From NCBI GenBank assembly GCA_028375605.1, contig JAONGR010000004.1, positions 1 through 64,000 of the forward strand: a stretch of 64,000 nucleotides of DNA, read 5' to 3'. The stretch comes from Arcobacteraceae bacterium. GTDB taxonomy: Bacteria; Campylobacterota; Campylobacteria; Campylobacterales; Arcobacteraceae. Each line of letters starts with the position of its first letter. Position 1 is the stretch's first letter. This document shows, piece by piece, positions 1 through 64,000 of this stretch. The notes under the pieces were generated by a model. It saw nothing but the letters and a program-made list of their open reading frames with translations. It did no database searches and had not been told where the DNA came from. A program made the position numbers and the translations under genes.

Positions 1-725
1 CAGAAATCACTACAGTCATTAGTCATGGTTCAAATCAATCCAATGCTATGTATAGCTTATCAGTATTATGTCAACTTAAAGGTTGGAATTTTATCTATTA
101 TGTGAGTCACATTCCTTCATATTTAGAAGAAAATCCTCAAGGAAATTATAAATATGCTTTAGAAAATGGAATGCAGTTAATAATAAAAGAAGAGTTTTCA
201 AAATTAGATATAAAAAAAGATGAAAGAGCTCTTTTTATAGAAGAGGGTGGAGCTTTAGAAGAGGCGAGTTATGGACTTAAAATATTAGCTGATGAGATAA
301 GCGAATATAAGTTAAATAATAAAATAGAAAACTTAAAAGTATTTCTGCCTAGTGGTACAGGTACAACAGCACTTTTTCTTCAGAAATTCTTAGATATAGA
401 GGTGATGACATGTGCTTGTGTAGGAGATGAAAAGTATTTAAAAAAACAATTTTTTGAATTAGAATCAAATGAAGATAATCATCCTTTTATTATAGATAGA
501 AAAAAGAAATATCATTTTGGAAAATTGTATAAAGAAAATTACATTTTATGGAAAGAGTTAAAATCACAAACAAAAATAGAGTTCGACCTACTGTATGATC
601 CTGTAGGTTGGGATACTTTACTCTATCATTACGATCCTCAATACACTTATTTATATATTCATCAAGGTGGATTAATTGGAAATGAATCAATGTTAAAAAG
701 ATATATTCATAAATATCACTTATAA
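1..725 (+). CDS. PLP-dependent ACC deaminase/D-cysteine desulfhydrase-like protein, 5' end cut off
   Basis: The reading frame is open from base 3 to the stop at 725; the start lies before the window. The first visible residues read SHGSNQSNAM, like the conserved SNH/Q segment of the 1-aminocyclopropane-1-carboxylate deaminase/D-cysteine desulfhydrase family (fold type II PLP enzymes). A glycine-rich phosphate-binding loop, SGTGTTAL, follows, and the C-terminus has the family-like HQGGLIGNESM. The PLP lysine would be upstream and cannot be checked. Members split amino acids such as D-cysteine or ACC; the substrate here is unknown. A TetR gene follows 57 bases downstream on the same strand. Confidence 0.75.
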   Translation, partial: EITTVISHGSNQSNAMYSLSVLCQLKGWNFIYYVSHIPSYLEENPQGNYKYALENGMQLIIKEEFSKLDIKKDERALFIEEGGALEEASYGLKILADEISEYKLNNKIENLKVFLPSGTGTTALFLQKFLDIEVMTCACVGDEKYLKKQFFELESNEDNHPFIIDRKKKYHFGKLYKENYILWKELKSQTKIEFDLLYDPVGWDTLLYHYDPQYTYLYIHQGGLIGNESMLKRYIHKYHL

Positions 726-782
726 CACAATAGTAATCAAAGATATAGTATACTTAAGTACTAAATATCCATAGGAAAGAAA

Positions 783-1370
783 TTGTTAGATAAAAAACAA
801 CAAAGAAAAAATGATATTATTGAATGTTCCTTAGCCCTTTTTGCTTCAAAAGGTTTTTATAATACTACTATTCCCGATATTGCAAATGCATTAAAGATGA
901 GTGTTGGAAATATGTATAATTATTTTAAATCTAAAGATATTTTGGCAAAAGAGATAATAAAATTTATATCTGAATATTTAGGCAAAGAGTTACGTAAAAT
1001 AAACGAACAAGATATAACTACAGAGGAAAAGACAAGAAAAATTGTAGAAATATATTTTAAAATTGCATTAGCACGTCCTGAGATGATTGATTATTTCCTT
1101 AGAATCTATTTATCAAATAGAGAAGTGTTTAAAGATGGTTGTGAAGGTATGATTTGTGTAAACGAATTTGTTACTGAAATTATGATCTATTTTGAAGAGG
1201 GTGTTACTGCTGGGGATTTAAGAGATCAAGACTTCTTTAGTGCTTTTGGTTTATTTATGGGTTACTTAGGTGGAATGGTATTTTTAAAGGGTGAATCTGT
1301 TTTACCAAAACCTCTTGATGAATACGTTGATGATATTACATTTAATATTTATAAAGCATTGAGTGTGTAA
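783..1370 (+). CDS. TetR/AcrR-family regulator, first gene of the sensor-hydrogenase cluster
   Basis: This is a 195-residue regulator starting at TTG 783, chosen because AGGAAAG sits just upstream. The N-terminal helix-turn-helix (about residues 8-52) contains the typical TetR pattern FASKGFYNTTIPDIANALKM and GNMYNYFKSK. The rest is the helical ligand/dimer domain. It ends 5 bases before the hydrogenase small-subunit gene, so the two are probably co-transcribed. That pairing is unusual: H2-sensing hydrogenases normally signal through a HupT/HupR-type two-component system, which is not visible here. A role in hydrogen or nickel control is inference from position; the ligand is unknown. Confidence 0.85.
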   Translation: MLDKKQQRKNDIIECSLALFASKGFYNTTIPDIANALKMSVGNMYNYFKSKDILAKEIIKFISEYLGKELRKINEQDITTEEKTRKIVEIYFKIALARPEMIDYFLRIYLSNREVFKDGCEGMICVNEFVTEIMIYFEEGVTAGDLRDQDFFSAFGLFMGYLGGMVFLKGESVLPKPLDEYVDDITFNIYKALSV

Positions 1371-1375
1371 TAACT

Positions 1376-2257
1376 ATGACTTCAAAAGTAAAGGTATTAT
1401 GGATTACAGGGTTAGCCTGTAATGGTAATAGCCATTCTTTTTTAAACTATCCTTTCTTAGAACAATTTTTAAATGATTTCGAGTTTATAAATCATCCAAT
1501 ATTTGAGAGTACTCATTCTCTTAAAGAAATAGTTACCCAAACTATATCTTGTGATATCTTACTTATTGAAGGTTCTCTTTCACCTGAAATTTTAAAAGCG
1601 GATGTAAGTCTTTTTGACATTATTAAAAAATATTCATCTATTGTTTCAAAAATAGTAACGGTTGGAACATGTGCTACGTATGGTGGAATTTTTCGGAAAA
1701 GTGAGTATAAAGATATCACAGGACTTCATTTTGACGAAAAGAATTTAGTACAAAATTTTCCAGATATAAGACATAAGACGATTAGTATTGCAGGCTGTCC
1801 TATTCATCCTGAGCATTTAGCTAATACTTTATATTCAATTAAAAATAAAATGAAATTAAAACTTGATGAGTATTTACGTCCTAAAGAGTATTTTGCATAT
1901 ACTATTCATAATGGCTGTACTAGAAACGAATATTTTGAATATAAAGTGGACAATCATCAGTTCGGAAAAAAAGAAGGCTGTATGTTTTACGATCATGGTT
2001 GTCAAGCACCTTATACTCATGGAAGTTGTAATAAAATTTTATGGAATGAAGTTAATTCAAAAACACGAGCAGGACAGCCTTGTAATGGTTGTACTGAACC
2101 TGATTTCCCAAAAGCAAATCTTTTTTCTACAAAAAAGAATATGGGTATACCTCAAGTGTTACCTTTAGGGGTAGCTAAAAGGACATATCTTACCTTAGCT
2201 GGTATAACTAAAGCATTTACAATAGATAGATTAGAGAAAGATATATTTGATGATTAA
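1376..2257 (+). CDS. hupU: cytoplasmic [NiFe] hydrogenase small subunit (HupU/HupS-like)
   Basis: A 293-residue Fe-S subunit. The cysteine motifs of the family are all present in order: ACNGNSHS near the start, GTCATYGG, GCPIHPEH, NGCTRNEYF, GCMFYDHGC and PCNGCTEPDF. These would hold three Fe-S clusters that carry electrons from the Ni-Fe site. There is no Tat signal peptide and no C-terminal membrane anchor, unlike HydA at 5570, so the protein should be cytoplasmic. That fits group-2-type uptake or H2-sensing enzymes. Its large subunit is at 4131, separated by a 1.9-kb cassette; normally the two genes are adjacent. The stop codon lies inside ATGATTAAA, a sequence repeated exactly at the start of the large-subunit gene. 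Confidence 0.85.
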   Translation: MTSKVKVLWITGLACNGNSHSFLNYPFLEQFLNDFEFINHPIFESTHSLKEIVTQTISCDILLIEGSLSPEILKADVSLFDIIKKYSSIVSKIVTVGTCATYGGIFRKSEYKDITGLHFDEKNLVQNFPDIRHKTISIAGCPIHPEHLANTLYSIKNKMKLKLDEYLRPKEYFAYTIHNGCTRNEYFEYKVDNHQFGKKEGCMFYDHGCQAPYTHGSCNKILWNEVNSKTRAGQPCNGCTEPDFPKANLFSTKKNMGIPQVLPLGVAKRTYLTLAGITKAFTIDRLEKDIFDD

Positions 2258-2274
2258 AGTAGAGGCACAAAGAT

Positions 2275-2832
2275 ATGACTAAAATGAATAAAATAAGTAT
2301 TTTTCTAGGATTAATTGTAAGTTTAACCGCAATTTGGGATTGGTTATCAGATCGCGTTAATATTGGATTATATATAGTTAATAAAGGAAAAGAGATAGTA
2401 ATATCTATTCTAGATTTTTTTTGGACTGTAATAACTTTTGACATTCAACTTTGGGTAATTATATTATTTGTGTCAGTAATGTTTATTTACTTTAAATTTA
2501 AAAATCATTATTTAAAAGAAAATGAAAGTAGCTTCGTAAAAGAGTATGAGTCTTTAACTGATAATGAAAGAATTATATATGATATTATTGCTGAAAGTAA
2601 TGAAAAACGTAAAAAATGCATTTATAACAGTATATTGAGGAATATTAATCAAAGGGGATACAATATTTCTCATTTAGAATCACATAATGTTATAAAGAAA
2701 TTAATAACCAAAGATTTGATATATAAACAAGATGAATGGATGGATGATAGTCACTTTGTTTTAACAGATAAAGGACAGACTATTGCCATATACTTGATAA
2801 CTAAAAGTAAAAATATTATTAGAAATAACTAA
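2275..2832 (+). CDS. small membrane protein with a C-terminal winged-helix-like domain, possibly a superinfection-exclusion (SieB-like) protein
   Basis: A 185-residue protein I cannot assign firmly. Two hydrophobic segments (about residues 6-22 and 45-75) are followed by a charged cytoplasmic part with the cadence of a winged helix, including SLTDNERIIYDIIAES and DSHFVLTDKGQTIA. This layout (two membrane spans, then 'LT..E..I...I' and 'F.LT.KG') resembles SieB-type superinfection-exclusion proteins, but the match is by eye only. It sits between the two hydrogenase subunit genes, next to an abortive-infection gene, so a defence role is plausible. ATG 2284 is an alternative start. Confidence 0.55.
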   Translation: MTKMNKISIFLGLIVSLTAIWDWLSDRVNIGLYIVNKGKEIVISILDFFWTVITFDIQLWVIILFVSVMFIYFKFKNHYLKENESSFVKEYESLTDNERIIYDIIAESNEKRKKCIYNSILRNINQRGYNISHLESHNVIKKLITKDLIYKQDEWMDDSHFVLTDKGQTIAIYLITKSKNIIRNN

Positions 2833-2879
2833 TAATTAAATTGATAGAAAAATAGAAATTTATTAAGAAATAATTTTGA

Positions 2880-3180
2880 TAAGGGAGAGGAATGAAAGCA
2901 GCATGTCAGATCGACGGGCAGGTTACCCGTGGGGCTATGATTAATATAGAAGGTGAAATTTCAGATATATTGTGCTTTATTGTTTATATCTTTCAAAGCC
3001 CTTTATTAAAGAGTATTATAGATTATTTATTATTACTTGAATTAAATAAATCTTACCCAAGCAGGTCGGTAGCTCGACGGGCTACTAGCCCGTCGTTCAG
3101 AATACCTAAAGAAAACCTTAGGTATACTTTCTTTAATACGCCCCCTCCACCTCTTCATAATGTGCCAAAGAGAGGGTTTT
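2880..3180 (+). ncRNA. candidate structured non-coding RNA upstream of the AbiF-like gene
   Basis: This is the only gene-free stretch over 300 bases (2833-3184). It holds GC-rich elements foreign to the local composition: stem ACGGG/CCCGT at 2914-2930, stem CGACGGGC/GCCCGTCG at 3075-3095, stem ATACCTAA/TTAGGTAT at 3102-3125, and a CCTCT/AGAGG stem at 3150-3175 followed by a T-rich run. Abi_2/AbiF genes are known to be preceded by a conserved structured RNA (the abiF RNA motif, from memory), proposed to restrain the HEPN protein. Position and structure fit, but I could not match the published consensus. A pair of REP palindromes is the alternative. The strand is assumed from the abi gene. Confidence 0.4.
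2900..3095 (+). repeat. two related GC-rich palindromic units in direct orientation
   Basis: Unit 1 (2900-2930) and unit 2 (3060-3095) share the order AGCAkGTC, then AG, then TCGACGGGC, a short loop, and CCCGT. Unit 2 is a near-perfect hairpin preceded by GGTAG. A GTAG-like foot in front of a hairpin is typical of REP sequences mobilised by RAYT transposases, but no transposase is nearby. The units may equally be repeated modules of the RNA proposed for this interval. Confidence 0.55.
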
Positions 3181-3184
3181 CTTT
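3150..3184 (+). terminator. possible intrinsic terminator just before the AbiF-like gene
   Basis: CCTCT (3150-3154) pairs with AGAGG (3171-3175) and is followed by GTTTTCTTTAT running into the abi start codon at 3185. A leaky terminator between an RNA and its protein is the arrangement seen in type III toxin-antitoxin loci. The loop is long (16 bases) and the stem short, so this is tentative. Confidence 0.35.
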
Positions 3185-4138
3185 ATGATAGACTTCAAAG
3201 ATCAACTACAAAATATAAAAAATCAAGAAAATACATATCAGAAAAAACACAAAACTTTTGATGAACAATTAGAGATTTTAAAACAAAGACAACTTAATAT
3301 TTCAAATGATTCATTTGTTTTGACAAAATTACAACATATAAACTACTACAGATTGAGTGCTTATTTTCTGCCTTTTCAATACCAAAAAAATAGTGAAAAT
3401 AAGAATATATTTTTACCAGATACTACTTTTGAAGATATTATATCTACGTATTATTTTGATGCAGAGTTAAGAAAGATAATCTTTGAAGCAATAGAAAGTA
3501 TCGAAATATATTTTAGAACACAAATCGCTTATTTTCATTCTTTAAAATATGATGCGTTTGGTTACTTAGATTTTACAAGTTTTAGAGAAAATAAAGCAGA
3601 TAAATTTGCTGAACTGCAAAGCGATATTTTAAAAGAAAAGACTCGTTCAAAAGAGTTTTTTATAAAACATTTCAAGAAAAAATACAACTCTGTAGATTTG
3701 CCTATTTGGAGTGTAGTTGAGATTATCTCTTTTGGGAGTTTATCAAAAATTTTTATGATATTAAAAGAGGAAGAACAAAATCAAGTAATACAAAATATAC
3801 ATGGTATAAATAAAGTGGTTTTTTATAAATGGTTTCATGCCCTATCAAGTGTTAGAAATATTTGTGCTCATCACAGTAGACTTTGGAATAGAACTTTAGG
3901 AGTTAGTTTTGAAGTACCAAAAGGTTTAGAATCTTTTGAAAATATAAAAGAGAGTAAAAATAAAGTATTTTTTGCATTGAGTGTAATTGAATATTTATTG
4001 ACTTGTATTGGGGAAGATGAAATAGAATTTAAAACAAAAATCAAAAACTTAATAATAAAATACCCAAAAGTAAAACTAAGGAGTATGGGATTTTGTGAGA
4101 ACTGGGAAGAAAATCCTATTTGGAGAAATAATGATTAA
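3185..4138 (+). CDS. abiF: AbiF/Abi_2-family abortive infection protein (HEPN RNase)
   Basis: A 317-residue protein with clear Abi_2 (AbiD/AbiF) signatures: INYYRLSAYFLPF (about residues 52-64), FDAELRKIIFEAIESIEIYFRTQ (91-113) and the HEPN catalytic motif RNICAHH, with R224 and H229, followed by SRLWNR. HEPN proteins with this RxxxxH motif cleave RNA, and the AbiF family stops phage growth by shutting down the infected cell. A structured non-coding stretch lies directly upstream. The stop codon overlaps the large-subunit start (ATGATTAA at 4131-4138), so the gene has slipped into the hydrogenase operon with its translation coupled. All key residues are present and the gene looks intact. Confidence 0.9.
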   Translation: MIDFKDQLQNIKNQENTYQKKHKTFDEQLEILKQRQLNISNDSFVLTKLQHINYYRLSAYFLPFQYQKNSENKNIFLPDTTFEDIISTYYFDAELRKIIFEAIESIEIYFRTQIAYFHSLKYDAFGYLDFTSFRENKADKFAELQSDILKEKTRSKEFFIKHFKKKYNSVDLPIWSVVEIISFGSLSKIFMILKEEEQNQVIQNIHGINKVVFYKWFHALSSVRNICAHHSRLWNRTLGVSFEVPKGLESFENIKESKNKVFFALSVIEYLLTCIGEDEIEFKTKIKNLIIKYPKVKLRSMGFCENWEENPIWRNND

Positions 4139-5390
4139 ACTAATAGAAAAAATAGAAGGTGAAGCAAAACTTCATTTTAGTTTTAAAGATAAAAAAATTG
4201 ATTTTGTGGATATAGAATTTTTACAAACAAGAAGTATTGAAAAGATACTTGAAGGTAAAAATGTTTTAGATGCTTTAGTTATAAATCCTAGAGTATGTGG
4301 TATTTGCGGACATGCTCACTTAATAGCTACTGTTGAAGCTATTGAAGACTGTTATGATGAGATAGAGATATCGCCTAAAGCTAAAAAAATAAGAGAATTA
4401 ACGTTAACTTTCGAGTTAATTCAAAATCATTTTAAATGGTTCTACTTTACCGTATTACCTTTATTTGGTCATAAACAAGCTATTTTAAAAGCGTCACTTC
4501 CTTCACAACTTATGTCAAAAGCAATAGCTGTCATTGGTGGACAATATCCTCATAATTCATATGCAATTGTAGGAGGGATAGTAAGTGATGTTACACAAAT
4601 GGATCTTATCAAAGTAGAACAGTATATAAGTGAAACGCAGAAGTTTTTTGATGAAAATATAATTTCTTTAGAAGATGAAGATATAAATGAGTGTGAAAAT
4701 ATAGATAATCTATTTAATCAAAAAGGTGATTTATCTCAAATATTAGATGATATTTTGAAGAATAATTGGGAATATTTAGGTAAAAGTTTTGATAGGTTTA
4801 TTGCTTTTGGAGAGACTAGTTATTTCTCAAAAGGAAAATCACTAAAAACAAGAAGGTTTACAAATATAGAAATTGAAGATGTAAAAGAATTTGAATCTTT
4901 AAATTCATATGCTAAAAATGTTACTTTTAAGGATAAGTATTTTGAAGTAGGACCACTAAGCCGTGCTATTATAAATAAAAATAATCTTATTAAAGATGTA
5001 CATGATAAATATGAAGATAGTATATTGAGTAGAATAGTAGCACGAGTATGTGAAATACCACAATTATTAAAACACACAAAAGAACTAATTTCTCAAATTA
5101 ATGTAAATGAACCATCTTATATAAAACCGAAAATTGACATCTCTAAAATAACAGCATCTGGTTATTCTGCTGTTGAAGCTGCACGGGGTTCTTTGATACA
5201 TAAAGTAAACATTGAAAATGGAATTATCAAAAAATATGAAATTATTACTCCAACACAATGGAACCTCTCTAATGGTACAAGGGATAATTTAGGAGTTTCA
5301 CAAAAAGCGATGATTGGTTTAAAAGATGAAAACATAGCTGAAATTGTTTTTAAATCTTTTGATGTTTGTTCTGTTTGCACTACCCATTAA
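4131..5390 (+). CDS. hupV: cytoplasmic [NiFe] hydrogenase large subunit without C-terminal propeptide (HupV-like)
   Basis: ATG 4131 is taken as the start (419 residues) because GGAGAAATA lies directly before it. The L1 motif RVCGICGHAH and the C-terminal L2 motif DVCSVCTTH supply the four cysteines of the Ni-Fe site. The protein ends exactly at the histidine after which ordinary large subunits are cut, so no maturation protease is needed. Lack of this extension is characteristic of regulatory H2 sensors (HupV/HoxC). However, the L1 motif continues as GHAH rather than the SVSQ common in sensors, so a small cytoplasmic uptake enzyme is not excluded. Its partner is the subunit at 1376. Confidence 0.85.
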   Translation: MIKLIEKIEGEAKLHFSFKDKKIDFVDIEFLQTRSIEKILEGKNVLDALVINPRVCGICGHAHLIATVEAIEDCYDEIEISPKAKKIRELTLTFELIQNHFKWFYFTVLPLFGHKQAILKASLPSQLMSKAIAVIGGQYPHNSYAIVGGIVSDVTQMDLIKVEQYISETQKFFDENIISLEDEDINECENIDNLFNQKGDLSQILDDILKNNWEYLGKSFDRFIAFGETSYFSKGKSLKTRRFTNIEIEDVKEFESLNSYAKNVTFKDKYFEVGPLSRAIINKNNLIKDVHDKYEDSILSRIVARVCEIPQLLKHTKELISQINVNEPSYIKPKIDISKITASGYSAVEAARGSLIHKVNIENGIIKKYEIITPTQWNLSNGTRDNLGVSQKAMIGLKDENIAEIVFKSFDVCSVCTTH

Positions 5391-5502
5391 TAAATATAAT
5401 TTATACTTATATAATTCTCTAAATTTTTTTAGTCAAAATAATTTTAACAAATATTTGTATTTGTAATCTTTTTTTTTAAGTCGATATAAAGAGTAAATTT
5501 CT

Positions 5503-5549
5503 TATCATGACAACAATGAATGATTATTCATTTACTTTTTATGAATAAT
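5503..5549 (+). promoter_or_regulatory. hydA promoter region with a 14-base operator-like palindrome
   Basis: A -10-like TATCAT (5503-5508) is followed by TGAATGATTATTCA (5517-5530). Overlapping it, ATTATTCAT (5523-5531) and ATGAATAAT (5541-5549) form perfect 9-base arms. Nearly the same 14-mer, TGAATAACTATTCA, stands at 61904-61917 before the nickel transporter-hypBCD operon, so this is likely the operator of a shared hydrogenase/nickel regulator. The TTATT/AATAA ends recall NikR or Fur-type sites, but the protein is unknown. Confidence 0.6.
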
Positions 5550-5569
5550 AAATTAAAAAAGGACTACTT

Positions 5570-6799
5570 ATGCAAGATAGAAGAGAAGCCTTAGCAACAA
5601 TGTTTAGTGCTAAAGGTTCAAAAGTCAATACAAATCGTGGTGATGCTTACTATGATAAATTATTGAATGAGATGACTACTAGGTTAACAGAACTAGAGAA
5701 TACACCAGTAGCCAATAAAGTGTCTATAAATGAGGTACTTGATGCTGAAGGATTAACAAGAAGAGATTTTATGAAATGGGCAAGTGCTGCATGTGCAATG
5801 ATGATGTTACCACCTGCCTTTACTCCTTCAATAGTTAAAGCAGCTGAACTTATGAATAGGGTACCAGTAATTTGGATTGAACTTCAAGATTGTGCTGGAA
5901 ATTCAGAAGCAATTTTAAGAAGTGACGCACCTACAATCGATGAATTAATTTTAGAAACAATCTCTTTAGAATTTAATGAAACATTAATGGCTGCGGCTGG
6001 TCATGCTGCAGATGAACATCTAGATGAAGCAATGGAGACATTTAAAGGTAAATATTTATGTGTAGTTGAAGGTTCGATTCCTTTAGGTATGAATGGTATG
6101 TATGGAACTATAGGTGCTCATGCTGAAACATTTGAAGAACACCTTATAAGAGTAGCAGAAAATTGTGCTGCAGTCGTAGCTGTAGGTACTTGTGCTACTT
6201 TTGGTGGAGTTCCTGCCGCTGCTCCAAATCCTACGAATGCAGTTGGGGTACAAGATGTTATTAAAAATAAACAAATTATTAATATTCCTGCTTGTCCAGC
6301 AAATCCTGCAAATATCACTGGTACAATTTTACATTATGTGTTAACCGGTCAAGCTCCAGAACTTGATCATTTAAATAGACCAAAATTTGCTTTTGGATAT
6401 AGAATTCATGATAATTGTGAAAGAAGAGCCCATTTTGATGCGGGTGAATTTGTAGAAGATTGGGGAGATGAAGGAGCAGAAAATAATTTCTGTTTATATA
6501 AAATGGGTTGTAAAGGTCCTATGACCTTTAACAACTGTTCAATTGTAAAATATAATAGTGGAACAAACTGGCCAATTGGAGCAGGACATGGATGTATAGG
6601 ATGTTCTGAACCACAGTTTTGGGATAAGTTTGCACAAGAGAGACCAATGGCAGATACACATTTCAAAGCACCAACTGGTGGGGTTGAAAAAACTGTTGAT
6701 GAGTTTGGATTAGGATTAATTACAGCTGCTAGTATTGGTATAGGTATCCATGCCATAGGAAGTGCAGTTGCAGGTAAAAAAGGGGAAGAGAATGAGTAA
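5570..6799 (+). CDS. hydA: quinone-reactive [NiFe] hydrogenase small subunit HydA (group 1b type)
   Basis: A 409-residue, Tat-exported Fe-S subunit of the periplasmic uptake hydrogenase. It has an N-terminal extension of about 60 residues before the twin-arginine signal TRRDFMKWAS (R64-R65), as is usual for Campylobacterota HydA. The cluster motifs are DCAGNSE, GTCATFGG, ACPANPAN, HDNCERR, CLYKMGCKGP, NNCS and GCIGCSEPQFWD. A C-terminal hydrophobic helix (GLGLITAASIGIGIHAIGSAV) anchors it to HydC. H2 is oxidised outside and electrons go to the quinone pool. The start follows AAAAAAGGACTACTT. The gene overlaps hydB by 8 bases. Confidence 0.95.
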   Translation: MQDRREALATMFSAKGSKVNTNRGDAYYDKLLNEMTTRLTELENTPVANKVSINEVLDAEGLTRRDFMKWASAACAMMMLPPAFTPSIVKAAELMNRVPVIWIELQDCAGNSEAILRSDAPTIDELILETISLEFNETLMAAAGHAADEHLDEAMETFKGKYLCVVEGSIPLGMNGMYGTIGAHAETFEEHLIRVAENCAAVVAVGTCATFGGVPAAAPNPTNAVGVQDVIKNKQIINIPACPANPANITGTILHYVLTGQAPELDHLNRPKFAFGYRIHDNCERRAHFDAGEFVEDWGDEGAENNFCLYKMGCKGPMTFNNCSIVKYNSGTNWPIGAGHGCIGCSEPQFWDKFAQERPMADTHFKAPTGGVEKTVDEFGLGLITAASIGIGIHAIGSAVAGKKGEENE

Positions 6800-8543
6800 A
6801 AAACATATTATAGTTGATCCAATCACAAGAATTGAAGGGCATTTAAGAATTGAAGCAGTAATTGATGAAAATAATGTAATTACAGATGCATTTGCAAGTT
6901 CTACAATGTTTAGGGGAATCGAAACAATTTTACAAGGTAGAGATCCTAGAGATGCAGGATTATTAGCTATGAGAATTTGTGGTGTTTGTACAGGTACTCA
7001 CTATCAAAGAAGTATAGAAGCTGTTGAACATGCTTTTAATGTTGATATTCCTAAAAATGCTCGTTTGGTACGAAACCTAATTCAAGGTGCTTTATATCTT
7101 CATGACCATGTGGTACACTTCTATCATCTTCATGCACTTGACTGGGTTGATATAACTTCTGCACTTAAAGCAGATCCTAAATTAGCTGCTGCTGAAGCTT
7201 TAAAGTGGACAGATACTCCACATGGTGCTGGAGAAGGGGATCTTCGAACTATTCAAGAAAGAGTTGGAAAGTTTGTAAAACAAGGTAGACTTGGTATCTT
7301 CTCTAATGCTTATTGGGGAAATAAACATTACAAATTATCTCCAGAACAAAATTTAATTGCAGTTGCACATTATTTACAGGCACTTGACATGCAAAGAGAT
7401 ATGTCAAAAATGATGGCAATTTTTGGTGGTAAAATGCCTCATCCTCAATCACTAGTAGTTGGTGGTGTTACTTGTGTTCAAGATATAAAAAACCCTGCAA
7501 GAATCGCACAATTTAAATCTCTATTAAATAAAATCAATAATTTTATTAAAAATGCATATTTAGTTGATGTTCTTATGGCTGGTACTGTATATGCAGATGA
7601 AGCACTAGACGGAACTGGTGCTGGACTTAAAAGTTATATGAGTTATGGTGATTTTAGATTAAATGATAATGGTTTTTATAACTCAGAATTATTATTTCCT
7701 AAAGGTGTTGTTTTAAATGGTGATTTAAGTAAATTATATCCATTGGATCAAACTAAAATTACAGAAGATGTATCTCATGCTTGGTATGAAGGAAAAGATG
7801 ATATTGGTCTTCATCCTTATGAAGGACAAACTCTACCTAAATATACTGGATTAGAGAAAAAAGAGGATGGTTATTCATATCTAAAAACTGAAGAGAAATA
7901 TTCATGGATTAAATCACCATTATATGATGATACAAGAGTAGAGGTTGGACCACTTGCTAGAATAGCAGTTGGATTAGCTGCTGGCGATGAAAGAATATCT
8001 AAATATGCAACAAAATTTTTAGGGGAACTAGGTAGAACTCTAGGTTTAGGAAAAGCAGCACCTGCAAGTGTTATTTTCTCAACAGTAGGAAGAACTGCAG
8101 CTCGTGCAATTGAAACAGAGCTTATGGGTGATGTTATGATGGAATGGGTTGATGAACTAGCTGCAAATGTTGCAAATGGTGATTTAAGTACATGGACTGA
8201 TTTTGATTTTGATACAGTATCAAAAGATGCAAGAGGTTACGGTATGGCTGAAGCTCCAAGAGGTGGACTAGGTCATTGGGTTGTTATTAAAGATGGAAAA
8301 ATTGAAAATTATCAAGCAGTAGTTCCCTCAACATGGAATGCCGCTCCTAGAGATTACAAAGGAAGATTAGGGGCGTATGAGTCTGCTTTGATTGGTACAA
8401 AAGTAGCAGATCCTGAGCAACCACTAGAAATTTTAAGAACAGTTCACTCTTTTGATCCTTGTATTGCTTGTGCAGTTCATATAGTAGATACAAAAGGTAG
8501 AGAACTTAGTAGTTTTAAAGTAAATACTAGCTGTGCTGTTTAA
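6792..8543 (+). CDS. hydB: [NiFe] hydrogenase large subunit HydB
   Basis: A 583-residue catalytic subunit. ATG 6792 is chosen (MSKKHIIVDPITRIEGH) because GGGGAAGAG precedes it and it overlaps the hydA stop, implying coupled translation. L1 is RICGVCTGTH and L2 is DPCIACAVH. A C-terminal tail of about 20 residues after that histidine is the propeptide removed by a HyaD-type protease once nickel is inserted. The protein has no signal of its own and is carried out with HydA by the Tat system. HydD at 9351 is the obvious protease, and HypBCDF in this window make the Fe(CN)2CO-Ni site. Confidence 0.96.
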   Translation: MSKKHIIVDPITRIEGHLRIEAVIDENNVITDAFASSTMFRGIETILQGRDPRDAGLLAMRICGVCTGTHYQRSIEAVEHAFNVDIPKNARLVRNLIQGALYLHDHVVHFYHLHALDWVDITSALKADPKLAAAEALKWTDTPHGAGEGDLRTIQERVGKFVKQGRLGIFSNAYWGNKHYKLSPEQNLIAVAHYLQALDMQRDMSKMMAIFGGKMPHPQSLVVGGVTCVQDIKNPARIAQFKSLLNKINNFIKNAYLVDVLMAGTVYADEALDGTGAGLKSYMSYGDFRLNDNGFYNSELLFPKGVVLNGDLSKLYPLDQTKITEDVSHAWYEGKDDIGLHPYEGQTLPKYTGLEKKEDGYSYLKTEEKYSWIKSPLYDDTRVEVGPLARIAVGLAAGDERISKYATKFLGELGRTLGLGKAAPASVIFSTVGRTAARAIETELMGDVMMEWVDELAANVANGDLSTWTDFDFDTVSKDARGYGMAEAPRGGLGHWVVIKDGKIENYQAVVPSTWNAAPRDYKGRLGAYESALIGTKVADPEQPLEILRTVHSFDPCIACAVHIVDTKGRELSSFKVNTSCAV

Positions 8544-8556
8544 TAAGGAGTAAGCT

Positions 8557-9267
8557 ATGAGTAATTATAAAAAAGTTGAAAGGATGACTGGATTTATGAG
8601 GTTCAATCACTGGGTTATTGTACTATGTATGATAGCTGCAATAGTGACTGGACTTTATATTGGTCATCCTTATTATCAAACTTTTATAGCAGATACTGCT
8701 GTGGACAAATATGTAATGGCATGGAATAGATGGGTGCATTTTATCGCTGCTATTATTTTTGATGTAAGTAGTGTTGTTGTTGGGTACTTATATTTCTTTT
8801 CACGTTTTGAAAAGCCTTATAAAAAGATCATTCCAAATAAAACAAATATAGTAGAATTTTTTGAAGTTTTACTGAATCTTATTACATTTAATAGAAGAAA
8901 GAAGTTTGACAGTACTCATTCTGATAGCTTTAATATAGTATTTTTTACTGTTTTTCATCTATTATTAGCATGGATGTTATTAACTGGATTACAATTATAT
9001 GTACATGCTTTAGCTTCTGGACTGAGTTCTATTGGTACATGGTGGGCTACTATGTTACATTTTATGACTGATTGGACAGTAATAGTTACTGGTGGGACAA
9101 ATATAGATGTACGATATTCTCATCACTTAACTATGTACTGGATAATTGCATGGATTATATTTCATATTTATTATCAAATATGGAGAACAATTTTCTGGAA
9201 AGAAGCTGATATATCTATTGTGGTAGGTGGATCAAAGTATGTAAAGGTAGATGAGAAAGAAAGCTAA
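8557..9267 (+). CDS. hydC: hydrogenase b-type cytochrome subunit HydC
   Basis: A 236-residue membrane cytochrome b that takes electrons from HydA and reduces menaquinone. Hydrophobic segments alternate with histidine-bearing motifs: MRFNHWVIVLCMIAAIVTG near the start, NRWVHFIAAIIF, VFHLLLAWMLLTG and YWIIAWIIFHIYYQIWR, consistent with the HydC/HyaC/CybH haem-binding fold. GGAG (8547-8550) lies before ATG 8557, 13 bases after hydB. The 3' end is built into a strong terminator hairpin. Confidence 0.93.
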   Translation: MSNYKKVERMTGFMRFNHWVIVLCMIAAIVTGLYIGHPYYQTFIADTAVDKYVMAWNRWVHFIAAIIFDVSSVVVGYLYFFSRFEKPYKKIIPNKTNIVEFFEVLLNLITFNRRKKFDSTHSDSFNIVFFTVFHLLLAWMLLTGLQLYVHALASGLSSIGTWWATMLHFMTDWTVIVTGGTNIDVRYSHHLTMYWIIAWIIFHIYYQIWRTIFWKEADISIVVGGSKYVKVDEKES

Positions 9268-9284
9268 AATTTAGCTTTCTTTTC
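9256..9284 (+). terminator. terminator after hydC
   Basis: AAAGAAAGCTAAA (9256-9268) and TTTAGCTTTCTTT (9270-9282) form a perfect 13-base inverted repeat ending in T's. The hydC stop codon lies in its left arm. It probably lowers transcription into hydDE, giving structural genes higher expression than maturation genes. Confidence 0.75.
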
Positions 9285-9303
9285 TAAAGATTAATATTTT
9301 TGC

Positions 9304-9326
9304 TGAGTCAATTTTAGATTGATTCA
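9304..9326 (+). promoter_or_regulatory. palindromic site before hydD
   Basis: TGAGTCAAT (9304-9312) and ATTGATTCA (9318-9326) are inverted with one mismatch around TTTAG. The site lies between the hydC terminator and the hydD start, so it may be an operator or part of a separate hydDE promoter. It does not match the TGAATRAYTATTCA palindrome. Confidence 0.35.
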
Positions 9327-9350
9327 TTTAAATTATTTAAAGGAACTATA

Positions 9351-9902
9351 TTGAAAACTGCAATAGTTGGAGCGGGAACGGTAATATACCAAGATGAAGG
9401 TGTTGGCGTTTATGCTTCTAAATATATAGAAAAAAACTATACATTTGAAAATAATGATGTAACAATGGTAGATGGTGGAGTTTTAGGCTTTCAACTGATG
9501 GTGTATTATCAAGAATACGATAAAGTTATTATTTTAGATACGATTACTATGGATGATGAGGTAGGTTCTATTTATAACTTACCTTCAGAAGAGTTACTTG
9601 GGCTTGGAAGTTATAAACAAACAGCACATGAAGTAGAAATCATAGAGATGTTAGAGATATGTTCTTTACTTGAAACTATGGCAGATGTAAATATTATAGG
9701 AATAGTTCCAGAAGATATAGAAACTGTTGTTGTTGGACTAACTGCTAAAATGAGAGATAAGTTTTTTCATTTAGTTGATGCAGGACTTTCAGAGTTAGAT
9801 AAAGCTGGTATAAAATATAAAAAAAATGAAATCGAAGTAACACTGGATAGTATCATAGATAATTATTCATATCCAAAGGCAGATAGAATGGGAGAACATT
9901 AA
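9351..9902 (+). CDS. hydD: hydrogenase maturation protease HydD (HyaD/HybD, peptidase M52)
   Basis: A 183-residue nickel-dependent endopeptidase that trims the HydB C-terminus. The N-terminal GAGTVIYQDEGVGV matches the family's GxGNxxxxDEGxG, with the acidic residue that senses nickel. DGGVLGFQLM matches the second conserved acidic segment, and a histidine near TAHEVE matches the third ligand. The start is TTG 9351, supported by AAAGGAA upstream. It is followed after 4 bases by hydE, as in Helicobacter and Wolinella hyd operons. Confidence 0.92.
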   Translation: MKTAIVGAGTVIYQDEGVGVYASKYIEKNYTFENNDVTMVDGGVLGFQLMVYYQEYDKVIILDTITMDDEVGSIYNLPSEELLGLGSYKQTAHEVEIIEMLEICSLLETMADVNIIGIVPEDIETVVVGLTAKMRDKFFHLVDAGLSELDKAGIKYKKNEIEVTLDSIIDNYSYPKADRMGEH

Positions 9903-9906
9903 TATT

Positions 9907-11316
9907 ATGGCAATAGTTCAGAAAATACAATACAATAGTGAAAATAAATATTTTGCAGGTTTCTTACAAAATATGATTGATGAATCAGCTTTACATGCAA
10001 GAGTAGAGCAAAAGAAAAATGAGATTGTTTTAACACTTGATGAAAAAGATGAAAAAGCACTAGTGACTTTTAGTGAGTTAACAACAAAGTTTTTACCACA
10101 CTCATTATTTTTAGGCGAGATTACGACAGCAAGAGTGGATACGGAGATAGAACCTTTAGAATTTAAGTCTGATAATTATGAAATTTCTTTATGTAGAAGG
10201 TGTATAGAAAATTTACAAGATCCTAGTAGTGAATCATATTTAGATGATAATTTAATCTGTAATCATTATAATAATACTCCATTAGAAAATGAAGTTGATA
10301 ACAATACTTTTACTCCAAATTATAGTGAAGGTTCAACATTACTCGTAGTAGATCCTACTAAAATAAATGATCTCTTTATTATTACTAAAGATGAATATAG
10401 AGCTTTATTTTCTATAGAAAAACCAACAATTAAAGTTACAATAAAAGATCAAGAACTAAAAGAATTAACAGGTAAACAATTTATTAATATCAAGTCAACA
10501 TATAATATGAAAAGTACTCTTACTGCTATTAATGCAAAAGATAGTGAGCTTTCATATATATTTTTCAATGATTTAAATCCATCAAAAATAGTGATAGTTC
10601 AAAAAAATATCTCTATAATTAGAGATAATAAATTTTCAAAAAAACTTGAAAATTTAGATGAAGATAGAGTTCTAAATAGATTTTTAAATATCGTTAACGA
10701 AACACCTAAACCAGAACTAGCAATAGCAGCTAATCTTAGTGTCAAAAATGGAATATCTTTTATAGTAAAAACAGAAGTAGCTAGTAAAAAAGCTATTACA
10801 TTTCAAGACTTTCATTTAGAAACAGTTTTATTAGAGATGTTAAATGATCCAATACGAAATAAACTTATAAGAAATTATGCTAAAAAATTTCCAGATAAAT
10901 ACGAAAATTTGAAGTCTGGAAATTATGACATTTTTGGAACATTATGTGTAATTTTAGATTTAGAAGAAACAAGTTTTGAAAGTTTAAGTGATAAGGCTTT
11001 AGAGTTTCACGGTAATGGTGGTTTAAAAATAGATATGAATTTTAAAGATTCTGGATTTGATTATTCTTCACTTTTGGGTTCAGTAATAAGTTTTAAAATA
11101 GCTGATGTGGATACACATTATTTAGCATACTCTGTTTTTGAAGCTTATGGAGATATGATTATTTCAACACTTAATCAACTCAAAACAAAATTCAAAATAG
11201 ATAACTTTGTGATGATGGGAGATATGTTTGAAAATAGTATTATTTATAGTAGAATATTAAGCAAGTTCCAATTATCAAAACCATTCTTCTCAAAAGATAT
11301 TGCATTTGATGAGTAG
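9907..11316 (+). CDS. hydE: HydE-like hydrogenase formation protein
   Basis: A 469-residue protein placed exactly where hydE stands in the hydABCDE operons of Helicobacter pylori and Wolinella; in H. pylori HydE is needed for hydrogenase activity but its biochemistry is unclear. A cysteine cluster at about residues 95-120, CRRCIENLQDP ... ICNHYNN, has the same spacing and flanking residues as the zinc-finger segment of HypF (see 28721: CDDCLDDI ... NCTNC). The rest shows no motif I recognise. It is called by synteny, the HypF-like finger and length. Confidence 0.72.
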   Translation: MAIVQKIQYNSENKYFAGFLQNMIDESALHARVEQKKNEIVLTLDEKDEKALVTFSELTTKFLPHSLFLGEITTARVDTEIEPLEFKSDNYEISLCRRCIENLQDPSSESYLDDNLICNHYNNTPLENEVDNNTFTPNYSEGSTLLVVDPTKINDLFIITKDEYRALFSIEKPTIKVTIKDQELKELTGKQFINIKSTYNMKSTLTAINAKDSELSYIFFNDLNPSKIVIVQKNISIIRDNKFSKKLENLDEDRVLNRFLNIVNETPKPELAIAANLSVKNGISFIVKTEVASKKAITFQDFHLETVLLEMLNDPIRNKLIRNYAKKFPDKYENLKSGNYDIFGTLCVILDLEETSFESLSDKALEFHGNGGLKIDMNFKDSGFDYSSLLGSVISFKIADVDTHYLAYSVFEAYGDMIISTLNQLKTKFKIDNFVMMGDMFENSIIYSRILSKFQLSKPFFSKDIAFDE

Positions 11317-11343
11317 GTTAATGTAGATTTAATCTATTCTTTT

Positions 11344-11380
11344 AAAATGACTAAATTAGTTCTATTTAGTCGTTTTATTT
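11344..11380. terminator. bidirectional terminator between hydE and the TRAP genes
   Basis: AAAATGACTAAAT (11344-11356) pairs with ATTTAGTCGTTTT (11364-11376) with one G-U pair, flanked by A/T runs on both sides. It separates two convergent operons. Confidence 0.75.
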
Positions 11381-11419
11381 TGTAAGGATTACTGTTTAAA
11401 ATATAATAAAAAATATAGT

Positions 11420-12805
11420 TTAACTTCCAGATTCTATAATAGATTCCATTCCAAAAAAACCTGGATAAAAAGCCACCAATCCTAAAACAATTATTTGTAT
11501 TAATATGAAAGGTAATACCCCTTTATATATATTAGCCGTTGCCACATTAGATGGTGTAACACCCTTTAAATAAAAGAGTGCAAACCCAAATGGTGGTGTT
11601 AAAAACGATGTTTGTAAGTTCATAGCAATAAGAACTGCAAACCATATCGGATTAATATCAAGTGCAATAGATACAGGTAATAGAATTGGTACTATAATGT
11701 AAGATATTTCAACAAAGTCAATAAAGAATCCTAAAATTAGAATTGCAATCATTGTAAATATAATAAATCCCCATTTCTCATCACCTGGCAAATTTGTTAG
11801 AAAATGTTCAATTATATCTTCACCACCTGTATATGAAAATACCATTGAAAAAGCAGTTGCTCCAATTAATATACCAAATATCATAGAAGTAATCTTTACT
11901 GATTCTTTTGCCGCTATTTTTACTACATTTAAATTAAATGTTTTATAAAGAATCGATAATATAATGGCACCAATACTTCCTACTGCCGATGATTCAGTTG
12001 GGGTAGCAATACCTAGAAAGATTGAACCTAATACTAAAAACATTAGAGTTAGTGAAGGAATAATATCTACCAATGCTTTAATTAATTGTTTCTTTTTACT
12101 TCCTCTTGTTGGGTCATTTGGAATTGCAGGAGCTAAGTCTTTAAACATATAAGCTACTACTAGTATATAAAGTATATATGCACTAATAAGTGCTAATCCC
12201 GGTCCAAGTGCTGCTTTAAATAAATCACCAACTGGAACGCGAAATACATCTCCTAAAATAATTAATACAATAGAAGGAGGAATAATTTGTCCTAAAGTAC
12301 CAGAGGCACAAATAGTACCTGTTGCTAATTCTTTATTGTATTTATACTTCATCATAACTGGAAGTGAAATTACACCCATAGCCACAACAGAAGCTCCAAC
12401 AACACCAGTAGATGCCGCTAATAAAGACCCAACTAACACAGTAGAAATAGCAATTCCACCTCTAATTTCACCAAATAAGAACCCCATTGATTCAAGTAGT
12501 TTTTCTGCTAATCCTGTTTTTTGTAAAACAATACCCATAAAAATAAACATTGGTATTGCCATAAGAATTGTATTTTGTTGTATAGAAAAAATTCGGTAAG
12601 GCATAAAATCAAACATAGAAATAGCTTCAATCCAACCCTCTTGTGCAAATTCAATAAAAGCCATACCTTCATCCATATTTTCATAAACTTCCATAAATCC
12701 AGCTAATAAACCAAATAAAACGGCTGCTGCTGCAAAAGTAAATGCTACAGGAAAACCTAGTAACAGCATAAATAATGCTGTAAAAAACATTGAAATACCT
12801 ATCAT
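11420..12805 (-). CDS. TRAP transporter large membrane subunit (DctM family)
   Basis: A 461-residue, highly hydrophobic protein that is the ion-coupled transport subunit of a tripartite TRAP importer. Typical DctM stretches are visible: GFPVAFTFAAAAVLFG at the N-terminus, the conserved ATPTESSAVGSIGA, and the C-terminal TPPFGFALFYLKGV. It overlaps the small subunit gene by 4 bases and ends the operon dctP-Q-M. It works with the binding protein at 13401. The long second loop and 12-span-type layout fit the family. Confidence 0.93.
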   Translation of the reverse strand: MIGISMFFTALFMLLLGFPVAFTFAAAAVLFGLLAGFMEVYENMDEGMAFIEFAQEGWIEAISMFDFMPYRIFSIQQNTILMAIPMFIFMGIVLQKTGLAEKLLESMGFLFGEIRGGIAISTVLVGSLLAASTGVVGASVVAMGVISLPVMMKYKYNKELATGTICASGTLGQIIPPSIVLIILGDVFRVPVGDLFKAALGPGLALISAYILYILVVAYMFKDLAPAIPNDPTRGSKKKQLIKALVDIIPSLTLMFLVLGSIFLGIATPTESSAVGSIGAIILSILYKTFNLNVVKIAAKESVKITSMIFGILIGATAFSMVFSYTGGEDIIEHFLTNLPGDEKWGFIIFTMIAILILGFFIDFVEISYIIVPILLPVSIALDINPIWFAVLIAMNLQTSFLTPPFGFALFYLKGVTPSNVATANIYKGVLPFILIQIIVLGLVAFYPGFFGMESIIESGS

Positions 12806-13305
12806 CTGATTTCCTTATAATCTATTAAGTTTTTGATAAAAAAACCTATTGTTGTAATAAAAAGGAATAAAAAAGACAAAGGGATAAGTCCTTTTACAAT
12901 CCATCTGTATTCTAATCCACCCGGATCTCCACTCTTTTCCATGAATTCATAGGCTTCAAGTACATTATCAATTGAACTAAGTCCTACTAAAAATGTTATG
13001 GGTAAAATAAAGAACACAGCTCCAAACATATTTATAAATGCTTGCTTTTTTATACTCAAATTATCGTAAATTACATCAACTCGCACATGTCCATCTTCTT
13101 TTAAAGTATAGGATATTCCAAGCAAGATAACTACTGAAAAAAGATGCCACTCTATTTCTTGCATTGCTATGCTAACATGGTGAAAGTAATATCGAGCAAC
13201 AACATCATAAAATACATTTATTATCATTAGTATAATTGCGCTAGAAGTAATAAATCCAATTGAGTCTGCAAATTTGTTAAAAGCTTTTTCTAACTTTATT
13301 AACAT
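12802..13305 (-). CDS. TRAP transporter small membrane subunit (DctQ family)
   Basis: A 167-residue protein with four hydrophobic segments. The motifs YDVVARYYFHH and EIEWHLFSVVILLGISYTLKEDGHVRVDV are those of DctQ, including the invariant E/W and HVRVD region. The gene overlaps dctM by 4 bases. The 95 bases between it and dctP hold an imperfect inverted repeat (ATTGTAGTAGGG at 13321 and CCCTACAAT at 13362) that may trim transcription so that binding protein is made in excess, a common TRAP arrangement. Confidence 0.92.
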   Translation of the reverse strand: MLIKLEKAFNKFADSIGFITSSAIILMIINVFYDVVARYYFHHVSIAMQEIEWHLFSVVILLGISYTLKEDGHVRVDVIYDNLSIKKQAFINMFGAVFFILPITFLVGLSSIDNVLEAYEFMEKSGDPGGLEYRWIVKGLIPLSFLFLFITTIGFFIKNLIDYKEIR

Positions 13306-13400
13306 TAAAATCCTTTTTTGATTGTAGTAGGGAGTAAAATTTCCTATCTAAATAAAATTAACCCTACAATTAGGATCAGTTTTATTTTCTTTTTTAATTC

Positions 13401-14471
13401 TTAATTATCTTTTAAATAAAGATAGTCAGAGATTTTTGTCCATTTTCTTGCTTTTAACTTATATGCATCTTGTGAATCAAGAACCTCTTTTAATAATGGC
13501 GCATTTTCAGTCTTTTCTGTTAATAGTTTTTTATTTGAAGCTTTCATAGCATCAAGAACATCTTTTGGAAATGACTTAATTTGAATACCAGGATAGTCTT
13601 TTTTCATTCCTGACCATGCTTCAACATTCATATGATAATTTTGAATATACATATCATATGCAGATAATTTCATAGCATTTTTCAAAATTTGTTGTAAATC
13701 TTTTGGTAACTTATTATACTTTTTTTGATTTACTAAGAATTGTAATTCAGCTGCTGGCTCATGCCAACCTGTATAGTAATATGGTGCAACTTTATGAAAT
13801 CCCATATTAATATCCATTCCAGGTCCAACCCATTCCAATGCATCAATAGTTCCTTTTTCAAGAGAGGTGTATAATTCACCTGAAGCTATGTTAGTAACAG
13901 CTAAACCAAGATCAGCCATAATTTCACCTGAAAAACCTGGTATTCTCATCTTAAGACCTTTTAAGTCAGCAAGAGAATTGATTTCTTTTCTAAACCATCC
14001 ACCCATTTGACCTCCTGCATTTCCACCAGGGAATGAATAAACTTTATGTATTTTGTATGCTTTTTGCATTAACTCTAATCCACCACCGTGATAGAACCAT
14101 GAATATTGTTCTGGAGTAGTCATCCCAAAAGGCATAGCTGTAAACGGTAGTGTATTAATATCTTTACCTTTCCAGTAATATGAAGCACTGTGTCCCATTT
14201 CATATTGTCCAGCTTTTACCATATCTAAGACACCGAATGGGCTTTTATGTTTATTTGAAGCATCAACTTTAATAACAAGTCTACCATTAGACATCTCTTC
14301 AACCATTTTAGCCATATTTCTTGGTGCATCAATAAATGGTGTTAATGTTGGACCCCATGTAGTTGCTAGTCTCCATTTAATAACTTTCTTTGCATGTGCT
14401 TGTGTTCCAAGTCCCAATAAAACGGCAGATATAATTATTGTTTTCGTAGTTTTTTTTAGTAAATTATTCAT
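13401..14471 (-). CDS. TRAP transporter periplasmic binding protein (DctP/TakP-like)
   Basis: A 356-residue secreted solute receptor. The start is placed at ATG 14471 (MNNLLKKTTK), with AAGGAT upstream and a Sec signal ending in THAHA-like GLGTQAHAKK; an upstream in-frame start at 14558 would cross the promoter. Motifs ATTWGPTLTPF, GGWFRKEINSLADLKGLKMRIPG and DALEWVGPGMD resemble the TakP/DctP7 branch that binds 2-oxo acids or related carboxylates, with the arginine of GLKMRIPG as carboxylate ligand. Divergent from an amino-acid-type dehydrogenase, so the ligand may be an amino or keto acid; this is inference. Confidence 0.92.
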   Translation of the reverse strand: MNNLLKKTTKTIIISAVLLGLGTQAHAKKVIKWRLATTWGPTLTPFIDAPRNMAKMVEEMSNGRLVIKVDASNKHKSPFGVLDMVKAGQYEMGHSASYYWKGKDINTLPFTAMPFGMTTPEQYSWFYHGGGLELMQKAYKIHKVYSFPGGNAGGQMGGWFRKEINSLADLKGLKMRIPGFSGEIMADLGLAVTNIASGELYTSLEKGTIDALEWVGPGMDINMGFHKVAPYYYTGWHEPAAELQFLVNQKKYNKLPKDLQQILKNAMKLSAYDMYIQNYHMNVEAWSGMKKDYPGIQIKSFPKDVLDAMKASNKKLLTEKTENAPLLKEVLDSQDAYKLKARKWTKISDYLYLKDN

Positions 14472-14490
14472 TTTAATCCTTATATATTCT

Positions 14491-14561
14491 TGATATATCA
14501 GAAGTATGCCTATAATATTTCTCATTGTCAAGTAGAATATTGTATGGTTTTTATACAATAT
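14491..14561 (-). promoter_or_regulatory. TRAP operon promoter with a GntR-type operator
   Basis: On the minus strand TTGACA (14526-14531) and CATACT (14503-14508) are 17 bases apart. A perfect palindrome, ATATTGTAT (14537-14545) and ATACAATAT (14553-14561), lies just upstream; TTGTAT/ATACAA half sites are typical of FCD-type GntR regulators, and one is encoded at 15815. TGATATATCA (14491-14500) near the expected transcript start is a second palindrome. The region separates divergent genes and can control both. Confidence 0.6.
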
Positions 14562-14659
14562 AATATCTTATCAAGTTTAATTTTTATATATAAAAATTTA
14601 TGATATACTCTTGATATATTAATAGTATTTGAATAAAATATTATTAAAAAGGAGTAAAA

Positions 14660-15619
14660 ATGAGAATTGTAACCGAAGAAGAAGTGTCCCATTTATTGGA
14701 TTATAAAACTTTGATTGAAGAATTAGATCAAGCATTTATTTCAGATATAAATGTTCCTTCACGAATTCATCAAGATTTTAAAAATCCAAAAGAAGGAATT
14801 GATTCAACTTTATTATTAATGCCTTCTTGGGAACCAAGTGAGGAACTTGGAATAAAGATTTTAACAGTAAGCCCAAATAATGCAAAATATAATTTGGGTG
14901 GAATTAATGCTGTTTATTTACTATTTGATGCACATAAAGGTGGCATTAAATTAGTTATAGAGGCAAAGAAATTAACAGCAATGAGAACTGCTGCTTCTTC
15001 CGCACTTGCAAGTTATTACTTATCAAGAAAAGATTCAGAAACGATGCTTATGATAGGAACAGGTACTTTAAGTGTAGAATTAATAAGAGCACATGCAACA
15101 GTAAGAAAATTAAAAAAAATTTATATTTGGGGTAGAAACAAGAAAAAAGCTTTAAAAATTGTTGATGAGTTAAAAGCTGAATTTGATATTGAAGCCGTAG
15201 ATACTATAGAAGAAAAGATCTCATCGGCAGACATTATATCTTGTGCAACATTATCCAATGAACCTTTATTATTTAAAGAACATCTTCACTCTGGACAACA
15301 TTTTGATTTAGTTGGTTCTTTCAAACCAAACATGAGAGAAGCAGATGATGGATTTATAGAAAATGTTAATATATTTATTGATAGTAAAATTGCTAAAAAA
15401 GAAACTGGTGACTTGAAAATTCCATTAGAAAATCATGTTATTACAGATGAATCAATTAAAGCAGATTTATTTGAATTAACTAGAAAAATAAAAAAAGGAA
15501 GAACTTCCGAGAAACAAATCACTTTATTTAAATCAGTAGGTCATGCTTTAGAAGATTTTACTGCGGCAAGATTAGTAGATAAGAAATTAGATGAGATTAT
15601 AGAAAATAGTATTAAATAA
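14660..15619 (+). CDS. ornithine cyclodeaminase/mu-crystallin-family NAD(P)-binding enzyme
   Basis: A 319-residue protein of the OCD/mu-crystallin family. It contains TAMRTAASSALASYYLSRKDS, the family's substrate-lysine/arginine region, then the Rossmann motif GTGTLSVELIRAHA and DLVGSFKPNMREAD. Members are ornithine cyclodeaminases, delta1-pyrroline-2-carboxylate or ketimine reductases, or alanine dehydrogenases. Its position between a TRAP importer and a GntR regulator, and near PutA, suggests work on an imported amino or imino acid such as hydroxyproline or proline derivatives, but the reaction cannot be read from sequence. RBS AAAAAGGAG precedes ATG 14660. Confidence 0.85.
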   Translation: MRIVTEEEVSHLLDYKTLIEELDQAFISDINVPSRIHQDFKNPKEGIDSTLLLMPSWEPSEELGIKILTVSPNNAKYNLGGINAVYLLFDAHKGGIKLVIEAKKLTAMRTAASSALASYYLSRKDSETMLMIGTGTLSVELIRAHATVRKLKKIYIWGRNKKKALKIVDELKAEFDIEAVDTIEEKISSADIISCATLSNEPLLFKEHLHSGQHFDLVGSFKPNMREADDGFIENVNIFIDSKIAKKETGDLKIPLENHVITDESIKADLFELTRKIKKGRTSEKQITLFKSVGHALEDFTAARLVDKKLDEIIENSIK

Positions 15620-15814
15620 AACCCTAATAATTATACTACTTATCATTTTAATGTCTTTTTTATTATTAATATCAGTATTTACATCAATTTTGAGTATAAT
15701 TATTTTTGATTTTGTAATTATGGGAACGGTTAGAGTGTTAGGTGTATTTTTAGTCTTTATCTCTAGCAATAAAATGAACAGTAATATCAATAAAAAGTTA
15801 TAAAAGGAAATATA

Positions 15815-16453
15815 TTGTCAAAAAATAATCTATCTTCAAAAGCATATAAAATTCTTGAAGAGCTAATTGTAACAGTTAAGTTAAAACCAGGTAAGACATA
15901 TTCTGAAAAAGAACTAATGGCTTTATCTGATATAAGTAGAACACCTTTACGTGAAGCATTATTAAAGTTATCAAATGAAACAATAATTAATATAATTCCA
16001 AGGAGTGGGATTAAAATATCAGATATTAATATGTCAAATCAATTATCTATTTTAGAAACAAGAAAAGTTTTAGATAATTTACTTATTTCAAGAGCAACTC
16101 GATATATAACAAGTTCTGAAAAAGATAGAATTTTAGAATTAAAACAATGTATGCAAATGGCAACAGATAATAAAGACATAGAAGAGTTTTTAAAAATAGA
16201 TAAACAATTAGACCAGTTTATATTTGAATGTGCCAGAAATGAATTTGCTTCTAATGCAACTGCTCCTCTTCATATAAGAAGCAGAAGATTTTGGTTTTTT
16301 TTTAAAGGAATTGATGATTTAGAAAATTGTGCTGCTATTCATATGAAATTAATAGATGCAGTACTAGCATCAAATGAAAAAGAAGCTGTTAGAATTTCAA
16401 CAGAAATTATTGACAGTTTGATTAATGTAGTAAAGAAATATATAAATATATAG
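15815..16453 (+). CDS. GntR-family regulator (FCD type)
   Basis: A 212-residue repressor starting at TTG 15815 behind AAAAGGAAA. The N-terminal winged helix has the GntR pattern KLKPGKTYSEKELMALSDISRTPLREALLKLSNE and ends in IIPRSGIKISDIN; the C-terminal part is the helical FCD ligand domain with conserved R and H/D residues (LETRKVLDNL, HMKLIDAVLASN). It most likely controls the divergent TRAP/OCD genes through the TTGTAT-N-ATACAA palindrome at 14537-14561. The effector is presumably the transported acid. Confidence 0.9.
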   Translation: MSKNNLSSKAYKILEELIVTVKLKPGKTYSEKELMALSDISRTPLREALLKLSNETIINIIPRSGIKISDINMSNQLSILETRKVLDNLLISRATRYITSSEKDRILELKQCMQMATDNKDIEEFLKIDKQLDQFIFECARNEFASNATAPLHIRSRRFWFFFKGIDDLENCAAIHMKLIDAVLASNEKEAVRISTEIIDSLINVVKKYINI

Positions 16454-16495
16454 ATAAAATAAAAAAGTAATTTGCTATTCTTTATATTAAAGTTG

Positions 16496-16525
16496 TAACA
16501 TAAGAGAGGTTATTCTCTAATGTTA
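16496..16525. terminator. bidirectional terminator
   Basis: TAACATAAGAGA (16496-16507) and TCTCTAATGTTA (16514-16525) form a 12-base inverted repeat with one mismatch between convergent genes. Confidence 0.7.
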
Positions 16526-16526
16526 T

Positions 16527-18239
16527 TTAGACTTTGGAAAAATCATTTTTCAAAGTTATTCTTCGTTCAAATAAAGCATCCATATCATCATGAATTTTAG
16601 AATCTTTGTCTAAAAATATTAATTTATCTTTGCTTAACTCTTTTACATTTTTTAGTCCCATTACAGCTAAAAGACTTTTCATACTTTTTAAAATATTATT
16701 ATGATAATTTTTTACATATTCAGAGTGTTTTCTTACAAAGTAATGTTTTCGTTTTTTTATATCTTGAGTTGCTAATCCAACAGGACATTGATGTTTCGTT
16801 GCTCCTGAACAAAATCTTGCTCGTATACATCCTGCACTCATCATAAATCCTCTTGCAATTTGAACAAAATCTGCACCTAATGATAAAATAATAACAACAT
16901 CATCAGGTGTTAAAATCTTACCACTAGCAGAAATTTTTATCTTCTCTCTTATCTCATAATCTTTAAGAACTTTATCTACTAAATAAAGAGCATCACGAAT
17001 ATCCATACCAATTCTTTCCATCATATCTAAAGGTGCAGTTGCACTGCCTCCACTGCCTCCATCAATAGAGATGTAATCAGGATATGGAAGGTTTAATGGT
17101 ATTCTTCTTTTAATCTCTTGTGCAATAGGAACAATATTATCATAATCAGATATTACGATTTTAATTCCAACTGGTTTTTTGGATGCTATTTGTAATGTAC
17201 CTATAAAATCAAATAATTCAGTTATGCTATTTGCATAAGGAAATCTATTTGGAGAAAAGGCATCTTTGTGTGCTTCTATATTTCTATAGTAAGCAATGGA
17301 ATCAGTTACTTTTGCACCAATAAGTTTTCCACCCGTTTGTTTTGCACCTTGTGCTAGTTTGATTTCAGTCATACGACAAAAACTCATCTGTTTTTTGTAT
17401 CGTTCTGTATCAAAGTTACCTTTTTTATCTCTTACCCCATAAAAACCAGAACTTATTTGTAGAATAATATCGGGCATATCTTCTGGAACATCACTTGGGA
17501 AATTTTCTAGAGGTGCTTCCCAATTTGGTCTATAAAATGCTTCGGTTTTTTTGTTAAAAACATAAGTGTCTGCTAAGGGATCTCGTCTGAATATGATCTT
17601 TCTATAAAAATCTATTGCAACAGGAGTATTAAATAAGATTTTTGCAAGTTGAAAAATTTTGTATTCTAAAGCATTTCCTTTTTTCTCAGTAATATACTTT
17701 GTACTATAATCATTATGAGTAACAAAGAAGTTAGTAGTAAGACCACCTTCCCCTGAATTGATTGCAAAATTAGCCATTTTTGATCCATAGACAAAAGCTC
17801 TTGTTCCTTCTGGTGAAATTGAACCATCACTCATTGGGGCTCTTGCAATAATTGATTTACTAATAAAAGGTTTTTCTCTATTCTCTCCAAATTTTACAGA
17901 AAAATCATTATCAATTTCATCATCATTTAACACTATGTTTGTATGACGAAGCATAAATTTTGGTTTTGGAAGTGGTTGAGAAGGAGAAAATGAAGCAAAA
18001 TTTACCTTATCTCTAGAAGCACTATAAACCCAATCGAGTTTATCCATAGATTCATAGAACTTTTCATCACCAAAATATTGTCTAAATGGTTCTCTAAATT
18101 CTTGAAACACAAATCGTAATCTCCCAATAATTGGATAATTAACTAAAATTTGATGTGTTCTTTGTACATACTTATCGTGTATATACCAAGCACATATCAA
18201 AAAAACTAAACATATGAATACTATAGTCCATAATTCCAT
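16527..18239 (-). CDS. membrane-anchored FMN-binding glutamate-synthase-family protein
   Basis: A 570-residue protein with one N-terminal membrane helix (WTIVFICLVFLICAWYI) followed by the FMN/2-oxoglutarate domain of GltB. Seen: the barrel motif PDYISIDGGSGGSATAPLDMMERIG and the cysteine set GCIRARFCSGATKHQCPVGLATQD that binds a 3Fe-4S cluster. The glutaminase and C-terminal beta-helix domains of true glutamate synthase are absent, so NADPH- and glutamine-dependent synthesis by this protein alone is unlikely. It probably transfers electrons between a membrane donor and an amino/keto acid pair. It follows putA on the same strand with a hairpin between them. Confidence 0.85.
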   Translation of the reverse strand: MELWTIVFICLVFLICAWYIHDKYVQRTHQILVNYPIIGRLRFVFQEFREPFRQYFGDEKFYESMDKLDWVYSASRDKVNFASFSPSQPLPKPKFMLRHTNIVLNDDEIDNDFSVKFGENREKPFISKSIIARAPMSDGSISPEGTRAFVYGSKMANFAINSGEGGLTTNFFVTHNDYSTKYITEKKGNALEYKIFQLAKILFNTPVAIDFYRKIIFRRDPLADTYVFNKKTEAFYRPNWEAPLENFPSDVPEDMPDIILQISSGFYGVRDKKGNFDTERYKKQMSFCRMTEIKLAQGAKQTGGKLIGAKVTDSIAYYRNIEAHKDAFSPNRFPYANSITELFDFIGTLQIASKKPVGIKIVISDYDNIVPIAQEIKRRIPLNLPYPDYISIDGGSGGSATAPLDMMERIGMDIRDALYLVDKVLKDYEIREKIKISASGKILTPDDVVIILSLGADFVQIARGFMMSAGCIRARFCSGATKHQCPVGLATQDIKKRKHYFVRKHSEYVKNYHNNILKSMKSLLAVMGLKNVKELSKDKLIFLDKDSKIHDDMDALFERRITLKNDFSKV

Positions 18240-18298
18240 GATTTTATCCTAAATGATTTTATTTGTTTTGTAGAAAATTGTAATGTTTTGTTAGTTTA

Positions 18299-18323
18299 AA
18301 TAAGAGAGAGAAACTCTCTTATT
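18299..18323 (-). terminator. hairpin at the putA 3' end
   Basis: AATAAGAGAG (18299-18308) and CTCTCTTATT (18314-18323) are perfect 10-base arms around AGAAA. The putA stop codon overlaps the repeat. It reduces read-through into the downstream gene, or terminates fully; the tract after it is only moderately T-rich. Confidence 0.6.
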
Positions 18324-21300
18324 ATTGAATCTCTCTTGCTCCGATATTACCATATCTATGGTATGAGTGAGAAATTGATTGTTCGATGAAGTAGTTTAGT
18401 AGTTCTAATCTACCTTCCATCATTGGTTTTTGTCTTACTATAAATGTTAATGATTTTGCAGATGCTTCAAATACGCAATCAGGTACTTTTGCAACATCAG
18501 AATATAAAACTCTATCAAATTTATGAAGTGCTTGAATAAGTTCTAAATCAGATTGCTCAATTACTTTATTTCTTGATGTAAATAATTCATTTGCATTCTC
18601 TAAAAATGATTTTACTGTAGAATTATTTTTAATAGATACTTTAAATTGTACACCTGATACTCTAGCTGCTAAAATTCTTGATACAGTTTCAAATAGTGAA
18701 TCATCACTTGATACTCTAATTAGTACATTATCTAAAGGTAAGTATCTAAAGTGATTATCTTCTCCTCTTACATTTGCATAATCTTTTTCTTTTGAAAACT
18801 CATTTTCATAGTTTGCATAGTATGACTGTAATGCAACACTTAATTTATCAAACTCTTCTTTTTCACTTTGAGTAGATTTACATTTATCAATAAATTGAGT
18901 TAATTCTGTATTGTATTTTTTTGCTAATAATGGATTTGTAGTCTCTTTGATATCAACAAATTGAGTTACATAGTTATAAAAACCAGCTTTTCTTCCAGCT
19001 CCAATTGCAGATTTACCCATTCCACCAAAAGGTTGTCGTAAAACGATTGCGCCTGTAGTTCCTCTATTTACGTAAAGGTTACCAGCTTCAAGATTTTCTT
19101 TCCAGTAGCTTACTTCTCTTTCATCCAGTGATTCGATTCCTGAAGTTAATCCATATCCAGTAGCGTTTACTATTTTTACAGCATGTTCTAAATTACTAGC
19201 TTTTATAACAGCCAATACTGGTCCAAATAATTCGTTCATATGAATAAAGTTTCCTTCATCTACTCCCCATTTGATTGCAGGTTTTAACATATATGGATTA
19301 CCATCAACATATGACGGTTTAATCGCCCAAGATTCATTACCTTCTAGTTCATTGATGGCTTTTTCTAAATTACCACTTACTTTGTTTGCTAATGTTCCAA
19401 TTCTATTTTTCATATCCCAAATAGAACCTACATTCATAGAGCTTGCTGTATCAATTAACGCTTTTTTAAATGATGCATCATTATAAACTTCATCTTCTAA
19501 AACTAATAAAGAAGTTGCCGAACATTTTTGACCTGAGTTTCCAAATGCACTTTGACATACATTTTTAACTGCTTGTTCTCTATCTGCCATATTTGTCACA
19601 ATAGTTGCATCTTTTCCACCAGTTTCAGCTGATAAAAACAGATCATTTCTTGTTTCAAGCATAGTTGCTGCTGTATCTTCCCCACCTGTTAAGATTAAAA
19701 AATCTATATCTTTATTTGGAATCAAATGTTCACCAGCAAGTGCACCTGGACAAGGAAGGAATTGTAAAACATTTTTAGAAATACCAGCATCCCAGAAACA
19801 TTTACACATCTCATAAGCACATAAAGCCGCAACTGATGCTGGTTTGATAATAACAGTATTTCCAGCTGCCAATCCTGCCGATACTCCTCCAACAGGAATA
19901 GCTATAGGAAAGTTCCACGGTGGTACAACAACACCTACACCTTTAGCACTTACTTCTAAGTTTTTATAATCATCAAAGTGTCTTACTGCATGTGTATAAA
20001 ATTCAACAAAATCAATTGCTTCAGATACTTCTACATCAGTTTCAGTAAATACCTTACCAACTTCAGCAGCTGCAACACCGATTAAATCATCTCTTCTTTC
20101 ACGCATTTTTATAGCAACTGCTTTTAAAGCTTCATGTCTTTGTAGATGAGTTAAATCTCTCCAACCATCTATATCTGCTTTTGCTACTTCTACAGCTTTT
20201 TGTATATCTTCTTTGTTTGCAAGTGCAAATCTACCTGCTAAAACACCATCTTCTAATTGTGACTTATCAATAGCATCATAAATTTTACGCTCACCAATCA
20301 ACTCAACTCCACCAACAACTACAGGAGCAATAATATGTTCTGTCTCTTTAGTATTTTTCCATTTTTTTACAATCGCATCAGCCCATTGATGATTTTTTTC
20401 TAAAATAAAATCAGTATCCGCTTCTGGATGATAAGAGTTTGTATCAAAAGATGAACTTGAGAAATCATCCCACTTTTCATCTAATCTATTTTGAACTCTT
20501 TTAGAACCAACAAAAGATGTTTTTTCAACTTCAAAAGATTCTCTAAATAAATTTTCTTGCATTTTCCAATCTTTAGAACCAACAGTCAATCCAAATGAAT
20601 ATCTAATAAAGTTATTTGGACCAGTATTTTCATCAAGTCTTCTTACTAAATATGCAATGGCATTTGTAAATTGTTCTTTAGATGCAGTTGGTGCGTATAA
20701 AATTACCTCTTTAGAAATTTCTTTTATTGCAAGTCTAGCTGCTTCACTCATCCCTTCTAACATCTCTAAGGTATGATATTCACTTATTTCATTTTTTTCT
20801 GCAAGTGCAGTTGCATATGCTAACTCAAATAAGTTATGTGATGCAGTTCCAATATGCATAACAGGTGCATTGTCTTTTTCTAGTGCATATCGTACCATTC
20901 TTTTATAGTTTGAATCGGTATCCGCTTTGTCTACATAAGTTACCATTTCCCAGTGTTTTTGGCTAGCTTCAGTTTCTTCCATCTCCATATTAGCACCTTT
21001 TACAAGTCTAAATTTGATAGCAGATCCTCCATTTTGAACTCTAGTTTTTGCCCAATCACATAAATCTTTTTGTACATTAAATGAATCTGGTAAATATGCT
21101 TGTAATACAATTCCAGCATAAAAGTTTTTAAATTGTGATTTTTCTAATGTTTTTTTGAATACTTCAACAGTAATAGCTAAGTCTCTATACTCTTCCATAT
21201 CTAGATTAATAAATTTATTTCTTTTTTCTCCAGAACTTGTTACATATTGATTCTTTTGAGCTGCTTCATATATTTTAGTTAATTTTTCGACTAATATTTC

Positions 21301-21891
21301 AACAACATTATCAAAATTTAAAGGATTTATTTGTGAAAAGATTGTAGAAATTTTGATTGAAATATAATCAACATTAGGGTTTTCTAATGCTTTGATATAT
21401 TTTTCCATACGCTCACCAGCTTCTTCTTCTCCAAGAACAACTTCCCCAATTAGATTAATATTTACTCTCGTACCTTCTGCTTTTCTTTTTTTAAGGTGTG
21501 CATTAAAAACATCTGCTTCGCCTTTGATAACAACAGTTTTAGTATCTTCTCTAATTTGATTTACAAATAAAGGAACTGATATATTTGGTAAGTATTTACC
21601 TATGTTTTGAAATAGGTATAAAAGTGTTTTATCTTTTGTTGTAAAAAAATGTGCCATTCCATGTTTTTCTAATAAAAAACAAATTTGATTAGCAATTCTT
21701 GCATTTGACTCAGCTCTAAAACATTGATCCATCAGTTCAATTAATAAAGCCTTATCTTTTGGATGCTCGAGCATTTTATTCATTTTTACATAAAATTCTC
21801 TATCAAAGTCACTTACTAACTCTGTTGCTCTATTTTGCCATTTTTGTGCTAACTTTATTGACGAATTTATCAATTCTTGTTCATTTTTCAT
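18322..21891 (-). CDS. putA: bifunctional proline dehydrogenase/glutamate-semialdehyde dehydrogenase PutA
   Basis: A 1189-residue enzyme that oxidises proline to glutamate and passes electrons to quinone. The FAD-binding PRODH barrel covers about residues 100-440 (FRLVKGANMEMEE, RYSFGLTVG). The aldehyde dehydrogenase domain covers about 520-1000, with PPWNFP (657-662), the general base in ETGGK (E756) and the nucleophile C790 in SGQKCSA. A C-terminal domain follows to 1189. There is no N-terminal ribbon-helix-helix domain, so unlike E. coli PutA it cannot repress its own gene. The product glutamate may feed the neighbouring glutamate-synthase-like enzyme. Confidence 0.95.
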   Translation of the reverse strand: MKNEQELINSSIKLAQKWQNRATELVSDFDREFYVKMNKMLEHPKDKALLIELMDQCFRAESNARIANQICFLLEKHGMAHFFTTKDKTLLYLFQNIGKYLPNISVPLFVNQIREDTKTVVIKGEADVFNAHLKKRKAEGTRVNINLIGEVVLGEEEAGERMEKYIKALENPNVDYISIKISTIFSQINPLNFDNVVEILVEKLTKIYEAAQKNQYVTSSGEKRNKFINLDMEEYRDLAITVEVFKKTLEKSQFKNFYAGIVLQAYLPDSFNVQKDLCDWAKTRVQNGGSAIKFRLVKGANMEMEETEASQKHWEMVTYVDKADTDSNYKRMVRYALEKDNAPVMHIGTASHNLFELAYATALAEKNEISEYHTLEMLEGMSEAARLAIKEISKEVILYAPTASKEQFTNAIAYLVRRLDENTGPNNFIRYSFGLTVGSKDWKMQENLFRESFEVEKTSFVGSKRVQNRLDEKWDDFSSSSFDTNSYHPEADTDFILEKNHQWADAIVKKWKNTKETEHIIAPVVVGGVELIGERKIYDAIDKSQLEDGVLAGRFALANKEDIQKAVEVAKADIDGWRDLTHLQRHEALKAVAIKMRERRDDLIGVAAAEVGKVFTETDVEVSEAIDFVEFYTHAVRHFDDYKNLEVSAKGVGVVVPPWNFPIAIPVGGVSAGLAAGNTVIIKPASVAALCAYEMCKCFWDAGISKNVLQFLPCPGALAGEHLIPNKDIDFLILTGGEDTAATMLETRNDLFLSAETGGKDATIVTNMADREQAVKNVCQSAFGNSGQKCSATSLLVLEDEVYNDASFKKALIDTASSMNVGSIWDMKNRIGTLANKVSGNLEKAINELEGNESWAIKPSYVDGNPYMLKPAIKWGVDEGNFIHMNELFGPVLAVIKASNLEHAVKIVNATGYGLTSGIESLDEREVSYWKENLEAGNLYVNRGTTGAIVLRQPFGGMGKSAIGAGRKAGFYNYVTQFVDIKETTNPLLAKKYNTELTQFIDKCKSTQSEKEEFDKLSVALQSYYANYENEFSKEKDYANVRGEDNHFRYLPLDNVLIRVSSDDSLFETVSRILAARVSGVQFKVSIKNNSTVKSFLENANELFTSRNKVIEQSDLELIQALHKFDRVLYSDVAKVPDCVFEASAKSLTFIVRQKPMMEGRLELLNYFIEQSISHSYHRYGNIGAREIQ

Positions 21892-21940
21892 CTGAAATCC
21901 TTAAGTTTAATTTTGTTTTAATGAATTTACAGTAACTTAA

Positions 21941-21996
21941 GAGCGCACGCTTCAAAATGTGCTCAAGAGGGGAAAACCGCCAAGTATGCCCCTTTT
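21941..21996 (-). other. structured GC-rich segment between the liv operon and putA
   Basis: In an otherwise AT-rich gap, GAGCGCAC (from 21941) pairs with GTGCTC (to 21964), and AAGAGGGG (21965-21972) pairs with CCCCTTTT (21989-21996) around a 16-base loop. On the minus strand this follows livF and precedes putA, so it can be the liv terminator, a structured putA leader, or a repetitive element. No known riboswitch pattern was recognised. Confidence 0.45.
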
Positions 21997-22021
21997 GTTA
22001 CTTTTCTTCAACTTTTTCTAT

Positions 22022-22744
22022 TTAATGTTTTTTTCCTAAATATGCTTCTTGAATGGTTTTTGAATTTAATAACTCTTCGGCCGTGCCTTCATGAGTAATT
22101 TTACCCACTTCAAGTACATACGCACGATCTGCTAATTTTAAAGCAGCTTTTGCATTTTGTTCTACTAATAAGACTGTCACACCACTTTGTGCAATCTCTT
22201 TTACCGCTTTAAAAATCGCTTTGATTAAGATAGGTGCAAGACCTAATGATGGCTCATCAAGAATTAATAACTTTGGTTTAGACATAATTGCTCTACCAAT
22301 TGCTAACATCTGTTGCTCTCCTCCTGAAAGTGTTCCTGCAAGCTGTTTTCTTCTCTCTTTTAATCTTGGTAAAATGTCATAAATCCATTCTAAAGTTTCT
22401 TTATCATGATCTTTAAGTGTATAAGCACCCATCATTAAATTTTCTTCAACTGTTAATATTCCAAAAACTCTTCTTCCTTCAGGAGAATGAGACATCCCCA
22501 GACTTACAATATCATGTGCTTCAGATTTTGTAATGTCATTCTTATCAAAAACAATACTTCCTGATTTTGCTTTTAAAAGTCCAGAAATTGTTTGTAGTGT
22601 TGTCGTTTTACCTGCACCATTAGCACCTAAAATAGTAATAACCTCACCACGTCTAACTTGAAGACTGATTCCTTTAATAGCTGCAATCGCTCCATAAGAT
22701 ACATGAAGATCTTTTATATCCAATAATATTTCATGTTCTACCAT
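22022..22744 (-). CDS. livF: branched-chain amino acid ABC transporter ATPase LivF
   Basis: A 240-residue ATPase. Walker A GANGAGKTT, signature LSGGEQQM, Walker B LLILDEPSLGLAP and the switch histidine region VLLVEQNAKAAL identify the LivF branch rather than LivG. It forms the motor of the importer with LivG. It starts within the last base of livG, in a tightly packed operon livK-H-M-G-F, and is the last gene before a structured terminator-like segment. Confidence 0.95.
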   Translation of the reverse strand: MVEHEILLDIKDLHVSYGAIAAIKGISLQVRRGEVITILGANGAGKTTTLQTISGLLKAKSGSIVFDKNDITKSEAHDIVSLGMSHSPEGRRVFGILTVEENLMMGAYTLKDHDKETLEWIYDILPRLKERRKQLAGTLSGGEQQMLAIGRAIMSKPKLLILDEPSLGLAPILIKAIFKAVKEIAQSGVTVLLVEQNAKAALKLADRAYVLEVGKITHEGTAEELLNSKTIQEAYLGKKH

Positions 22745-23526
22745 TATTCATCCTCCTCTTCATCATCATCTGTTCCAATATATGCTTCAATAACTCTAGG
22801 GTCATCTTGAACAAAAGTTGGTAAACCTTGAGAAATCTCTTTTCCAAAGTTAATAACAGTTATATAATCTGTTAATTTCATAACCATCTCCATATCATGT
22901 TCAATCATCATAATACCAAGACCCATCTCTTTTATTTTTAAAATGATATTTGTTAATTCAATTGTTTCATTTTCATTAAGTCCAGCTGCTGGTTCATCTA
23001 AGATTAAAATCTCAGGGTCTGCTGCTAGTGCTCTTGCCATCTCAATTTTTCGTTGATTACCATATGATAAATCGCCGGCCGGTGTATCTGCATATTGGCT
23101 AAGACCGAAGAACTCCATTAACTCTTCTACTTTTTTCCAACTGTTCATTTCATCTTTTTTATAAAAAGGAGTATGTATAATTGAATGGAACCATTTTTGC
23201 TTTGATTTTGTATGGGTACCAGCTATAATATTTTCAGCTACACTCATCTCTTTAAATAACCTAATATTTTGAAATGTTCTTAAAACTCCTCTTTGAGCAA
23301 TTTTATGTGGTTGCATCCCTGTAATATCTTCACCTTTATATTTAATAGTTCCTTTTTCAGGAGTATAAATACCTGTTACACAGTTAAAAAGTGTCGTTTT
23401 ACCGGCACCATTAGGACCAATGATTCCATAAATTTGACCTGGTTTAACTTTAATTGTTAAATCATCAATTGCAACTAATCCATGGAAGAATTTTGAAACG
23501 TTCTCAATCTCTAATACATATTTCAT
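22744..23526 (-). CDS. livG: branched-chain amino acid ABC transporter ATPase LivG
   Basis: A 260-residue ATPase with Walker A GPNGAGKTT, signature LSYGNQRK, Walker B ILILDEPAAGLNENE and GIMMIEHDMEMVM, all typical of LivG. An acidic tail (DDDEEEDE) ends the protein. It overlaps the neighbours on each side by one base, so all Liv proteins are translated from one message. It powers uptake of leucine, isoleucine, valine or another amino acid. Confidence 0.95.
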   Translation of the reverse strand: MKYVLEIENVSKFFHGLVAIDDLTIKVKPGQIYGIIGPNGAGKTTLFNCVTGIYTPEKGTIKYKGEDITGMQPHKIAQRGVLRTFQNIRLFKEMSVAENIIAGTHTKSKQKWFHSIIHTPFYKKDEMNSWKKVEELMEFFGLSQYADTPAGDLSYGNQRKIEMARALAADPEILILDEPAAGLNENETIELTNIILKIKEMGLGIMMIEHDMEMVMKLTDYITVINFGKEISQGLPTFVQDDPRVIEAYIGTDDDEEEDE

Positions 23527-24491
23527 TATTTTTTCTCCCCTTTTTTAGCGACTTTTTTCTTTAAAAACTTTGGAATATTTCCAAAAGTTACAGGCCAAAC
23601 CCCATTAGGTCTTAAAATCATAGTAAGTACCATTGCAGCTCCAAAGATTAAATATCTTGATTCTTTAAATTCTGTGAATAATTCTGGTAATACAAACATC
23701 ACAAATGTTCCTATAATAATTCCAGGTACAGAAGCAGAACCACCAACTAAAACAATGGCAAAGAACATAACAGACTGCATAAAATTAAATGACTCTGGAC
23801 TAACAGCTGAATACTGAATAGCAAATATAGCACCAGCAGCTCCTGCAATCCCTGCACCTAATGCAAAAGCAAAAAGTTTATAATATGAGATATTAATCCC
23901 CATAGATTTGGCAGCAATTTCATTTTTATTTATATAGTATAAAGCTCTACCATATTTTGATGTATCAAGATTTCTAATGATAATAAACGTAATTAATAAT
24001 AATCCAAATGCCATATAATAGATTGCTGTGTCAGAATATAATTCGTAACCAAATATTCTAACAACATCTATACCAAAAATACCATTTGGACCACCAGTTA
24101 AACCGAATACATCATTTTTTAATACTTGCTCAAAAATAATATTAAACCCAATAGTAGCTACGAGTAAATAATCCCCTCGAAGGTGAATAATTGGTCCAGC
24201 TAATAAAACTGAGAATACAACAGGAAACAAAATCGCAAAAGGTAAAGTCTCAATAATCTCAAATCCAAAATGGATATTTAGAATTGCTGTTGTATATGCT
24301 CCCATTCCAAAGAATATTGCATGACCCATATTAAAAATACCAGCTCGTCCTAAAATAATATCTTGTGAAAATGCAACAACTGCAAATACTAAAAATGTGA
24401 TTCCTATACTTAACCAAGCAGAGTCAACAAGAAATGGAAAAAATGCCATTACTACTAAAAATAATGTAGATATACTTGTAGTTTTATTCAT
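23526..24491 (-). CDS. livM: branched-chain amino acid ABC transporter permease LivM
   Basis: A 321-residue permease with several membrane spans and the LivM landmarks QDIILGRAGIFNMGHAIFFGMGAYT, LRGDYLLVATIGFNIIFEQVLKN and GRALYYINKNEIAAKSMGIN. The C-terminal tail is lysine-rich. It pairs with LivH to form the channel and is driven by LivG/LivF. It overlaps livG and livH by one base each. Confidence 0.94.
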   Translation of the reverse strand: MNKTTSISTLFLVVMAFFPFLVDSAWLSIGITFLVFAVVAFSQDIILGRAGIFNMGHAIFFGMGAYTTAILNIHFGFEIIETLPFAILFPVVFSVLLAGPIIHLRGDYLLVATIGFNIIFEQVLKNDVFGLTGGPNGIFGIDVVRIFGYELYSDTAIYYMAFGLLLITFIIIRNLDTSKYGRALYYINKNEIAAKSMGINISYYKLFAFALGAGIAGAAGAIFAIQYSAVSPESFNFMQSVMFFAIVLVGGSASVPGIIIGTFVMFVLPELFTEFKESRYLIFGAAMVLTMILRPNGVWPVTFGNIPKFLKKKVAKKGEKK

Positions 24492-25393
24492 TATACTTTC
24501 TCCGCTGTTTTTTCACCAAGAATACCTGTTGGTCTTAGTATTAAAATCACAATTAATAAAATAAATGTAAAAGTCTCAGCCCATTCTGTAGAGATATATC
24601 CTGAAATCATTGCATTGAATAATCCAAGTAAAAGTCCACCTAACATAGCTCCTGGTATTGAACCAATACCACCAATAATAGCTGCAATAAATGCATTTAA
24701 TCCATAAAGCCAACCCATATCAAAAGTTAAACCTCTGTAGTAAACACCGATGAATAAACCACCAATTGCTCCTAACATAGAACCTATAACAAAAATTGTT
24801 ACGATAATTCTATTTACATTAATACCCATTAGTTTTGCTGCATCTTGATCGATTGCAGTAGCACGAATAGCAGTACCAATTTTTGTTTTATTAATAAATA
24901 TATAAAGTGCGATCATTAAAACAGCAGATAATACTAAAATTACCAATTGTGTAAATGAGATAATCACTCCACCAAAATTCCAAGAAGTTGCAGGAAAGAT
25001 ATCAGATGGAAAAATTTCCATGTTTGGTCCCCAAATTAACATAATTCCATTTTGAATTACTAATGAAGCTCCAAGTGCTGAAACTACTGCACTTAGTCTT
25101 GGTGCTGTTCTTAAAGGTCTGTATGCTAGACGCTCAAGAAGGACACCTACAAAAGCAACCACTAATGCTGTTAAAGAAAAAACTATAACAATATTAACAA
25201 GTGTTAGTGCATTTGAACCATAAAATTGAGTAAATAAAGTAAGTCCTACATAAGCAGAAAAAGCTACAAGATCACCGTGTGCGAAGTTAATTAACTTCAT
25301 CACACCGTAAACCATTGTATAACCTAATGCTACTAATGCATACAAACTTCCTACTGTTAAACCATTAATTAACTGTTGAAGAAAAGTATCCAT
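24491..25393 (-). CDS. livH: branched-chain amino acid ABC transporter permease LivH
   Basis: A 300-residue permease recognised by LINGLTVGSLYALVALGYTMVYGVMKLINFAHGD near the start, GTAIRATAIDQDAAKLMGINV (the loop that contacts the ATPases) and GIGSIPGAMLGG. It lies 13 bases after the binding-protein gene. With LivM it forms the membrane pore. Confidence 0.94.
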   Translation of the reverse strand: MDTFLQQLINGLTVGSLYALVALGYTMVYGVMKLINFAHGDLVAFSAYVGLTLFTQFYGSNALTLVNIVIVFSLTALVVAFVGVLLERLAYRPLRTAPRLSAVVSALGASLVIQNGIMLIWGPNMEIFPSDIFPATSWNFGGVIISFTQLVILVLSAVLMIALYIFINKTKIGTAIRATAIDQDAAKLMGINVNRIIVTIFVIGSMLGAIGGLFIGVYYRGLTFDMGWLYGLNAFIAAIIGGIGSIPGAMLGGLLLGLFNAMISGYISTEWAETFTFILLIVILILRPTGILGEKTAEKV

Positions 25394-25406
25394 ATTTTAT
25401 AACCTA

Positions 25407-26528
25407 TTATTCGCTAACGACTTTTTTAGTACCATTTTCATTCATTTTATAAACAACAAATTTAGCACCAACTCTTTCACCATCTTCTCTAATATTAAAC
25501 GGTCCAGTAATTCCTGGAAAATCTTTCATAGTTCTGATGTACGCTGCAATTTTTTTAGTATCAAATGACTTTGTCTTTTCAACACCTTCAATAACTGCTC
25601 TTAATCCATCTGCATTTGTAACAGGCCAAATTGATGGAGGATCCATTTTAAATCTAGCTTTGTAAGCTGCAAGGTATTTTTTAGCTTCTGGGTATGGTAA
25701 AATTTCTGGAGTTGGAAAGTTAATTAAAACTGTACCATTAGCTGCTTTACCTGCTAATTTATAAAAATCTGGATTATCGTTTGAATCACCACCAACAAAC
25801 GCAGCATCTATTTGAAGTTGTTTTTGTTGAGATCTTAGTAAACCACCATCTGTATAATATCCTGAATAGTAAATTACATCTGGATTCATAGCTTTTACTT
25901 TAGTAAGTGTTGCTGTAAAGTTTTGTGATCCTGATTTTATTTTTCCTCTAAATATTACATTTCCACCAATAGCTTTAACTGATGCTTCTGTAGCATCTCC
26001 AAGCCCAGCAGAATATGAAGAGTAATCAGATAAAACAACTATTCTTTTATATTTTTTTGAATTTACCATATACTCAGCTGTAAAATCACTTTGTGATGAG
26101 TTTGGAAATGAGTTTCTAAAAAATGTCCAGTATTTTTTCTTAATTAAAGAATCACTTGTTCCATCTGATGTTTGTAAAACTTTATTTCTGAAGTACGTAG
26201 TTTGAGCAGCTTCTGTAGCACCTGATGTATATGAACCGATTACTGCAATTACTCCCGCATTTGAAAGTTTTTTTGCACAAACAGCAGCTTTTTGAGCTTT
26301 TGCTTCATCATCACATGTAACAACTTCGATTTGTTTACCTAGTAAACCACCTTGGGCGTTTTTCTCATCTACAATTAGTTTTACAAAGTTATCAATACTT
26401 TGTCCCTCATTTGCATACTTACCTGTGATTGGTGCTTGCACACCTATTTTAACTGTATCAGCTGCAATAACAGCACTTGTAACAATTGCACTTAGCGCTA
26501 ATGCACTAGATAGTTTCTTATAATTCAT
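25407..26528 (-). CDS. livK: branched-chain amino acid ABC transporter binding protein (LivK/LivJ type)
   Basis: A 373-residue periplasmic receptor with a Sec signal (LSSALALSAIVTSAVIAAD). Motifs VKIGVQAPITGKYANEGQ, VTCDDEAKAQKAAVCAKKL and VIGSYTSGATEAAQ are typical of the LivJ/LivK fold. Two cysteines in the first lobe probably form the usual disulfide. Ligand specificity is not readable; with PutA next door, proline or related amino acids are possible. It is first in the liv operon and starts 31 bases after the unknown gene at 26560, so transcription may come through from there. Confidence 0.93.
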   Translation of the reverse strand: MNYKKLSSALALSAIVTSAVIAADTVKIGVQAPITGKYANEGQSIDNFVKLIVDEKNAQGGLLGKQIEVVTCDDEAKAQKAAVCAKKLSNAGVIAVIGSYTSGATEAAQTTYFRNKVLQTSDGTSDSLIKKKYWTFFRNSFPNSSQSDFTAEYMVNSKKYKRIVVLSDYSSYSAGLGDATEASVKAIGGNVIFRGKIKSGSQNFTATLTKVKAMNPDVIYYSGYYTDGGLLRSQQKQLQIDAAFVGGDSNDNPDFYKLAGKAANGTVLINFPTPEILPYPEAKKYLAAYKARFKMDPPSIWPVTNADGLRAVIEGVEKTKSFDTKKIAAYIRTMKDFPGITGPFNIREDGERVGAKFVVYKMNENGTKKVVSE

Positions 26529-26559
26529 TTTTTCTCCTTAATTTGTAATTGATTTGATT

Positions 26560-27237
26560 TTATTTTATATTGAAAGTAGGTTCTATAATATAACAACCTA
26601 TACACCATTCGCCAACATTTTCTATCTTGTTAATATCGCCCCCTTTAAAACTAGATTTTAAATTTTTATATGAAGAGACTATCTCATCAAAAGCTTCAAT
26701 AATCTCTTCAACTCTTTTTTTACTTTTTTTTCTCGCAGTATTTGATATATCTAAATAAAATGCAAAGAGTCCATAATCTAGCGATGAATCTGCTTGTTTA
26801 TCTCTTTGTAGCATTTTACACATCACTTCAATATCTTGTTTATATTCATTTTGTGCATTTCTGACACCATTTTGTATACTCATTATGACTCTAGAAACAG
26901 AATCATTGTCATTTTTGTGTTCAAATCGTTCATCTAAAGTTAAACATATCACATCTTGGGCTATGTTATTTTCAGCCATAAACCATCTATATGAATCCTT
27001 TTTTGGAAGAGATGATTTTAAAATATCCGAAATAGTTGCATCTATAAATATCTCCGGAGGCTGTTTTATCTTTGCTAACTCTTGAGATACATGAATAGAT
27101 AAAAATTTTTCAGGTGCATATGATAAATACAAATCATGTGCTATCCAATCACTATAATTTGATTGTGCAGTATTAATACCATTTAACACAGAATCAATCA
27201 CCTGAACTTGAGATGGAAAGTTATTCATCATTGTCAC
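26560..27237 (-). CDS. protein of unknown function paired with a ribbon-helix-helix protein
   Basis: A 225-residue soluble protein that I do not recognise. It has no signal peptide or membrane segment. A segment near residues 42-75 (PEKFLSIHVSQELAKI and FIDATISDILKSSLPKK) has alternating amphipathic helices, a basic stretch ARKKSKKRVEEII lies near residue 170, and the C-terminus has two close cysteines (WCIGCYI). It overlaps the RHH gene by 17 bases, as toxin-antitoxin pairs often do. A toxin or a partner of the RHH regulator are both possible. ATG 27228 is an alternative start. Confidence 0.7.
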   Translation of the reverse strand: MTMMNNFPSQVQVIDSVLNGINTAQSNYSDWIAHDLYLSYAPEKFLSIHVSQELAKIKQPPEIFIDATISDILKSSLPKKDSYRWFMAENNIAQDVICLTLDERFEHKNDNDSVSRVIMSIQNGVRNAQNEYKQDIEVMCKMLQRDKQADSSLDYGLFAFYLDISNTARKKSKKRVEEIIEAFDEIVSSYKNLKSSFKGGDINKIENVGEWCIGCYIIEPTFNIK

Positions 27238-27460
27238 CTATAAAATTTTCATCTACTTCATCTAAAATTCCACTTTCAAATAAAATATCTTCTATGAGCT
27301 TATTTTTTGAAATATGAAGCGAAGTACTTAAAACTAAAAGTGCAGTATCTAATCGTTTGTCAATTTTTACTGTAAGTTGAGAGACTTCTCTTTTACTTGT
27401 TTTTAAATGATTGTTAATTACTTTTTGTATAACAGTTCTTTTATGTTTCTGTTTTCCCAT
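27221..27460 (-). CDS. ribbon-helix-helix (CopG/Arc-type) DNA-binding protein
   Basis: A 79-residue protein with a basic N-terminus and the RHH pattern: beta strand QLTVKIDKRLDTALL, helix LSTSLHISKNKLIEDIL, then an acidic tail. Such proteins bind DNA as dimers, usually as autorepressors or antitoxins. Two direct repeats spaced 12 bases lie just upstream (27491-27513) and are good operator candidates. It overlaps the following unknown gene by 17 bases and stands upstream of the liv operon. Confidence 0.85.
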   Translation of the reverse strand: MGKQKHKRTVIQKVINNHLKTSKREVSQLTVKIDKRLDTALLVLSTSLHISKNKLIEDILFESGILDEVDENFIGDNDE

Positions 27461-27490
27461 TTTACAGTTGTCCTTTATAAATATTTTTTA

Positions 27491-27513
27491 GTACTACCTT
27501 TGGTACTACCTTT
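27491..27513 (-). promoter_or_regulatory. tandem repeats likely bound by the RHH protein
   Basis: GTACTACCTTT occurs at 27491-27501 and again at 27503-27513, a 12-base period, 31 bases upstream of the RHH start codon (minus strand GGTAGTAC twice). Short direct repeats about one helical turn apart are the usual operator form for CopG/Arc-type dimers. Confidence 0.6.
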
Positions 27514-27699
27514 TTTTGATTAGTCATTATTTCATACTGATACTTAAATAAGTCTTAGTTATTTTACTGATTTAAAATAAAATTGTATATTTTTTACACA
27601 ATTTCTTATAAAATACTATGTTTACGCTTGAAATTTCTTTTTTCTTTGATTATCTTGTAGTGAATAGAAACATATAAAATAAATTATTAAGTGGTTAGA

Positions 27700-28584
27700 T
27701 TATCTTTTATGGTTATATCTTTGTTGTATAATTAATCCTAAAATAATTAAAGTTAAACCAAAGAGTGTAGATATAAAAATTACTTCGTGTAATATAAAAT
27801 AGATATATATCAAAGATAAAAATGGTGAGATAAAAATTAAATTTGCTATTTTTGAAGTATTAGAAGTATATTGCATTGCTTTTAACCAAAAAAGAAATGT
27901 GATCCCCATCTCAAAGAGTCCTACATACATGGCACTTAATATTCCTGAAGTCTCAGGTAGTATAATTGGTTGTGTAAAAATATAGTATAAAATAATCATT
28001 GGTGTCGCAAAAAGAAAATTTGAAAAAATACCTACAGTAGAATCTACTTTAAGTTTAGTATTAAATATCCAATATAAGGACCATAATACTGTGCTTAATA
28101 GTGCTAGAAGTACCCCTTCTGTATTTGAGAAATTTAGACTAAAAGGTTGACCTTTTGTAGATATTACAAGTACTCCAAAATAGCAAATGATACTAGCAAT
28201 TATATCTGGCATAGTTAGTTTATGTTTTAAAAATGGTACAGAGAGTAAAGATAACATTAATGCCCAAGTATAATTAATAGCTTGTGCTTCTTGAGCTGGT
28301 AACAAATCATAAGCTTGAAATAGTACTAAATAATATAATAGTGGGTTAATTGCCCCTAATAACAATATTAAAGCAAAATGTTTTTTAATATGTAGATACA
28401 CAAGGTGTGATTTTTTTTGAATTAATATCACAATTAATAAAACGAAAAAAGAAGTAATCGATGCTATGAGTAATAGTTCTGTCACGGATAAGTACTGTAA
28501 AGAAAATTTAAATGCAGTAGCTACAGTTGACCATAAAAACACTGCAGTAAGTGCATACTTATATGCTAATTGATCTGATTTCAT
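27700..28584 (-). CDS. EamA/DMT-family membrane transporter
   Basis: A 294-residue protein with about ten hydrophobic segments in two EamA repeats (about residues 8-140 and 150-290). Signatures include AVFLWSTVATAFKFSL at the start of repeat 1, QAINYTWALMLSLLSVPFLKHKL, ALLSTVLWSLYWIFNTKL at repeat 2, and FLSLIYIYFILHEVIF. The substrate of these drug/metabolite exporters cannot be deduced. It is divergent from hypF and has no operon partner. Confidence 0.9.
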   Translation of the reverse strand: MKSDQLAYKYALTAVFLWSTVATAFKFSLQYLSVTELLLIASITSFFVLLIVILIQKKSHLVYLHIKKHFALILLLGAINPLLYYLVLFQAYDLLPAQEAQAINYTWALMLSLLSVPFLKHKLTMPDIIASIICYFGVLVISTKGQPFSLNFSNTEGVLLALLSTVLWSLYWIFNTKLKVDSTVGIFSNFLFATPMIILYYIFTQPIILPETSGILSAMYVGLFEMGITFLFWLKAMQYTSNTSKIANLIFISPFLSLIYIYFILHEVIFISTLFGLTLIILGLIIQQRYNHKR

Positions 28585-28720
28585 ATTACCTTCTTCTCCA
28601 AATAGAAGAAAAGTATATCATAGAATTGTTTTATCTATAAATTTATTGTATTATTTAGATTGATAAATAAACAACTAAACATAAATTTAGTAGTATGTAT
28701 TAAATTAACATTGAGGTTAT

Positions 28721-30925
28721 ATGAAAAGATATCAATATCAAATTACAGGCATTGTACAAGGTGTTGGTTTTCGTCCATTTATTTTTAAGCTCGCAAATAA
28801 ACTCGGTTTAACTGGATTTGTATTTAATGATTCAAATGGTGTGAGTATAGAACTTCAAGGTGATGATAAAAGTATCATTTTCTTTGATAAACTTCTTTTT
28901 GATGAACTTCCCCCTTTGGCTAAAATTGATAATTTTGTAAAAAATGAGTTTGAAGTAAAAAATTCAAACATATTTGAAATCAAAGAAACTTTTGATAATA
29001 CTTCTAAAACTACATTAGTTTCCCCTGATATAAAAGTGTGCGATGATTGTTTAGACGATATAAAAAAAGATGAAAAATACAAAAACTATTTTGCAATAAA
29101 CTGTACTAACTGTGGTCCAAGATATAGTATTATTAAAACAATACCATACGATAGAATTAATACTTCTATGGATAAATTTTTGATGTGTGATAGCTGTGCA
29201 GAGGAATATAAAAATCCATTAAATAGAAGATACCATGCCCAACCAATATCATGTAATGATTGTGGTCCTACTTTAACTTTATCTTCAAAAAATGAACTTA
29301 TTTCAAACAGCTATGATGAGATATATAAAGTAGCAACTGATTATATTCAAGAGGGAAAAATACTTGCAATAAAAGGAATAGGTGGATTTCATATAGTATG
29401 TGATGCTTCAAATGATAGAGTAGTACAAAAGCTTAGAGAATATAAACATCGACCATTTAAACCCTTTGCAATTATGTGTAAAGATATACAACAAGTACAA
29501 AAAATTGTAAAATTGAGTGAAAAAGAAAAAGAGCTATTGATCTCTAAAGAGTCACCAGTTATTGTTTGTGATGAGCTTGAAAATAGTAGTTCTACTATAA
29601 GTCAATATATAGCTCCAAATATAAAACGAATAGGGTGCTTTTTACCTTATACTGCCCTATATCATTTGTTGTTTGAACATCTTGATAATCCAATAGTAGC
29701 TACAAGTGCAAACTTAAGTGGCGAACCTATCATCACTACAAAAGAAGATATACTCAAAAAGCTTCCCTTTGTAGATTATATAGTAGATTTTAATAGAGAT
29801 ATAGAAAATGCTTGTGATGATAGTGTTCTTCAAATTGTTAATGATGAGATTCAGATTTTAAGAGCAGGTCGTGGCTATACCCCAAAAGTGATAAAACTAA
29901 AAAAGAAAATATCCCAAAAAATTTTAGCTGTTGGAGCTAATGCAAAAAATACTATATCTATCGCATTTGATGATACTATTATACTTAGTCCTTATATTGG
30001 GGATTTAGACTCTCTTGTATCATTTGAGTACTTTTTGAGAACTATTGAGACATTTAAAAAGTTTTACGATTTTAAACCTGATATTATAGTCCATGATAAA
30101 CACCCTAATTACGAAACTACAAAATGGGCAAAACAACAAAAAAATGTAAAACTTATAGAAGTACAGCACCATTTAGCTCATATTTATGCAACAAAAGCAG
30201 AATTTTTACTTGAAGATAAAAAATATGTAGGATTTTCTTTTGATGGTACAGGATATGGAACAGGTGGAACATTATGGGGTGGGGAGGTTTTTGTAGGAGA
30301 TGAACGAAAATACCATTTTAAAGCTATAAAACTTTTAGGTGGAACAAAGGCTATAAAAGAACCAAGAAGGGTTGCTTTATCAATGTTATTTGATCGATAC
30401 ACACTTGATGAGGTATTAAATTTAAAAATTGATACTGTAAAGTCATTTAAAGAATCAGAGATACGAATACTTTATAATAGTTATAGTAAAAGTTTAAATG
30501 CACCATTGAGTAGTTCTGTGGGGAGAATTTTTGATGGAGTTGCTAGTTTAGCTGGACTTTTACAAATACAAAGCTACGAAGGTGAAGCTGGATTATTATG
30601 TGAAAAAGAATATAAAAGTAATAGTAAGAAGTTTGAGTACGATATAAATAATGGTGAAATAGAAATACAATATGATTTTTTTGTAGAAGATATAGTTACA
30701 CGATTTTTAAACACTTTAGTAAATATAATTGTTGATATATCTGAACTAGAACAAAAAGAGGTTATTTTATCTGGTGGAGTTTTTCAAAATAAAACTTTGT
30801 TATCAAAAGTAATTGAGGAACTAAACAAAAGAAAAATTAAATACTTTTATCAACAATTAACTCCTCTAAATGACAGCGGAATATCTTTAGGACAGGTTTA
30901 CTACACTATTATGCATAAAATTTAG
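28721..30925 (+). CDS. hypF: carbamoyltransferase HypF (hydrogenase cyanide-ligand synthesis)
   Basis: A 734-residue enzyme that makes the CN ligands of the Ni-Fe centre from carbamoyl phosphate and loads HypE. Domains in order: acylphosphatase (VQGVGFRPF, residues 14-22), two zinc fingers (CDDCLDDI ... NCTNCGPRYS and CDSCAEEY ... CNDCGP, about 107-190), YrdC-like (AIKGIGGFHIVCDA), and the Kae1-like transferase with QHHLAHI and SFDGTGYGTGGTLWGGE. It is separated from hypBCD, which lie 32 kb away; hypA and hypE are not seen in the window. Confidence 0.96.
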   Translation: MKRYQYQITGIVQGVGFRPFIFKLANKLGLTGFVFNDSNGVSIELQGDDKSIIFFDKLLFDELPPLAKIDNFVKNEFEVKNSNIFEIKETFDNTSKTTLVSPDIKVCDDCLDDIKKDEKYKNYFAINCTNCGPRYSIIKTIPYDRINTSMDKFLMCDSCAEEYKNPLNRRYHAQPISCNDCGPTLTLSSKNELISNSYDEIYKVATDYIQEGKILAIKGIGGFHIVCDASNDRVVQKLREYKHRPFKPFAIMCKDIQQVQKIVKLSEKEKELLISKESPVIVCDELENSSSTISQYIAPNIKRIGCFLPYTALYHLLFEHLDNPIVATSANLSGEPIITTKEDILKKLPFVDYIVDFNRDIENACDDSVLQIVNDEIQILRAGRGYTPKVIKLKKKISQKILAVGANAKNTISIAFDDTIILSPYIGDLDSLVSFEYFLRTIETFKKFYDFKPDIIVHDKHPNYETTKWAKQQKNVKLIEVQHHLAHIYATKAEFLLEDKKYVGFSFDGTGYGTGGTLWGGEVFVGDERKYHFKAIKLLGGTKAIKEPRRVALSMLFDRYTLDEVLNLKIDTVKSFKESEIRILYNSYSKSLNAPLSSSVGRIFDGVASLAGLLQIQSYEGEAGLLCEKEYKSNSKKFEYDINNGEIEIQYDFFVEDIVTRFLNTLVNIIVDISELEQKEVILSGGVFQNKTLLSKVIEELNKRKIKYFYQQLTPLNDSGISLGQVYYTIMHKI

Positions 30926-30972
30926 TCTTAAACTCTTTTATCAGTTTTAATTTTTTGGAAAGTGAGATGAAT

Positions 30973-30995
30973 ATCCCTAGAAAAGTTCTAGGGAT
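30973..30995. terminator. bidirectional terminator between hypF and metY
   Basis: ATCCCTAGAA and TTCTAGGGAT are perfect 10-base arms around AAG, between convergent genes. Confidence 0.8.
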
Positions 30996-31001
30996 AGAAA
31001 A

Positions 31002-32267
31002 TTATGAGTTAAAAGCAGTTTCTAAATCTTCAATAAGATCAGAAGCATCTTCAAGTCCGATACTTAGTCTTACTAGACCTTCAGTAATACCAATCTCTTT
31101 TTGTTCATCAAGAGGAATTTGCTGATGTGTTGTAGTTGATGGATGAGTGATAATAGATTTTGAATCACCGATATTAACAACGATAGAAAAAATATCTGTA
31201 TTATCAAGAATTTTCCAAGCTGTATCTTTATCTTTTACTTCAAAACTTAATAGTCCACTACATAAACCATCTTTAAAATATTTTTTAGCTAAATCATAAT
31301 ATTTATTAGACTTTAATCCTGGATAATTTAAATTAAATACTTCAGATTTAGACTCCAAGTATTCTGCTACTTTTTGTCCATTACTACTATGTTTTTCCAT
31401 TCTTAATGCTAAAGTTTCAATACTTTGAATCAATGACCAAGAGTTAAAAGGTGACGGAGTTGCTCCAATATCTCTTAATAATGCAAGTCTAATTCTTAAA
31501 TTAAATGCTGGGAATGGTAAATCAGTATATACTAAACCATGGTAAGAAGCATCAGGTGTACTAAAGTGTGCATATCTTGGATTATCTTTAAAAAATTCTG
31601 TTAAACCATCTCGATCAATAATCGCACCACCTAAAGCAAGACCTTGTCCTGACATATACTTACTACAACTATGTACAACTATATCTGTTCCATGAGCAAT
31701 AGGGTTTATTAAGTATGGAGTAGCAACAGTATTATCACAAATAGATATTACTCCATGTTTTTTTGCAATAGCAGAAATAGCATCTATGTCAGCAACTGCA
31801 ATTTGCGGATTTGATAATGATTCAAAAAAGATAGCTTTTGTTTTATCATCTATTAGTGCTTCGATTGATTCTGGATTGTCATTTTCAAAAACTCTTGTTT
31901 CTAAACCAAATCTTTTCATAGTATATTTAAATAATGTAACACTACCTCCATAGATTTTATCAGAGATTACAATATTATCACCAGATTCAAAAAGGTTTGC
32001 TACAGCATAAAAAATCGCTGCTTGTCCACTTGCTGTTGCAATTGCACTAGCACCACCTTCAAGTTCTGCTAATCTTGCTTCTAAGATAGCTGTTGTTGGA
32101 TTAGTCAATCTTGTATAGATATTTCCTAAGTCTTGTAAACAAAATCTATCAGATGCTTGTTGAGCACTATCAAAAGCAAAAGCTGTTGTTTGATAAATTG
32201 GTACAGCCATTGTCCCTTGAGAATCTTTGCCATATCCAGCATGTATTGCTAAAGTTTCTTTATTCAT
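31002..32267 (-). CDS. metY: O-acetylhomoserine sulfhydrylase/aminocarboxypropyltransferase (MetY family)
   Basis: A 421-residue PLP enzyme of the Cys/Met metabolism family that makes homocysteine from O-acetylhomoserine and sulfide. Features: ETLAIHAGYGKDSQG at the N-terminus (typical of MetY), YTRLTNPT, ASGQAAI, and the PLP lysine in HSCSKYMSGQG. It overlaps the class V aminotransferase gene by one base and closes the operon rrf2-cysK-aminotransferase-metY. Methionine gamma-lyase is a related possibility, but the operon favours biosynthesis. Confidence 0.92.
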   Translation of the reverse strand: MNKETLAIHAGYGKDSQGTMAVPIYQTTAFAFDSAQQASDRFCLQDLGNIYTRLTNPTTAILEARLAELEGGASAIATASGQAAIFYAVANLFESGDNIVISDKIYGGSVTLFKYTMKRFGLETRVFENDNPESIEALIDDKTKAIFFESLSNPQIAVADIDAISAIAKKHGVISICDNTVATPYLINPIAHGTDIVVHSCSKYMSGQGLALGGAIIDRDGLTEFFKDNPRYAHFSTPDASYHGLVYTDLPFPAFNLRIRLALLRDIGATPSPFNSWSLIQSIETLALRMEKHSSNGQKVAEYLESKSEVFNLNYPGLKSNKYYDLAKKYFKDGLCSGLLSFEVKDKDTAWKILDNTDIFSIVVNIGDSKSIITHPSTTTHQQIPLDEQKEIGITEGLVRLSIGLEDASDLIEDLETAFNS

Positions 32268-33592
32268 TACTTTTCCTTTAATTCTTTTACTGATACTCTT
32301 AAAGCATCTATTAAATATTTTATATTTTCTTTACTATGTGTATAATTCAGACTAATTCGTAACCAACTTGGTTTTTCTTTTTCTGAATTGCTTTCTGTTA
32401 TACCAAACAAATCTTGCCCATAAGGACCAGCACAGCTACATCCAGCTCTTGTTTGTATTCCATACTCTACAGATAATTTTTCACATAAATCAAATGGTGT
32501 AACACCATGAAAATTAATAGCAATTATTCCAATACTATCATGGATATCAGTCTGTCCATATATAGTATGTTCATCTAACTTTGCTAATTCCTCTTCAAGG
32601 TATCTAAAAGTTACCGATTTACGAGCTTGAATTCTATCAAGTCCTAGTTCATATCTTAATTGATATGCAAAAGATGCTTTAATAAGTTGTAGAATAGGTG
32701 GTGTTCCAGCATCTTCTCTTACTTCAATATCACTATTGAAAAAGTGTTCATCTTTTGATACATAAGCAACAGTTCCTCCACCAGCAAATGTTGGTGATAG
32801 CTCACTATCTATAAGTGATCTTCTAATTGCTAATAATCCACATGAACCAGGACCACCTAACAATTTATGCGGAGATAAAAATAGTGCATCAAATAGTTCA
32901 CTATCTGGACTCATACATGGAGATGATGCTGCACTATCAAATGCCACAGTTGCATTGTATTGTCTTAATAGTTTTGAGATCTCTTTATAAGGAGAAACTA
33001 TCCCTGTTACATTTGAAGCTGTAGAAAAAGCTCCTATGATTTCTCGTTCACTATTTTCTTTTAGTGTATTTTCTAAAAATTCTAAATCAACATTTCCAGT
33101 TACATTCAGTGGTATTCTAATAATATCACATAAAGCTTCTCTATAACTAATCTCATTTGAATGGTGTTCAAATGGTCCAACTAAAATAAGAGGTTTCTCT
33201 AAATCATCTACATTTATTTTAAATCTATTTTTAGTTGCTGGTGGGATATAAAGACCAAGTAACTCTTGAAACTTTTTAATCGCACCAGTAGCTCCTGAAC
33301 CACATGGAAAAATAACAAAATCACTTGTTAAACCAAGATATTTTTTTAAATTTTCTCTAGCAATATCATAGTTAAATGATGTTGCTTTAGCATTTCCTGC
33401 AAATTCTGAATGAGTATTTGCATAAGTACTTAATACTTCTTGTAATCTCTCTTCAATAGGTCGGTAAGCTAGTCCTGAAGCTGTGTAGTCAAAGTAGCTG
33501 TCTTTATTTTCACCAATTATACCATTACTAATCTCTTCAAATGTAGTTTCATCTGTTACGAATGGTCTAAATATTTCGTTTTTTGTTTCCAT
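32267..33592 (-). CDS. class V aminotransferase/cysteine desulfurase-like enzyme
   Basis: A 441-residue PLP enzyme. The lysine lies in LSPHKLLGGPGSCGLLAI, and ETTFEEISNGIIGENK then YFDYTASGLAYRPIEE resemble SufS/CsdA-type proteins with the usual small N-terminal region. A C-terminal RAGCSCAGPYG may provide the mobile cysteine of desulfurases. It sits between cysK and metY, so sulfur transfer from cysteine is likely, though general class V aminotransferase activity is not excluded. Confidence 0.85.
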   Translation of the reverse strand: METKNEIFRPFVTDETTFEEISNGIIGENKDSYFDYTASGLAYRPIEERLQEVLSTYANTHSEFAGNAKATSFNYDIARENLKKYLGLTSDFVIFPCGSGATGAIKKFQELLGLYIPPATKNRFKINVDDLEKPLILVGPFEHHSNEISYREALCDIIRIPLNVTGNVDLEFLENTLKENSEREIIGAFSTASNVTGIVSPYKEISKLLRQYNATVAFDSAASSPCMSPDSELFDALFLSPHKLLGGPGSCGLLAIRRSLIDSELSPTFAGGGTVAYVSKDEHFFNSDIEVREDAGTPPILQLIKASFAYQLRYELGLDRIQARKSVTFRYLEEELAKLDEHTIYGQTDIHDSIGIIAINFHGVTPFDLCEKLSVEYGIQTRAGCSCAGPYGQDLFGITESNSEKEKPSWLRISLNYTHSKENIKYLIDALRVSVKELKEK

Positions 33593-33608
33593 TATTTACC
33601 TTTTAACT

Positions 33609-33641
33609 AAGTACAACTCCTAAGAATATAGAGTTGTACTT
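33609..33641 (-). terminator. hairpin between cysK and the next gene
   Basis: AAGTACAACTC (33609-33619) and GAGTTGTACTT (33631-33641) form a perfect 11-base stem spanning the cysK stop codon. There is no T run after it on the minus strand, so it may be an mRNA-stability or partial-attenuation element rather than a full terminator. Confidence 0.55.
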
Positions 33642-34540
33642 AAATATCTTTCTCCTGTATCACAAAGTATTGTAATAATTGTTTTACCTTTATTCTCAGG
33701 TCTTGCTGCTACTTGACTTGCTGCAAATACATTTGCACCAGCTGAAATACCAATTAATAATCCATCAGTTTTTGCTAACTCTTTAGATGTTGCAAAAGCA
33801 TCAGCATCAGTTACTGAAATTACTTCATCAAAAATATCAGTATTTAAAACAGTTGGAACAAATCCAGCTCCGATACCTTGAATTTTATGTGGTCCTGGTC
33901 CTCCACCTGCTAATACAGGAGAATTTTCTGGTTCAACTGCAACTACATGTACATTTGGATTATTTTTCTTAAGTACCTCAGAGATACCAGTTATAGATCC
34001 ACCAGTACCAACTGCTGCAACAATAATATCTACTTTCCCATCTGTATCTTTTAAAATTTCTAAAGCTGTAGTTTGTCTATGCGCTTCAGGATTTGCTGGG
34101 TTGTTAAATTGTTGTGGCATAAAACTATGCTCCATAGTCTCATTTAATTCTGCTGCTCTATCAATAGCACCTTTCATACCAAGTGCTGCTGGAGTTAAAT
34201 CTAGTTTTGCACCTAATGCTGAAAGTAATTGTCTTCTTTCTAAACTCATAGATTCAGGCATTGTAAGAATTAATTCAATTCCTTTTGCCGCACAAACCAT
34301 CGCTAGAGCAATTCCAGTATTACCACTTGTTGGCTCAACTACAATTGTATCTTCTTTGATTTTCCCATCTTTAATAGCTGCTTCAATCATTGCTAAAGCA
34401 ATTCTATCTTTTACAGAACTTGTAGGATTCATAAATTCACATTTACCTAAAATTTCGGCACCTGTTTTGTTCGAAAGTGTATTTATTCTTACTAACGGAG
34501 TATTTCCAACTAATTGTGTTACATCTTTTGCAATATTCAT
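33620..34540 (-). CDS. cysK: cysteine synthase (O-acetylserine sulfhydrylase) CysK
   Basis: A 306-residue PLP enzyme joining O-acetylserine and sulfide to cysteine. The PLP lysine is in [12 protein letters not shown] (K44), the substrate loop is [12 protein letters not shown], and the phosphate loop is [10 protein letters not shown]; length matches CysK rather than the longer CBS. It lies 13 bases after an Rrf2 regulator gene and is probably controlled by it in response to sulfur status, as CysK-CymR pairs are. Confidence 0.96.
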
Positions 34541-34553
34541 TTTCTTTCCTTTT

Positions 34554-34967
34554 TTATATGTAGTATACTAAATTATCAGACTTTTTTTCTAAAAACTCTT
34601 CAAGTTCACTTATCGAAAGCATAAAAATTTTTTCAATCTTTTTTTGAGTGTCTTCCCAAAAATGTTGAAGTAAATCTGTTTTTGTCTTACCATCTGTATG
34701 AGCTAAACAACATTCTAAAGAACTTAAAACTTCAAAGACAGTAATTTCATTTGCGTCTTTTAAAAGTTTATATCCTCCATTTGCTCCTCTTATACTTTCT
34801 ACAAGTCCACTTTTTTTTAAAGTAACAAGAATCTGCTCAAGATAATTTTGTGGTATTTCACCTCTAGCAGCAATCTCTTTAATTTGTAACAAATCTTTAT
34901 TTTTTTCTTTTGCCAAAATTAATATTGCTGTTAATCCATAAACACCTTTTGTAGATACAATTGCCAT
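34554..34967 (-). CDS. Rrf2-family regulator of cysteine/sulfur genes
   Basis: A 137-residue winged-helix protein: [54 protein letters not shown] are the Rrf2 signature. Only two adjacent cysteines (LECCLAH) are seen rather than the three spaced cysteines of IscR, so an Fe-S cluster of the IscR kind is doubtful. It heads the cysK-metY operon, resembling CymR, which senses cysteine by binding CysK. The operator is not identified. Confidence 0.9.
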
Positions 34968-34998
34968 TTTAAAACCTTTCTTTTTTTAACTATATAGA

Positions 34999-35027
34999 AT
35001 AATAGCAAATTTATATTATTAAGTCAA
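34999..35027 (-). promoter_or_regulatory. sigma-70-type promoter of the rrf2-cysK operon
   Basis: On the minus strand TTGACT (35022-35027) and TATTAT (34999-35004) are 17 bases apart, about 30 bases before the rrf2 start. A strong -35 is unusual in Campylobacterota. Confidence 0.65.
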
Positions 35028-35096
35028 GTAAACTGATAGAATATAGTGTGAATGTATGGAAAAAAGTTATTAAAGGCTTTAAATAAGGTCTTTGTT

Positions 35097-35121
35097 AATA
35101 CACCCCTAAAGTGTATTGTTT
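35097..35121 (-). terminator. terminator-like hairpin
   Basis: AATACAC (35097-35103) and GTGTATT (35111-35117) are perfect 7-base arms around CCCTAAA, between the DMT gene end and the rrf2 promoter. Confidence 0.5.
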
Positions 35122-35137
35122 TATGATAAATAGATAA

Positions 35138-36016
35138 TTATATCCTTTTTTTCAGGTTTATCTCAGCAATTAATGTTGCACATATAATCAATATAGCACC
35201 TATAATTTGTGTGGTGTTTAAAATTTCATTGATCATAAAATACGCAAAAACAGCAGCACTTACGGGTTCCATGGTAAATATGATGGCGGTTTTTGTTGCC
35301 GTTGTAAACTGTTGCATATATGTTTGTATTAAGAAGGCATATACTGTGGCAAATAAAGCAGTGATAATTACAGCCTTAAAGAATGAATAATCATACTCTA
35401 GTAAAAAGGTTGTTTTATCAAAATAGAGTGAAAATAATAGAGATAAAATAGATACCGTAAGTAGCTGGAAAAATACAAGAAGAAAAACATTAACCTCTTT
35501 TGAGAACTTTCCTGTAAAAATTATTTGTAAAGCAAATAAAAATGCACAAATTAAAGTTAAAAATTCACCTTTACCAAGTGTCAAAACACCAGACATAGTG
35601 AGCAAGTATAGTCCAACAACAGCAATTAAAGAGCCCACAAAAACATTTTTTTTTACTTTATCTTTAAATAAAAAGTAGGCTAAGAAAGGTACACATATCA
35701 CATTAAGACCAGTTATAAAAGCAACAATTGAACTTTTTGTATAGGTTAGAGCAAATGTTTGTGTAGCAAATGCAGAAAATAAGAAAGTACCAAGAATGAT
35801 ACCATACCATACTGTTTTAAATGTAGTATCTTTGAAATGATTAAAAGCAATAAAAAACATGATAAGAGAGGCTAAAGCAAAACGAAAAAATAAAAAAGAG
35901 TATACGGGTGTTGAATTGATTGCTTCTTGAACCATAAGAAAAGTGATACCCCATGCAATTGCCACTGATAATAGAAGTAAATCTGCTCTATACTCATATA
36001 TTTTTTTTTTAATCAT
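35138..36016 (-). CDS. EamA/DMT-family membrane transporter
   Basis: A 292-residue protein with about ten membrane segments in two EamA repeats. LLLSVAIAWGITFLMVQEAI opens the first repeat and YDYSFFKAVIITALFATVYAFLIQTYMQ with TMEPVSAAVFAYFMINEIL is the characteristic end of the second. A lysine pair (LKKRI) closes the C-terminus. Substrate unknown; probably a metabolite or amino acid exporter. It stands alone between the sulfur operon and the glutamine-type ABC genes. Confidence 0.9.
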   Translation of the reverse strand: MIKKKIYEYRADLLLLSVAIAWGITFLMVQEAINSTPVYSFLFFRFALASLIMFFIAFNHFKDTTFKTVWYGIILGTFLFSAFATQTFALTYTKSSIVAFITGLNVICVPFLAYFLFKDKVKKNVFVGSLIAVVGLYLLTMSGVLTLGKGEFLTLICAFLFALQIIFTGKFSKEVNVFLLVFFQLLTVSILSLLFSLYFDKTTFLLEYDYSFFKAVIITALFATVYAFLIQTYMQQFTTATKTAIIFTMEPVSAAVFAYFMINEILNTTQIIGAILIICATLIAEINLKKRI

Positions 36017-36191
36017 AATAATCCTCTTTACAAAAATAAGTTTACAGTATATCTAATTTGGATAAAATAAGACTCTATAGTGAATTAATGTATAATATTT
36101 ATACAATTATTTTAAATATTATGGATATGTTTAATCGAAACTTAAATTTAATATTGTAAAATTAATACTTGATCCAAAATAAAGAGAGAAA

Positions 36192-36932
36192 ATGAATACC
36201 AATATAATCTCAATGCAAGATATAAATAAATATTACGATGATTTCCATGTCCTAAAAGGGATAAACTTTAATGTAAAAAAAGGGGAAATTGTTGTTATTT
36301 GTGGACCTAGTGGTTCTGGAAAATCAACCCTTATACGGTGTATCAATGGTCTTGAAGAGATTGATGCAGGTAAAATAATTATCGATGATAAAGATATTTA
36401 TGAAAGTAAAAAAAATATGAAAGAGATTAGAAGTGAAGTTGGAATGGTTTTTCAACACTTCAATCTTTTTCCACATCTCACAATTCTTGAAAATATAACT
36501 TTAGCTCAAAAACTTGTCAAAAAAAGAACAGTTAAAGAATCTAAACAAATAGCACATGACTTATTAAAAAAGGTAAAATTAGAAGATAAAGCTGATTCTT
36601 ATCCTGGAGATTTATCTGGTGGACAAAAACAAAGAGTTGCCATTGCTAGAAGTTTAGCAATGAAACCAAAAGTTATTTTATTTGATGAGCCTACTTCAGC
36701 TTTAGACCCTGAAACAATAGGTGATGTTTTATCTGTTATGCAAGAATTAGCACAAGAAAATTTTACAATAGTTTGTGTGACACATGAGATGGGATTTGCA
36801 AAAGAGGTTGGGGATAGAATAGTATTTATGGATCATGGCGTTATCGTTGAAGAAAACACACCTAGTGAATTTTTTAATAATCCAAAAAGTGAAAGAGCAA
36901 AAAAATTCTTAAAAGAAATTTTGGTTCATTAA
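36192..36932 (+). CDS. glnQ: polar amino acid ABC transporter ATPase (GlnQ family)
   Basis: A 246-residue ATPase with Walker [10 protein letters not shown], signature LSGGQKQR, Walker [15 protein letters not shown] and [13 protein letters not shown], typical of polar amino acid importers. GAGAGAAA precedes ATG 36192. It is followed by its binding protein and permease, so all parts of the transporter are present. The exact substrate (glutamine, glutamate, aspartate, histidine) is not set by the ATPase. Confidence 0.93.
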
Positions 36933-36962
36933 AAAATTGAATATAAATAAAAAGGAGAAAAA

Positions 36963-37778
36963 ATGAAAAAGTTAGTTTTAGCATTATTAGTGTTTGTTAC
37001 GTCATCAGTGTTTGCAGGTGATATTGATTTGTGGAAAAAATCTACATTAAATGAGATTGTACAAAGAGGTGAATTAAGAGTAGGTATGGAGCCTGGATAT
37101 ATGCCTTTTGAGATGAAAGATAAAAAAGGTCGAATCATAGGATATGATGTAGATATTGCAAAAAATATGGCAAAAGCTATGGGTGTGAAACTTAAGCTTG
37201 TACCAACATCTTGGGATGGGATTATCGCTGGTTTACTTACAAATAAATATGACATCATTATGTCAGGTATGACAATTACACAACAAAGAAATTTAAAAAT
37301 TAATTTTGCAGATTCTTATGTTGTTGTTGGTCAAACAATGTTGATGAATAAAAAATTACAAGGGAAAATTACATCTGCAAAAGATTTAGATAAACCTGAA
37401 TATACAATTGTAACAAAACTTGGAGTTACAGGTGAAATAGCAACTAGAAAATTCTTCAAAAAAGCAAAAATACTTACATTTGAAACAGAATCAGATGCAG
37501 CAAGTGAAGTGTTAAATGGAAAAGCAGATGCAATGGTATATGATCAACCATACAATTTACTTTTCATGGCTGGAAAAGGAAAAGGGAATATGATACATTT
37601 AGATACACCTCTTACATATGAACCATTAGGTTGGGCTGTTAGAAAAGGTGATCCTGATTTTATTAACTGGTTAAATAACTATTTAAAACAAATTAAAGGT
37701 GATAAAGTAGTTGATTTTTATGAAAAGACAAATGACAAATGGTTAAGAGATACTTCTTGGTTAAAAAGAGTTCAATAA
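36963..37778 (+). CDS. polar amino acid ABC transporter binding protein
   Basis: A 271-residue secreted receptor with a Sec signal (KLVLALLVFVTSSVFAGD). The family signature LRVGMEPGYMPFEMKDKKGRIIGYDVDIAKNMAKAMG (about residues 39-75) and MSGMTITQQRNLKINFADSY are typical SBP_bac_3 features. Residues W/Y and R around the cleft bind the amino acid, but the substrate is uncertain. It starts 30 bases after glnQ behind AAAGGAG. Confidence 0.92.
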   Translation: MKKLVLALLVFVTSSVFAGDIDLWKKSTLNEIVQRGELRVGMEPGYMPFEMKDKKGRIIGYDVDIAKNMAKAMGVKLKLVPTSWDGIIAGLLTNKYDIIMSGMTITQQRNLKINFADSYVVVGQTMLMNKKLQGKITSAKDLDKPEYTIVTKLGVTGEIATRKFFKKAKILTFETESDAASEVLNGKADAMVYDQPYNLLFMAGKGKGNMIHLDTPLTYEPLGWAVRKGDPDFINWLNNYLKQIKGDKVVDFYEKTNDKWLRDTSWLKRVQ

Positions 37779-37781
37779 CAA

Positions 37782-38747
37782 ATGGCTAAAAAAATACCAT
37801 TAACACAAAATAAAACAGTAGGGCATTCAATTGCCGTATTGTTTTTTATTTTGGTTGGATATTCATTTTACATCGCTGCTGGAAACATGAACTATGTTTG
37901 GAAATGGAATAGTGTTCCAAAATATTTTGCATACGAAGAAACACTCTCAGTAGAGGCTCCAATAGATGGAAAACTTGTGTTTGAAGATAACAAATATTTT
38001 GTAGATGGCGATGAAAAAGTCGAGCTTTCAAATTTAGATAAAAGTTTTTCATTTGATTATGAAGTTGGAGAAGAAGTTTACTCTGGAGACTCTGTAGCGT
38101 CAAAAGAGGAAATGCATGCAGGACCTGTTTTATCTGGACTGTGGGTTACTTTAAAAATATCATTTTTTGCACTTTTATTGACACTTGTCATAGGTGTTAT
38201 TGTAGCTTTGATGAAACTATCTTCTATGATTTTTCTAAGAGATATAGCTACTGTTTATATTACCATTGTAAGGGGAACTCCATTACTTGTACAGATATTT
38301 TTATTTTATTTTATCGTTGCAAATATTTTTGAACTAGAAAGAATAGTAGCTGGTATTTTATCTTTAGGGATATTTTTCGGAGCGTACATGGCTGAAATAT
38401 TAAGAGGTGCTATTGTTTCCATAGATAAAGGGCAACTTGAAGCTGCCAAATCTTTAGGAATCTCTAATTTTCAAGCTATGAGATATATTATTTTACCACA
38501 AGCATTTAAAAGAGCATTACCTACACTTGTAGGGGAAACTATCTCTTTAGTAAAAGATTCATCGCTTGTATCTGTAATCTCAATTACCGATTTAACAAAA
38601 GTTGGAAAAGAGATTGTTGCAAACACTTTTTCCCCATTTGAGACTTGGATTGTGATCGCGTTATTATATTTAACTATCACATCAACTTTAAGTTATTTGG
38701 GTCATGTCCTAGAAAAAAGAATGGCAGCTAAGGGTGGAATATCCTAG
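37782..38747 (+). CDS. polar amino acid ABC transporter permease with extra N-terminal domain
   Basis: A 321-residue permease. The C-terminal 200 residues are a standard HisM/GlnP permease (GLWVTLKISFFALLLTL, RGTPLLVQIFLFYF, EILRGAIVSIDKGQLEAAKSLGIS). Before it come one membrane helix and an extra domain of about 85 residues (YEETLSVEAPIDGKLVFEDNK ... YEVGEEVYSGDSV) likely facing the periplasm; it has an SH3/barrel-like strand pattern. Its role is unknown. The gene begins 3 bases after the binding-protein stop. Confidence 0.9.
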   Translation: MAKKIPLTQNKTVGHSIAVLFFILVGYSFYIAAGNMNYVWKWNSVPKYFAYEETLSVEAPIDGKLVFEDNKYFVDGDEKVELSNLDKSFSFDYEVGEEVYSGDSVASKEEMHAGPVLSGLWVTLKISFFALLLTLVIGVIVALMKLSSMIFLRDIATVYITIVRGTPLLVQIFLFYFIVANIFELERIVAGILSLGIFFGAYMAEILRGAIVSIDKGQLEAAKSLGISNFQAMRYIILPQAFKRALPTLVGETISLVKDSSLVSVISITDLTKVGKEIVANTFSPFETWIVIALLYLTITSTLSYLGHVLEKRMAAKGGIS

Positions 38748-39386
38748 GTGGAGAGTTTTTTTTCCACCTTCTTACAACAAGGAATAACTTTTTTTGCTAT
38801 TATGGATCCTATTGGAGTAAGTGCTATTGCACTTTCTTTATTAAGTCATAATATTACAAAAGATGAGATTGCTAAAGTCGCTTTAAAGTCTACCGTAACT
38901 ATCATTATTGCTTTTTTTGTTGTCTTAATCACTGGAGATTTTATCTTAAAGCTTTTTGGAATAGGGGAACATTCTTTAAAAGTGATGGGTGGTATTATTC
39001 TTTTACTCATGGCTATTTCCATGGTAAATGGGAAATCGACAGATAAAAAGCCTTCAAAAGAGGAAGGTAAAGAGTTACAAAATAACGACGACTTATCTGT
39101 TATACCTATTGGAATTCCTATTGCTTTTGGAACAGGGTTATTTACTACAATAATTATTTTTAAACACCAATCAGAAGTATTTACAGATATTCTTTCTATT
39201 ACTATGGCTTTTTTAGTAAATGCTTTACTCTTTTATATAGTGTTGAGAAATTCTATTTATATAAAAACATATTTAGGTCTTACTGGACAAAATATTATCA
39301 CTAAACTTATGGGACTTATTGTTGGGGCTATCTCAATTCAGTTTATTGTTTCTGGTGTTATTAAACTAGCCCAAATGTATCTCTAA
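38748..39386 (+). CDS. MarC/UPF0056-family integral membrane protein
   Basis: A 212-residue protein with six hydrophobic segments. FAIMDPIGVSAIALSL matches the conserved NPIG/DPIG-like N-terminal motif of MarC proteins, with GGIILLLMAISMVNG and NIITKLMGLIVGAISIQFIVSGV further on. Function of the family is poorly defined. The GTG start at 38748 directly follows the permease stop and the end overlaps the LysE gene by one base, so it belongs to the same operon. Confidence 0.85.
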   Translation: MESFFSTFLQQGITFFAIMDPIGVSAIALSLLSHNITKDEIAKVALKSTVTIIIAFFVVLITGDFILKLFGIGEHSLKVMGGIILLLMAISMVNGKSTDKKPSKEEGKELQNNDDLSVIPIGIPIAFGTGLFTTIIIFKHQSEVFTDILSITMAFLVNALLFYIVLRNSIYIKTYLGLTGQNIITKLMGLIVGAISIQFIVSGVIKLAQMYL

Positions 39387-40009
39387 TGATTTCAGAAGTA
39401 ATTTTAAAAGGATTTGTAGTAACGTTCTCACTTATTGTGGCAATCGGTGCACAAAATGCTTATATCTTAAAGCTAGGTTTGCTAAAGCAATATGTTGGAA
39501 TCGCTGTATTTTTATGTATCTTTTTTGATTTTGTATTGATAGCTTCAGGAGTTATGGGACTTGGATATTTTATCCAAGGAAACCAACTTTTGATTAATTC
39601 CATTGCTATAATAGGAATAGTATTTTTAAGTGTGTATGCGTTTTTATCATTTAAATCAGCACTGAAAAATGAGTCTTTAAAAATAGACAATGAAAATAAA
39701 ACAAACCCACTTAAAAAAGTTATTATAATGCTTTTAGTATTTACTTTTTTAAATCCCCATACTTATTTAGATACTGTTTTACTCATCGGAGGAATTGGTG
39801 CAAATATATCTAATGACTTAAAAATATACTTTTTACTTGGAGCTGTAACAGCATCTGCAGCATGGTTTATATTATTGGGTTTTGGAGCAAGGTTTTTGAT
39901 CCCATTATTCAAAAAACCAATAACTTGGAAAATATTAGATATAAGTATAGGTATTATTATGCTTTTGATTGCATATAGTTTGATAGATTTGATTAAAGAG
40001 ATACCCTAA
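39386..40009 (+). CDS. LysE/ArgO-family amino acid exporter
   Basis: A 207-residue protein with about six membrane segments. GFVVTFSLIVAIGAQNAYILKLGLLKQ and FTFLNPHTYLDTVLLIG are the LysE/ArgO signature, closest to ArgO/LysE rather than RhtB. It probably exports basic amino acids such as arginine or lysine. Translation is coupled to the MarC gene by a one-base overlap. The 3' end forms part of a terminator. Confidence 0.9.
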   Translation: MISEVILKGFVVTFSLIVAIGAQNAYILKLGLLKQYVGIAVFLCIFFDFVLIASGVMGLGYFIQGNQLLINSIAIIGIVFLSVYAFLSFKSALKNESLKIDNENKTNPLKKVIIMLLVFTFLNPHTYLDTVLLIGGIGANISNDLKIYFLLGAVTASAAWFILLGFGARFLIPLFKKPITWKILDISIGIIMLLIAYSLIDLIKEIP

Positions 40010-40020
40010 AGTATCTCTTT
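39995..40020. terminator. bidirectional terminator
   Basis: AAAGAGATAC (39995-40004) and GTATCTCTTT (40011-40020), perfect 10-base arms around CCTAAA, sit between convergent lysE-type and cysN genes and include the exporter's stop codon. Confidence 0.8.
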
Positions 40021-40031
40021 AATGTTTCACT

Positions 40032-41495
40032 TTAAAATATTTCTTTTGCTTCCCATTCTGGAAAATTATTTCTAATATAAGCATTTAGTTCTATTTCTGC
40101 TTTTGTATATTCTTTTACTTTATCTTCTGTGTCATCAGAACCACTAGCAATTGAATTTACAATCATACCAGCACCAACTGTTGAATTTGTGTATTTATCT
40201 ATAATAATAAAACTTCCTGTATGTCTATTTTTATTATATGGATCAACTGCAATTTGTCTATCTAAAGATAAAGTACAATGAGCAATATCATTTAATTCTA
40301 ATGAACTCCCACTTACTTCTTCAAATGTGTTTACATCTTTTTTATAGTCAATAGATTTAAATGAACCATTGATTACTGAAGTAGCTCTTTTAATAATATA
40401 GTTACTATTAAGTTCTAGTTTCTTCTCATCCATCCAAACAACCATCACTTCAAGTTTATTTGATACTTGTGGTATTGATGTTGATTTTACAATCATATCT
40501 CCTCTAGAGATGTCAATTTCATCTTTAAGTGTAAGAGTTGTTGCCATTGGTGCAAATGCAGTTTCAATAGTTTCTACTACTCCATCTTTATCAATAGGTC
40601 GTAAATCTTTAATTTCATTTGAAACTATTGATTTTACAACAGATGTTTTTCTTGATGGTAAAACTGTAATTTCATCTCCAACTTTGATACTTCCACTAGC
40701 AATTGTTCCACAAAAACCTCTAAAGTTAAGGTGAGGTCTACTTACGTATTGAACTGGTAGTCTAAAATCATCATTTTCGTCTTGATGGATAGATACACTA
40801 TCAAGTAATGTCATAAGAGGAAGTCCCTCATACCAAGAACATTTTGGTGAATTTGTAAGAATATTATCTCCATCAAGTGCAGAAAGAGGAATATACTCAA
40901 AATTAATATCTTCATTATGTGGAAGATTTGGGATAATATCTTGATAATCTTTTTTAATATTTTCAAATACTTCTTGTGAAAAATCAACTAAATCCATTTT
41001 ATTGATAGCAACAACAAGATTTTTAATTCCAAGTAGAGACGCTATATAAGAGTGTCTTTTAGTTTGAGTTAAAATCCCTTGTCTTGCGTCTATTAAAATA
41101 ATAGCTACGTCTGCTGTAGAAGCACCCGTTGCCATATTTCTTGTGTACTGTTCGTGACCTGGAGTATCTGCAATGATAAACTTTCTTTTTTCTGTTGAGA
41201 AAAATCTATAAGCAACATCGATAGTGATACCTTGTTCTCGCTCACTAGCTAGTCCATCAACTAAAAGTGCTAAATCTATTTTATCACCAGTAGTACCAGA
41301 CTTTTTACTATCTTTTTCGATTGCTGCTAATTGATCTTCAAAAATCATTTTTGAATCATATAGAAGTCTTCCGATTAAAGTAGATTTTCCATCATCAACA
41401 CTACCACAAGTGATAAATCTTAATATCTCTTTGTTTTCGTGCTCTTTTAAATACTGTTCAATATTTTCTGCTATTAAATCTGATTGGTGTGCCAT
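40032..41495 (-). CDS. cysN: sulfate adenylyltransferase GTPase subunit CysN
   Basis: A 487-residue GTPase that drives ATP sulfurylase with CysD. ATG 41495 (MAHQSDLIAEN) is taken as the start because it follows the cysD stop by one base; the longer frame would run far into cysD. G-motifs GSVDDGKSTLIGR, DTPGHEQYTRNMATGA and NKMDL are present, followed by beta-barrel domains. No APS kinase domain is fused, in line with the direct reduction of APS by the CysH here. Confidence 0.96.
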   Translation of the reverse strand: MAHQSDLIAENIEQYLKEHENKEILRFITCGSVDDGKSTLIGRLLYDSKMIFEDQLAAIEKDSKKSGTTGDKIDLALLVDGLASEREQGITIDVAYRFFSTEKRKFIIADTPGHEQYTRNMATGASTADVAIILIDARQGILTQTKRHSYIASLLGIKNLVVAINKMDLVDFSQEVFENIKKDYQDIIPNLPHNEDINFEYIPLSALDGDNILTNSPKCSWYEGLPLMTLLDSVSIHQDENDDFRLPVQYVSRPHLNFRGFCGTIASGSIKVGDEITVLPSRKTSVVKSIVSNEIKDLRPIDKDGVVETIETAFAPMATTLTLKDEIDISRGDMIVKSTSIPQVSNKLEVMVVWMDEKKLELNSNYIIKRATSVINGSFKSIDYKKDVNTFEEVSGSSLELNDIAHCTLSLDRQIAVDPYNKNRHTGSFIIIDKYTNSTVGAGMIVNSIASGSDDTEDKVKEYTKAEIELNAYIRNNFPEWEAKEIF

Positions 41496-41496
41496 A

Positions 41497-42411
41497 TTAA
41501 AAATACCCCTCTTGTTTCTTTTTCTCCATTGATGCATCACCATCACTATCTATTAATCTACCTTGTCTTTCACTTGTAGTACACACTAACATCTCTTGAA
41601 TAATCTCAGGAAGTGTTGAAGCTTCTGACTCAACTGCACCTGTTAGCGGATAACATCCAAGTGTTCTAAATCTAACTTTTTCTTTTTTTGCAGTTTTTCG
41701 TAACTCTTCTGGCATTCTTTCATCATCAACCATGATTTTTGTACCCATGTATTCTACTACTTCTCTCTCTTTAGAAAAATATAAATCAGGAATAGGAATC
41801 CCTTCTAAATAGATATATTGCCAAACATCAAGTTCAGTCCAGTTTGATATAGGAAAAACTCTAATAGACTCACCTTTTGTGTGTCTACCATTATAAATAT
41901 TCCATAGTTCTGGTCTTTGGTTTTTTGGATCCCATCTATGATTTTCATCTCTAAAAGAATAAATTCTCTCTTTTGCTCTAGATTTTTCTTCATCTCTTCT
42001 AGCTCCACCAAATACAGCATCAAACTTTTGGATATTAAGCATTTGCTTTAATCCTTCTGTTTTCATGATATCAGTATGCACAGATGAACCATGAGTAAAT
42101 GGAGAGATATCCATCTCAATACCTTTAGGATTTGAGTAAGTTATTAGTTCCATACCAACTTCTTTTGCTCTTTGATCTCTAAAGTTAATCATCTCTTTAA
42201 ATTTCCATTTTGTATCAACATGCACTAATGGAAGTGGTGGTGGTGCTGGATAAAAAGCTTTTTGTAAAATATGTAACATTACCGAGCTATCTTTTCCTAC
42301 AGAGTAAAGCATTGCTGGGTTTTGAAACTCTGCGATTACTTCTCTCATGATGTGCATAGACTCAGCTTCTAATTGTTTTAGATGGGTTAGTCTTTCTTGA
42401 CTTATTTCCAT
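41497..42411 (-). CDS. cysD: sulfate adenylyltransferase small subunit CysD
   Basis: A 304-residue PP-loop ATP sulfurylase subunit: [14 protein letters not shown] is the PP-loop, then [21 protein letters not shown] and the C-terminal [16 protein letters not shown]. It makes APS from sulfate and ATP together with CysN. It lies 38 bases after cysH and one base before cysN in the same operon. Confidence 0.96.
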
Positions 42412-42449
42412 TTTCTTTCTCCCTTTATAGTTTAATATATAATTTGTAT

Positions 42450-43145
42450 TTATTTAGCGTGTAATCCACACTCTTTATGTTCTGGGTTTTCCCACCACCA
42501 TCGTCCACTTCGTATATCTTCGCCAGCTTTTACTGGCCGTGTACAGGGTGCACAACCAATACTTGGATATCCTTGCTTATGAAGTTTATTATATGGTACA
42601 TTATTATCGTTTATATACTCCCATACATCTTCTTCTCTCCAGTTAATTAAAGGATTTACTTTAATCACATCAAAGTTTTCATCAAATTCAACTATCGGCA
42701 TATCTGTTCTAGTTACACTTTGAGCTGCTCTTAACCCTGTAAACCAAACTTTTAGTGGTTTTAAAGCACGTTTAAGAGGCTCCATTTTTCTGATACCACA
42801 ACAGTTTTTTCTATTGTCAATACTTTCAAAATGCCCGTTTACACCTTGTGTTTCGTATAGTTTTTCAATCATCTCATTTTTTGGAAAAAAAACATTTAAT
42901 TTTACATTGTATTTTAAATTTGTTTCATCCATCACATTATATGTTTCTGGGTGTAATCTACCAGTATCAAGTGTAAATATATTTGAACTTTTATCATTTT
43001 TAAAAATCATATCCGTCAAGACCTGATCTTCTGCCCCTAAGCTACTAGAAAGTGCTGCTTCTTGACCATACTCTTTTAAAAAGTATGCGATTACATCTTC
43101 TGCTTTTGATTCTTGAAATTGTTTGTTTAGTTCTTCTACATTCAT
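42450..43145 (-). CDS. cysH: assimilatory adenylylsulfate (APS) reductase CysH
   Basis: A 231-residue reductase turning APS into sulfite. It has the 4Fe-4S cysteine pairs of APS-type enzymes: [10 protein letters not shown] and GCAPCTRP, plus GLRAAQS and the catalytic cysteine in HKECGLH near the C-terminus. E. coli PAPS reductase lacks these pairs, so the substrate is APS; this agrees with the absence of cysC. It precedes cysDN on the same message. Confidence 0.94.
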
Positions 43146-43163
43146 CTAAATACCTCCTCTTTG

Positions 43164-43388
43164 TTAAATTTGATAATCTGGAGCTTTTGCTCTTCCAAAG
43201 TTTAGTTTATTCCAAATTCTTTCATGAAAATAGTATAAAATCATTTTAGTAACAACTTCAATTGAACCAATCGATGCTGCCATTGCTAAACTTCCAGTTA
43301 TTAAATAAGATATAACCATAGTATCAATTGTTCCAAGTACTCTCCACGAGATAGTTTTAACGACTGAACGGTATGCTTTTTCTTCCAT
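43164..43388 (-). CDS. DUF2061 small membrane protein in the cys operon
   Basis: A 74-residue protein with two hydrophobic segments (DTMVISYLITGSLAMAAS and IEVVTKMILYYFHERIW), the DUF2061 pattern, including YRSVVKTISWRVLGT. ATG 43388 is preferred over the upstream TTG at 43421 because AAAGGAAA lies 7 bases before it and the promoter -10 is at 43434-43439. It heads the cysHDN operon, as DUF2061 genes often do. Its function is unknown. Confidence 0.88.
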   Translation of the reverse strand: MEEKAYRSVVKTISWRVLGTIDTMVISYLITGSLAMAASIGSIEVVTKMILYYFHERIWNKLNFGRAKAPDYQI

Positions 43389-43433
43389 CTTATTTTCCTT
43401 TGAATTTGAAGTAATATCCAAATTGTTGAGAGA

Positions 43434-43462
43434 ATTATAACAGAAATATATTTTAATGTCAA
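43434..43462 (-). promoter_or_regulatory. consensus sigma-70 promoter of the DUF2061-cysHDN operon
   Basis: On the minus strand TTGACA (43457-43462) and TATAAT (43434-43439) are separated by exactly 17 bases: a perfect consensus pair. A tight repressor or activator-independent high expression is expected. Confidence 0.8.
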
Positions 43463-43502
43463 GTAATTCTACATGTTTAGTAGGTTATACTTGATTAAAT
43501 TA

Positions 43503-44048
43503 CTAGAGTACGACTCTTTTATTTCTCTTTAATTCTTTGTGTGTTTTCTCTTTCTTGATAATTCCTTTTGCTCTTTGTTTTTGCTTTTTTATTAGGTACT
43601 TACTGATGTCTTTAGGTATTATTTTTTCACATTCATCTCTAAAAAATTTCGCTGCTGTTGGTGATGCTCCGTTACTTGAAACCGCAATTTGAAGTGGTAT
43701 GTTTTTAGTTAAAGCCATAAAATAAAAGTCACAATTCTTTGGATTATTGACTATGTTGAGTAAAATACTATTCTTTTTTTTGTACTTTAAAAGTTTTTTT
43801 GCAACAGATTCAACTCCTGTGGCATCTATGATAATAAAAAAATCTTTTAAGTCTTTTGTCTTAAAACGTTTTTGTTGTATATGAGATGTAGTCTGGATGA
43901 TTTTATTTGAGAGTACCTCTGATATGATATGAAACTCAATATTATTTTCCCGTAGAGCTGTCGCTTTTTGCAGTGCGACATTACCTCCTCCAATGATAAG
44001 TATTTTTGGATTTTTTAATAATATGGGTATTGTGTTATTATTTTGCAT
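43503..44048 (-). CDS. precorrin-2 dehydrogenase/sirohydrochlorin ferrochelatase (CysG N-terminal type)
   Basis: A 181-residue Met8/CysG-N-like enzyme for the last steps of sirohaem synthesis. ILIIGGGNVALQKATALREN is the NAD-binding loop, DATG marks the active-site aspartate region, and VSSNGASPTAAKFFRDECEKIIP is the family signature. It lacks the methyltransferase half of full CysG. Sirohaem is needed by sulfite reductase, so it fits the neighbouring sulfate assimilation genes. The C-terminus is very lysine-rich. Confidence 0.9.
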   Translation of the reverse strand: MQNNNTIPILLKNPKILIIGGGNVALQKATALRENNIEFHIISEVLSNKIIQTTSHIQQKRFKTKDLKDFFIIIDATGVESVAKKLLKYKKKNSILLNIVNNPKNCDFYFMALTKNIPLQIAVSSNGASPTAAKFFRDECEKIIPKDISKYLIKKQKQRAKGIIKKEKTHKELKRNKRVVL

Positions 44049-44128
44049 TATTTTTCTTTCTTAAGATTTTATATATAATATATCATAACAAATTAAGATA
44101 TAATAAGAAAATTTAAATAAGGATAGTG

Positions 44129-45232
44129 ATGTTAGATTTAGAAAATTATGAAATATTTCAAATAGTAAATTTATCAGCTTTTATACTTGGTTTATTATTT
44201 GGTGCAATTGCTCAAAAAAACCAGTTTTGTTTTAGCGGTTCTATAAAAGATTATATATTAACAGATTCTACGAAAAGAGCAGCATCAGTTGTAATGGCGA
44301 TTATTGTTGCCATAATATCAACTTATTTTGTGATAAATATAAATGAGATAGATTTAAGTGAAGCGATATACCTTAAAGAAAATGTAAATTATTTTGCCAT
44401 TATTTTAGGTGGTTCATTATTTGGTATAGGGATGATGATAGCAGATGGATGTAGTAGTAGACATTTAGTAAAATTCGCACAAGGCGATCCTTATTCTTTA
44501 GTGACTTTAGTGTTTATAGCTATTTTTGCATTTGCTACAACACGAGGTTTTGTAAACGAATATATCACTTTAATCACAAGAAATGAAACATTATTAAGTA
44601 TATCTTCATATATAACAAATGAACCATTAAATATATTTATCGTATTGGTTCCATTATTTATATTTTTATGGTTACTAACAAAAAGGGTTTCAAGAATATT
44701 ATCTTTAAAAGATGGTGTAGTGATGGGACTTTTAGTTGCAGTTGGTTGGTATATCACAGGTGTAATAGGAGTAGAGAGTATCGAAAGAGAGATAAGTATC
44801 ACTAGTGTGACTTTTGTTTATCCTACAGCTCAAACTTTAGAGTTCTTTTCTTTTTTTCAAGTTACTGAACTATCATTTGGTGTAAGTATTATTTTAGGTG
44901 TTATATCTGGGGCATTTATTATGTCTAAATTTAACAGAAAATATAGTTTTGGCTGTACTTCAAATCTCCAACATAGTAAAGTAAAATACAATATGATTGG
45001 TGGAGCACTTATGGGAGTAGGTGGCGTTCTTGCTATTGGTTGTACTGTGGGACAAGGTCTTACTGGTATGTCAACTTTAGCAATCGCTTCAGTTGTAGCT
45101 ATATGTTCTATTATGGGTTCTGCTTTTATAACAGCAAAATATTTAGGAAAAAAAGATAAATTACCTATGTGTTTTATCTTTGAATGGGACGATAAAAAAG
45201 AAGATGAAGCTAAACGAAATTTTCAAATTTAG
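44129..45232 (+). CDS. tsuA: YeeE/YedE-family thiosulfate uptake protein (TsuA-like)
   Basis: A 367-residue membrane protein with nine or more hydrophobic segments. The conserved cysteines of TsuA are in QKNQFCFSGS, IADGCSSRHL, SFGCTSNLQH and LAIGCTVGQG; in characterised TsuA a chain of cysteines passes thiosulfate across the membrane. ATG 44129 behind AAGGATAGTG is preferred to GTG 44126. The locus next to cys genes supports sulfur uptake. No separate TsuB/TusA-like protein is seen. Confidence 0.88.
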   Translation: MLDLENYEIFQIVNLSAFILGLLFGAIAQKNQFCFSGSIKDYILTDSTKRAASVVMAIIVAIISTYFVININEIDLSEAIYLKENVNYFAIILGGSLFGIGMMIADGCSSRHLVKFAQGDPYSLVTLVFIAIFAFATTRGFVNEYITLITRNETLLSISSYITNEPLNIFIVLVPLFIFLWLLTKRVSRILSLKDGVVMGLLVAVGWYITGVIGVESIEREISITSVTFVYPTAQTLEFFSFFQVTELSFGVSIILGVISGAFIMSKFNRKYSFGCTSNLQHSKVKYNMIGGALMGVGGVLAIGCTVGQGLTGMSTLAIASVVAICSIMGSAFITAKYLGKKDKLPMCFIFEWDDKKEDEAKRNFQI

Positions 45233-45260
45233 TTGAAATCAAAAGTTAAAGAGAACAAAT

Positions 45261-46022
45261 ATGAAAATCAAATTAAGCATACTTCTATTTTTATTAGTAA
45301 GTATGTTCAATCTAAATGCTAAAACAATAGCAAATATACCAGAAGCTTCAGGTATAGCTTATGTAGAAAAATCAAACACACTTTTTGTAGCAAATGATGA
45401 AGGCTCTATTTATGAGCTTTCAAAAAAAGGCAAAATCTTACGAAAAAAACATTTAGGAAAATATGATTTAGAAGGTATCACTTATAATTCTCAAAATGAC
45501 ACTTTACTTTTAGCAGTAGAAGGAAAAGAGTCGATTTTAGTTTTAGATAGAAAAAGTTTAGAGCTAGAAAAAACAGTAAAAATTAAAAGAAAATTTGATG
45601 GTATATCAATACTAAAGAAGTCAAAAAAAACAGGTATTGAAGCAATTGCCATTGATACAAATGGTGATATATATGTATCAAATCAATCAAAAATCACCTA
45701 CAAAAAAAAGCTAAAAGAAAACGCTTCTGTGATATTAAGAATTAACTCTTTGAATAAGAAAAAAGCCAAAATCAAAGAGGTTTTTAATCATGGATATATA
45801 GACATAGCAGGACTAACTTTTCACGATGGATATTTGTATATGACAAGTGATAAAAAAAACCTACTCATAAAATATGACATTCAAAATAACAAAACAGTTA
45901 AAAAAATAAAATTACCAAAATCAGCACAAGAGGGTATCTGTTTTGATAACAATGGATATGTTTATATAGCTGATGATAAGGGTAAAGTTTTACGATATAA
46001 AAAAGATAAACTAGGGATATAG
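45261..46022 (+). CDS. secreted beta-propeller protein of the SdiA-regulated (YjiK) family
   Basis: A 253-residue protein with a Sec signal (LSILLFLLVSMFNLNAK) followed by repeated blade-like segments such as ASGIAYVEKSNTLFVANDEGSIYEL, LEGITYNSQNDTLLLAVEG, IDIAGLTFHDGYLYMTSDKK and QEGICFDNNGYVYIADD. This repeated acidic E/DGI...LYVADD pattern is that of YjiK/SdiA-regulated propellers, probably binding calcium. It is probably periplasmic. Its role is unknown; it may be co-transcribed with tsuA 28 bases upstream. Confidence 0.8.
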   Translation: MKIKLSILLFLLVSMFNLNAKTIANIPEASGIAYVEKSNTLFVANDEGSIYELSKKGKILRKKHLGKYDLEGITYNSQNDTLLLAVEGKESILVLDRKSLELEKTVKIKRKFDGISILKKSKKTGIEAIAIDTNGDIYVSNQSKITYKKKLKENASVILRINSLNKKKAKIKEVFNHGYIDIAGLTFHDGYLYMTSDKKNLLIKYDIQNNKTVKKIKLPKSAQEGICFDNNGYVYIADDKGKVLRYKKDKLGI

Positions 46023-46039
46023 ACCTGTAGTTTATCTTT
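46002..46039. terminator. bidirectional terminator
   Basis: AAAGATAAACTA (46002-46013) and TAGTTTATCTTT (46028-46039) form perfect 12-base arms around a 14-base loop between convergent genes. Confidence 0.75.
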
Positions 46040-46805
46040 GATTTAATATTGCTTCGTTTATACTATCCCAAAGTTTGATTCTTCTTTTTAAAGCTTCTTT
46101 ACACACCTCTTTTGCTTCATCCCATTTATCTTGGTCATTTGCACATAAATCATTTATCATCTCTAAAGCCATAGGTCCATGCTCTTCACCATCAATATCT
46201 ATGTGTCTATCTAAATAATAAACTAATTTTGATAGGTCTTTATTTGGTTGTGCATTAAATTTTCTCACTATTTCTACAAACATATCAGGGATAAGGTTTT
46301 CTCGTCCAAAAGTAAAAACAGAAGCTACAAGATGAACTTTTTTGGAGTGTATCACTTCAAAAGTAAAGTCCAAAAACTTTTTGATCTCTTCATTTACCTT
46401 AACAAAGTCAAGAGAAGTTTGATAGTCATTACCTTCTTGAAGATGTGATATAAAAGAATCGATTTGAGAAGTATTGGCACCTATTTGATTCATAGCTTCT
46501 CTATACATCTCAAAGTGACTCATAGCAACACCTTGGGCATTAAAATCACTCTCTTCACATAGTACGATATCATTGATGAGTCGAGTAGAGTTTGTGTTTT
46601 TGTTTGGAGTCCAAGGTATCGATGTACAGCTTAATGAATTTTGTAAACTTTTAACTAAAGACATAAAATCCCAAACTGCAAAGATATGCATTTTCATAAA
46701 TATTTGGATATTTGGAATACTATTTATATTTTTGTATAAGTCGTGAGAGATAAGCTCTTGTCTGAGTGGTTCGAGTTCGTTTTGTATTATTTCTATTTGT
46801 GTCAT
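46032..46805 (-). CDS. DUF3050 protein, haem-oxygenase-like diiron fold
   Basis: A 257-residue soluble protein matching DUF3050: FMKMHIFAVWDFMSLVKSLQ, ALSHFEMYREAM-like SHFEMYREAMNQIG, VFTFGRENLIPDMF and HIDIDGEEHGPMALEMI. The spaced His/Glu residues (HIFAVWDF, E in EMYREA, H and E in HIDIDGEEHG) fit the helical haem-oxygenase-like oxidase/oxygenase fold that carries a dinuclear metal. The substrate is unknown. It stands alone, convergent with the propeller gene. Confidence 0.85.
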   Translation of the reverse strand: MTQIEIIQNELEPLRQELISHDLYKNINSIPNIQIFMKMHIFAVWDFMSLVKSLQNSLSCTSIPWTPNKNTNSTRLINDIVLCEESDFNAQGVAMSHFEMYREAMNQIGANTSQIDSFISHLQEGNDYQTSLDFVKVNEEIKKFLDFTFEVIHSKKVHLVASVFTFGRENLIPDMFVEIVRKFNAQPNKDLSKLVYYLDRHIDIDGEEHGPMALEMINDLCANDQDKWDEAKEVCKEALKRRIKLWDSINEAILNQR

Positions 46806-46959
46806 TTTTATCTTTTATTATTTTTTGTTTTAAAGAAAACTTCGAATTTTACATTAAAATATTTTAAAACAAATTGATTTTATTTAGTACTTTTGATATA
46901 TACAAAAAGCTTAAGAAATAACTAGTATTAGAAAAAATATTTTGATGCTGTGTACTATT

Positions 46960-47241
46960 CTATTTTTTGTTTTCTATTCTTGATAGTTTTTCTTCTACTA
47001 TCTCTAGGGCATTAGATATGTTACCTAAATATATTTTGATTTTATCATCTGTAGTATTTGCAGATAAGAGTAAATTTATGATTTGAAGTACTTGATGTTC
47101 TAAATGACTATTATCTTTATATCCCTGATCTAATTGATTATAATTATCTTCTATTCTTTGTTTCAGGTCTTTAAGCTTATTTTTAATAACTAATCCTTTA
47201 TTTTGAGATAATACATCAATGAAACTAGTAAAATTATACAT
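46960..47241 (-). CDS. small helical protein of unknown function, divergent from the XRE regulator
   Basis: A protein of about 93 residues from ATG 47241 (GTG 47247 is an alternative). It is predicted largely helical and charged (LKDLKQRIEDNYNQLDQGYKDNSHLEHQVLQIINLL ends one helix; ISNALEIVEEKLSRIE a second), with coiled-coil character. No clear Shine-Dalgarno is seen. It lies at the edge of the restriction-modification island, and the operator-like repeats at 47244-47307 could control it together with the XRE gene. I do not recognise the family. Confidence 0.5.
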   Translation of the reverse strand: MYNFTSFIDVLSQNKGLVIKNKLKDLKQRIEDNYNQLDQGYKDNSHLEHQVLQIINLLLSANTTDDKIKIYLGNISNALEIVEEKLSRIENKK

Positions 47242-47243
47242 AT

Positions 47244-47307
47244 ACACACTACTATTGTAGTTTGAATAACGATTATTACATAACTATACTTACACATTAC
47301 TATTGTG
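47244..47307. promoter_or_regulatory. repeated operator-like sites between divergent genes
   Basis: ACACACTACTATTGTA (47244-47259) and ACACATTACTATTGTG (47292-47307) are direct repeats 48 bases apart; the first contains the palindrome ACTAC-TATT-GTAGT. They flank the divergent promoters and are likely sites for the XRE protein encoded at 47317. Confidence 0.6.
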
Positions 47308-47316
47308 GGGTGAAAT

Positions 47317-47571
47317 ATGAATAAAAAAATAAATAATTTAACCGCAGAATCATTGCATAAATTAATTGGTGCAAATGTCGCAAGACTTAGAAAAAAAGCC
47401 AATTTAAGTCAATTGGCATTGTCTATAGAGATGGGTCACAAATCACCTAGTCTTATTAGTTCTGCCGAAATATATACAAATAAAAGACACTTTAATATTG
47501 TTCAACTCCAAACTATTGCCAAAATACTTGATGTAGAGATATGTGATTTTTTTAGTACTGAAAATAGTTAA
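47317..47571 (+). CDS. XRE-family regulator, likely controller of the type I R-M island
   Basis: An 84-residue helix-turn-helix protein: NVARLRKKANLSQLALSIEMGHKSPSLISSAEIYTNKRHF then IVQLQTIAKILDVEICDFF is the lambda-repressor/controller-protein layout. It ends 94 bases before hsdM. Small XRE proteins upstream of restriction genes (C proteins) delay restriction until methylation is complete; that role is inferred here from size, position and the adjacent repeated operator. Regulation of the divergent unknown gene is also possible. Confidence 0.85.
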   Translation: MNKKINNLTAESLHKLIGANVARLRKKANLSQLALSIEMGHKSPSLISSAEIYTNKRHFNIVQLQTIAKILDVEICDFFSTENS

Positions 47572-47664
47572 TTCATTTTGTATATTTTATCTTCTTCTTT
47601 TTCTAACACACACCTAACCAATACTTCGCTATTATAAATATATAAATAATAACAGGACTTTATA

Positions 47665-49251
47665 TTGAGTGATGAACAAAAAAGAATATTAGAAGAAAAA
47701 CTTTGGGCTATAGCCAATATCCTTCGAGGGAAGATGACGGCTGATGACTATAAGGATTATATTTTAGGCTTTATTTTTTATAAGTATCTTTCTGAAAAAA
47801 TAGAGCTTTTTATCAATAGTCAGCTTTTAAGTGCAGATGATTTTAATTTTGCTGATATAGATGAGTCTATAGAAGATTATGAAGAGTTACTTAATGATTT
47901 ACAAAAAGATACTATAGAAGAACTTGGATATTTTTTAAAACCAAATGAACTTTTTTCATATATTGCAAAAAAAGGTAACAACGAATCAAAAGAAGAATCA
48001 AATTTTATCTTGGATGATTTAGAAGCTATTTTAAAAAATATAGAGTCTTCTACTATGGGTACAGATTCACAAGATGACTATGAAAATCTTTTTGAAGATT
48101 TAGACCTTAGTTCTTCAAAACTTGGTAAAAATGAGAAACAAAAAAATGAACTTATCTCAAAAGTTCTAGCAAAACTTGACGAAATAGATTTTAAACTACA
48201 CGATACAAATTCAGATATTTTGGGTGATGCGTATGAGTACCTAATAGCAAAATTTGCAAGTGGAGCAGGAAAAACAGCAGGGGAGTTTTATACTCCTCAA
48301 GAGGTTTCTACACTTTTAGCAAAAATAGTGACAAGTAAAAGAAAAAGTATAAGTACTATTTATGACCCTACTTGTGGGTCTGGCTCACTTTTACTTAGAG
48401 TTGCAAAAGCTTTACCAAAAGATCAGCATCCTAAATTTTATGGGCAAGAACTCACAAGAACTACTTACAATCTTGCTCGTATGAATATGATACTTCATGG
48501 TGTCCATTATCGTGATTTTGATATAAAAAATGAAGATACTTTAGAATATCCTCAACATAAAGAGATGCAGTTTGAGGCTATAGTTGCAAGTCCTCCTTTT
48601 TCTGCTCATTGGTCAGCAAGAGAATTGTTTTTAAGTGATGATAGATTTTCTCACTATAGTAAACTAGCACCTAAAACAAAAGCAGACTTTGCTTTTGTGC
48701 AACACATGATACATCATCTAAAAGATAATGGAACTATGTCGGTTGTACTTCCTCACGGTGTTCTTTTTAGAGGAGCAGCAGAGGGGCATATACGAAAATA
48801 TATGATAGAAGATAGAAACTATATCGATGCAGTCATCGGACTACCTGCAAATATCTTTTTTGGTACTTCTATACCTACATGTATTTTGGTACTTAAAAAA
48901 TGTAGAGAAAATCCAAATGATATACTTTTTATAGATGCAAGTGGCGAAGAAAACTATGAAAAGGTAAAAACTCAAAATAAACTAAGAGATAAAGATATAA
49001 AAAATATCATAGATACTTATAAGAATAGAAAAGAGATAGAAAAGTATTCTTATAAAGCACCGTTAGAAGAGATAAAAGAAAACGACTATAACTTAAACAT
49101 CCCACGATATGTAGATACTTTTGAAGAGGAAGAGATCATAGATATAGATGAAGTTTCTAGTGAACTAAAAGCTTTAGAAAAAGATATGAAAAGTACAGAT
49201 AAAAGTATAAAAAGTTTTTGTGACGAGCTAAATATAGCTACACCATTTTAG
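47665..49251 (+). CDS. hsdM: type I restriction-modification methyltransferase HsdM
   Basis: A 528-residue N6-adenine methyltransferase starting at TTG 47665 (SDEQKRILEEKLWAIANILRGKMTADDYKDYILGFIFYK is the N-terminal helical domain). AdoMet motif I is PTCGSGSLLLR and the catalytic motif IV is SPPF within VASPPFSAHW, the NPPF class. EFYTPQEVSTLLAKI precedes motif I. It looks intact, whereas the S and R genes are each interrupted by a stop codon, so an orphan methyltransferase with no specificity subunit would be inactive. Confidence 0.95.
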   Translation: MSDEQKRILEEKLWAIANILRGKMTADDYKDYILGFIFYKYLSEKIELFINSQLLSADDFNFADIDESIEDYEELLNDLQKDTIEELGYFLKPNELFSYIAKKGNNESKEESNFILDDLEAILKNIESSTMGTDSQDDYENLFEDLDLSSSKLGKNEKQKNELISKVLAKLDEIDFKLHDTNSDILGDAYEYLIAKFASGAGKTAGEFYTPQEVSTLLAKIVTSKRKSISTIYDPTCGSGSLLLRVAKALPKDQHPKFYGQELTRTTYNLARMNMILHGVHYRDFDIKNEDTLEYPQHKEMQFEAIVASPPFSAHWSARELFLSDDRFSHYSKLAPKTKADFAFVQHMIHHLKDNGTMSVVLPHGVLFRGAAEGHIRKYMIEDRNYIDAVIGLPANIFFGTSIPTCILVLKKCRENPNDILFIDASGEENYEKVKTQNKLRDKDIKNIIDTYKNRKEIEKYSYKAPLEEIKENDYNLNIPRYVDTFEEEEIIDIDEVSSELKALEKDMKSTDKSIKSFCDELNIATPF

Positions 49252-49260
49252 GCTGATCTG

Positions 49261-49650
49261 ATGAAAAAATTTAATGAATGGAATGAAGTTAAAAAACAGA
49301 TTGACCAAAGAAAAGAAATTATAAAATTCAAAGAGCGAGATATATATTGGATAAGTATAGGTGAAAATGTTGGCTTTGAACAAAATGGAAAAGGTAAAGA
49401 GTTTGCAAGACCTGTTTTAATAATCAAAAAACTAAATAAACAACTCTTTTTTGGTATACCTCTTTCTAGTACGATCAGAGAAGGTAGTTATTTTTATACA
49501 TTTGCGTTTACAGAAAGTCAAAAAAGTTCTGCTCTTTTGGTTCAAGCAAAGGTATTTGATATAAAAAGAGCAAATCAAAAACTAGGTATGATAAATCAAG
49601 ATGATTTTAAAAATATAAAAGAAAAATTAGGAAATTTGTTTGATTTGTAG
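49261..49650 (+). CDS. PemK/MazF-like toxin without an antitoxin gene
   Basis: A 129-residue protein whose central part FKERDIYWISIGENVGFEQNGKGKEFARPVLIIKK, then LFFGIPLSSTIREGSYFYTF, matches the PemK/MazF endoribonuclease fold (the R in ARPV and the S/T in PLSST are family features). It has an extra N-terminal helix of about 25 residues. It lies 9 bases after hsdM and before hsdS, without a MazE/PemI gene, so either it is not toxic, or an R-M or chromosomal partner restrains it. Confidence 0.8.
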   Translation: MKKFNEWNEVKKQIDQRKEIIKFKERDIYWISIGENVGFEQNGKGKEFARPVLIIKKLNKQLFFGIPLSSTIREGSYFYTFAFTESQKSSALLVQAKVFDIKRANQKLGMINQDDFKNIKEKLGNLFDL

Positions 49651-49658
49651 TATTTTAT

Positions 49659-49679
49659 CCCTCTTGCAAAACAAGAGGG
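49659..49679. repeat. strong hairpin between the PemK-like gene and hsdS
   Basis: CCCTCTTG and CAAGAGGG are perfect 8-base arms around CAAAA, GC-rich for the region, in the 93-base gap. No T run follows on the plus strand, so it may be a processing or stability element or a repeat remnant. Confidence 0.5.
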
Positions 49680-49743
49680 CAGTCCCGAAGGAAATTGTAA
49701 GTGTATTATATAATAATACTTGTGACTTGTCAAGGTTGAAAAT

Positions 49744-51006
49744 ATGAGTAATATACCAACACTTAGATTTAAAGAGTTTAGTGAAGATTGGGAAGAAAAA
49801 ACTTTAAAAAGTATTTCAGAACTAATATCTTATGGGTTAACAGTTAGACCTGAATATATAAAAAGTGGTATACCGTTAATATCTGCGAGAGAATTAAAAG
49901 GTGGTAAAATAAATTATGATATGGCACCAAAGATTTCTGAAAACTCCTATAATATTTTATCCTCAAAAGCCAAAGCCTATAAAGGTGATATATTTTTAAC
50001 AAAAACTGGAACAATTGGCTTAAGTGCGTATGTTGATGTTGATTTTCCAATTGCTATTACTCAGAATATATCAGTAATTAGAGTGGATGAGAAATTATAT
50101 AACCATCAATTTATATTACAAATATTTAAAACAAAACGATTTAATAAACATATTATGCAAAAAGTAAATCAATCAACTATTATGGATTTACAATTACAAG
50201 ATATTAGAAAGTCATTAATCTATTTACCACAAAAAAAAGAATAAGAAAAAATAGCTTCATTTTTAACTCAAGTTGATACCAAAATAGAGCAACTCACAAA
50301 AAAAGAAAAGCTACTTACTACATATAAAAAAGGTGTGATGCAAAAGATATTTTCTCAGGAGATTAGATTTTCCCCCAAGGGGATTTCTTCACAAGCTCAG
50401 GGCGAGGCTGATGAAGGTAGTGAGTTTTGTGATTGGGAAGAGAAGAAGTTAAAACATTTAATTCGAGAAAAAATCAATAATGGAGAAACAATATTAAAAG
50501 AAGAATTTAAAATTAATGGTCATATTAAAATAGTTCAGTTAAATGATTTATTTTCTTCTAATTTAACATTAAATACTCAAAAATTAGAAAGAATATCAAA
50601 AAATAAAAAAATAAAGTTACTTTTACTAAATGATGTAATAATTAACCGTGTGTCAATTAAACCATCTGGTGTAGGAAAAGCAATTGTAATCAATTCTATA
50701 TCTGATAATGAATTAATTACATTTGAATCGAATATGTTTTGTATTAGATTTAAACATAATGTAAATGAATTATATTTTGTTTATTATTCAAATACACAAA
50801 ATTATTTAAAACAAAAATTAGCTTTAGCTAAAGTTACAAATCAAGCAAGCTTAAGTCAATCAGATATTAATTTTATAAATGTACCTCTCCCTTGCATAGA
50901 GGAACAAACAAAAATAGCAAACTTTTTATCTTCAATTGATGAAAAAATAGAACAAATTCAAAAACAATTAGAACAAACAAAAGAGTTTAAAAAAGCACTA
51001 TTGTAA
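49744..51006 (+). pseudogene. hsdS: type I R-M specificity subunit HsdS, split by an in-frame TAA
   Basis: The full frame encodes 420 residues with two target-recognition domains, each followed by the conserved helix (EKIASFLTQVDTKIEQL; EEQTKIANFLSSIDEKIEQIQKQL). Codon 167 (50242-50244) is TAA where the family has CAA (Gln in EQEKIASFL). The downstream part stays in frame to 51006, so one C-to-T change explains it. As written, a 166-residue half subunit and possibly a 223-residue one from ATG 50335 are made. In the central spacer (about 50370-50415) a GC-rich in-frame insertion encodes SPKGISSQAQGEADEG. Confidence 0.9.
50370..50416 (+). repeat. REP-like palindromic insertion inside hsdS
   Basis: CCCCCAAGGGG followed by CACAAGCTCAGGGCGAGG and TGATGAAGG stands out as GC-rich inside an AT-rich gene. 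It resembles the widespread bacterial palindromic sequence CTTCGACAAGCTCAGGGCGA (from memory). It is read in frame as about 15 extra residues between the two halves of HsdS. Confidence 0.55.
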
Positions 51007-51039
51007 CAGATGTTTGTATAAAAATAAAAAAGAGTAAAT

Positions 51040-53901
51040 ATGGCTAAAGAATTAGAAAACGAACTAGAAAATAAATTTATCAAACAACTCGATGGTTTAG
51101 GATATAAGTATGTACCTATTAAAAATGAAGATGATTTACTCATAAATTTAAAAGCTCAACTAGAAAGACATAATAATATATCATTATCTAAAGATGAGTT
51201 TAAAAAAGTGTTAAATCATCTAAACGATGGTGGTATAGTAAAAAGAGCACAAATTTTAAGAGACTGGTTTGCTCTAAAAAGAGATGATGGTACTACAAAA
51301 AGAATACGATTTTTTAATATGGACAAATGGTGTGAAAATGAATACCAAGTAACTAACCAAGTCACAATAGAAGGAAACTATACAAATAGATACGATGTAA
51401 CTATTTTGATAAATGGTTTACCACTAGTACAGATTGAACTCAAAAGAAGTGGTGTAGCACTTAAAGAAGCTTTTCAACAAATCAACAGATACCAAAAAGA
51501 TAGTTTTTGGGCTAGTCATGGACTTTTTCAATATGTGCAGTTATTTGTCATAAGTAATAGTGTAAATACAAAGTATTTTGCAAATGATCCAGACCAAACA
51601 TTTAAACAAACATTTTTTTGGACAGATGAAAAGAACAATTCTATTTCTGATTTAAAAGATTTTACAAAAGAGTTTTTAGACCCTTGTCATTTATCTACTA
51701 TGATAGGTCAATATATAGTTATAAATGAAACCAATAAAAACCTTATGATTTTAAGACCTTATCAGTACTATGCAGTTGAAAATATTGTTAGTCAAGTAAA
51801 TGATTCAGTAGATGGTGGGTATATCTAGCATACTACTGGAAGTGGTAAAACACTTACATCATTTAAAACTTCGCAAATCATAAAAGAAAACCCAGAGGTA
51901 AAAAAAGTACTTTTTGTAGTTGATAGAAAAGATTTGGATTATCAAACGGCTATAGAGTTTAACAGTTTTAAAAAAGGAAGCGTGGATAGTACTGAAAATA
52001 CGAAGATGTTAATCAAGCAGTTAAATTCAAATACTGAAGAGACAAAACTCATCGTTACAACTATCCAAAAACTTAACAATGCAATATCAAAAGAGAAGTT
52101 TAAAGAACAGATACAAAACCTACAAAAAGAAAAGGTAGTATTTATTTTTGATGAGTGCCACCGAAGCCAGTTTGGCGAAACTCATGATAAAATAAAAGAT
52201 TTTTTTCAAAACAATCAAATGTTTGGATTTACAGGAACTCCTATCTTTGAAGAAAATGCAGTCACAAACTCTAAAGGAAAAAGAACAACAAAAGATTTGT
52301 TTGGTAAGAGACTCCATACTTATGTGATTAAAGATGCTATAAAAGACGAAAATGTATTGAAGTTTTCTGTTGAATATATCGGTAAATATACTCAAAAAGA
52401 AAACTCTAAAACAAAAGTAGATATTGATGTATCTAGTTTAGATAAAAAAGAACTCATGGAATCAGATGATAGAATAGAAAAGATTACAAACTATATCATA
52501 GGTGTACATGGACGAAAAACACATCAAAGAAATTTTACAGCGATGTTTTGTGTGAGTAGTGTAGAGGGTGCTATAAAGTACTATGAACTATTTAAACATA
52601 AAAAAGAAAATCAAGAACATAACTTAAATATTGCGACAATTTTTTCGTATGGACAAAATGAAGAAACAAAAGAAGAAAACGATGGAGTAATCCCTGAGGA
52701 AAAACTTGAAATCAATGAATCTCAAATAAACTATACTTACAAGTCAAAATTAGAATCTTTTATCGAAGATTTTAATATGCAGTTTGAAACAAATCACTCT
52801 TTAAAAGATACTCAAAGTTATTATACATATTATAATGATATAGCAAAAAAAGTAAAAGAGAAAAAGGTAGATATACTTATCGTTGTAAATATGTTTTTAA
52901 CTGGATTTGATAGTAAAAAACTCAATACTTTTTATGTAGATAAAAACTTACAATACCATGGACTTATACAAGCTTTTTCAAGAACAAATAGAATAGATAC
53001 AGAGCAAAAATCACAAGGGAATATAGTCTGTTTTAGAAATTTAAAGTCTAAAACAGATGAAGCAATAGCACTTTTTAATGATGAAGATGCAAATGAAACA
53101 GTAAAAATGCAAGATGTATTTTTGGATACCTATGAAGAATATCTTGTAACATTTAAAGATGCCTTAGGGGTATTAAAAGATATAACTCCAACAGTTTCAA
53201 GTGTAGATACTCTTCAAGATGAAAAAGAAGAACTCAAATTTATCAAAGCATTTAGAGAGATACTGCGACTAAAAAATACAATGTCCAATTTTTCTGACTT
53301 TTCATGGGAAGATTTAGGAATGGAAGAACAAGAGTTTGAGGACTATATCGGTAAATATCTCGATTTAAAAGATAAAGTAAAAAGAAACCAAGATAGTGAA
53401 AAAGAATCTATTTTAGATGAGGTAGATTTTGAACTCGAACTTTTACATAAAGATGAAATAAATGTAGCGTATATTTTAGAACTTTTAGCAAAAATGCGAA
53501 ATGGTAAAAAAGAAGATTATCATAAACAAAAAGAAGCTGTTATAAAAATGATGCTTGGGGAGTCAAAACTAAGAAGTAAAAAAGAACTTATAGAAAGATT
53601 TATAGATGAAAACCTAATGAGTCTTGGTGAAGATGATAATATTGGTCAAGAGTTCGTTTTTTACTGGGATAAAGAAAAACAAAAAGCATCTGACACATTA
53701 TGTGAGAATGAGAGTCTAAATAAAGAAGGATTTACTAAACTTATAGAAACTTATCTTTATAAAAAAGATGCTCCAAGAAGTACAGAGATAATAAATCTAC
53801 TAGAAAAGAAACCATCTTATCGTGAAAGAAAAACAATCGTTGAAAGACTCAAAAATAAAATAAATGATTTTATCGAGATATTTATAGATGGTGTGAGTTA
53901 G
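51040..53901 (+). pseudogene. hsdR: type I R-M endonuclease/translocase HsdR, interrupted by one in-frame TAG
   Basis: The whole frame is 953 codons. Codon 263 (51826-51828) is TAG where the family has TGG: the sequence reads GGYI-stop-HTTGSGKT, and GGYIWHTTGSGKT is the expected helicase motif I. The nuclease part before it has EIELKRSG-like QIELKRSGVAL, and after it come DECHRSQFG (DEAD-box), FTGTPIF and QAFSRTNRID. A second start at ATG 51934 would give a protein without Walker A. Together with the hsdS stop, restriction should be lost. A single G-to-A change explains it. Confidence 0.92.
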
Positions 53902-53908
53902 AAAATAA

Positions 53909-54446
53909 ATGGAAAATCAAAATATCTTAATCTATCAAAATGAATCAGGAAATATTAAAGTAGATGTAAAATTTGAAAATGAATCTATTTGGCTTAGTCA
54001 AAAACAACTTGCCATTGTTTTTGGGAAGAGTGTAAAAACTATCAATGAACACATTCAAAATATTTTTAAAGAAGAAGAGTTAGAGGAGAATACAGTTATC
54101 CGGAATTACCGGATAACTGCGAGTGATGATAAAAACTATAATGTGTTACATTACAATCTTGATATGATAATAGCTTTAGGTTTTAGAGTTCGTTCATCTA
54201 CTGGTACAAAGTTTCGTATCTGGGCAAATACAAAACTCAATGTATATGAAAGATTGGATAAGTAGACTTGATACAATACTTTCTATGAATGGAAGAGAAC
54301 TTTTAAATAATGCAGGAAAAATCAGTCATCAAATAGCAAAAGAAAAAAGTGAATTAGAATACCAAAAATTTAAAGAGGAAAGAAAAGAACATCAAAAATA
54401 TCAAAATCTAAAAGAACTAGAAGATGATATTAATCGTTTAAAATAA
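53909..54446 (+). pseudogene. RhuM-family gene with an internal deletion and frameshift
   Basis: The first frame (53909-54265, 118 residues) has the RhuM/virulence-associated N-terminus (WLSQKQLAIVFGKSVKTINEHIQNIF, VIRNYRITASDDKNYN, YNLDMIIALGFRVRS). It ends at 54265. The overlapping second frame (54240-54446) encodes the family's C-terminal helix MKDWISRLDTILSMNGRELLNNAGKISHQIAKEK. A full-length member is about 330 residues, so around 150 residues from the middle are missing and the two halves are in different frames (deletion scar near 54225-54245). A perfect inverted repeat lies at 54093-54119. Confidence 0.8.
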
Positions 54447-54533
54447 GATTAAAATCATAATAGACATATATAAACTTTTACAGTAGAATAAATAGATAAA
54501 AAACAAAAAATTTTTGTCTAGAAAAGAGAACTT

Positions 54534-55325
54534 ATGAATAAAACAAAATATTTATTATATGCCTTTAAAGAATCACAAAAAAATAAGTATATATATTGGT
54601 ACGAAACTGACCATAAATATTTTGAGCAAACAAAACCTCCTAAAACTATCTTGGATACTAACAGTGAAGAGATAGACTCTTTAGAAAAAGACACTATAAT
54701 AGAAAATCCTTGGATAGATTGGGAATCAAACGACATACAAAAAATCACTAGCAAAAGTGGTGTTTGTTTAAACTATCTCAAATCCACGGATGAAGAATAT
54801 ATCACTAAAAAAGAGGATTTGAAACTTTTAGAAGTCTATAGTCATCTCGTAGAAAATTTTGATATATCGGAAACCTTTGGATTTGATATGATCTTAAAAT
54901 GGCATCATATGGTGTTTGATACTATTTATCCTTTTGCTGGAGAGTTGCGAACTGTGAGTATGAGTAAAGGCAATAATATCGATGCTTGGGAGTGGCGACT
55001 AGATTTTTTACGAGCTCTACCTGATTTTGACAAACTTTTACAAAAGATGACCGCTAAAGAGTATGAAGATATAGATGATATTGCGACTGATTTATCTCAG
55101 CTTATGAGTGACTTTCTATTTATTCATCCTTTTAGAGAAGGCAATGGCAGAATGAGCCGTTTAATAGGTGATATAATATTAGCAAAAAATGGTTTTCCGA
55201 TGATTGGGTTAAATTTAAAAGAGAGTGATAATTATATAGAAAAAGTACATCAAGGCTATCAGTGTGATTATGAACCTATGAAAGAGTTACTAAAATCAAA
55301 AATAGAAGATGAGTTTATGAATTGA
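54534..55325 (+). CDS. fic: Fic-domain protein (adenylyltransferase-type toxin)
   Basis: A 263-residue protein with an intact Fic motif HPFREGNGRMSR (HPFREGNGR at 198-206) and the flap region IYPFAGELRTVSMSKG. Fic proteins transfer AMP or another moiety from nucleotides to target proteins. No (S/T)xxxE(G/N) inhibitory motif is visible in its own N- or C-terminal parts, so it should need a separate antitoxin. A 51-residue antisense gene with SAKVEG overlaps its 3' end by 11 bases. It lies next to R-M genes. Confidence 0.93.
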   Translation: MNKTKYLLYAFKESQKNKYIYWYETDHKYFEQTKPPKTILDTNSEEIDSLEKDTIIENPWIDWESNDIQKITSKSGVCLNYLKSTDEEYITKKEDLKLLEVYSHLVENFDISETFGFDMILKWHHMVFDTIYPFAGELRTVSMSKGNNIDAWEWRLDFLRALPDFDKLLQKMTAKEYEDIDDIATDLSQLMSDFLFIHPFREGNGRMSRLIGDIILAKNGFPMIGLNLKESDNYIEKVHQGYQCDYEPMKELLKSKIEDEFMN

Positions 55326-55470
55326 TAAGTTTGTAGTGTTCGTGTAGTTCTTTTTTCGTAGTTTTTGAACCTTCAACTTTCGCTGAACTGTGTACAGAAT
55401 TTACAATCATATTTTTCTTTTTATCGTTTGTTGAAAAATGTTTGTTGCTATTGGCAATAGTTCTTTTCAT
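55315..55470 (-). CDS. small convergent Fic-antitoxin candidate, 51 residues
   Basis: The frame starts at ATG 55470 behind AAAGGAAAT (8 bases spacing) and stops at 55315, overlapping the last 11 bases of fic on the other strand. The protein reads basic N-terminus, then NSVHSSAKVEGSKTTKKELHEHYKL. The segment SAKVEG is an exact (S/T)xxxE(G/N) motif, whose glutamate blocks ATP in the active site of Fic proteins, as in VbhA and YhfG (LEG). A consensus promoter (TTGTCT-17-TATAAT) lies upstream at 55498-55526. Known class I antitoxins precede fic on the same strand, so this opposite-strand layout is unusual. Confidence 0.7.
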   Translation of the reverse strand: MKRTIANSNKHFSTNDKKKNMIVNSVHSSAKVEGSKTTKKELHEHYKLINS

Positions 55471-55497
55471 AATAGTTATTTCCTTTTGTAGAGTATT

Positions 55498-55526
55498 ATT
55501 ATACCCAAATCTAAGATAATAGACAA
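55498..55526 (-). promoter_or_regulatory. promoter of the small antisense gene
   Basis: On the minus strand TTGTCT (55521-55526), a 17-base spacer, and TATAAT (55498-55503); the start codon is at 55470, giving a leader of about 20 bases. Confidence 0.7.
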
Positions 55527-55548
55527 GCTATTTTTTGGAGCTTAAAAC

Positions 55549-55563
55549 AGCCAGAGTAGGGCT
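55549..55563 (-). terminator. terminator of rnhA
   Basis: AGCC/GGCT (55549-55552 and 55560-55563, loop AGAGTAG) followed on the minus strand by GTTTTAAG, just after the rnhA stop. Confidence 0.55.
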
Positions 55564-55576
55564 ATTTAAAGTTTGT

Positions 55577-56386
55577 TTATAAAACAGAATCTATACTTGT
55601 GTATGAATACACTTCAAACTCATCATTTTGTGCTTTTATAGCATGAAGTGCCATACGATCGGCTAGTTCGTTTCCTTCTACTCCAGAGTGACCTTTTACA
55701 TGTTTGATGATGATATTGTTTTTGATTTGTTCATAAAGATTGTGTGTATTTTTAATCAGCTCTAGATTTTTGATCTCTCCAAATTTTTTAGTCCAGCCGT
55801 TTCTTTTCCAAGAATATGCCCAAGTAGAGATACAGTCTATACTATATTTTGAATCTGAAAGTATCATCACTTTTTCTTCTGTTTTAATCTCATCAGCTAA
55901 AAGAAGTGCTTTATAAAGAGCTTTTAGTTCTGCTGTGTTATTTGTGCCATGTTTTTCGTAGTTTCCATAGTATAAAACTGGTTTTTCTGCATTTTTATAG
56001 ACAGCTAAACCACTTCCAGATTTCCCAGGATTTCCAGAACATGCTCCATCACAATAGATACTTACATTTGTATTGTTTTGGTTGTTTGAAGTAGATGAAA
56101 CAGATGCTGTTTTTTGTGTTTGTGGTGTTTCTTTTGTAACAGTTTTATTTTTTTTAAACTCTATTATTTCCATGTAGTTTTTATCTATTTGCTCTTGAGA
56201 TTTTACAGCAACGATACCTTTTAGTAAAATGAGTTTATTTACATCATGTTCAGATATCTCTTTATTTTGTAGTAGTTCTTGCCAGTTTGCATCCGTAGGA
56301 AAATCGATATTTAAAATCTTACATTGTGTTTTATTTAAAGTGTCGTTATTTGTAATGAGTTCGATAAAGTTGGTGGTTATATTCAT
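55577..56386 (-). CDS. rnhA: RNase HI with an N-terminal extension
   Basis: A 269-residue protein. The C-terminal 160 residues are RNase HI with the catalytic set: DGACSGNPG, NTAELKALYKAL, LSDSKYSI and the His/Asp region HVKGHSGVEGNELAD. The first 105 residues form a helical domain (KTQCKILNIDFPTDANWQELLQ ... ISEHDVNKLILLKGI) and a Thr/Asn/Ser-rich linker. Such extensions bind RNA/DNA hybrids in some family members, but this one does not look like the usual HBD. The enzyme removes RNA from hybrids during replication. The gene probably stands in an operon with the upstream cold-shock-like gene. Confidence 0.93.
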   Translation of the reverse strand: MNITTNFIELITNNDTLNKTQCKILNIDFPTDANWQELLQNKEISEHDVNKLILLKGIVAVKSQEQIDKNYMEIIEFKKNKTVTKETPQTQKTASVSSTSNNQNNTNVSIYCDGACSGNPGKSGSGLAVYKNAEKPVLYYGNYEKHGTNNTAELKALYKALLLADEIKTEEKVMILSDSKYSIDCISTWAYSWKRNGWTKKFGEIKNLELIKNTHNLYEQIKNNIIIKHVKGHSGVEGNELADRMALHAIKAQNDEFEVYSYTSIDSVL

Positions 56387-56398
56387 ATAGTGTTGCCT

Positions 56399-56854
56399 TT
56401 ATTTATATGGATTGTATTCTGGTGCAGTTATGAGCATATAGTTTTTATACATATAATAACACGTACCGATAAAATATATTAGCCATCCAATTAAAGGAAT
56501 TACAACAGAAACAGTAATGATAAAGTGGATAATAGTAGGAAATATAGTATTTCCTAAAGGTTCTTTTGCGATAAAAAGTCTAGATATAAAAGTACCGATA
56601 AATCCAAAGAAGAATGTAATCCCAACTGCTATAAGTCCTAAAAGAGTATTTGTGTTTTCTACTAAAGTATCAGCAACGATATAAATATCTTTTGCTGTGT
56701 TTTCAACACTTACCTCAAAATCAACCAATAACTCTTTTTTAGGTTGAGTTGTTTCTTTCCAGTCTTCTTTTGTAAACTTATATCGTGTACCATTGTCTAC
56801 TGATATTACACCTGTGTTATCAGTAGAATCATATCCTAAAACTCTTCCAGTCAT
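56399..56854 (-). CDS. membrane protein with an N-terminal cold-shock-like (OB) segment
   Basis: A 151-residue protein. The first 60 residues (GRVLGYDSTDNTGVISVDNGTRYKFTKEDWKE ... LLVDFEVSVENTAKDIYIV) follow the strand pattern of a cold-shock domain, with TGVISVDNG in the position of the glycine-rich loop. Two or three hydrophobic segments follow (LLGLIAVGITFFFGFIGTF and IIHFIITVSVVIPLIGWLIYFIG). Small proteins of this kind are common and have no defined role. It lies 12 bases upstream of rnhA on the same strand. Confidence 0.75.
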   Translation of the reverse strand: MTGRVLGYDSTDNTGVISVDNGTRYKFTKEDWKETTQPKKELLVDFEVSVENTAKDIYIVADTLVENTNTLLGLIAVGITFFFGFIGTFISRLFIAKEPLGNTIFPTIIHFIITVSVVIPLIGWLIYFIGTCYYMYKNYMLITAPEYNPYK

Positions 56855-56918
56855 ATCTTACTCCATATTTTAATTATATGTGATTATAGTAAAATATTGA
56901 TAAAAGAGTAAATAGAAC

Positions 56919-57560
56919 TTACCCTAAAAGCATATTTAGACCTACAGCTACAGATATTGTACCTACACCTGTAAATATTTTTGTGATGTTTCTTTGTGAA
57001 TTTAATATGTTTTTATTGATATAAAGTATCACTGCTCCAAATCCTAGAAAAATAATACTTACACCAAATGTAAAAGCAAATACCATAGAGATATCTACAG
57101 CTGAGTTTTCAATAGCTCCAAGAGTTACAAGCATACCTCTAACTCCTCCTATACCCATGAGTACACTTATCGTAAAAGCAGAGGCTACATCTGTTTTTTT
57201 GTGATCATGTTCTTTTCCAAAAAAGATGTGAATATGTTCTTTTCCATTATGTTGATGTTTTTTGATATTAATTCTTTTTGTAGCAACTAAAAAAAGTAAA
57301 TAAATCCCCATACCTAAAATAACACTTGCTGAGATGATATCTCCATAGGCTAAAATATCGGGTGAGATATCAAAGTTTTGTAGAATTTTTGCAAAAACTA
57401 ATAGTGAGATACCATGACCAAAAGCAAATAGTGTTGTGATGAGTACTGTTTTGTATCTGTTTTTCCCGATTGAAAAATCTGCTATTGCAGTAAGATGGTC
57501 TGGTGCAAAGGCATGAAGTATTCCATACCAAAAAATTAAAAGTAAACTAAATTGTTCCAT
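56919..57560 (-). CDS. nickel/cobalt transporter paralog A (NiCoT/UreH-like)
   Basis: A 213-residue membrane protein. ILHAFAPDHLTA carries the HX4DH nickel motif of NiCoT permeases; FAFGHGISLLVF and GIGGVRGMLVTLG are further conserved segments. A histidine-rich cytoplasmic loop (HQHNGKEHIHIFFGKEHDH, near residue 102) probably binds Ni2+. It is nearly identical in layout to paralog B at 61934 in the opposite orientation. It is divergent from the ankyrin-sodN operon, with which it shares a palindromic site. Confidence 0.85.
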   Translation of the reverse strand: MEQFSLLLIFWYGILHAFAPDHLTAIADFSIGKNRYKTVLITTLFAFGHGISLLVFAKILQNFDISPDILAYGDIISASVILGMGIYLLFLVATKRINIKKHQHNGKEHIHIFFGKEHDHKKTDVASAFTISVLMGIGGVRGMLVTLGAIENSAVDISMVFAFTFGVSIIFLGFGAVILYINKNILNSQRNITKIFTGVGTISVAVGLNMLLG

Positions 57561-57585
57561 GTGTTTTCCTATATTAAATTAACAA

Positions 57586-57620
57586 ATTATATACTAATTG
57601 ATATTAATTATCAATATAAT
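57586..57620. promoter_or_regulatory. divergent promoter with a Fur-family-like box
   Basis: TGATATTAATTATCA (57599-57613) differs from the Fur-type consensus TGATAATNATTATCA at one position. On the minus strand TTGATA (57609-57614), 17 bases, TATAAT (57586-57591) is a strong promoter for the transporter; the box covers its -35. On the plus strand TATAAT (57615-57620) adjoins it, upstream of the ankyrin-sodN genes. A Fur or nickel-responsive Nur/PerR-like regulator is plausible. Confidence 0.6.
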
Positions 57621-57669
57621 TTTAAGTTTTCTATGTTAAACTTTCTTATCTTTTTATTAGGAGTACAAA

Positions 57670-58266
57670 ATGTGTAGTAATATTACTACAAGTCAAAGCG
57701 TAGAATTATCTCAGTTACTCATTGAAAATATCAACAATGAGGATACATTTAATCAGTTATTGTTTAATGGTGCAAATATAAATATTCAAAATGAAATAGG
57801 GTGGTGTATTTTATTTGAATCTATTTCATTGAACTTAAATCATAAGATTAGAGGATTTTTAGAATATGGTGTAAATATAAATATAAGAGATGCAAAAAGT
57901 AGAAATGCTCTTTTTTGGTCTGTATATTTTGATAATTTTGATGCAACTAAAATTTTACTATCTTTAAATAGTGATTTAATAGTATCTTCAAAATATGATT
58001 TACATCTATTTCATTATGCTGTATATAAAAACAATTTACCATTAGTAAAATATCTTGTAGAAAATGGTATGGATATTGAAACAAAAGATAGTTTGGAGTC
58101 AACTCCATTAATCTATGCTGTTTTATACGAAAAAGTAGATATCATAAAATACTTACTTGACAATGGTGCAGATGACAGATGGATGGATGTGGTAGGTAAT
58201 TGTGCGAAGTCTCTAATAAAAGAAAAAAAACTAAAAATTAAAAAACAAAAGGATAATTATGTTTAA
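57670..58266 (+). CDS. ankyrin-repeat protein coupled to sodN
   Basis: A 198-residue protein built of ankyrin repeats (LFNGANINIQNEIGWCILFESI, FLEYGVNINIRDAKSRNALFWSVYF, LVENGMDIETKDSLESTPLIYAVLYEKVDIIKYLLDNGADD), with no signal peptide. Its stop overlaps the sodN start by 8 bases, so the two are translated together. Ankyrin genes paired with catalase (Campylobacter katA with Cj1386, Pseudomonas katB-ankB) help the haem enzyme work; a comparable helper for a nickel SOD is inference. RBS AGGAG precedes ATG 57670. Confidence 0.88.
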   Translation: MCSNITTSQSVELSQLLIENINNEDTFNQLLFNGANINIQNEIGWCILFESISLNLNHKIRGFLEYGVNINIRDAKSRNALFWSVYFDNFDATKILLSLNSDLIVSSKYDLHLFHYAVYKNNLPLVKYLVENGMDIETKDSLESTPLIYAVLYEKVDIIKYLLDNGADDRWMDVVGNCAKSLIKEKKLKIKKQKDNYV

Positions 58267-58714
58267 TATAGAAATAGCAAAAGCTCATTGTGATGTACCG
58301 TGTGGTATTTATGATCCAATCGCAGCTCAAATCGCAGCACTTAGTGTTATAAGAATGGTTGATTTAATGGAAGGTTTAGAAAAAAATGATAGTTTAGCTT
58401 ATATCAATACTATCTCTAGACATGTAGCTGTAAAAGAAACAGAAGCTGAAAAAGTAAAACATGAGATTAGAATCATTTGGGGAGATTTTGTAAAACCACC
58501 AATGGTAGAGAAGTTTCCTAATATTCATGCTTTAGTACATAATATCATGGCATTAGCTGGTGCAAATAGACAACATGTATCAAGAGCTAAAGCTGTAGAA
58601 TTACTTGATGCTGTTAATGAATTTGCAGCAATTTTCTGGTCTTTAAAAGAAGTAGAAACAAAAAAAGTAAAAGCAAATTATGCTCCAAATGAAGAGATCG
58701 TTATCCCTGTATAA
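58259..58714 (+). CDS. sodN: nickel superoxide dismutase precursor SodN
   Basis: A 151-residue NiSOD. The nickel hook HCDVPCGIY (H10-Y18) is present with both cysteine ligands C11 and C15 and the N-terminal histidine that becomes the new N-terminus after removal of the 9-residue leader MFNIEIAKA. The remaining helical part is conserved (MVDLMEGLEK, NTISRHVAVKE, FPNIHALVHNIM). The enzyme removes superoxide in the cytoplasm. The next gene encodes the matching maturation protease. NiSOD is rare in Campylobacterota, most of which rely on FeSOD, so acquisition by transfer is likely. Confidence 0.95.
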   Translation: MFNIEIAKAHCDVPCGIYDPIAAQIAALSVIRMVDLMEGLEKNDSLAYINTISRHVAVKETEAEKVKHEIRIIWGDFVKPPMVEKFPNIHALVHNIMALAGANRQHVSRAKAVELLDAVNEFAAIFWSLKEVETKKVKANYAPNEEIVIPV

Positions 58715-59007
58715 TGTTCAAACTTTTTAGAGTTGAAGGCTATTCACTTTTCCCTTTATTAAAAGAGGGTGAAGTGGTTCTTTGTTCTAAACTTTTTTCT
58801 TTTAGTACAATAAAAGTAAATGATATCGTTGTTTTTAAGAAAAATAATGTTGTTATGATAAAAAAAGTTAAAGAGATAAACTCAAAGGGCTATTTTGTTC
58901 AAGGTGAAAATCCTGATAGCATAGATAGCAGAAACTTTGGAGAGTTACAAAAAAAAGAGATACTCTATAAAGTACTCTTTAATTTCACTACTTATAAATT
59001 TTTATAA
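58714..59007 (+). CDS. sodX: NiSOD maturation protease SodX
   Basis: A 97-residue S26-type peptidase of the small SodX kind. It has EGYSLFPLLKEGEVVLCSK with the catalytic serine S11 and a lysine pair in MIKKVKEI (K50/K51) as general base, then FVQGENPDSIDSRNFG, the conserved NPxSxDSR box of signal peptidases. There is no transmembrane helix, as expected for processing a cytoplasmic enzyme. It overlaps sodN by one base. It would cut SodN before His10. Confidence 0.92.
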   Translation: MFKLFRVEGYSLFPLLKEGEVVLCSKLFSFSTIKVNDIVVFKKNNVVMIKKVKEINSKGYFVQGENPDSIDSRNFGELQKKEILYKVLFNFTTYKFL

Positions 59008-59009
59008 AG

Positions 59010-59576
59010 TTATACACGTAAGAAATTAAGATAGTTACTTAGTTGTTTCATGCACTTTTCAAATTCTATATTATCTTGAGATTTTTTAGTAATAAGTAAA
59101 GCCCCTTCAAAAGAAGCTATTATAAATGTAGCACATTGTTCTATATCTGTTTGTTCTTGAATTAGATTTTTTTTCTTAGCACTTTCTAGAGATTTAATAA
59201 GTAACATTTTCCAATGATTTAAAATACTATATAAAGAGTCGCTAAATTCTTTTTCTAATGATTCTTGTAAAAGATTTCCTAATGGACATCCACATTCAAA
59301 ATCCCATAGTTCATTATCTGTAAGTAGTGCTATGATGGTATCGATTTCATCTTTTGTAGTATCAGAAATATCTTTCCATGTGGTATCTATCTTTTCTATA
59401 AGTTTTAATTCTATCATCTCTAATATCATCACATTTTTAGATGGATAGTAGTGATACATCGCACCTTTTTTAACTTCAGCGCGATGTAAAATATCTGCTA
59501 ATGAAGCAGCGTTACAACCTTTTTTGTGTACCTCTTCAAATGTTGCATCAATTAATCTTTCTTTAACAGTACTCAT
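59010..59576 (-). CDS. TetR/AcrR-family regulator of the peroxiredoxin operon
   Basis: A 188-residue repressor: TFEEVHKKGCNAASLADILHRAEVKKGAMYHYYPSKNVM is the N-terminal HTH. The C-terminal domain has a CGCPLGNLLQE segment with two close cysteines that could sense redox or electrophiles (compare NemR/AcnR-like TetR proteins), but this is inference. It follows the peroxiredoxin gene by 8 bases in the same operon and probably binds the perfect 18-base palindrome in front of that gene (60259-60276). Confidence 0.9.
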   Translation of the reverse strand: MSTVKERLIDATFEEVHKKGCNAASLADILHRAEVKKGAMYHYYPSKNVMILEMIELKLIEKIDTTWKDISDTTKDEIDTIIALLTDNELWDFECGCPLGNLLQESLEKEFSDSLYSILNHWKMLLIKSLESAKKKNLIQEQTDIEQCATFIIASFEGALLITKKSQDNIEFEKCMKQLSNYLNFLRV

Positions 59577-59584
59577 CTTCTCTC

Positions 59585-60238
59585 TTATGAATTTTCTTTA
59601 ATTATATCCAATATAGTTTGAGGTTCTTCTCTATTTCTATAATCTTCATTTACATAAGCATATATTATCTCTTTTTGTTTATTAATGATAAATGTTCCAG
59701 GAACTGGTAAAACATGAGAATCATCGGCATTGTATTTTTCGATATCCATACCCATTTGTTTTAATAAAAGATATATATCTTCAGGTAGTGCATAGGTAAG
59801 TCCAAAGCTTTTTGCTACGATATTTCCTTTATCACTGAGAATTTTAAAATCTAAATTTAATTTTTCTTGTGTACTCAAAGATTCATCAGGTGTTTGAGGT
59901 GAGATTGCTATAAGTGAAGTTTTTAAATCTTTTAATTCTTTATTTATATCTAGTAAGGCTTTTAATTCAAGATTACAATATGGACACCATCCTCCTCTAT
60001 AAAAGTTAAGTACAATAAAATCATTATTTTCTAATTCTTGATCAATGGTACATTCTTTTTTATCAGCATTGGTAAGTTTAAAGTCTGTAATCTTATCTCC
60101 TATTTTTAGTGCGTTTTGTGAAATACCACTTTTTTTTAAACCTTCAATTGCTTCATGAATTATTTGTCCGATATCTTCTGGTACATTCTTTTGAAATTCT
60201 TCTTGAAATTCAACCAATTGTTTTTTTAGTTCTGTCAT
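59585..60238 (-). CDS. AhpC/TSA-type peroxiredoxin-like protein
   Basis: A 217-residue thioredoxin-fold protein starting at ATG 60238 (MTELKKQLVEFQ; the 27-base upstream extension crosses the operator). The active site is NFYRGGWCPYCNLEL, a CxxC pair like that of peroxiredoxin-like FAS/AhpC-TSA proteins; SPQTPDESLSTQEKL and SDKGNIVAKSFGL follow. It has about 60 residues of helical N-terminus. It probably reduces peroxides or disulfides. The operon with a TetR repressor suggests induction by oxidants or electrophiles. Confidence 0.88.
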   Translation of the reverse strand: MTELKKQLVEFQEEFQKNVPEDIGQIIHEAIEGLKKSGISQNALKIGDKITDFKLTNADKKECTIDQELENNDFIVLNFYRGGWCPYCNLELKALLDINKELKDLKTSLIAISPQTPDESLSTQEKLNLDFKILSDKGNIVAKSFGLTYALPEDIYLLLKQMGMDIEKYNADDSHVLPVPGTFIINKQKEIIYAYVNEDYRNREEPQTILDIIKENS

Positions 60239-60258
60239 TATATATCCTTTTGAGTTAA

Positions 60259-60276
60259 AAACCAACTAGTTGGTTT
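60259..60276 (-). promoter_or_regulatory. perfect 18-base TetR-type operator
   Basis: AAACCAACT and AGTTGGTTT join directly as a perfect palindrome, just downstream of the promoter (minus strand TTGACA at 60310-60315, TACTAT at 60286-60291, 18 bases apart). A bound repressor would block the start of the peroxiredoxin-TetR transcript. Confidence 0.8.
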
Positions 60277-60350
60277 GTTGATAGAATAGTAACAAAATTG
60301 TAGATTATTTGTCAAGTTTTTTGAAATATTTTAGAAGGAAATGTTATAAA

Positions 60351-60380
60351 AAGAGTTTATAATGTAGCTTATAAACTCTT
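60351..60380 (-). terminator. terminator after the SDR gene
   Basis: AAGAGTTTATAA (60351-60362) and TTATAAACTCTT (60369-60380) are perfect 12-base arms around TGTAGC, followed on the minus strand by TTTTATAAC. Confidence 0.75.
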
Positions 60381-60394
60381 GCTAGGAGACTTCT

Positions 60395-61099
60395 TTATCT
60401 TGCGTAAGAAGTATTATTGATATCTATTGTGATACCATTGATATATTCAGGACACTCTGTAGCTAACCATACTATAGGTTTAGCAATTTCTTCTGGTTCT
60501 GCAAATCTATTTGTTACTACTGCTGCTTTAAAAGCTTTTTTTCTAGCTTCATCATTATCTTTTTGCATATCAGTCTCAGCTGCACTTGGTGCAACACAGT
60601 TTACTACAATTCCATCTGCTCCTAAACATTTAGCATAACTTTTTGTAGCATTTATTAGTCCTGCTTTTGCGATACCATACCAAACATCAGGATGTCCAAT
60701 TTGACCAGCAATAGAGGCAGTATTCACTATACGTCCATATTTTTTCTTTTTCATTGATACTGAAAAAGCATTCATTAATTCTACTGGTGTGTGTAAGTCA
60801 ACATTCATCAGTTTTTCTTTTTCTTCTTCTGGATAATTGTCATATTTATATTTTGGTTGCATATATCCTGCATTATTTATAAGTACATCGATATCCCCAA
60901 CTTTAGAAATAAATGTTGGTAGGGCTTCAAGATTTGATAAATCAACTTCTATCATTTCTACATCAGTGTTATCTTTTAATGGAAAATTTGAGAAATTTCT
61001 TCCTGCAACTATCACTTGATAATCCAAGTCAAGCATCATTTTTGCAACCTCTAGACCTATTCCTTTTGTTCCACCAGTAACTAAAACTCTTTTTTTCAT
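60395..61099 (-). CDS. short-chain dehydrogenase/reductase
   Basis: A 234-residue classical SDR: NAD(P)-binding TGGTKGIG (residues 8-15), LINNAGYM (about 90), catalytic serine in NTASIAGQIG and Y-x3-K in WYGIAKAG, and VAPSAAETDMQ near the end. No membrane segments. The substrate cannot be deduced. A strong hairpin follows its stop, so it is monocistronic or last in its transcript. Confidence 0.92.
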   Translation of the reverse strand: MKKRVLVTGGTKGIGLEVAKMMLDLDYQVIVAGRNFSNFPLKDNTDVEMIEVDLSNLEALPTFISKVGDIDVLINNAGYMQPKYKYDNYPEEEKEKLMNVDLHTPVELMNAFSVSMKKKKYGRIVNTASIAGQIGHPDVWYGIAKAGLINATKSYAKCLGADGIVVNCVAPSAAETDMQKDNDEARKKAFKAAVVTNRFAEPEEIAKPIVWLATECPEYINGITIDINNTSYAR

Positions 61100-61163
61100 G
61101 TGTGTCCTTTTTAATTATATTAAACTATTTTCATAAATTTAAATTATTTTAGCTATTTTTTAT

Positions 61164-61835
61164 TTATTTTACAAGAGTATTTAAAATATTTTCTTGCTCT
61201 TTTAGTGAATAATTAAATTTAAATTCAATTTCTTTAAGATAATAAAAGAAATTTTCGTTATTTATCCCTTTATATTTTACAATTGATTCTTCAAAATATA
61301 TCCAAAAACTAGCGATGATATTTTCTTTCTTTTCTATTTTTGATATTTTGTTCATCAACATAAAGGTTGAAAACTTTTTAAAATAACTCTCCTCGATTGC
61401 ATCATCTAAAAACTGATTTTTATATTTATGAAGATTTGGCATAAGTAAATTATATACTTTATCTTCATAATTAAATGTCATAAAATTTACTGCATCAAAT
61501 ATATTTTGTTTTATCTGTTTTTTGCTCTGTTCTAGATAGATATATTCATCATATTCTATGACTTGTTTGTTGTGATATTGTTCTTCTAAATAAGAAGCTA
61601 TGAGTTTTCTATATTTATCATATCGTTTTTTTACCGTTACATAGTTGAGGCTGTGGTTTTTTGCACATTGATTTACTGTTATGTTTTCACAAAATAGATT
61701 AATGATTTTTTTTTCAAATAAAATCTTTTTTTCGCTAAATTTATGTAAACATTTTGCACACTTTTTTTGTGTTGTGTTCAAAGTATATATGATATGATAG
61801 TGACAATAAGGGCAATTCATAAAATATTTTAACAT
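61164..61835 (-). CDS. zinc-ribbon plus helix-turn-helix protein, transposase-like N-terminus
   Basis: A protein of about 223 residues from ATG 61835 (TTG 61847 is an alternative). The N-terminus is a zinc ribbon, CPYCHYHII ... CAKCLHKFSE, then an HTH (ITVNQCAKNHSLNYVTVKKRYDKYRKLIASYL). This combination is typical of the N-terminus of IS1595-type transposases, but the rest is helical and lacks the DDE core. It is divergent from the nickel transporter-hypBCD operon, so it may be a regulator descended from a transposase. Function unknown. Confidence 0.65.
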   Translation of the reverse strand: MLKYFMNCPYCHYHIIYTLNTTQKKCAKCLHKFSEKKILFEKKIINLFCENITVNQCAKNHSLNYVTVKKRYDKYRKLIASYLEEQYHNKQVIEYDEYIYLEQSKKQIKQNIFDAVNFMTFNYEDKVYNLLMPNLHKYKNQFLDDAIEESYFKKFSTFMLMNKISKIEKKENIIASFWIYFEESIVKYKGINNENFFYYLKEIEFKFNYSLKEQENILNTLVK

Positions 61836-61903
61836 AAATAGTCCCAAAACTATATAAGAAATGCTTCGCTTTATCTTAATTTTATGTTAGATACATACAC
61901 TTA

Positions 61904-61917
61904 TGAATAACTATTCA
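61904..61917 (+). promoter_or_regulatory. 14-base palindrome before the nickel transporter-hypBCD operon
   Basis: TGAATAACTATTCA matches TGAATGATTATTCA at 5517-5530 (before hydA) in 12 of 14 bases. It lies 17 bases before ATG 61934. Shared between two hydrogenase operons 56 kb apart, it is the best operator candidate for a hydrogenase/nickel regulon. Confidence 0.65.
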
Positions 61918-61933
61918 CTTTTAAGAGGAAATT

Positions 61934-62575
61934 ATGGAACAACTAGGACTTTTACTTATTTTTTGGTATGGAATATTACATGCCTTTGGACCAGATCATT
62001 TAACAGCAATTGCAGATTTTTCTATAGGAAAAAATAAAAGAAAAACAATGATGATCACAATTTTATTTGCACTTGGACATGGACTGACACTTTTTGTTTT
62101 TGCTTTATTATTAGAAAAATATAATATCAGTGAAACTACTTTAGGATATGGGGATATTATATCTTCTGTTGTGATTTTAGGGATGGGAATATATCTTTTA
62201 TATATGGTATTTACTGATAAAATTCAATTAAAAAAACATATTCATAATGGAAAAGAACATATTCATATTTGGTTTGGAGATGAACATAATCACTCAAATA
62301 ATGACACAAAATCAGCCTTTACAATTGGTGCATTAATGGGTATTGGAGGGGTTCGTGGTATGTTAGTGACTCTAGGTTTTATCGAAGGGCAAGCTGTAGA
62401 TTTGACTATGGTACTTGCTTTTTCCCTTGGTGTGATGATAATTTTTGTAGGGTTTGGTTCAGTGATTTTGTATATAAATAAAAACCTTTTAAATAGTAAA
62501 CAAAATTTAAAAAGAATATTTGCAACAGCTGGAGTAGTATCTGTAGTAGTTGGTTCAAATATGTTACTTGGGTAA
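61934..62575 (+). CDS. nickel/cobalt transporter paralog B (NiCoT/UreH-like)
   Basis: A 213-residue membrane protein of the same length as paralog A at 56919 and very similar throughout (ILHAFGPDHLTAIADFSIGKN, GIGGVRGMLVTLG). HAFGPDH is the HX4DH nickel motif, and the His-rich loop HIHNGKEHIHIWFGDEHNH probably binds Ni2+. It heads the operon with hypBCD and supplies nickel for hydrogenase maturation. RBS AAGAGGAAATT precedes ATG 61934. Family assignment to NiCoT/HupN versus UreH-like is not certain. Confidence 0.85.
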   Translation: MEQLGLLLIFWYGILHAFGPDHLTAIADFSIGKNKRKTMMITILFALGHGLTLFVFALLLEKYNISETTLGYGDIISSVVILGMGIYLLYMVFTDKIQLKKHIHNGKEHIHIWFGDEHNHSNNDTKSAFTIGALMGIGGVRGMLVTLGFIEGQAVDLTMVLAFSLGVMIIFVGFGSVILYINKNLLNSKQNLKRIFATAGVVSVVVGSNMLLG

Positions 62576-62608
62576 CATAAGATTAAAAGTATAAAAAAAG
62601 GAAATAAT

Positions 62609-63379
62609 ATGTGTACAGATTGCGGATGTAGTATAAGAGGTCGAGAAGAATCACACTCTAGTGAACATGGAACAAGTAGTGAACATCAAGATGCCCACCA
62701 GCATCTACACGATAATCCTCAGTTAAATGATAAAAAAACGATAGATATAATTACCAAGATATTAGATAAAAATGATCATGAAGCAGATCATAATAGAAAA
62801 CATTTTAATAGTAATAATGTCTTATCTATAAATCTTATGTCTAGTCCAGGAAGTGGAAAAACAACACTTTTGGAGCATTTAAGTGATGTGGCAGATTTTA
62901 AATTTTCTGTTGTTGAAGGTGATTTAGAAACTTCACGAGATGCTGATAGATTAAAAGCAAAAGGGATTGATGCTCATCAAATACAAACAGGATCTGCTTG
63001 TCATCTTGATGCTTTTATGGTTCATAAAGCTTTACATCATATGGATTTAGAGCAAGCTGATGTATGTTTTGTAGAAAATGTAGGAAATTTAGTATGTCCA
63101 GCTTCTTACGATGTAGGAAGCCATTTAAATATTGTGCTCGTTAGTATTCCTGAAGGTGAAGATAAAATAGCTAAATATCCTGTGATGTTTAGATGTGCTG
63201 ATTTGATTTTATTTACAAAAACTGATTTACTCCCTTATTTTGATTATGATATTGAAGCTGAAAAAGAAACTGCAAGAAAACTCAAACCAAATGTAGATAT
63301 TTTAGAAGTAAGTACTAAAGATGTTGATAGTTTAAAAAAAGTTGCTAACTGGATTGATTTCAAAATGGGCTTGAGATAA
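62609..63379 (+). CDS. hypB: hydrogenase nickel-insertion GTPase HypB
   Basis: A 256-residue GTPase delivering Ni2+ to the hydrogenase large subunit. The N-terminal MCTDCGCS (C2, C5, C7) is the high-affinity CxxCxC nickel site; a histidine-rich stretch (about residues 15-35: HSSEHGTSSEHQDAHQHLH) acts as nickel store. P-loop SSPGSGKTTLLEHL and FTKTDLLPYF (NKxD-like) complete the G domain. HypA is not seen here. It follows the transporter by 33 bases and overlaps hypC by one. Confidence 0.95.
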   Translation: MCTDCGCSIRGREESHSSEHGTSSEHQDAHQHLHDNPQLNDKKTIDIITKILDKNDHEADHNRKHFNSNNVLSINLMSSPGSGKTTLLEHLSDVADFKFSVVEGDLETSRDADRLKAKGIDAHQIQTGSACHLDAFMVHKALHHMDLEQADVCFVENVGNLVCPASYDVGSHLNIVLVSIPEGEDKIAKYPVMFRCADLILFTKTDLLPYFDYDIEAEKETARKLKPNVDILEVSTKDVDSLKKVANWIDFKMGLR

Positions 63380-63669
63380 TGTGTTTATCAATACCAAGTA
63401 AAGTAACAAAAATAGATAAAGAAACAAATATGGCTACTGTTGATACTATGGGAGTGTCTCGTGATGCTGCTTTAGATTTGATGGAAGAGGGCGATGTAAA
63501 AATAGGTGATTATGTATTACTTCACATTGGATTTGTTATGAATAAAATAGATGAAGAAGATGCGATGGCATCTTTAGATACCTATAAAGAAATCATCGAA
63601 ATAATGGACTCCGAAGAAAGAGAAAAGGCAATATTAGAGGACGATGAATGTCCTAATCGAGCTACCTAA
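63379..63669 (+). CDS. hypC: hydrogenase assembly chaperone HypC
   Basis: A 96-residue chaperone that holds the Fe(CN)2CO unit with HypD and brings it to the large subunit. MCLSIPSKV has the essential N-terminal cysteine (C2), and GDYVLLHIGFVMNKIDEEDA is the family core. It is directly followed by hypD at 63670. Confidence 0.95.
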   Translation: MCLSIPSKVTKIDKETNMATVDTMGVSRDAALDLMEEGDVKIGDYVLLHIGFVMNKIDEEDAMASLDTYKEIIEIMDSEEREKAILEDDECPNRAT

Positions 63670-64000
63670 ATGAAACTAGAATTAAAAAATCTTTATGATG
63701 ATTTTCGAGATGCTGATACTATAAAAGCATACGCCAAAATGATCGCACAAGATGCACAAAAATTAGAAAACCCTATAAATATTATGGAAGTTTGTGGAGG
63801 ACACACTCATACTATTATGAAGTATGGTATTCCTCAACTAATGCCTGATAATGTAAACTTTATACATGGTCCTGGTTGTCCTGTGTGTATTATGCCAAAA
63901 GAAAGAATTGATCATGCCTATGTTTTAAGTATGAAAGAAGATGTTATTTTAGTAACTCTTGGAGATATGATAAAAGTACCTGGATCAAATGGTAGCTTAC
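63670..64000 (+). CDS. hypD: hydrogenase formation protein HypD, 3' part beyond the window
   Basis: The first 110 codons are visible. MEVCGGHTH (the conserved cysteine), HGPGCPVCIMP with the essential cysteine pair, and LGDMIKVPGS are HypD hallmarks. The protein uses its Fe-S cluster and cysteines to bind iron and accept CN and CO. The start at ATG 63670 directly follows the hypC stop. hypE and possibly hypA may lie further on. Confidence 0.94.
   Translation, partial: MKLELKNLYDDFRDADTIKAYAKMIAQDAQKLENPINIMEVCGGHTHTIMKYGIPQLMPDNVNFIHGPGCPVCIMPKERIDHAYVLSMKEDVILVTLGDMIKVPGSNGSL

Follow-up and report, generated by a model that had tools for sequence, protein, structure and literature searches.

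Cas13 is thought to descend from an AbiF-type HEPN enzyme. The C. difficile AbiF is a toxin, and its RNA has been established experimentally to neutralise the protein in cis and in trans by direct binding; premature termination is a further way in which the RNA acts in cis (PMC12373285). Inhibition of the PbAbiF RNase has been reported to come from bases in a single-stranded bulge of its RNA, namely C32 and U38 of PbAbiFr (PMC12737573). The stretch of Arcobacteraceae DNA analysed here (64,000 nucleotides, referred to as the window) very probably carries an AbiF/AbiFr RNA-antitoxin module, that is, a type III-like toxin-antitoxin pair, which is inserted between two hydrogenase subunit genes (Table 1). 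This assignment follows from a conserved RNA with its promoter, the match of the protein to PDB entry 8VZ6 and the presence of an Rx4H motif. An earlier note on this DNA had proposed an RNA that guards AbiF from a position 5' of the gene within a hydrogenase operon; the in-register alignment of Rfam family RF03085, the covariation among relatives and the flanking hydrogenase subunit genes support this proposal.

Table 1. Positions of the features discussed, in coordinates of the window
Feature	Position	Strand	Remarks
NiFe hydrogenase small-subunit gene	1376-2257		precedes insert
Insert between hydrogenase subunit genes	2259-4139		bounded by 9-bp direct repeat ATGATTAAA
185-aa ORF in insert	2275-2832	+	no match in Pfam or NCBIfam
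Degenerate tRNA-fMet copy 1	2887-2948	+	GC-rich stem 2914-2930; aligns to tRNA positions 2-62
Degenerate tRNA-fMet copy 2	3060-3101	+	GC-rich stem 3077-3093; aligns over ~42 positions
-10 promoter box TATACT of antitoxin RNA	3123-3128	+	fixed spacing in 23 loci
AbiFr-type antitoxin RNA, bulged hairpin (predicted)	3135-3180	+	covariation; R1 65 bits; RF03085 15.3 bits
P1, outer stem	3140-3147 with 3170-3177	+	8 bp; covariation
P2, inner stem CAC/GUG	3148-3150 with 3162-3164	+	3 bp
Loop of RNA	3151-3161	+	11 nt
3' bulge of RNA, CCAAA	3165-3169	+	5 nt
abiF, HEPN RNase toxin (predicted), 317 aa	3185-4138	+	Pfam Abi_2; PADLOC AbiD; PDB 8VZ6
Hydrogenase large-subunit gene	4131-5390		follows insert

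The protein family of the putative toxin is clear. AbiF passes the curated cut-off of Pfam Abi_2 (187.9 bits, cut-off 25.6; E = 2.9e-55), matches the PADLOC AbiD model (3.3e-78) and has a sole match in the PDB, the PbAbiF-RNA complex 8VZ6, which extends over residues 20-314 (4.2e-42). The HEPN Rx4H motif is present as RNICAH; in the alignment its R224 and H229 correspond to R210 and H215 of 8VZ6, the double mutant of which is inactive (PMC12373285). AbiF was found by tblastn in 80 phage records, and a scan of a set of viral contigs gave no match.

Relatives of AbiF were gathered from Campylobacterota, and comparison of the DNA upstream of 23 loci revealed a short element directly 5' of the abiF start codon in all 23. 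In the window it is an element of 46 nt, AAUACGCCCCCUCCACCUCUUCAUAAUGUGCCAAAGAGAGGGUUUU, whose 3' end is separated from the start codon by 4 nt. An alignment of 14 close sequences has P1 with 8 bp, P2 and a 5-nt 3' bulge, with an 11-nt loop in most of them, and two-sided, compensatory changes occur in seven of the eight P1 pairs, so that the covariation in relatives which the earlier note had named as a test is clearly present. P1 cells are paired in 96.8% of cases, compared with 35-57% when the partners are slid; the covariation score of 0.382, as against 0.236±0.025 in shuffles, was attained by none of 500 shuffles, and the same 11 pairs are predicted by RNAalifold unaided. A wider, model-fitted alignment, which is biased towards structure, has nine of the 11 pairs covarying. 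The loop, the inner stem and the 3' bulge are conserved in sequence. P1 of the window contains one C-A mismatch, which is common to locus L022, and the fold of the window RNA as a single sequence is unexceptional (z = -0.64).

The gap before abiF to which the earlier note had drawn attention is indeed long (352 nt, 2833-3184), and a predicted RNA partner of AbiF does lie there; it is, however, the 46-nt element rather than the whole 305-nt interval that had been put forward, and the supposed terminator-like stem (3140-3177) exists but belongs to the conserved RNA. When the interval is folded as one, its gain over shuffled sequence is small (z = -1.95), the comparative signal coming from the 46-nt element. 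A single RNA of the whole 315 nt was also considered and discarded, its fold pairing the two tRNA copies described below without comparative support. An ORF of 98 aa spanning the gap (2892-3188) was judged spurious, as it has no match in Pfam and crosses the conserved RNA.

A covariance model built from the RNAs of the relatives (R1) scores the window RNA at 65 bits and detects a single copy, both in the window and in the assembly, a 62% complete draft. Across 397 Campylobacterota genomes R1 gave 17 matches of at least 40 bits, 15 of which lie directly 5' of abiF. The model likewise recognises abiF loci outside its training (L158, L159, L161, L162 and L164; 54-68 bits) and, on a plasmid from a cyanobacterium (L091, 47 bits), the RNA that precedes abiF; among the abiF loci read that have enough upstream DNA, such a hairpin or a variant of it is visible in all. 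The remaining two strong matches are orphan AbiFr-like RNAs without abiF, one of which is followed by a nine-codon stub where abiF would stand (L042, genome G070), while the other is located downstream of an HsdS-like gene (L044, genome G055), the genes being named from sequence in both cases. It is possible that these orphans are solitary antitoxins or remnants.

The covariance search with RF03085 that the earlier note had suggested aligned the family over its full length and in register at 3143-3177, although below threshold: at 15.3 bits the window RNA stays 21.7 bits short of the gathering cut-off of 37 bits, and RF03085 was not reported at the RNA in broader Rfam scans of the window. At the same place, the cut-off is passed in more distant Campylobacterota (L016, 47.1 bits; L015, 41.0; L168, 45.2; L169, 44.1), and it is passed 5' of abiF in the C. 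difficile phage phiC2 (L088, 37.6 bits). On a Metabacillus plasmid, RF03085 scores 39.6 bits and R1 22.1 bits, so that the RNA of this plasmid, as judged from its sequence, bridges the two subtypes. The architecture of RF03085, with a 3-bp inner stem, a loop of ~11 nt and a 3' bulge, is found in the window RNA, as is the position directly 5' of abiF. By predicted architecture and position it is thus the same kind of RNA as RF03085, while by the Rfam threshold it is no called member. Weak Rfam matches to SQ1002, SSRC41, BsrG, drz-agam and miRNA families were far below their cut-offs and were set aside. A third hairpin subtype occupies the same place 5' of abiF in L013, L014, L163, L166 and L167, e.g. 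CUCUCGGGUGCU...CUGACUGGGAGG.

The RNA would be transcribed from a promoter of its own. A hexamer spaced exactly 12 nt upstream from where the RNA begins matches TATAAT in at least four of six positions in 23 of 23 loci, with a mean match of 5.3/6 as compared to ~2.2 at other offsets, and in 21 of the 23 this hexamer is the best nearby site. From the -10 box of the window, the start of the RNA is expected at ~3135. The 3' strand of P1, GAGAGGG, likely is the ribosome-binding site of abiF as read from the sequence, and accordingly the hairpin probably restrains toxin synthesis in cis. A U-rich tail follows the hairpin; a generic terminator scan identified no standard terminator there, which leaves the attenuation part of such a control weak. 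With the hairpin ending 4 nt before the start codon, and with the C. difficile RNA also acting in cis via premature termination (PMC12373285), it might be argued that the element is purely a cis-regulatory leader of abiF, an attenuator or a cover of the ribosome-binding site, and not an antitoxin acting in trans. We regard this as very improbable, as the sequence of loop, inner stem and 3' bulge is conserved beyond what is needed in cis, which also holds for RF03085, the family of the AbiF-binding RNA of C. difficile, and as the two orphan copies persist without abiF.

In analogy to PbAbiF and to AbiF-RCd22 of C. difficile, an antitoxin acting in trans would function as follows. An RNA of ~46 nt would be produced from its own promoter and fold into the bulged hairpin, which AbiF dimers would bind tightly, the single-stranded bulge holding the HEPN RNase site inactive; the CCAAA bulge of the window is a plausible candidate for the counterpart of the inhibitory bulge of PbAbiFr. 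In cis, the same hairpin would limit synthesis of the toxin through the likely ribosome-binding site in its 3' strand and the U-rich tail. Upon loss of the RNA, e.g. when a phage disturbs host transcription, AbiF may be freed and cut RNA, and growth would stop, which would amount to a role against phages.

The module occupies an unusual place within a hydrogenase operon. The hydrogenase small subunit was examined in 29 other loci, in 27 of which the large subunit was located, and in 26 of these 27 relatives the distance between the genes is -8 to +27 nt, so that they adjoin or overlap. In the window they are parted by ~1.87 kb (the 1.9-kb insert), and the 9-bp direct repeat ATGATTAAA is present at both ends of the insert (2250-2258 and 4131-4139). 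The sole other interrupted junction, L068 in genome G118, has an apparent gap of 331 nt with a repeat-like stretch, and in L060 the stop of the small-subunit gene overlaps the start of the large-subunit gene within a similar GATGATTGA. Chimerism of the assembly at this junction is unlikely, given that neither half of the hydrogenase is disrupted and that their order is as expected. In L022, the AbiF of which is 89% identical, the module is located within what looks like a type I restriction operon, where the end of abiF likewise overlaps the next start codon. The DNA common to both loci corresponds to 3107-4138; thus, based on sequence comparison, promoter, RNA and abiF look like a mobile unit that is separate from the rest of the insert (2259-3101). 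Matches of plasmid and phage DNA to the gap were dismissed as chance AT-rich similarity. The 185-aa ORF has no match in Pfam or NCBIfam, and relatives of it were found neither among 200 genomes of the order nor in plasmids; two apparent membrane segments and a weakly regulator-like C-terminal part (phrog_11046, E = 0.0018) were observed. As a separate observation, type I restriction genes repeatedly contain or adjoin abiF or its RNA (L022, L044 and L091).

The two related GC-rich stem units described in the earlier note are present (2906-2937 and 3069-3101; 61-63% GC as compared to 29% for the window), but they had been taken as part of the AbiF RNA and instead align to initiator tRNA-fMet. 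In a DNA search of 104 genomes of the family, which produced many short AT-rich chance matches, one recurrent match of ~33 nt was traced to initiator tRNA genes. None of 2000 shuffles attains the tRNA-fMet alignment score of the first copy, and the local score of the second copy is 56, compared to a maximum of 44.5 in 2000 shuffles and 27.5 for the best non-fMet tRNA; other tRNA types score about half as much as tRNA-fMet for the two copies. The alignments are partial and degenerate, and ARAGORN called no complete cloverleaf at the stems. Within the window, degenerate tRNA-fMet copies occur only at these two places. As RCd22 possesses two abiF motifs (PMC12373285), two related stems 5' of abiF could be thought to be the RNA that AbiF binds. 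This is almost certainly incorrect: the stems are missing from ~40 further abiF loci, L022 with its 89%-identical AbiF among them, the exception being one fragment in genome G437; both stems align to tRNA-fMet, and RF03085 and R1 match neither stem but only 3135-3180. Further readings were abandoned. Genome-wide REP elements, which the earlier note had seen as speaking against its proposal, do not fit, as a search that tolerated up to 3 mismatches returned no copies other than these two from the 62% complete assembly; when 396 other Campylobacterota genomes were searched with a 32-nt pattern based on the second copy, none had a match. Ends of an IS200/IS605-type element or a MITE were considered in view of the 75% inverted repeat that the stems make up, and were dropped once both stems had been aligned to tRNA-fMet.

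Recombination or insertion at tRNA-fMet sequence likely left the stems behind as scars, unless they are decayed tRNA genes that were carried along; in either case they are likely to be functionless today. Their partial and degenerate nature is in line with this, and the segment in common with L022 begins just beyond them, at 3107. Similarly, in G437, which belongs to another family, a piece of the tRNA-fMet anticodon arm lies directly after the abiF stop (L033, ~2470-2530; G437:C2:1278962) and is missing at the orthologous place in G212; in 30 genomes no other exact fMet anticodon arm lies outside tRNA genes, except in one tRNA truncated at the end of a contig. In both cases the pieces are located at the edges of the module, these being only two cases that were found after the fact. 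An origin as scars would leave unexplained why all ten anticodon-stem bases are kept in both copies while the loops are changed, which is unexpected from plain decay, although this contrast is partly due to detection, which favours kept stems. No integrase was seen, either, and an integrative island at tRNA-fMet in G437 and G212 was rejected, as the genes between abiF and the tRNA genes appear to be ordinary chromosomal ones. It might be speculated that the pieces are functional mimics of the anticodon arm with altered loops, tying AbiF to the initiator tRNA as decoy, sensor or regulator, to which we give very little credence. If this were true, AbiF would act on tRNA-fMet anticodon arms, and its two occurrences, each in a different family, would have arisen by separate capture events and not as scars.

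The abiF RNA family reaches well below the Rfam cut-off: most of the Campylobacterota abiF genes read here are accompanied by a clear but sub-threshold predicted antitoxin RNA, and annotation therefore leaves these toxins without antidotes. The 46-nt, promoter-fixed and covarying set offers a compact model in which to study inhibition of the HEPN enzyme by AbiF RNAs. As the module separates the genes for two subunits of the same enzyme, hydrogen metabolism could be affected if the module were lost or activated.

As in type III systems such as ToxIN, an RNA antitoxin is encoded before a toxic RNase, both being predicted ones here. In contrast to ToxIN, the toxin is of the HEPN type instead of the ToxN fold, and the antitoxin is a single hairpin instead of a tandem repeat. 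Like C. difficile AbiF-RCd22, the window has a HEPN AbiF encoded 3' of a structured RNA with an abiF hairpin and a putative promoter of its own (PMC12373285; RF03085). However, RCd22 has two hairpins and the window RNA one, which abuts the start codon and has no separate terminator hairpin, and the inner stem is CAC/GUG without a spacer A, whereas the C. difficile/RF03085 kind has AGC/GCU. The pair predicted in the window shares with PbAbiF-AbiFr a single RNA hairpin with a single-stranded bulge (PMC12737573), and with PbAbiF (8VZ6) homology over nearly the whole length of the protein, the catalytic R and H being aligned. Thus, the AbiF/RNA system is of a known kind, while its placement within a hydrogenase operon is unusual and the sequence of its RNA is divergent.
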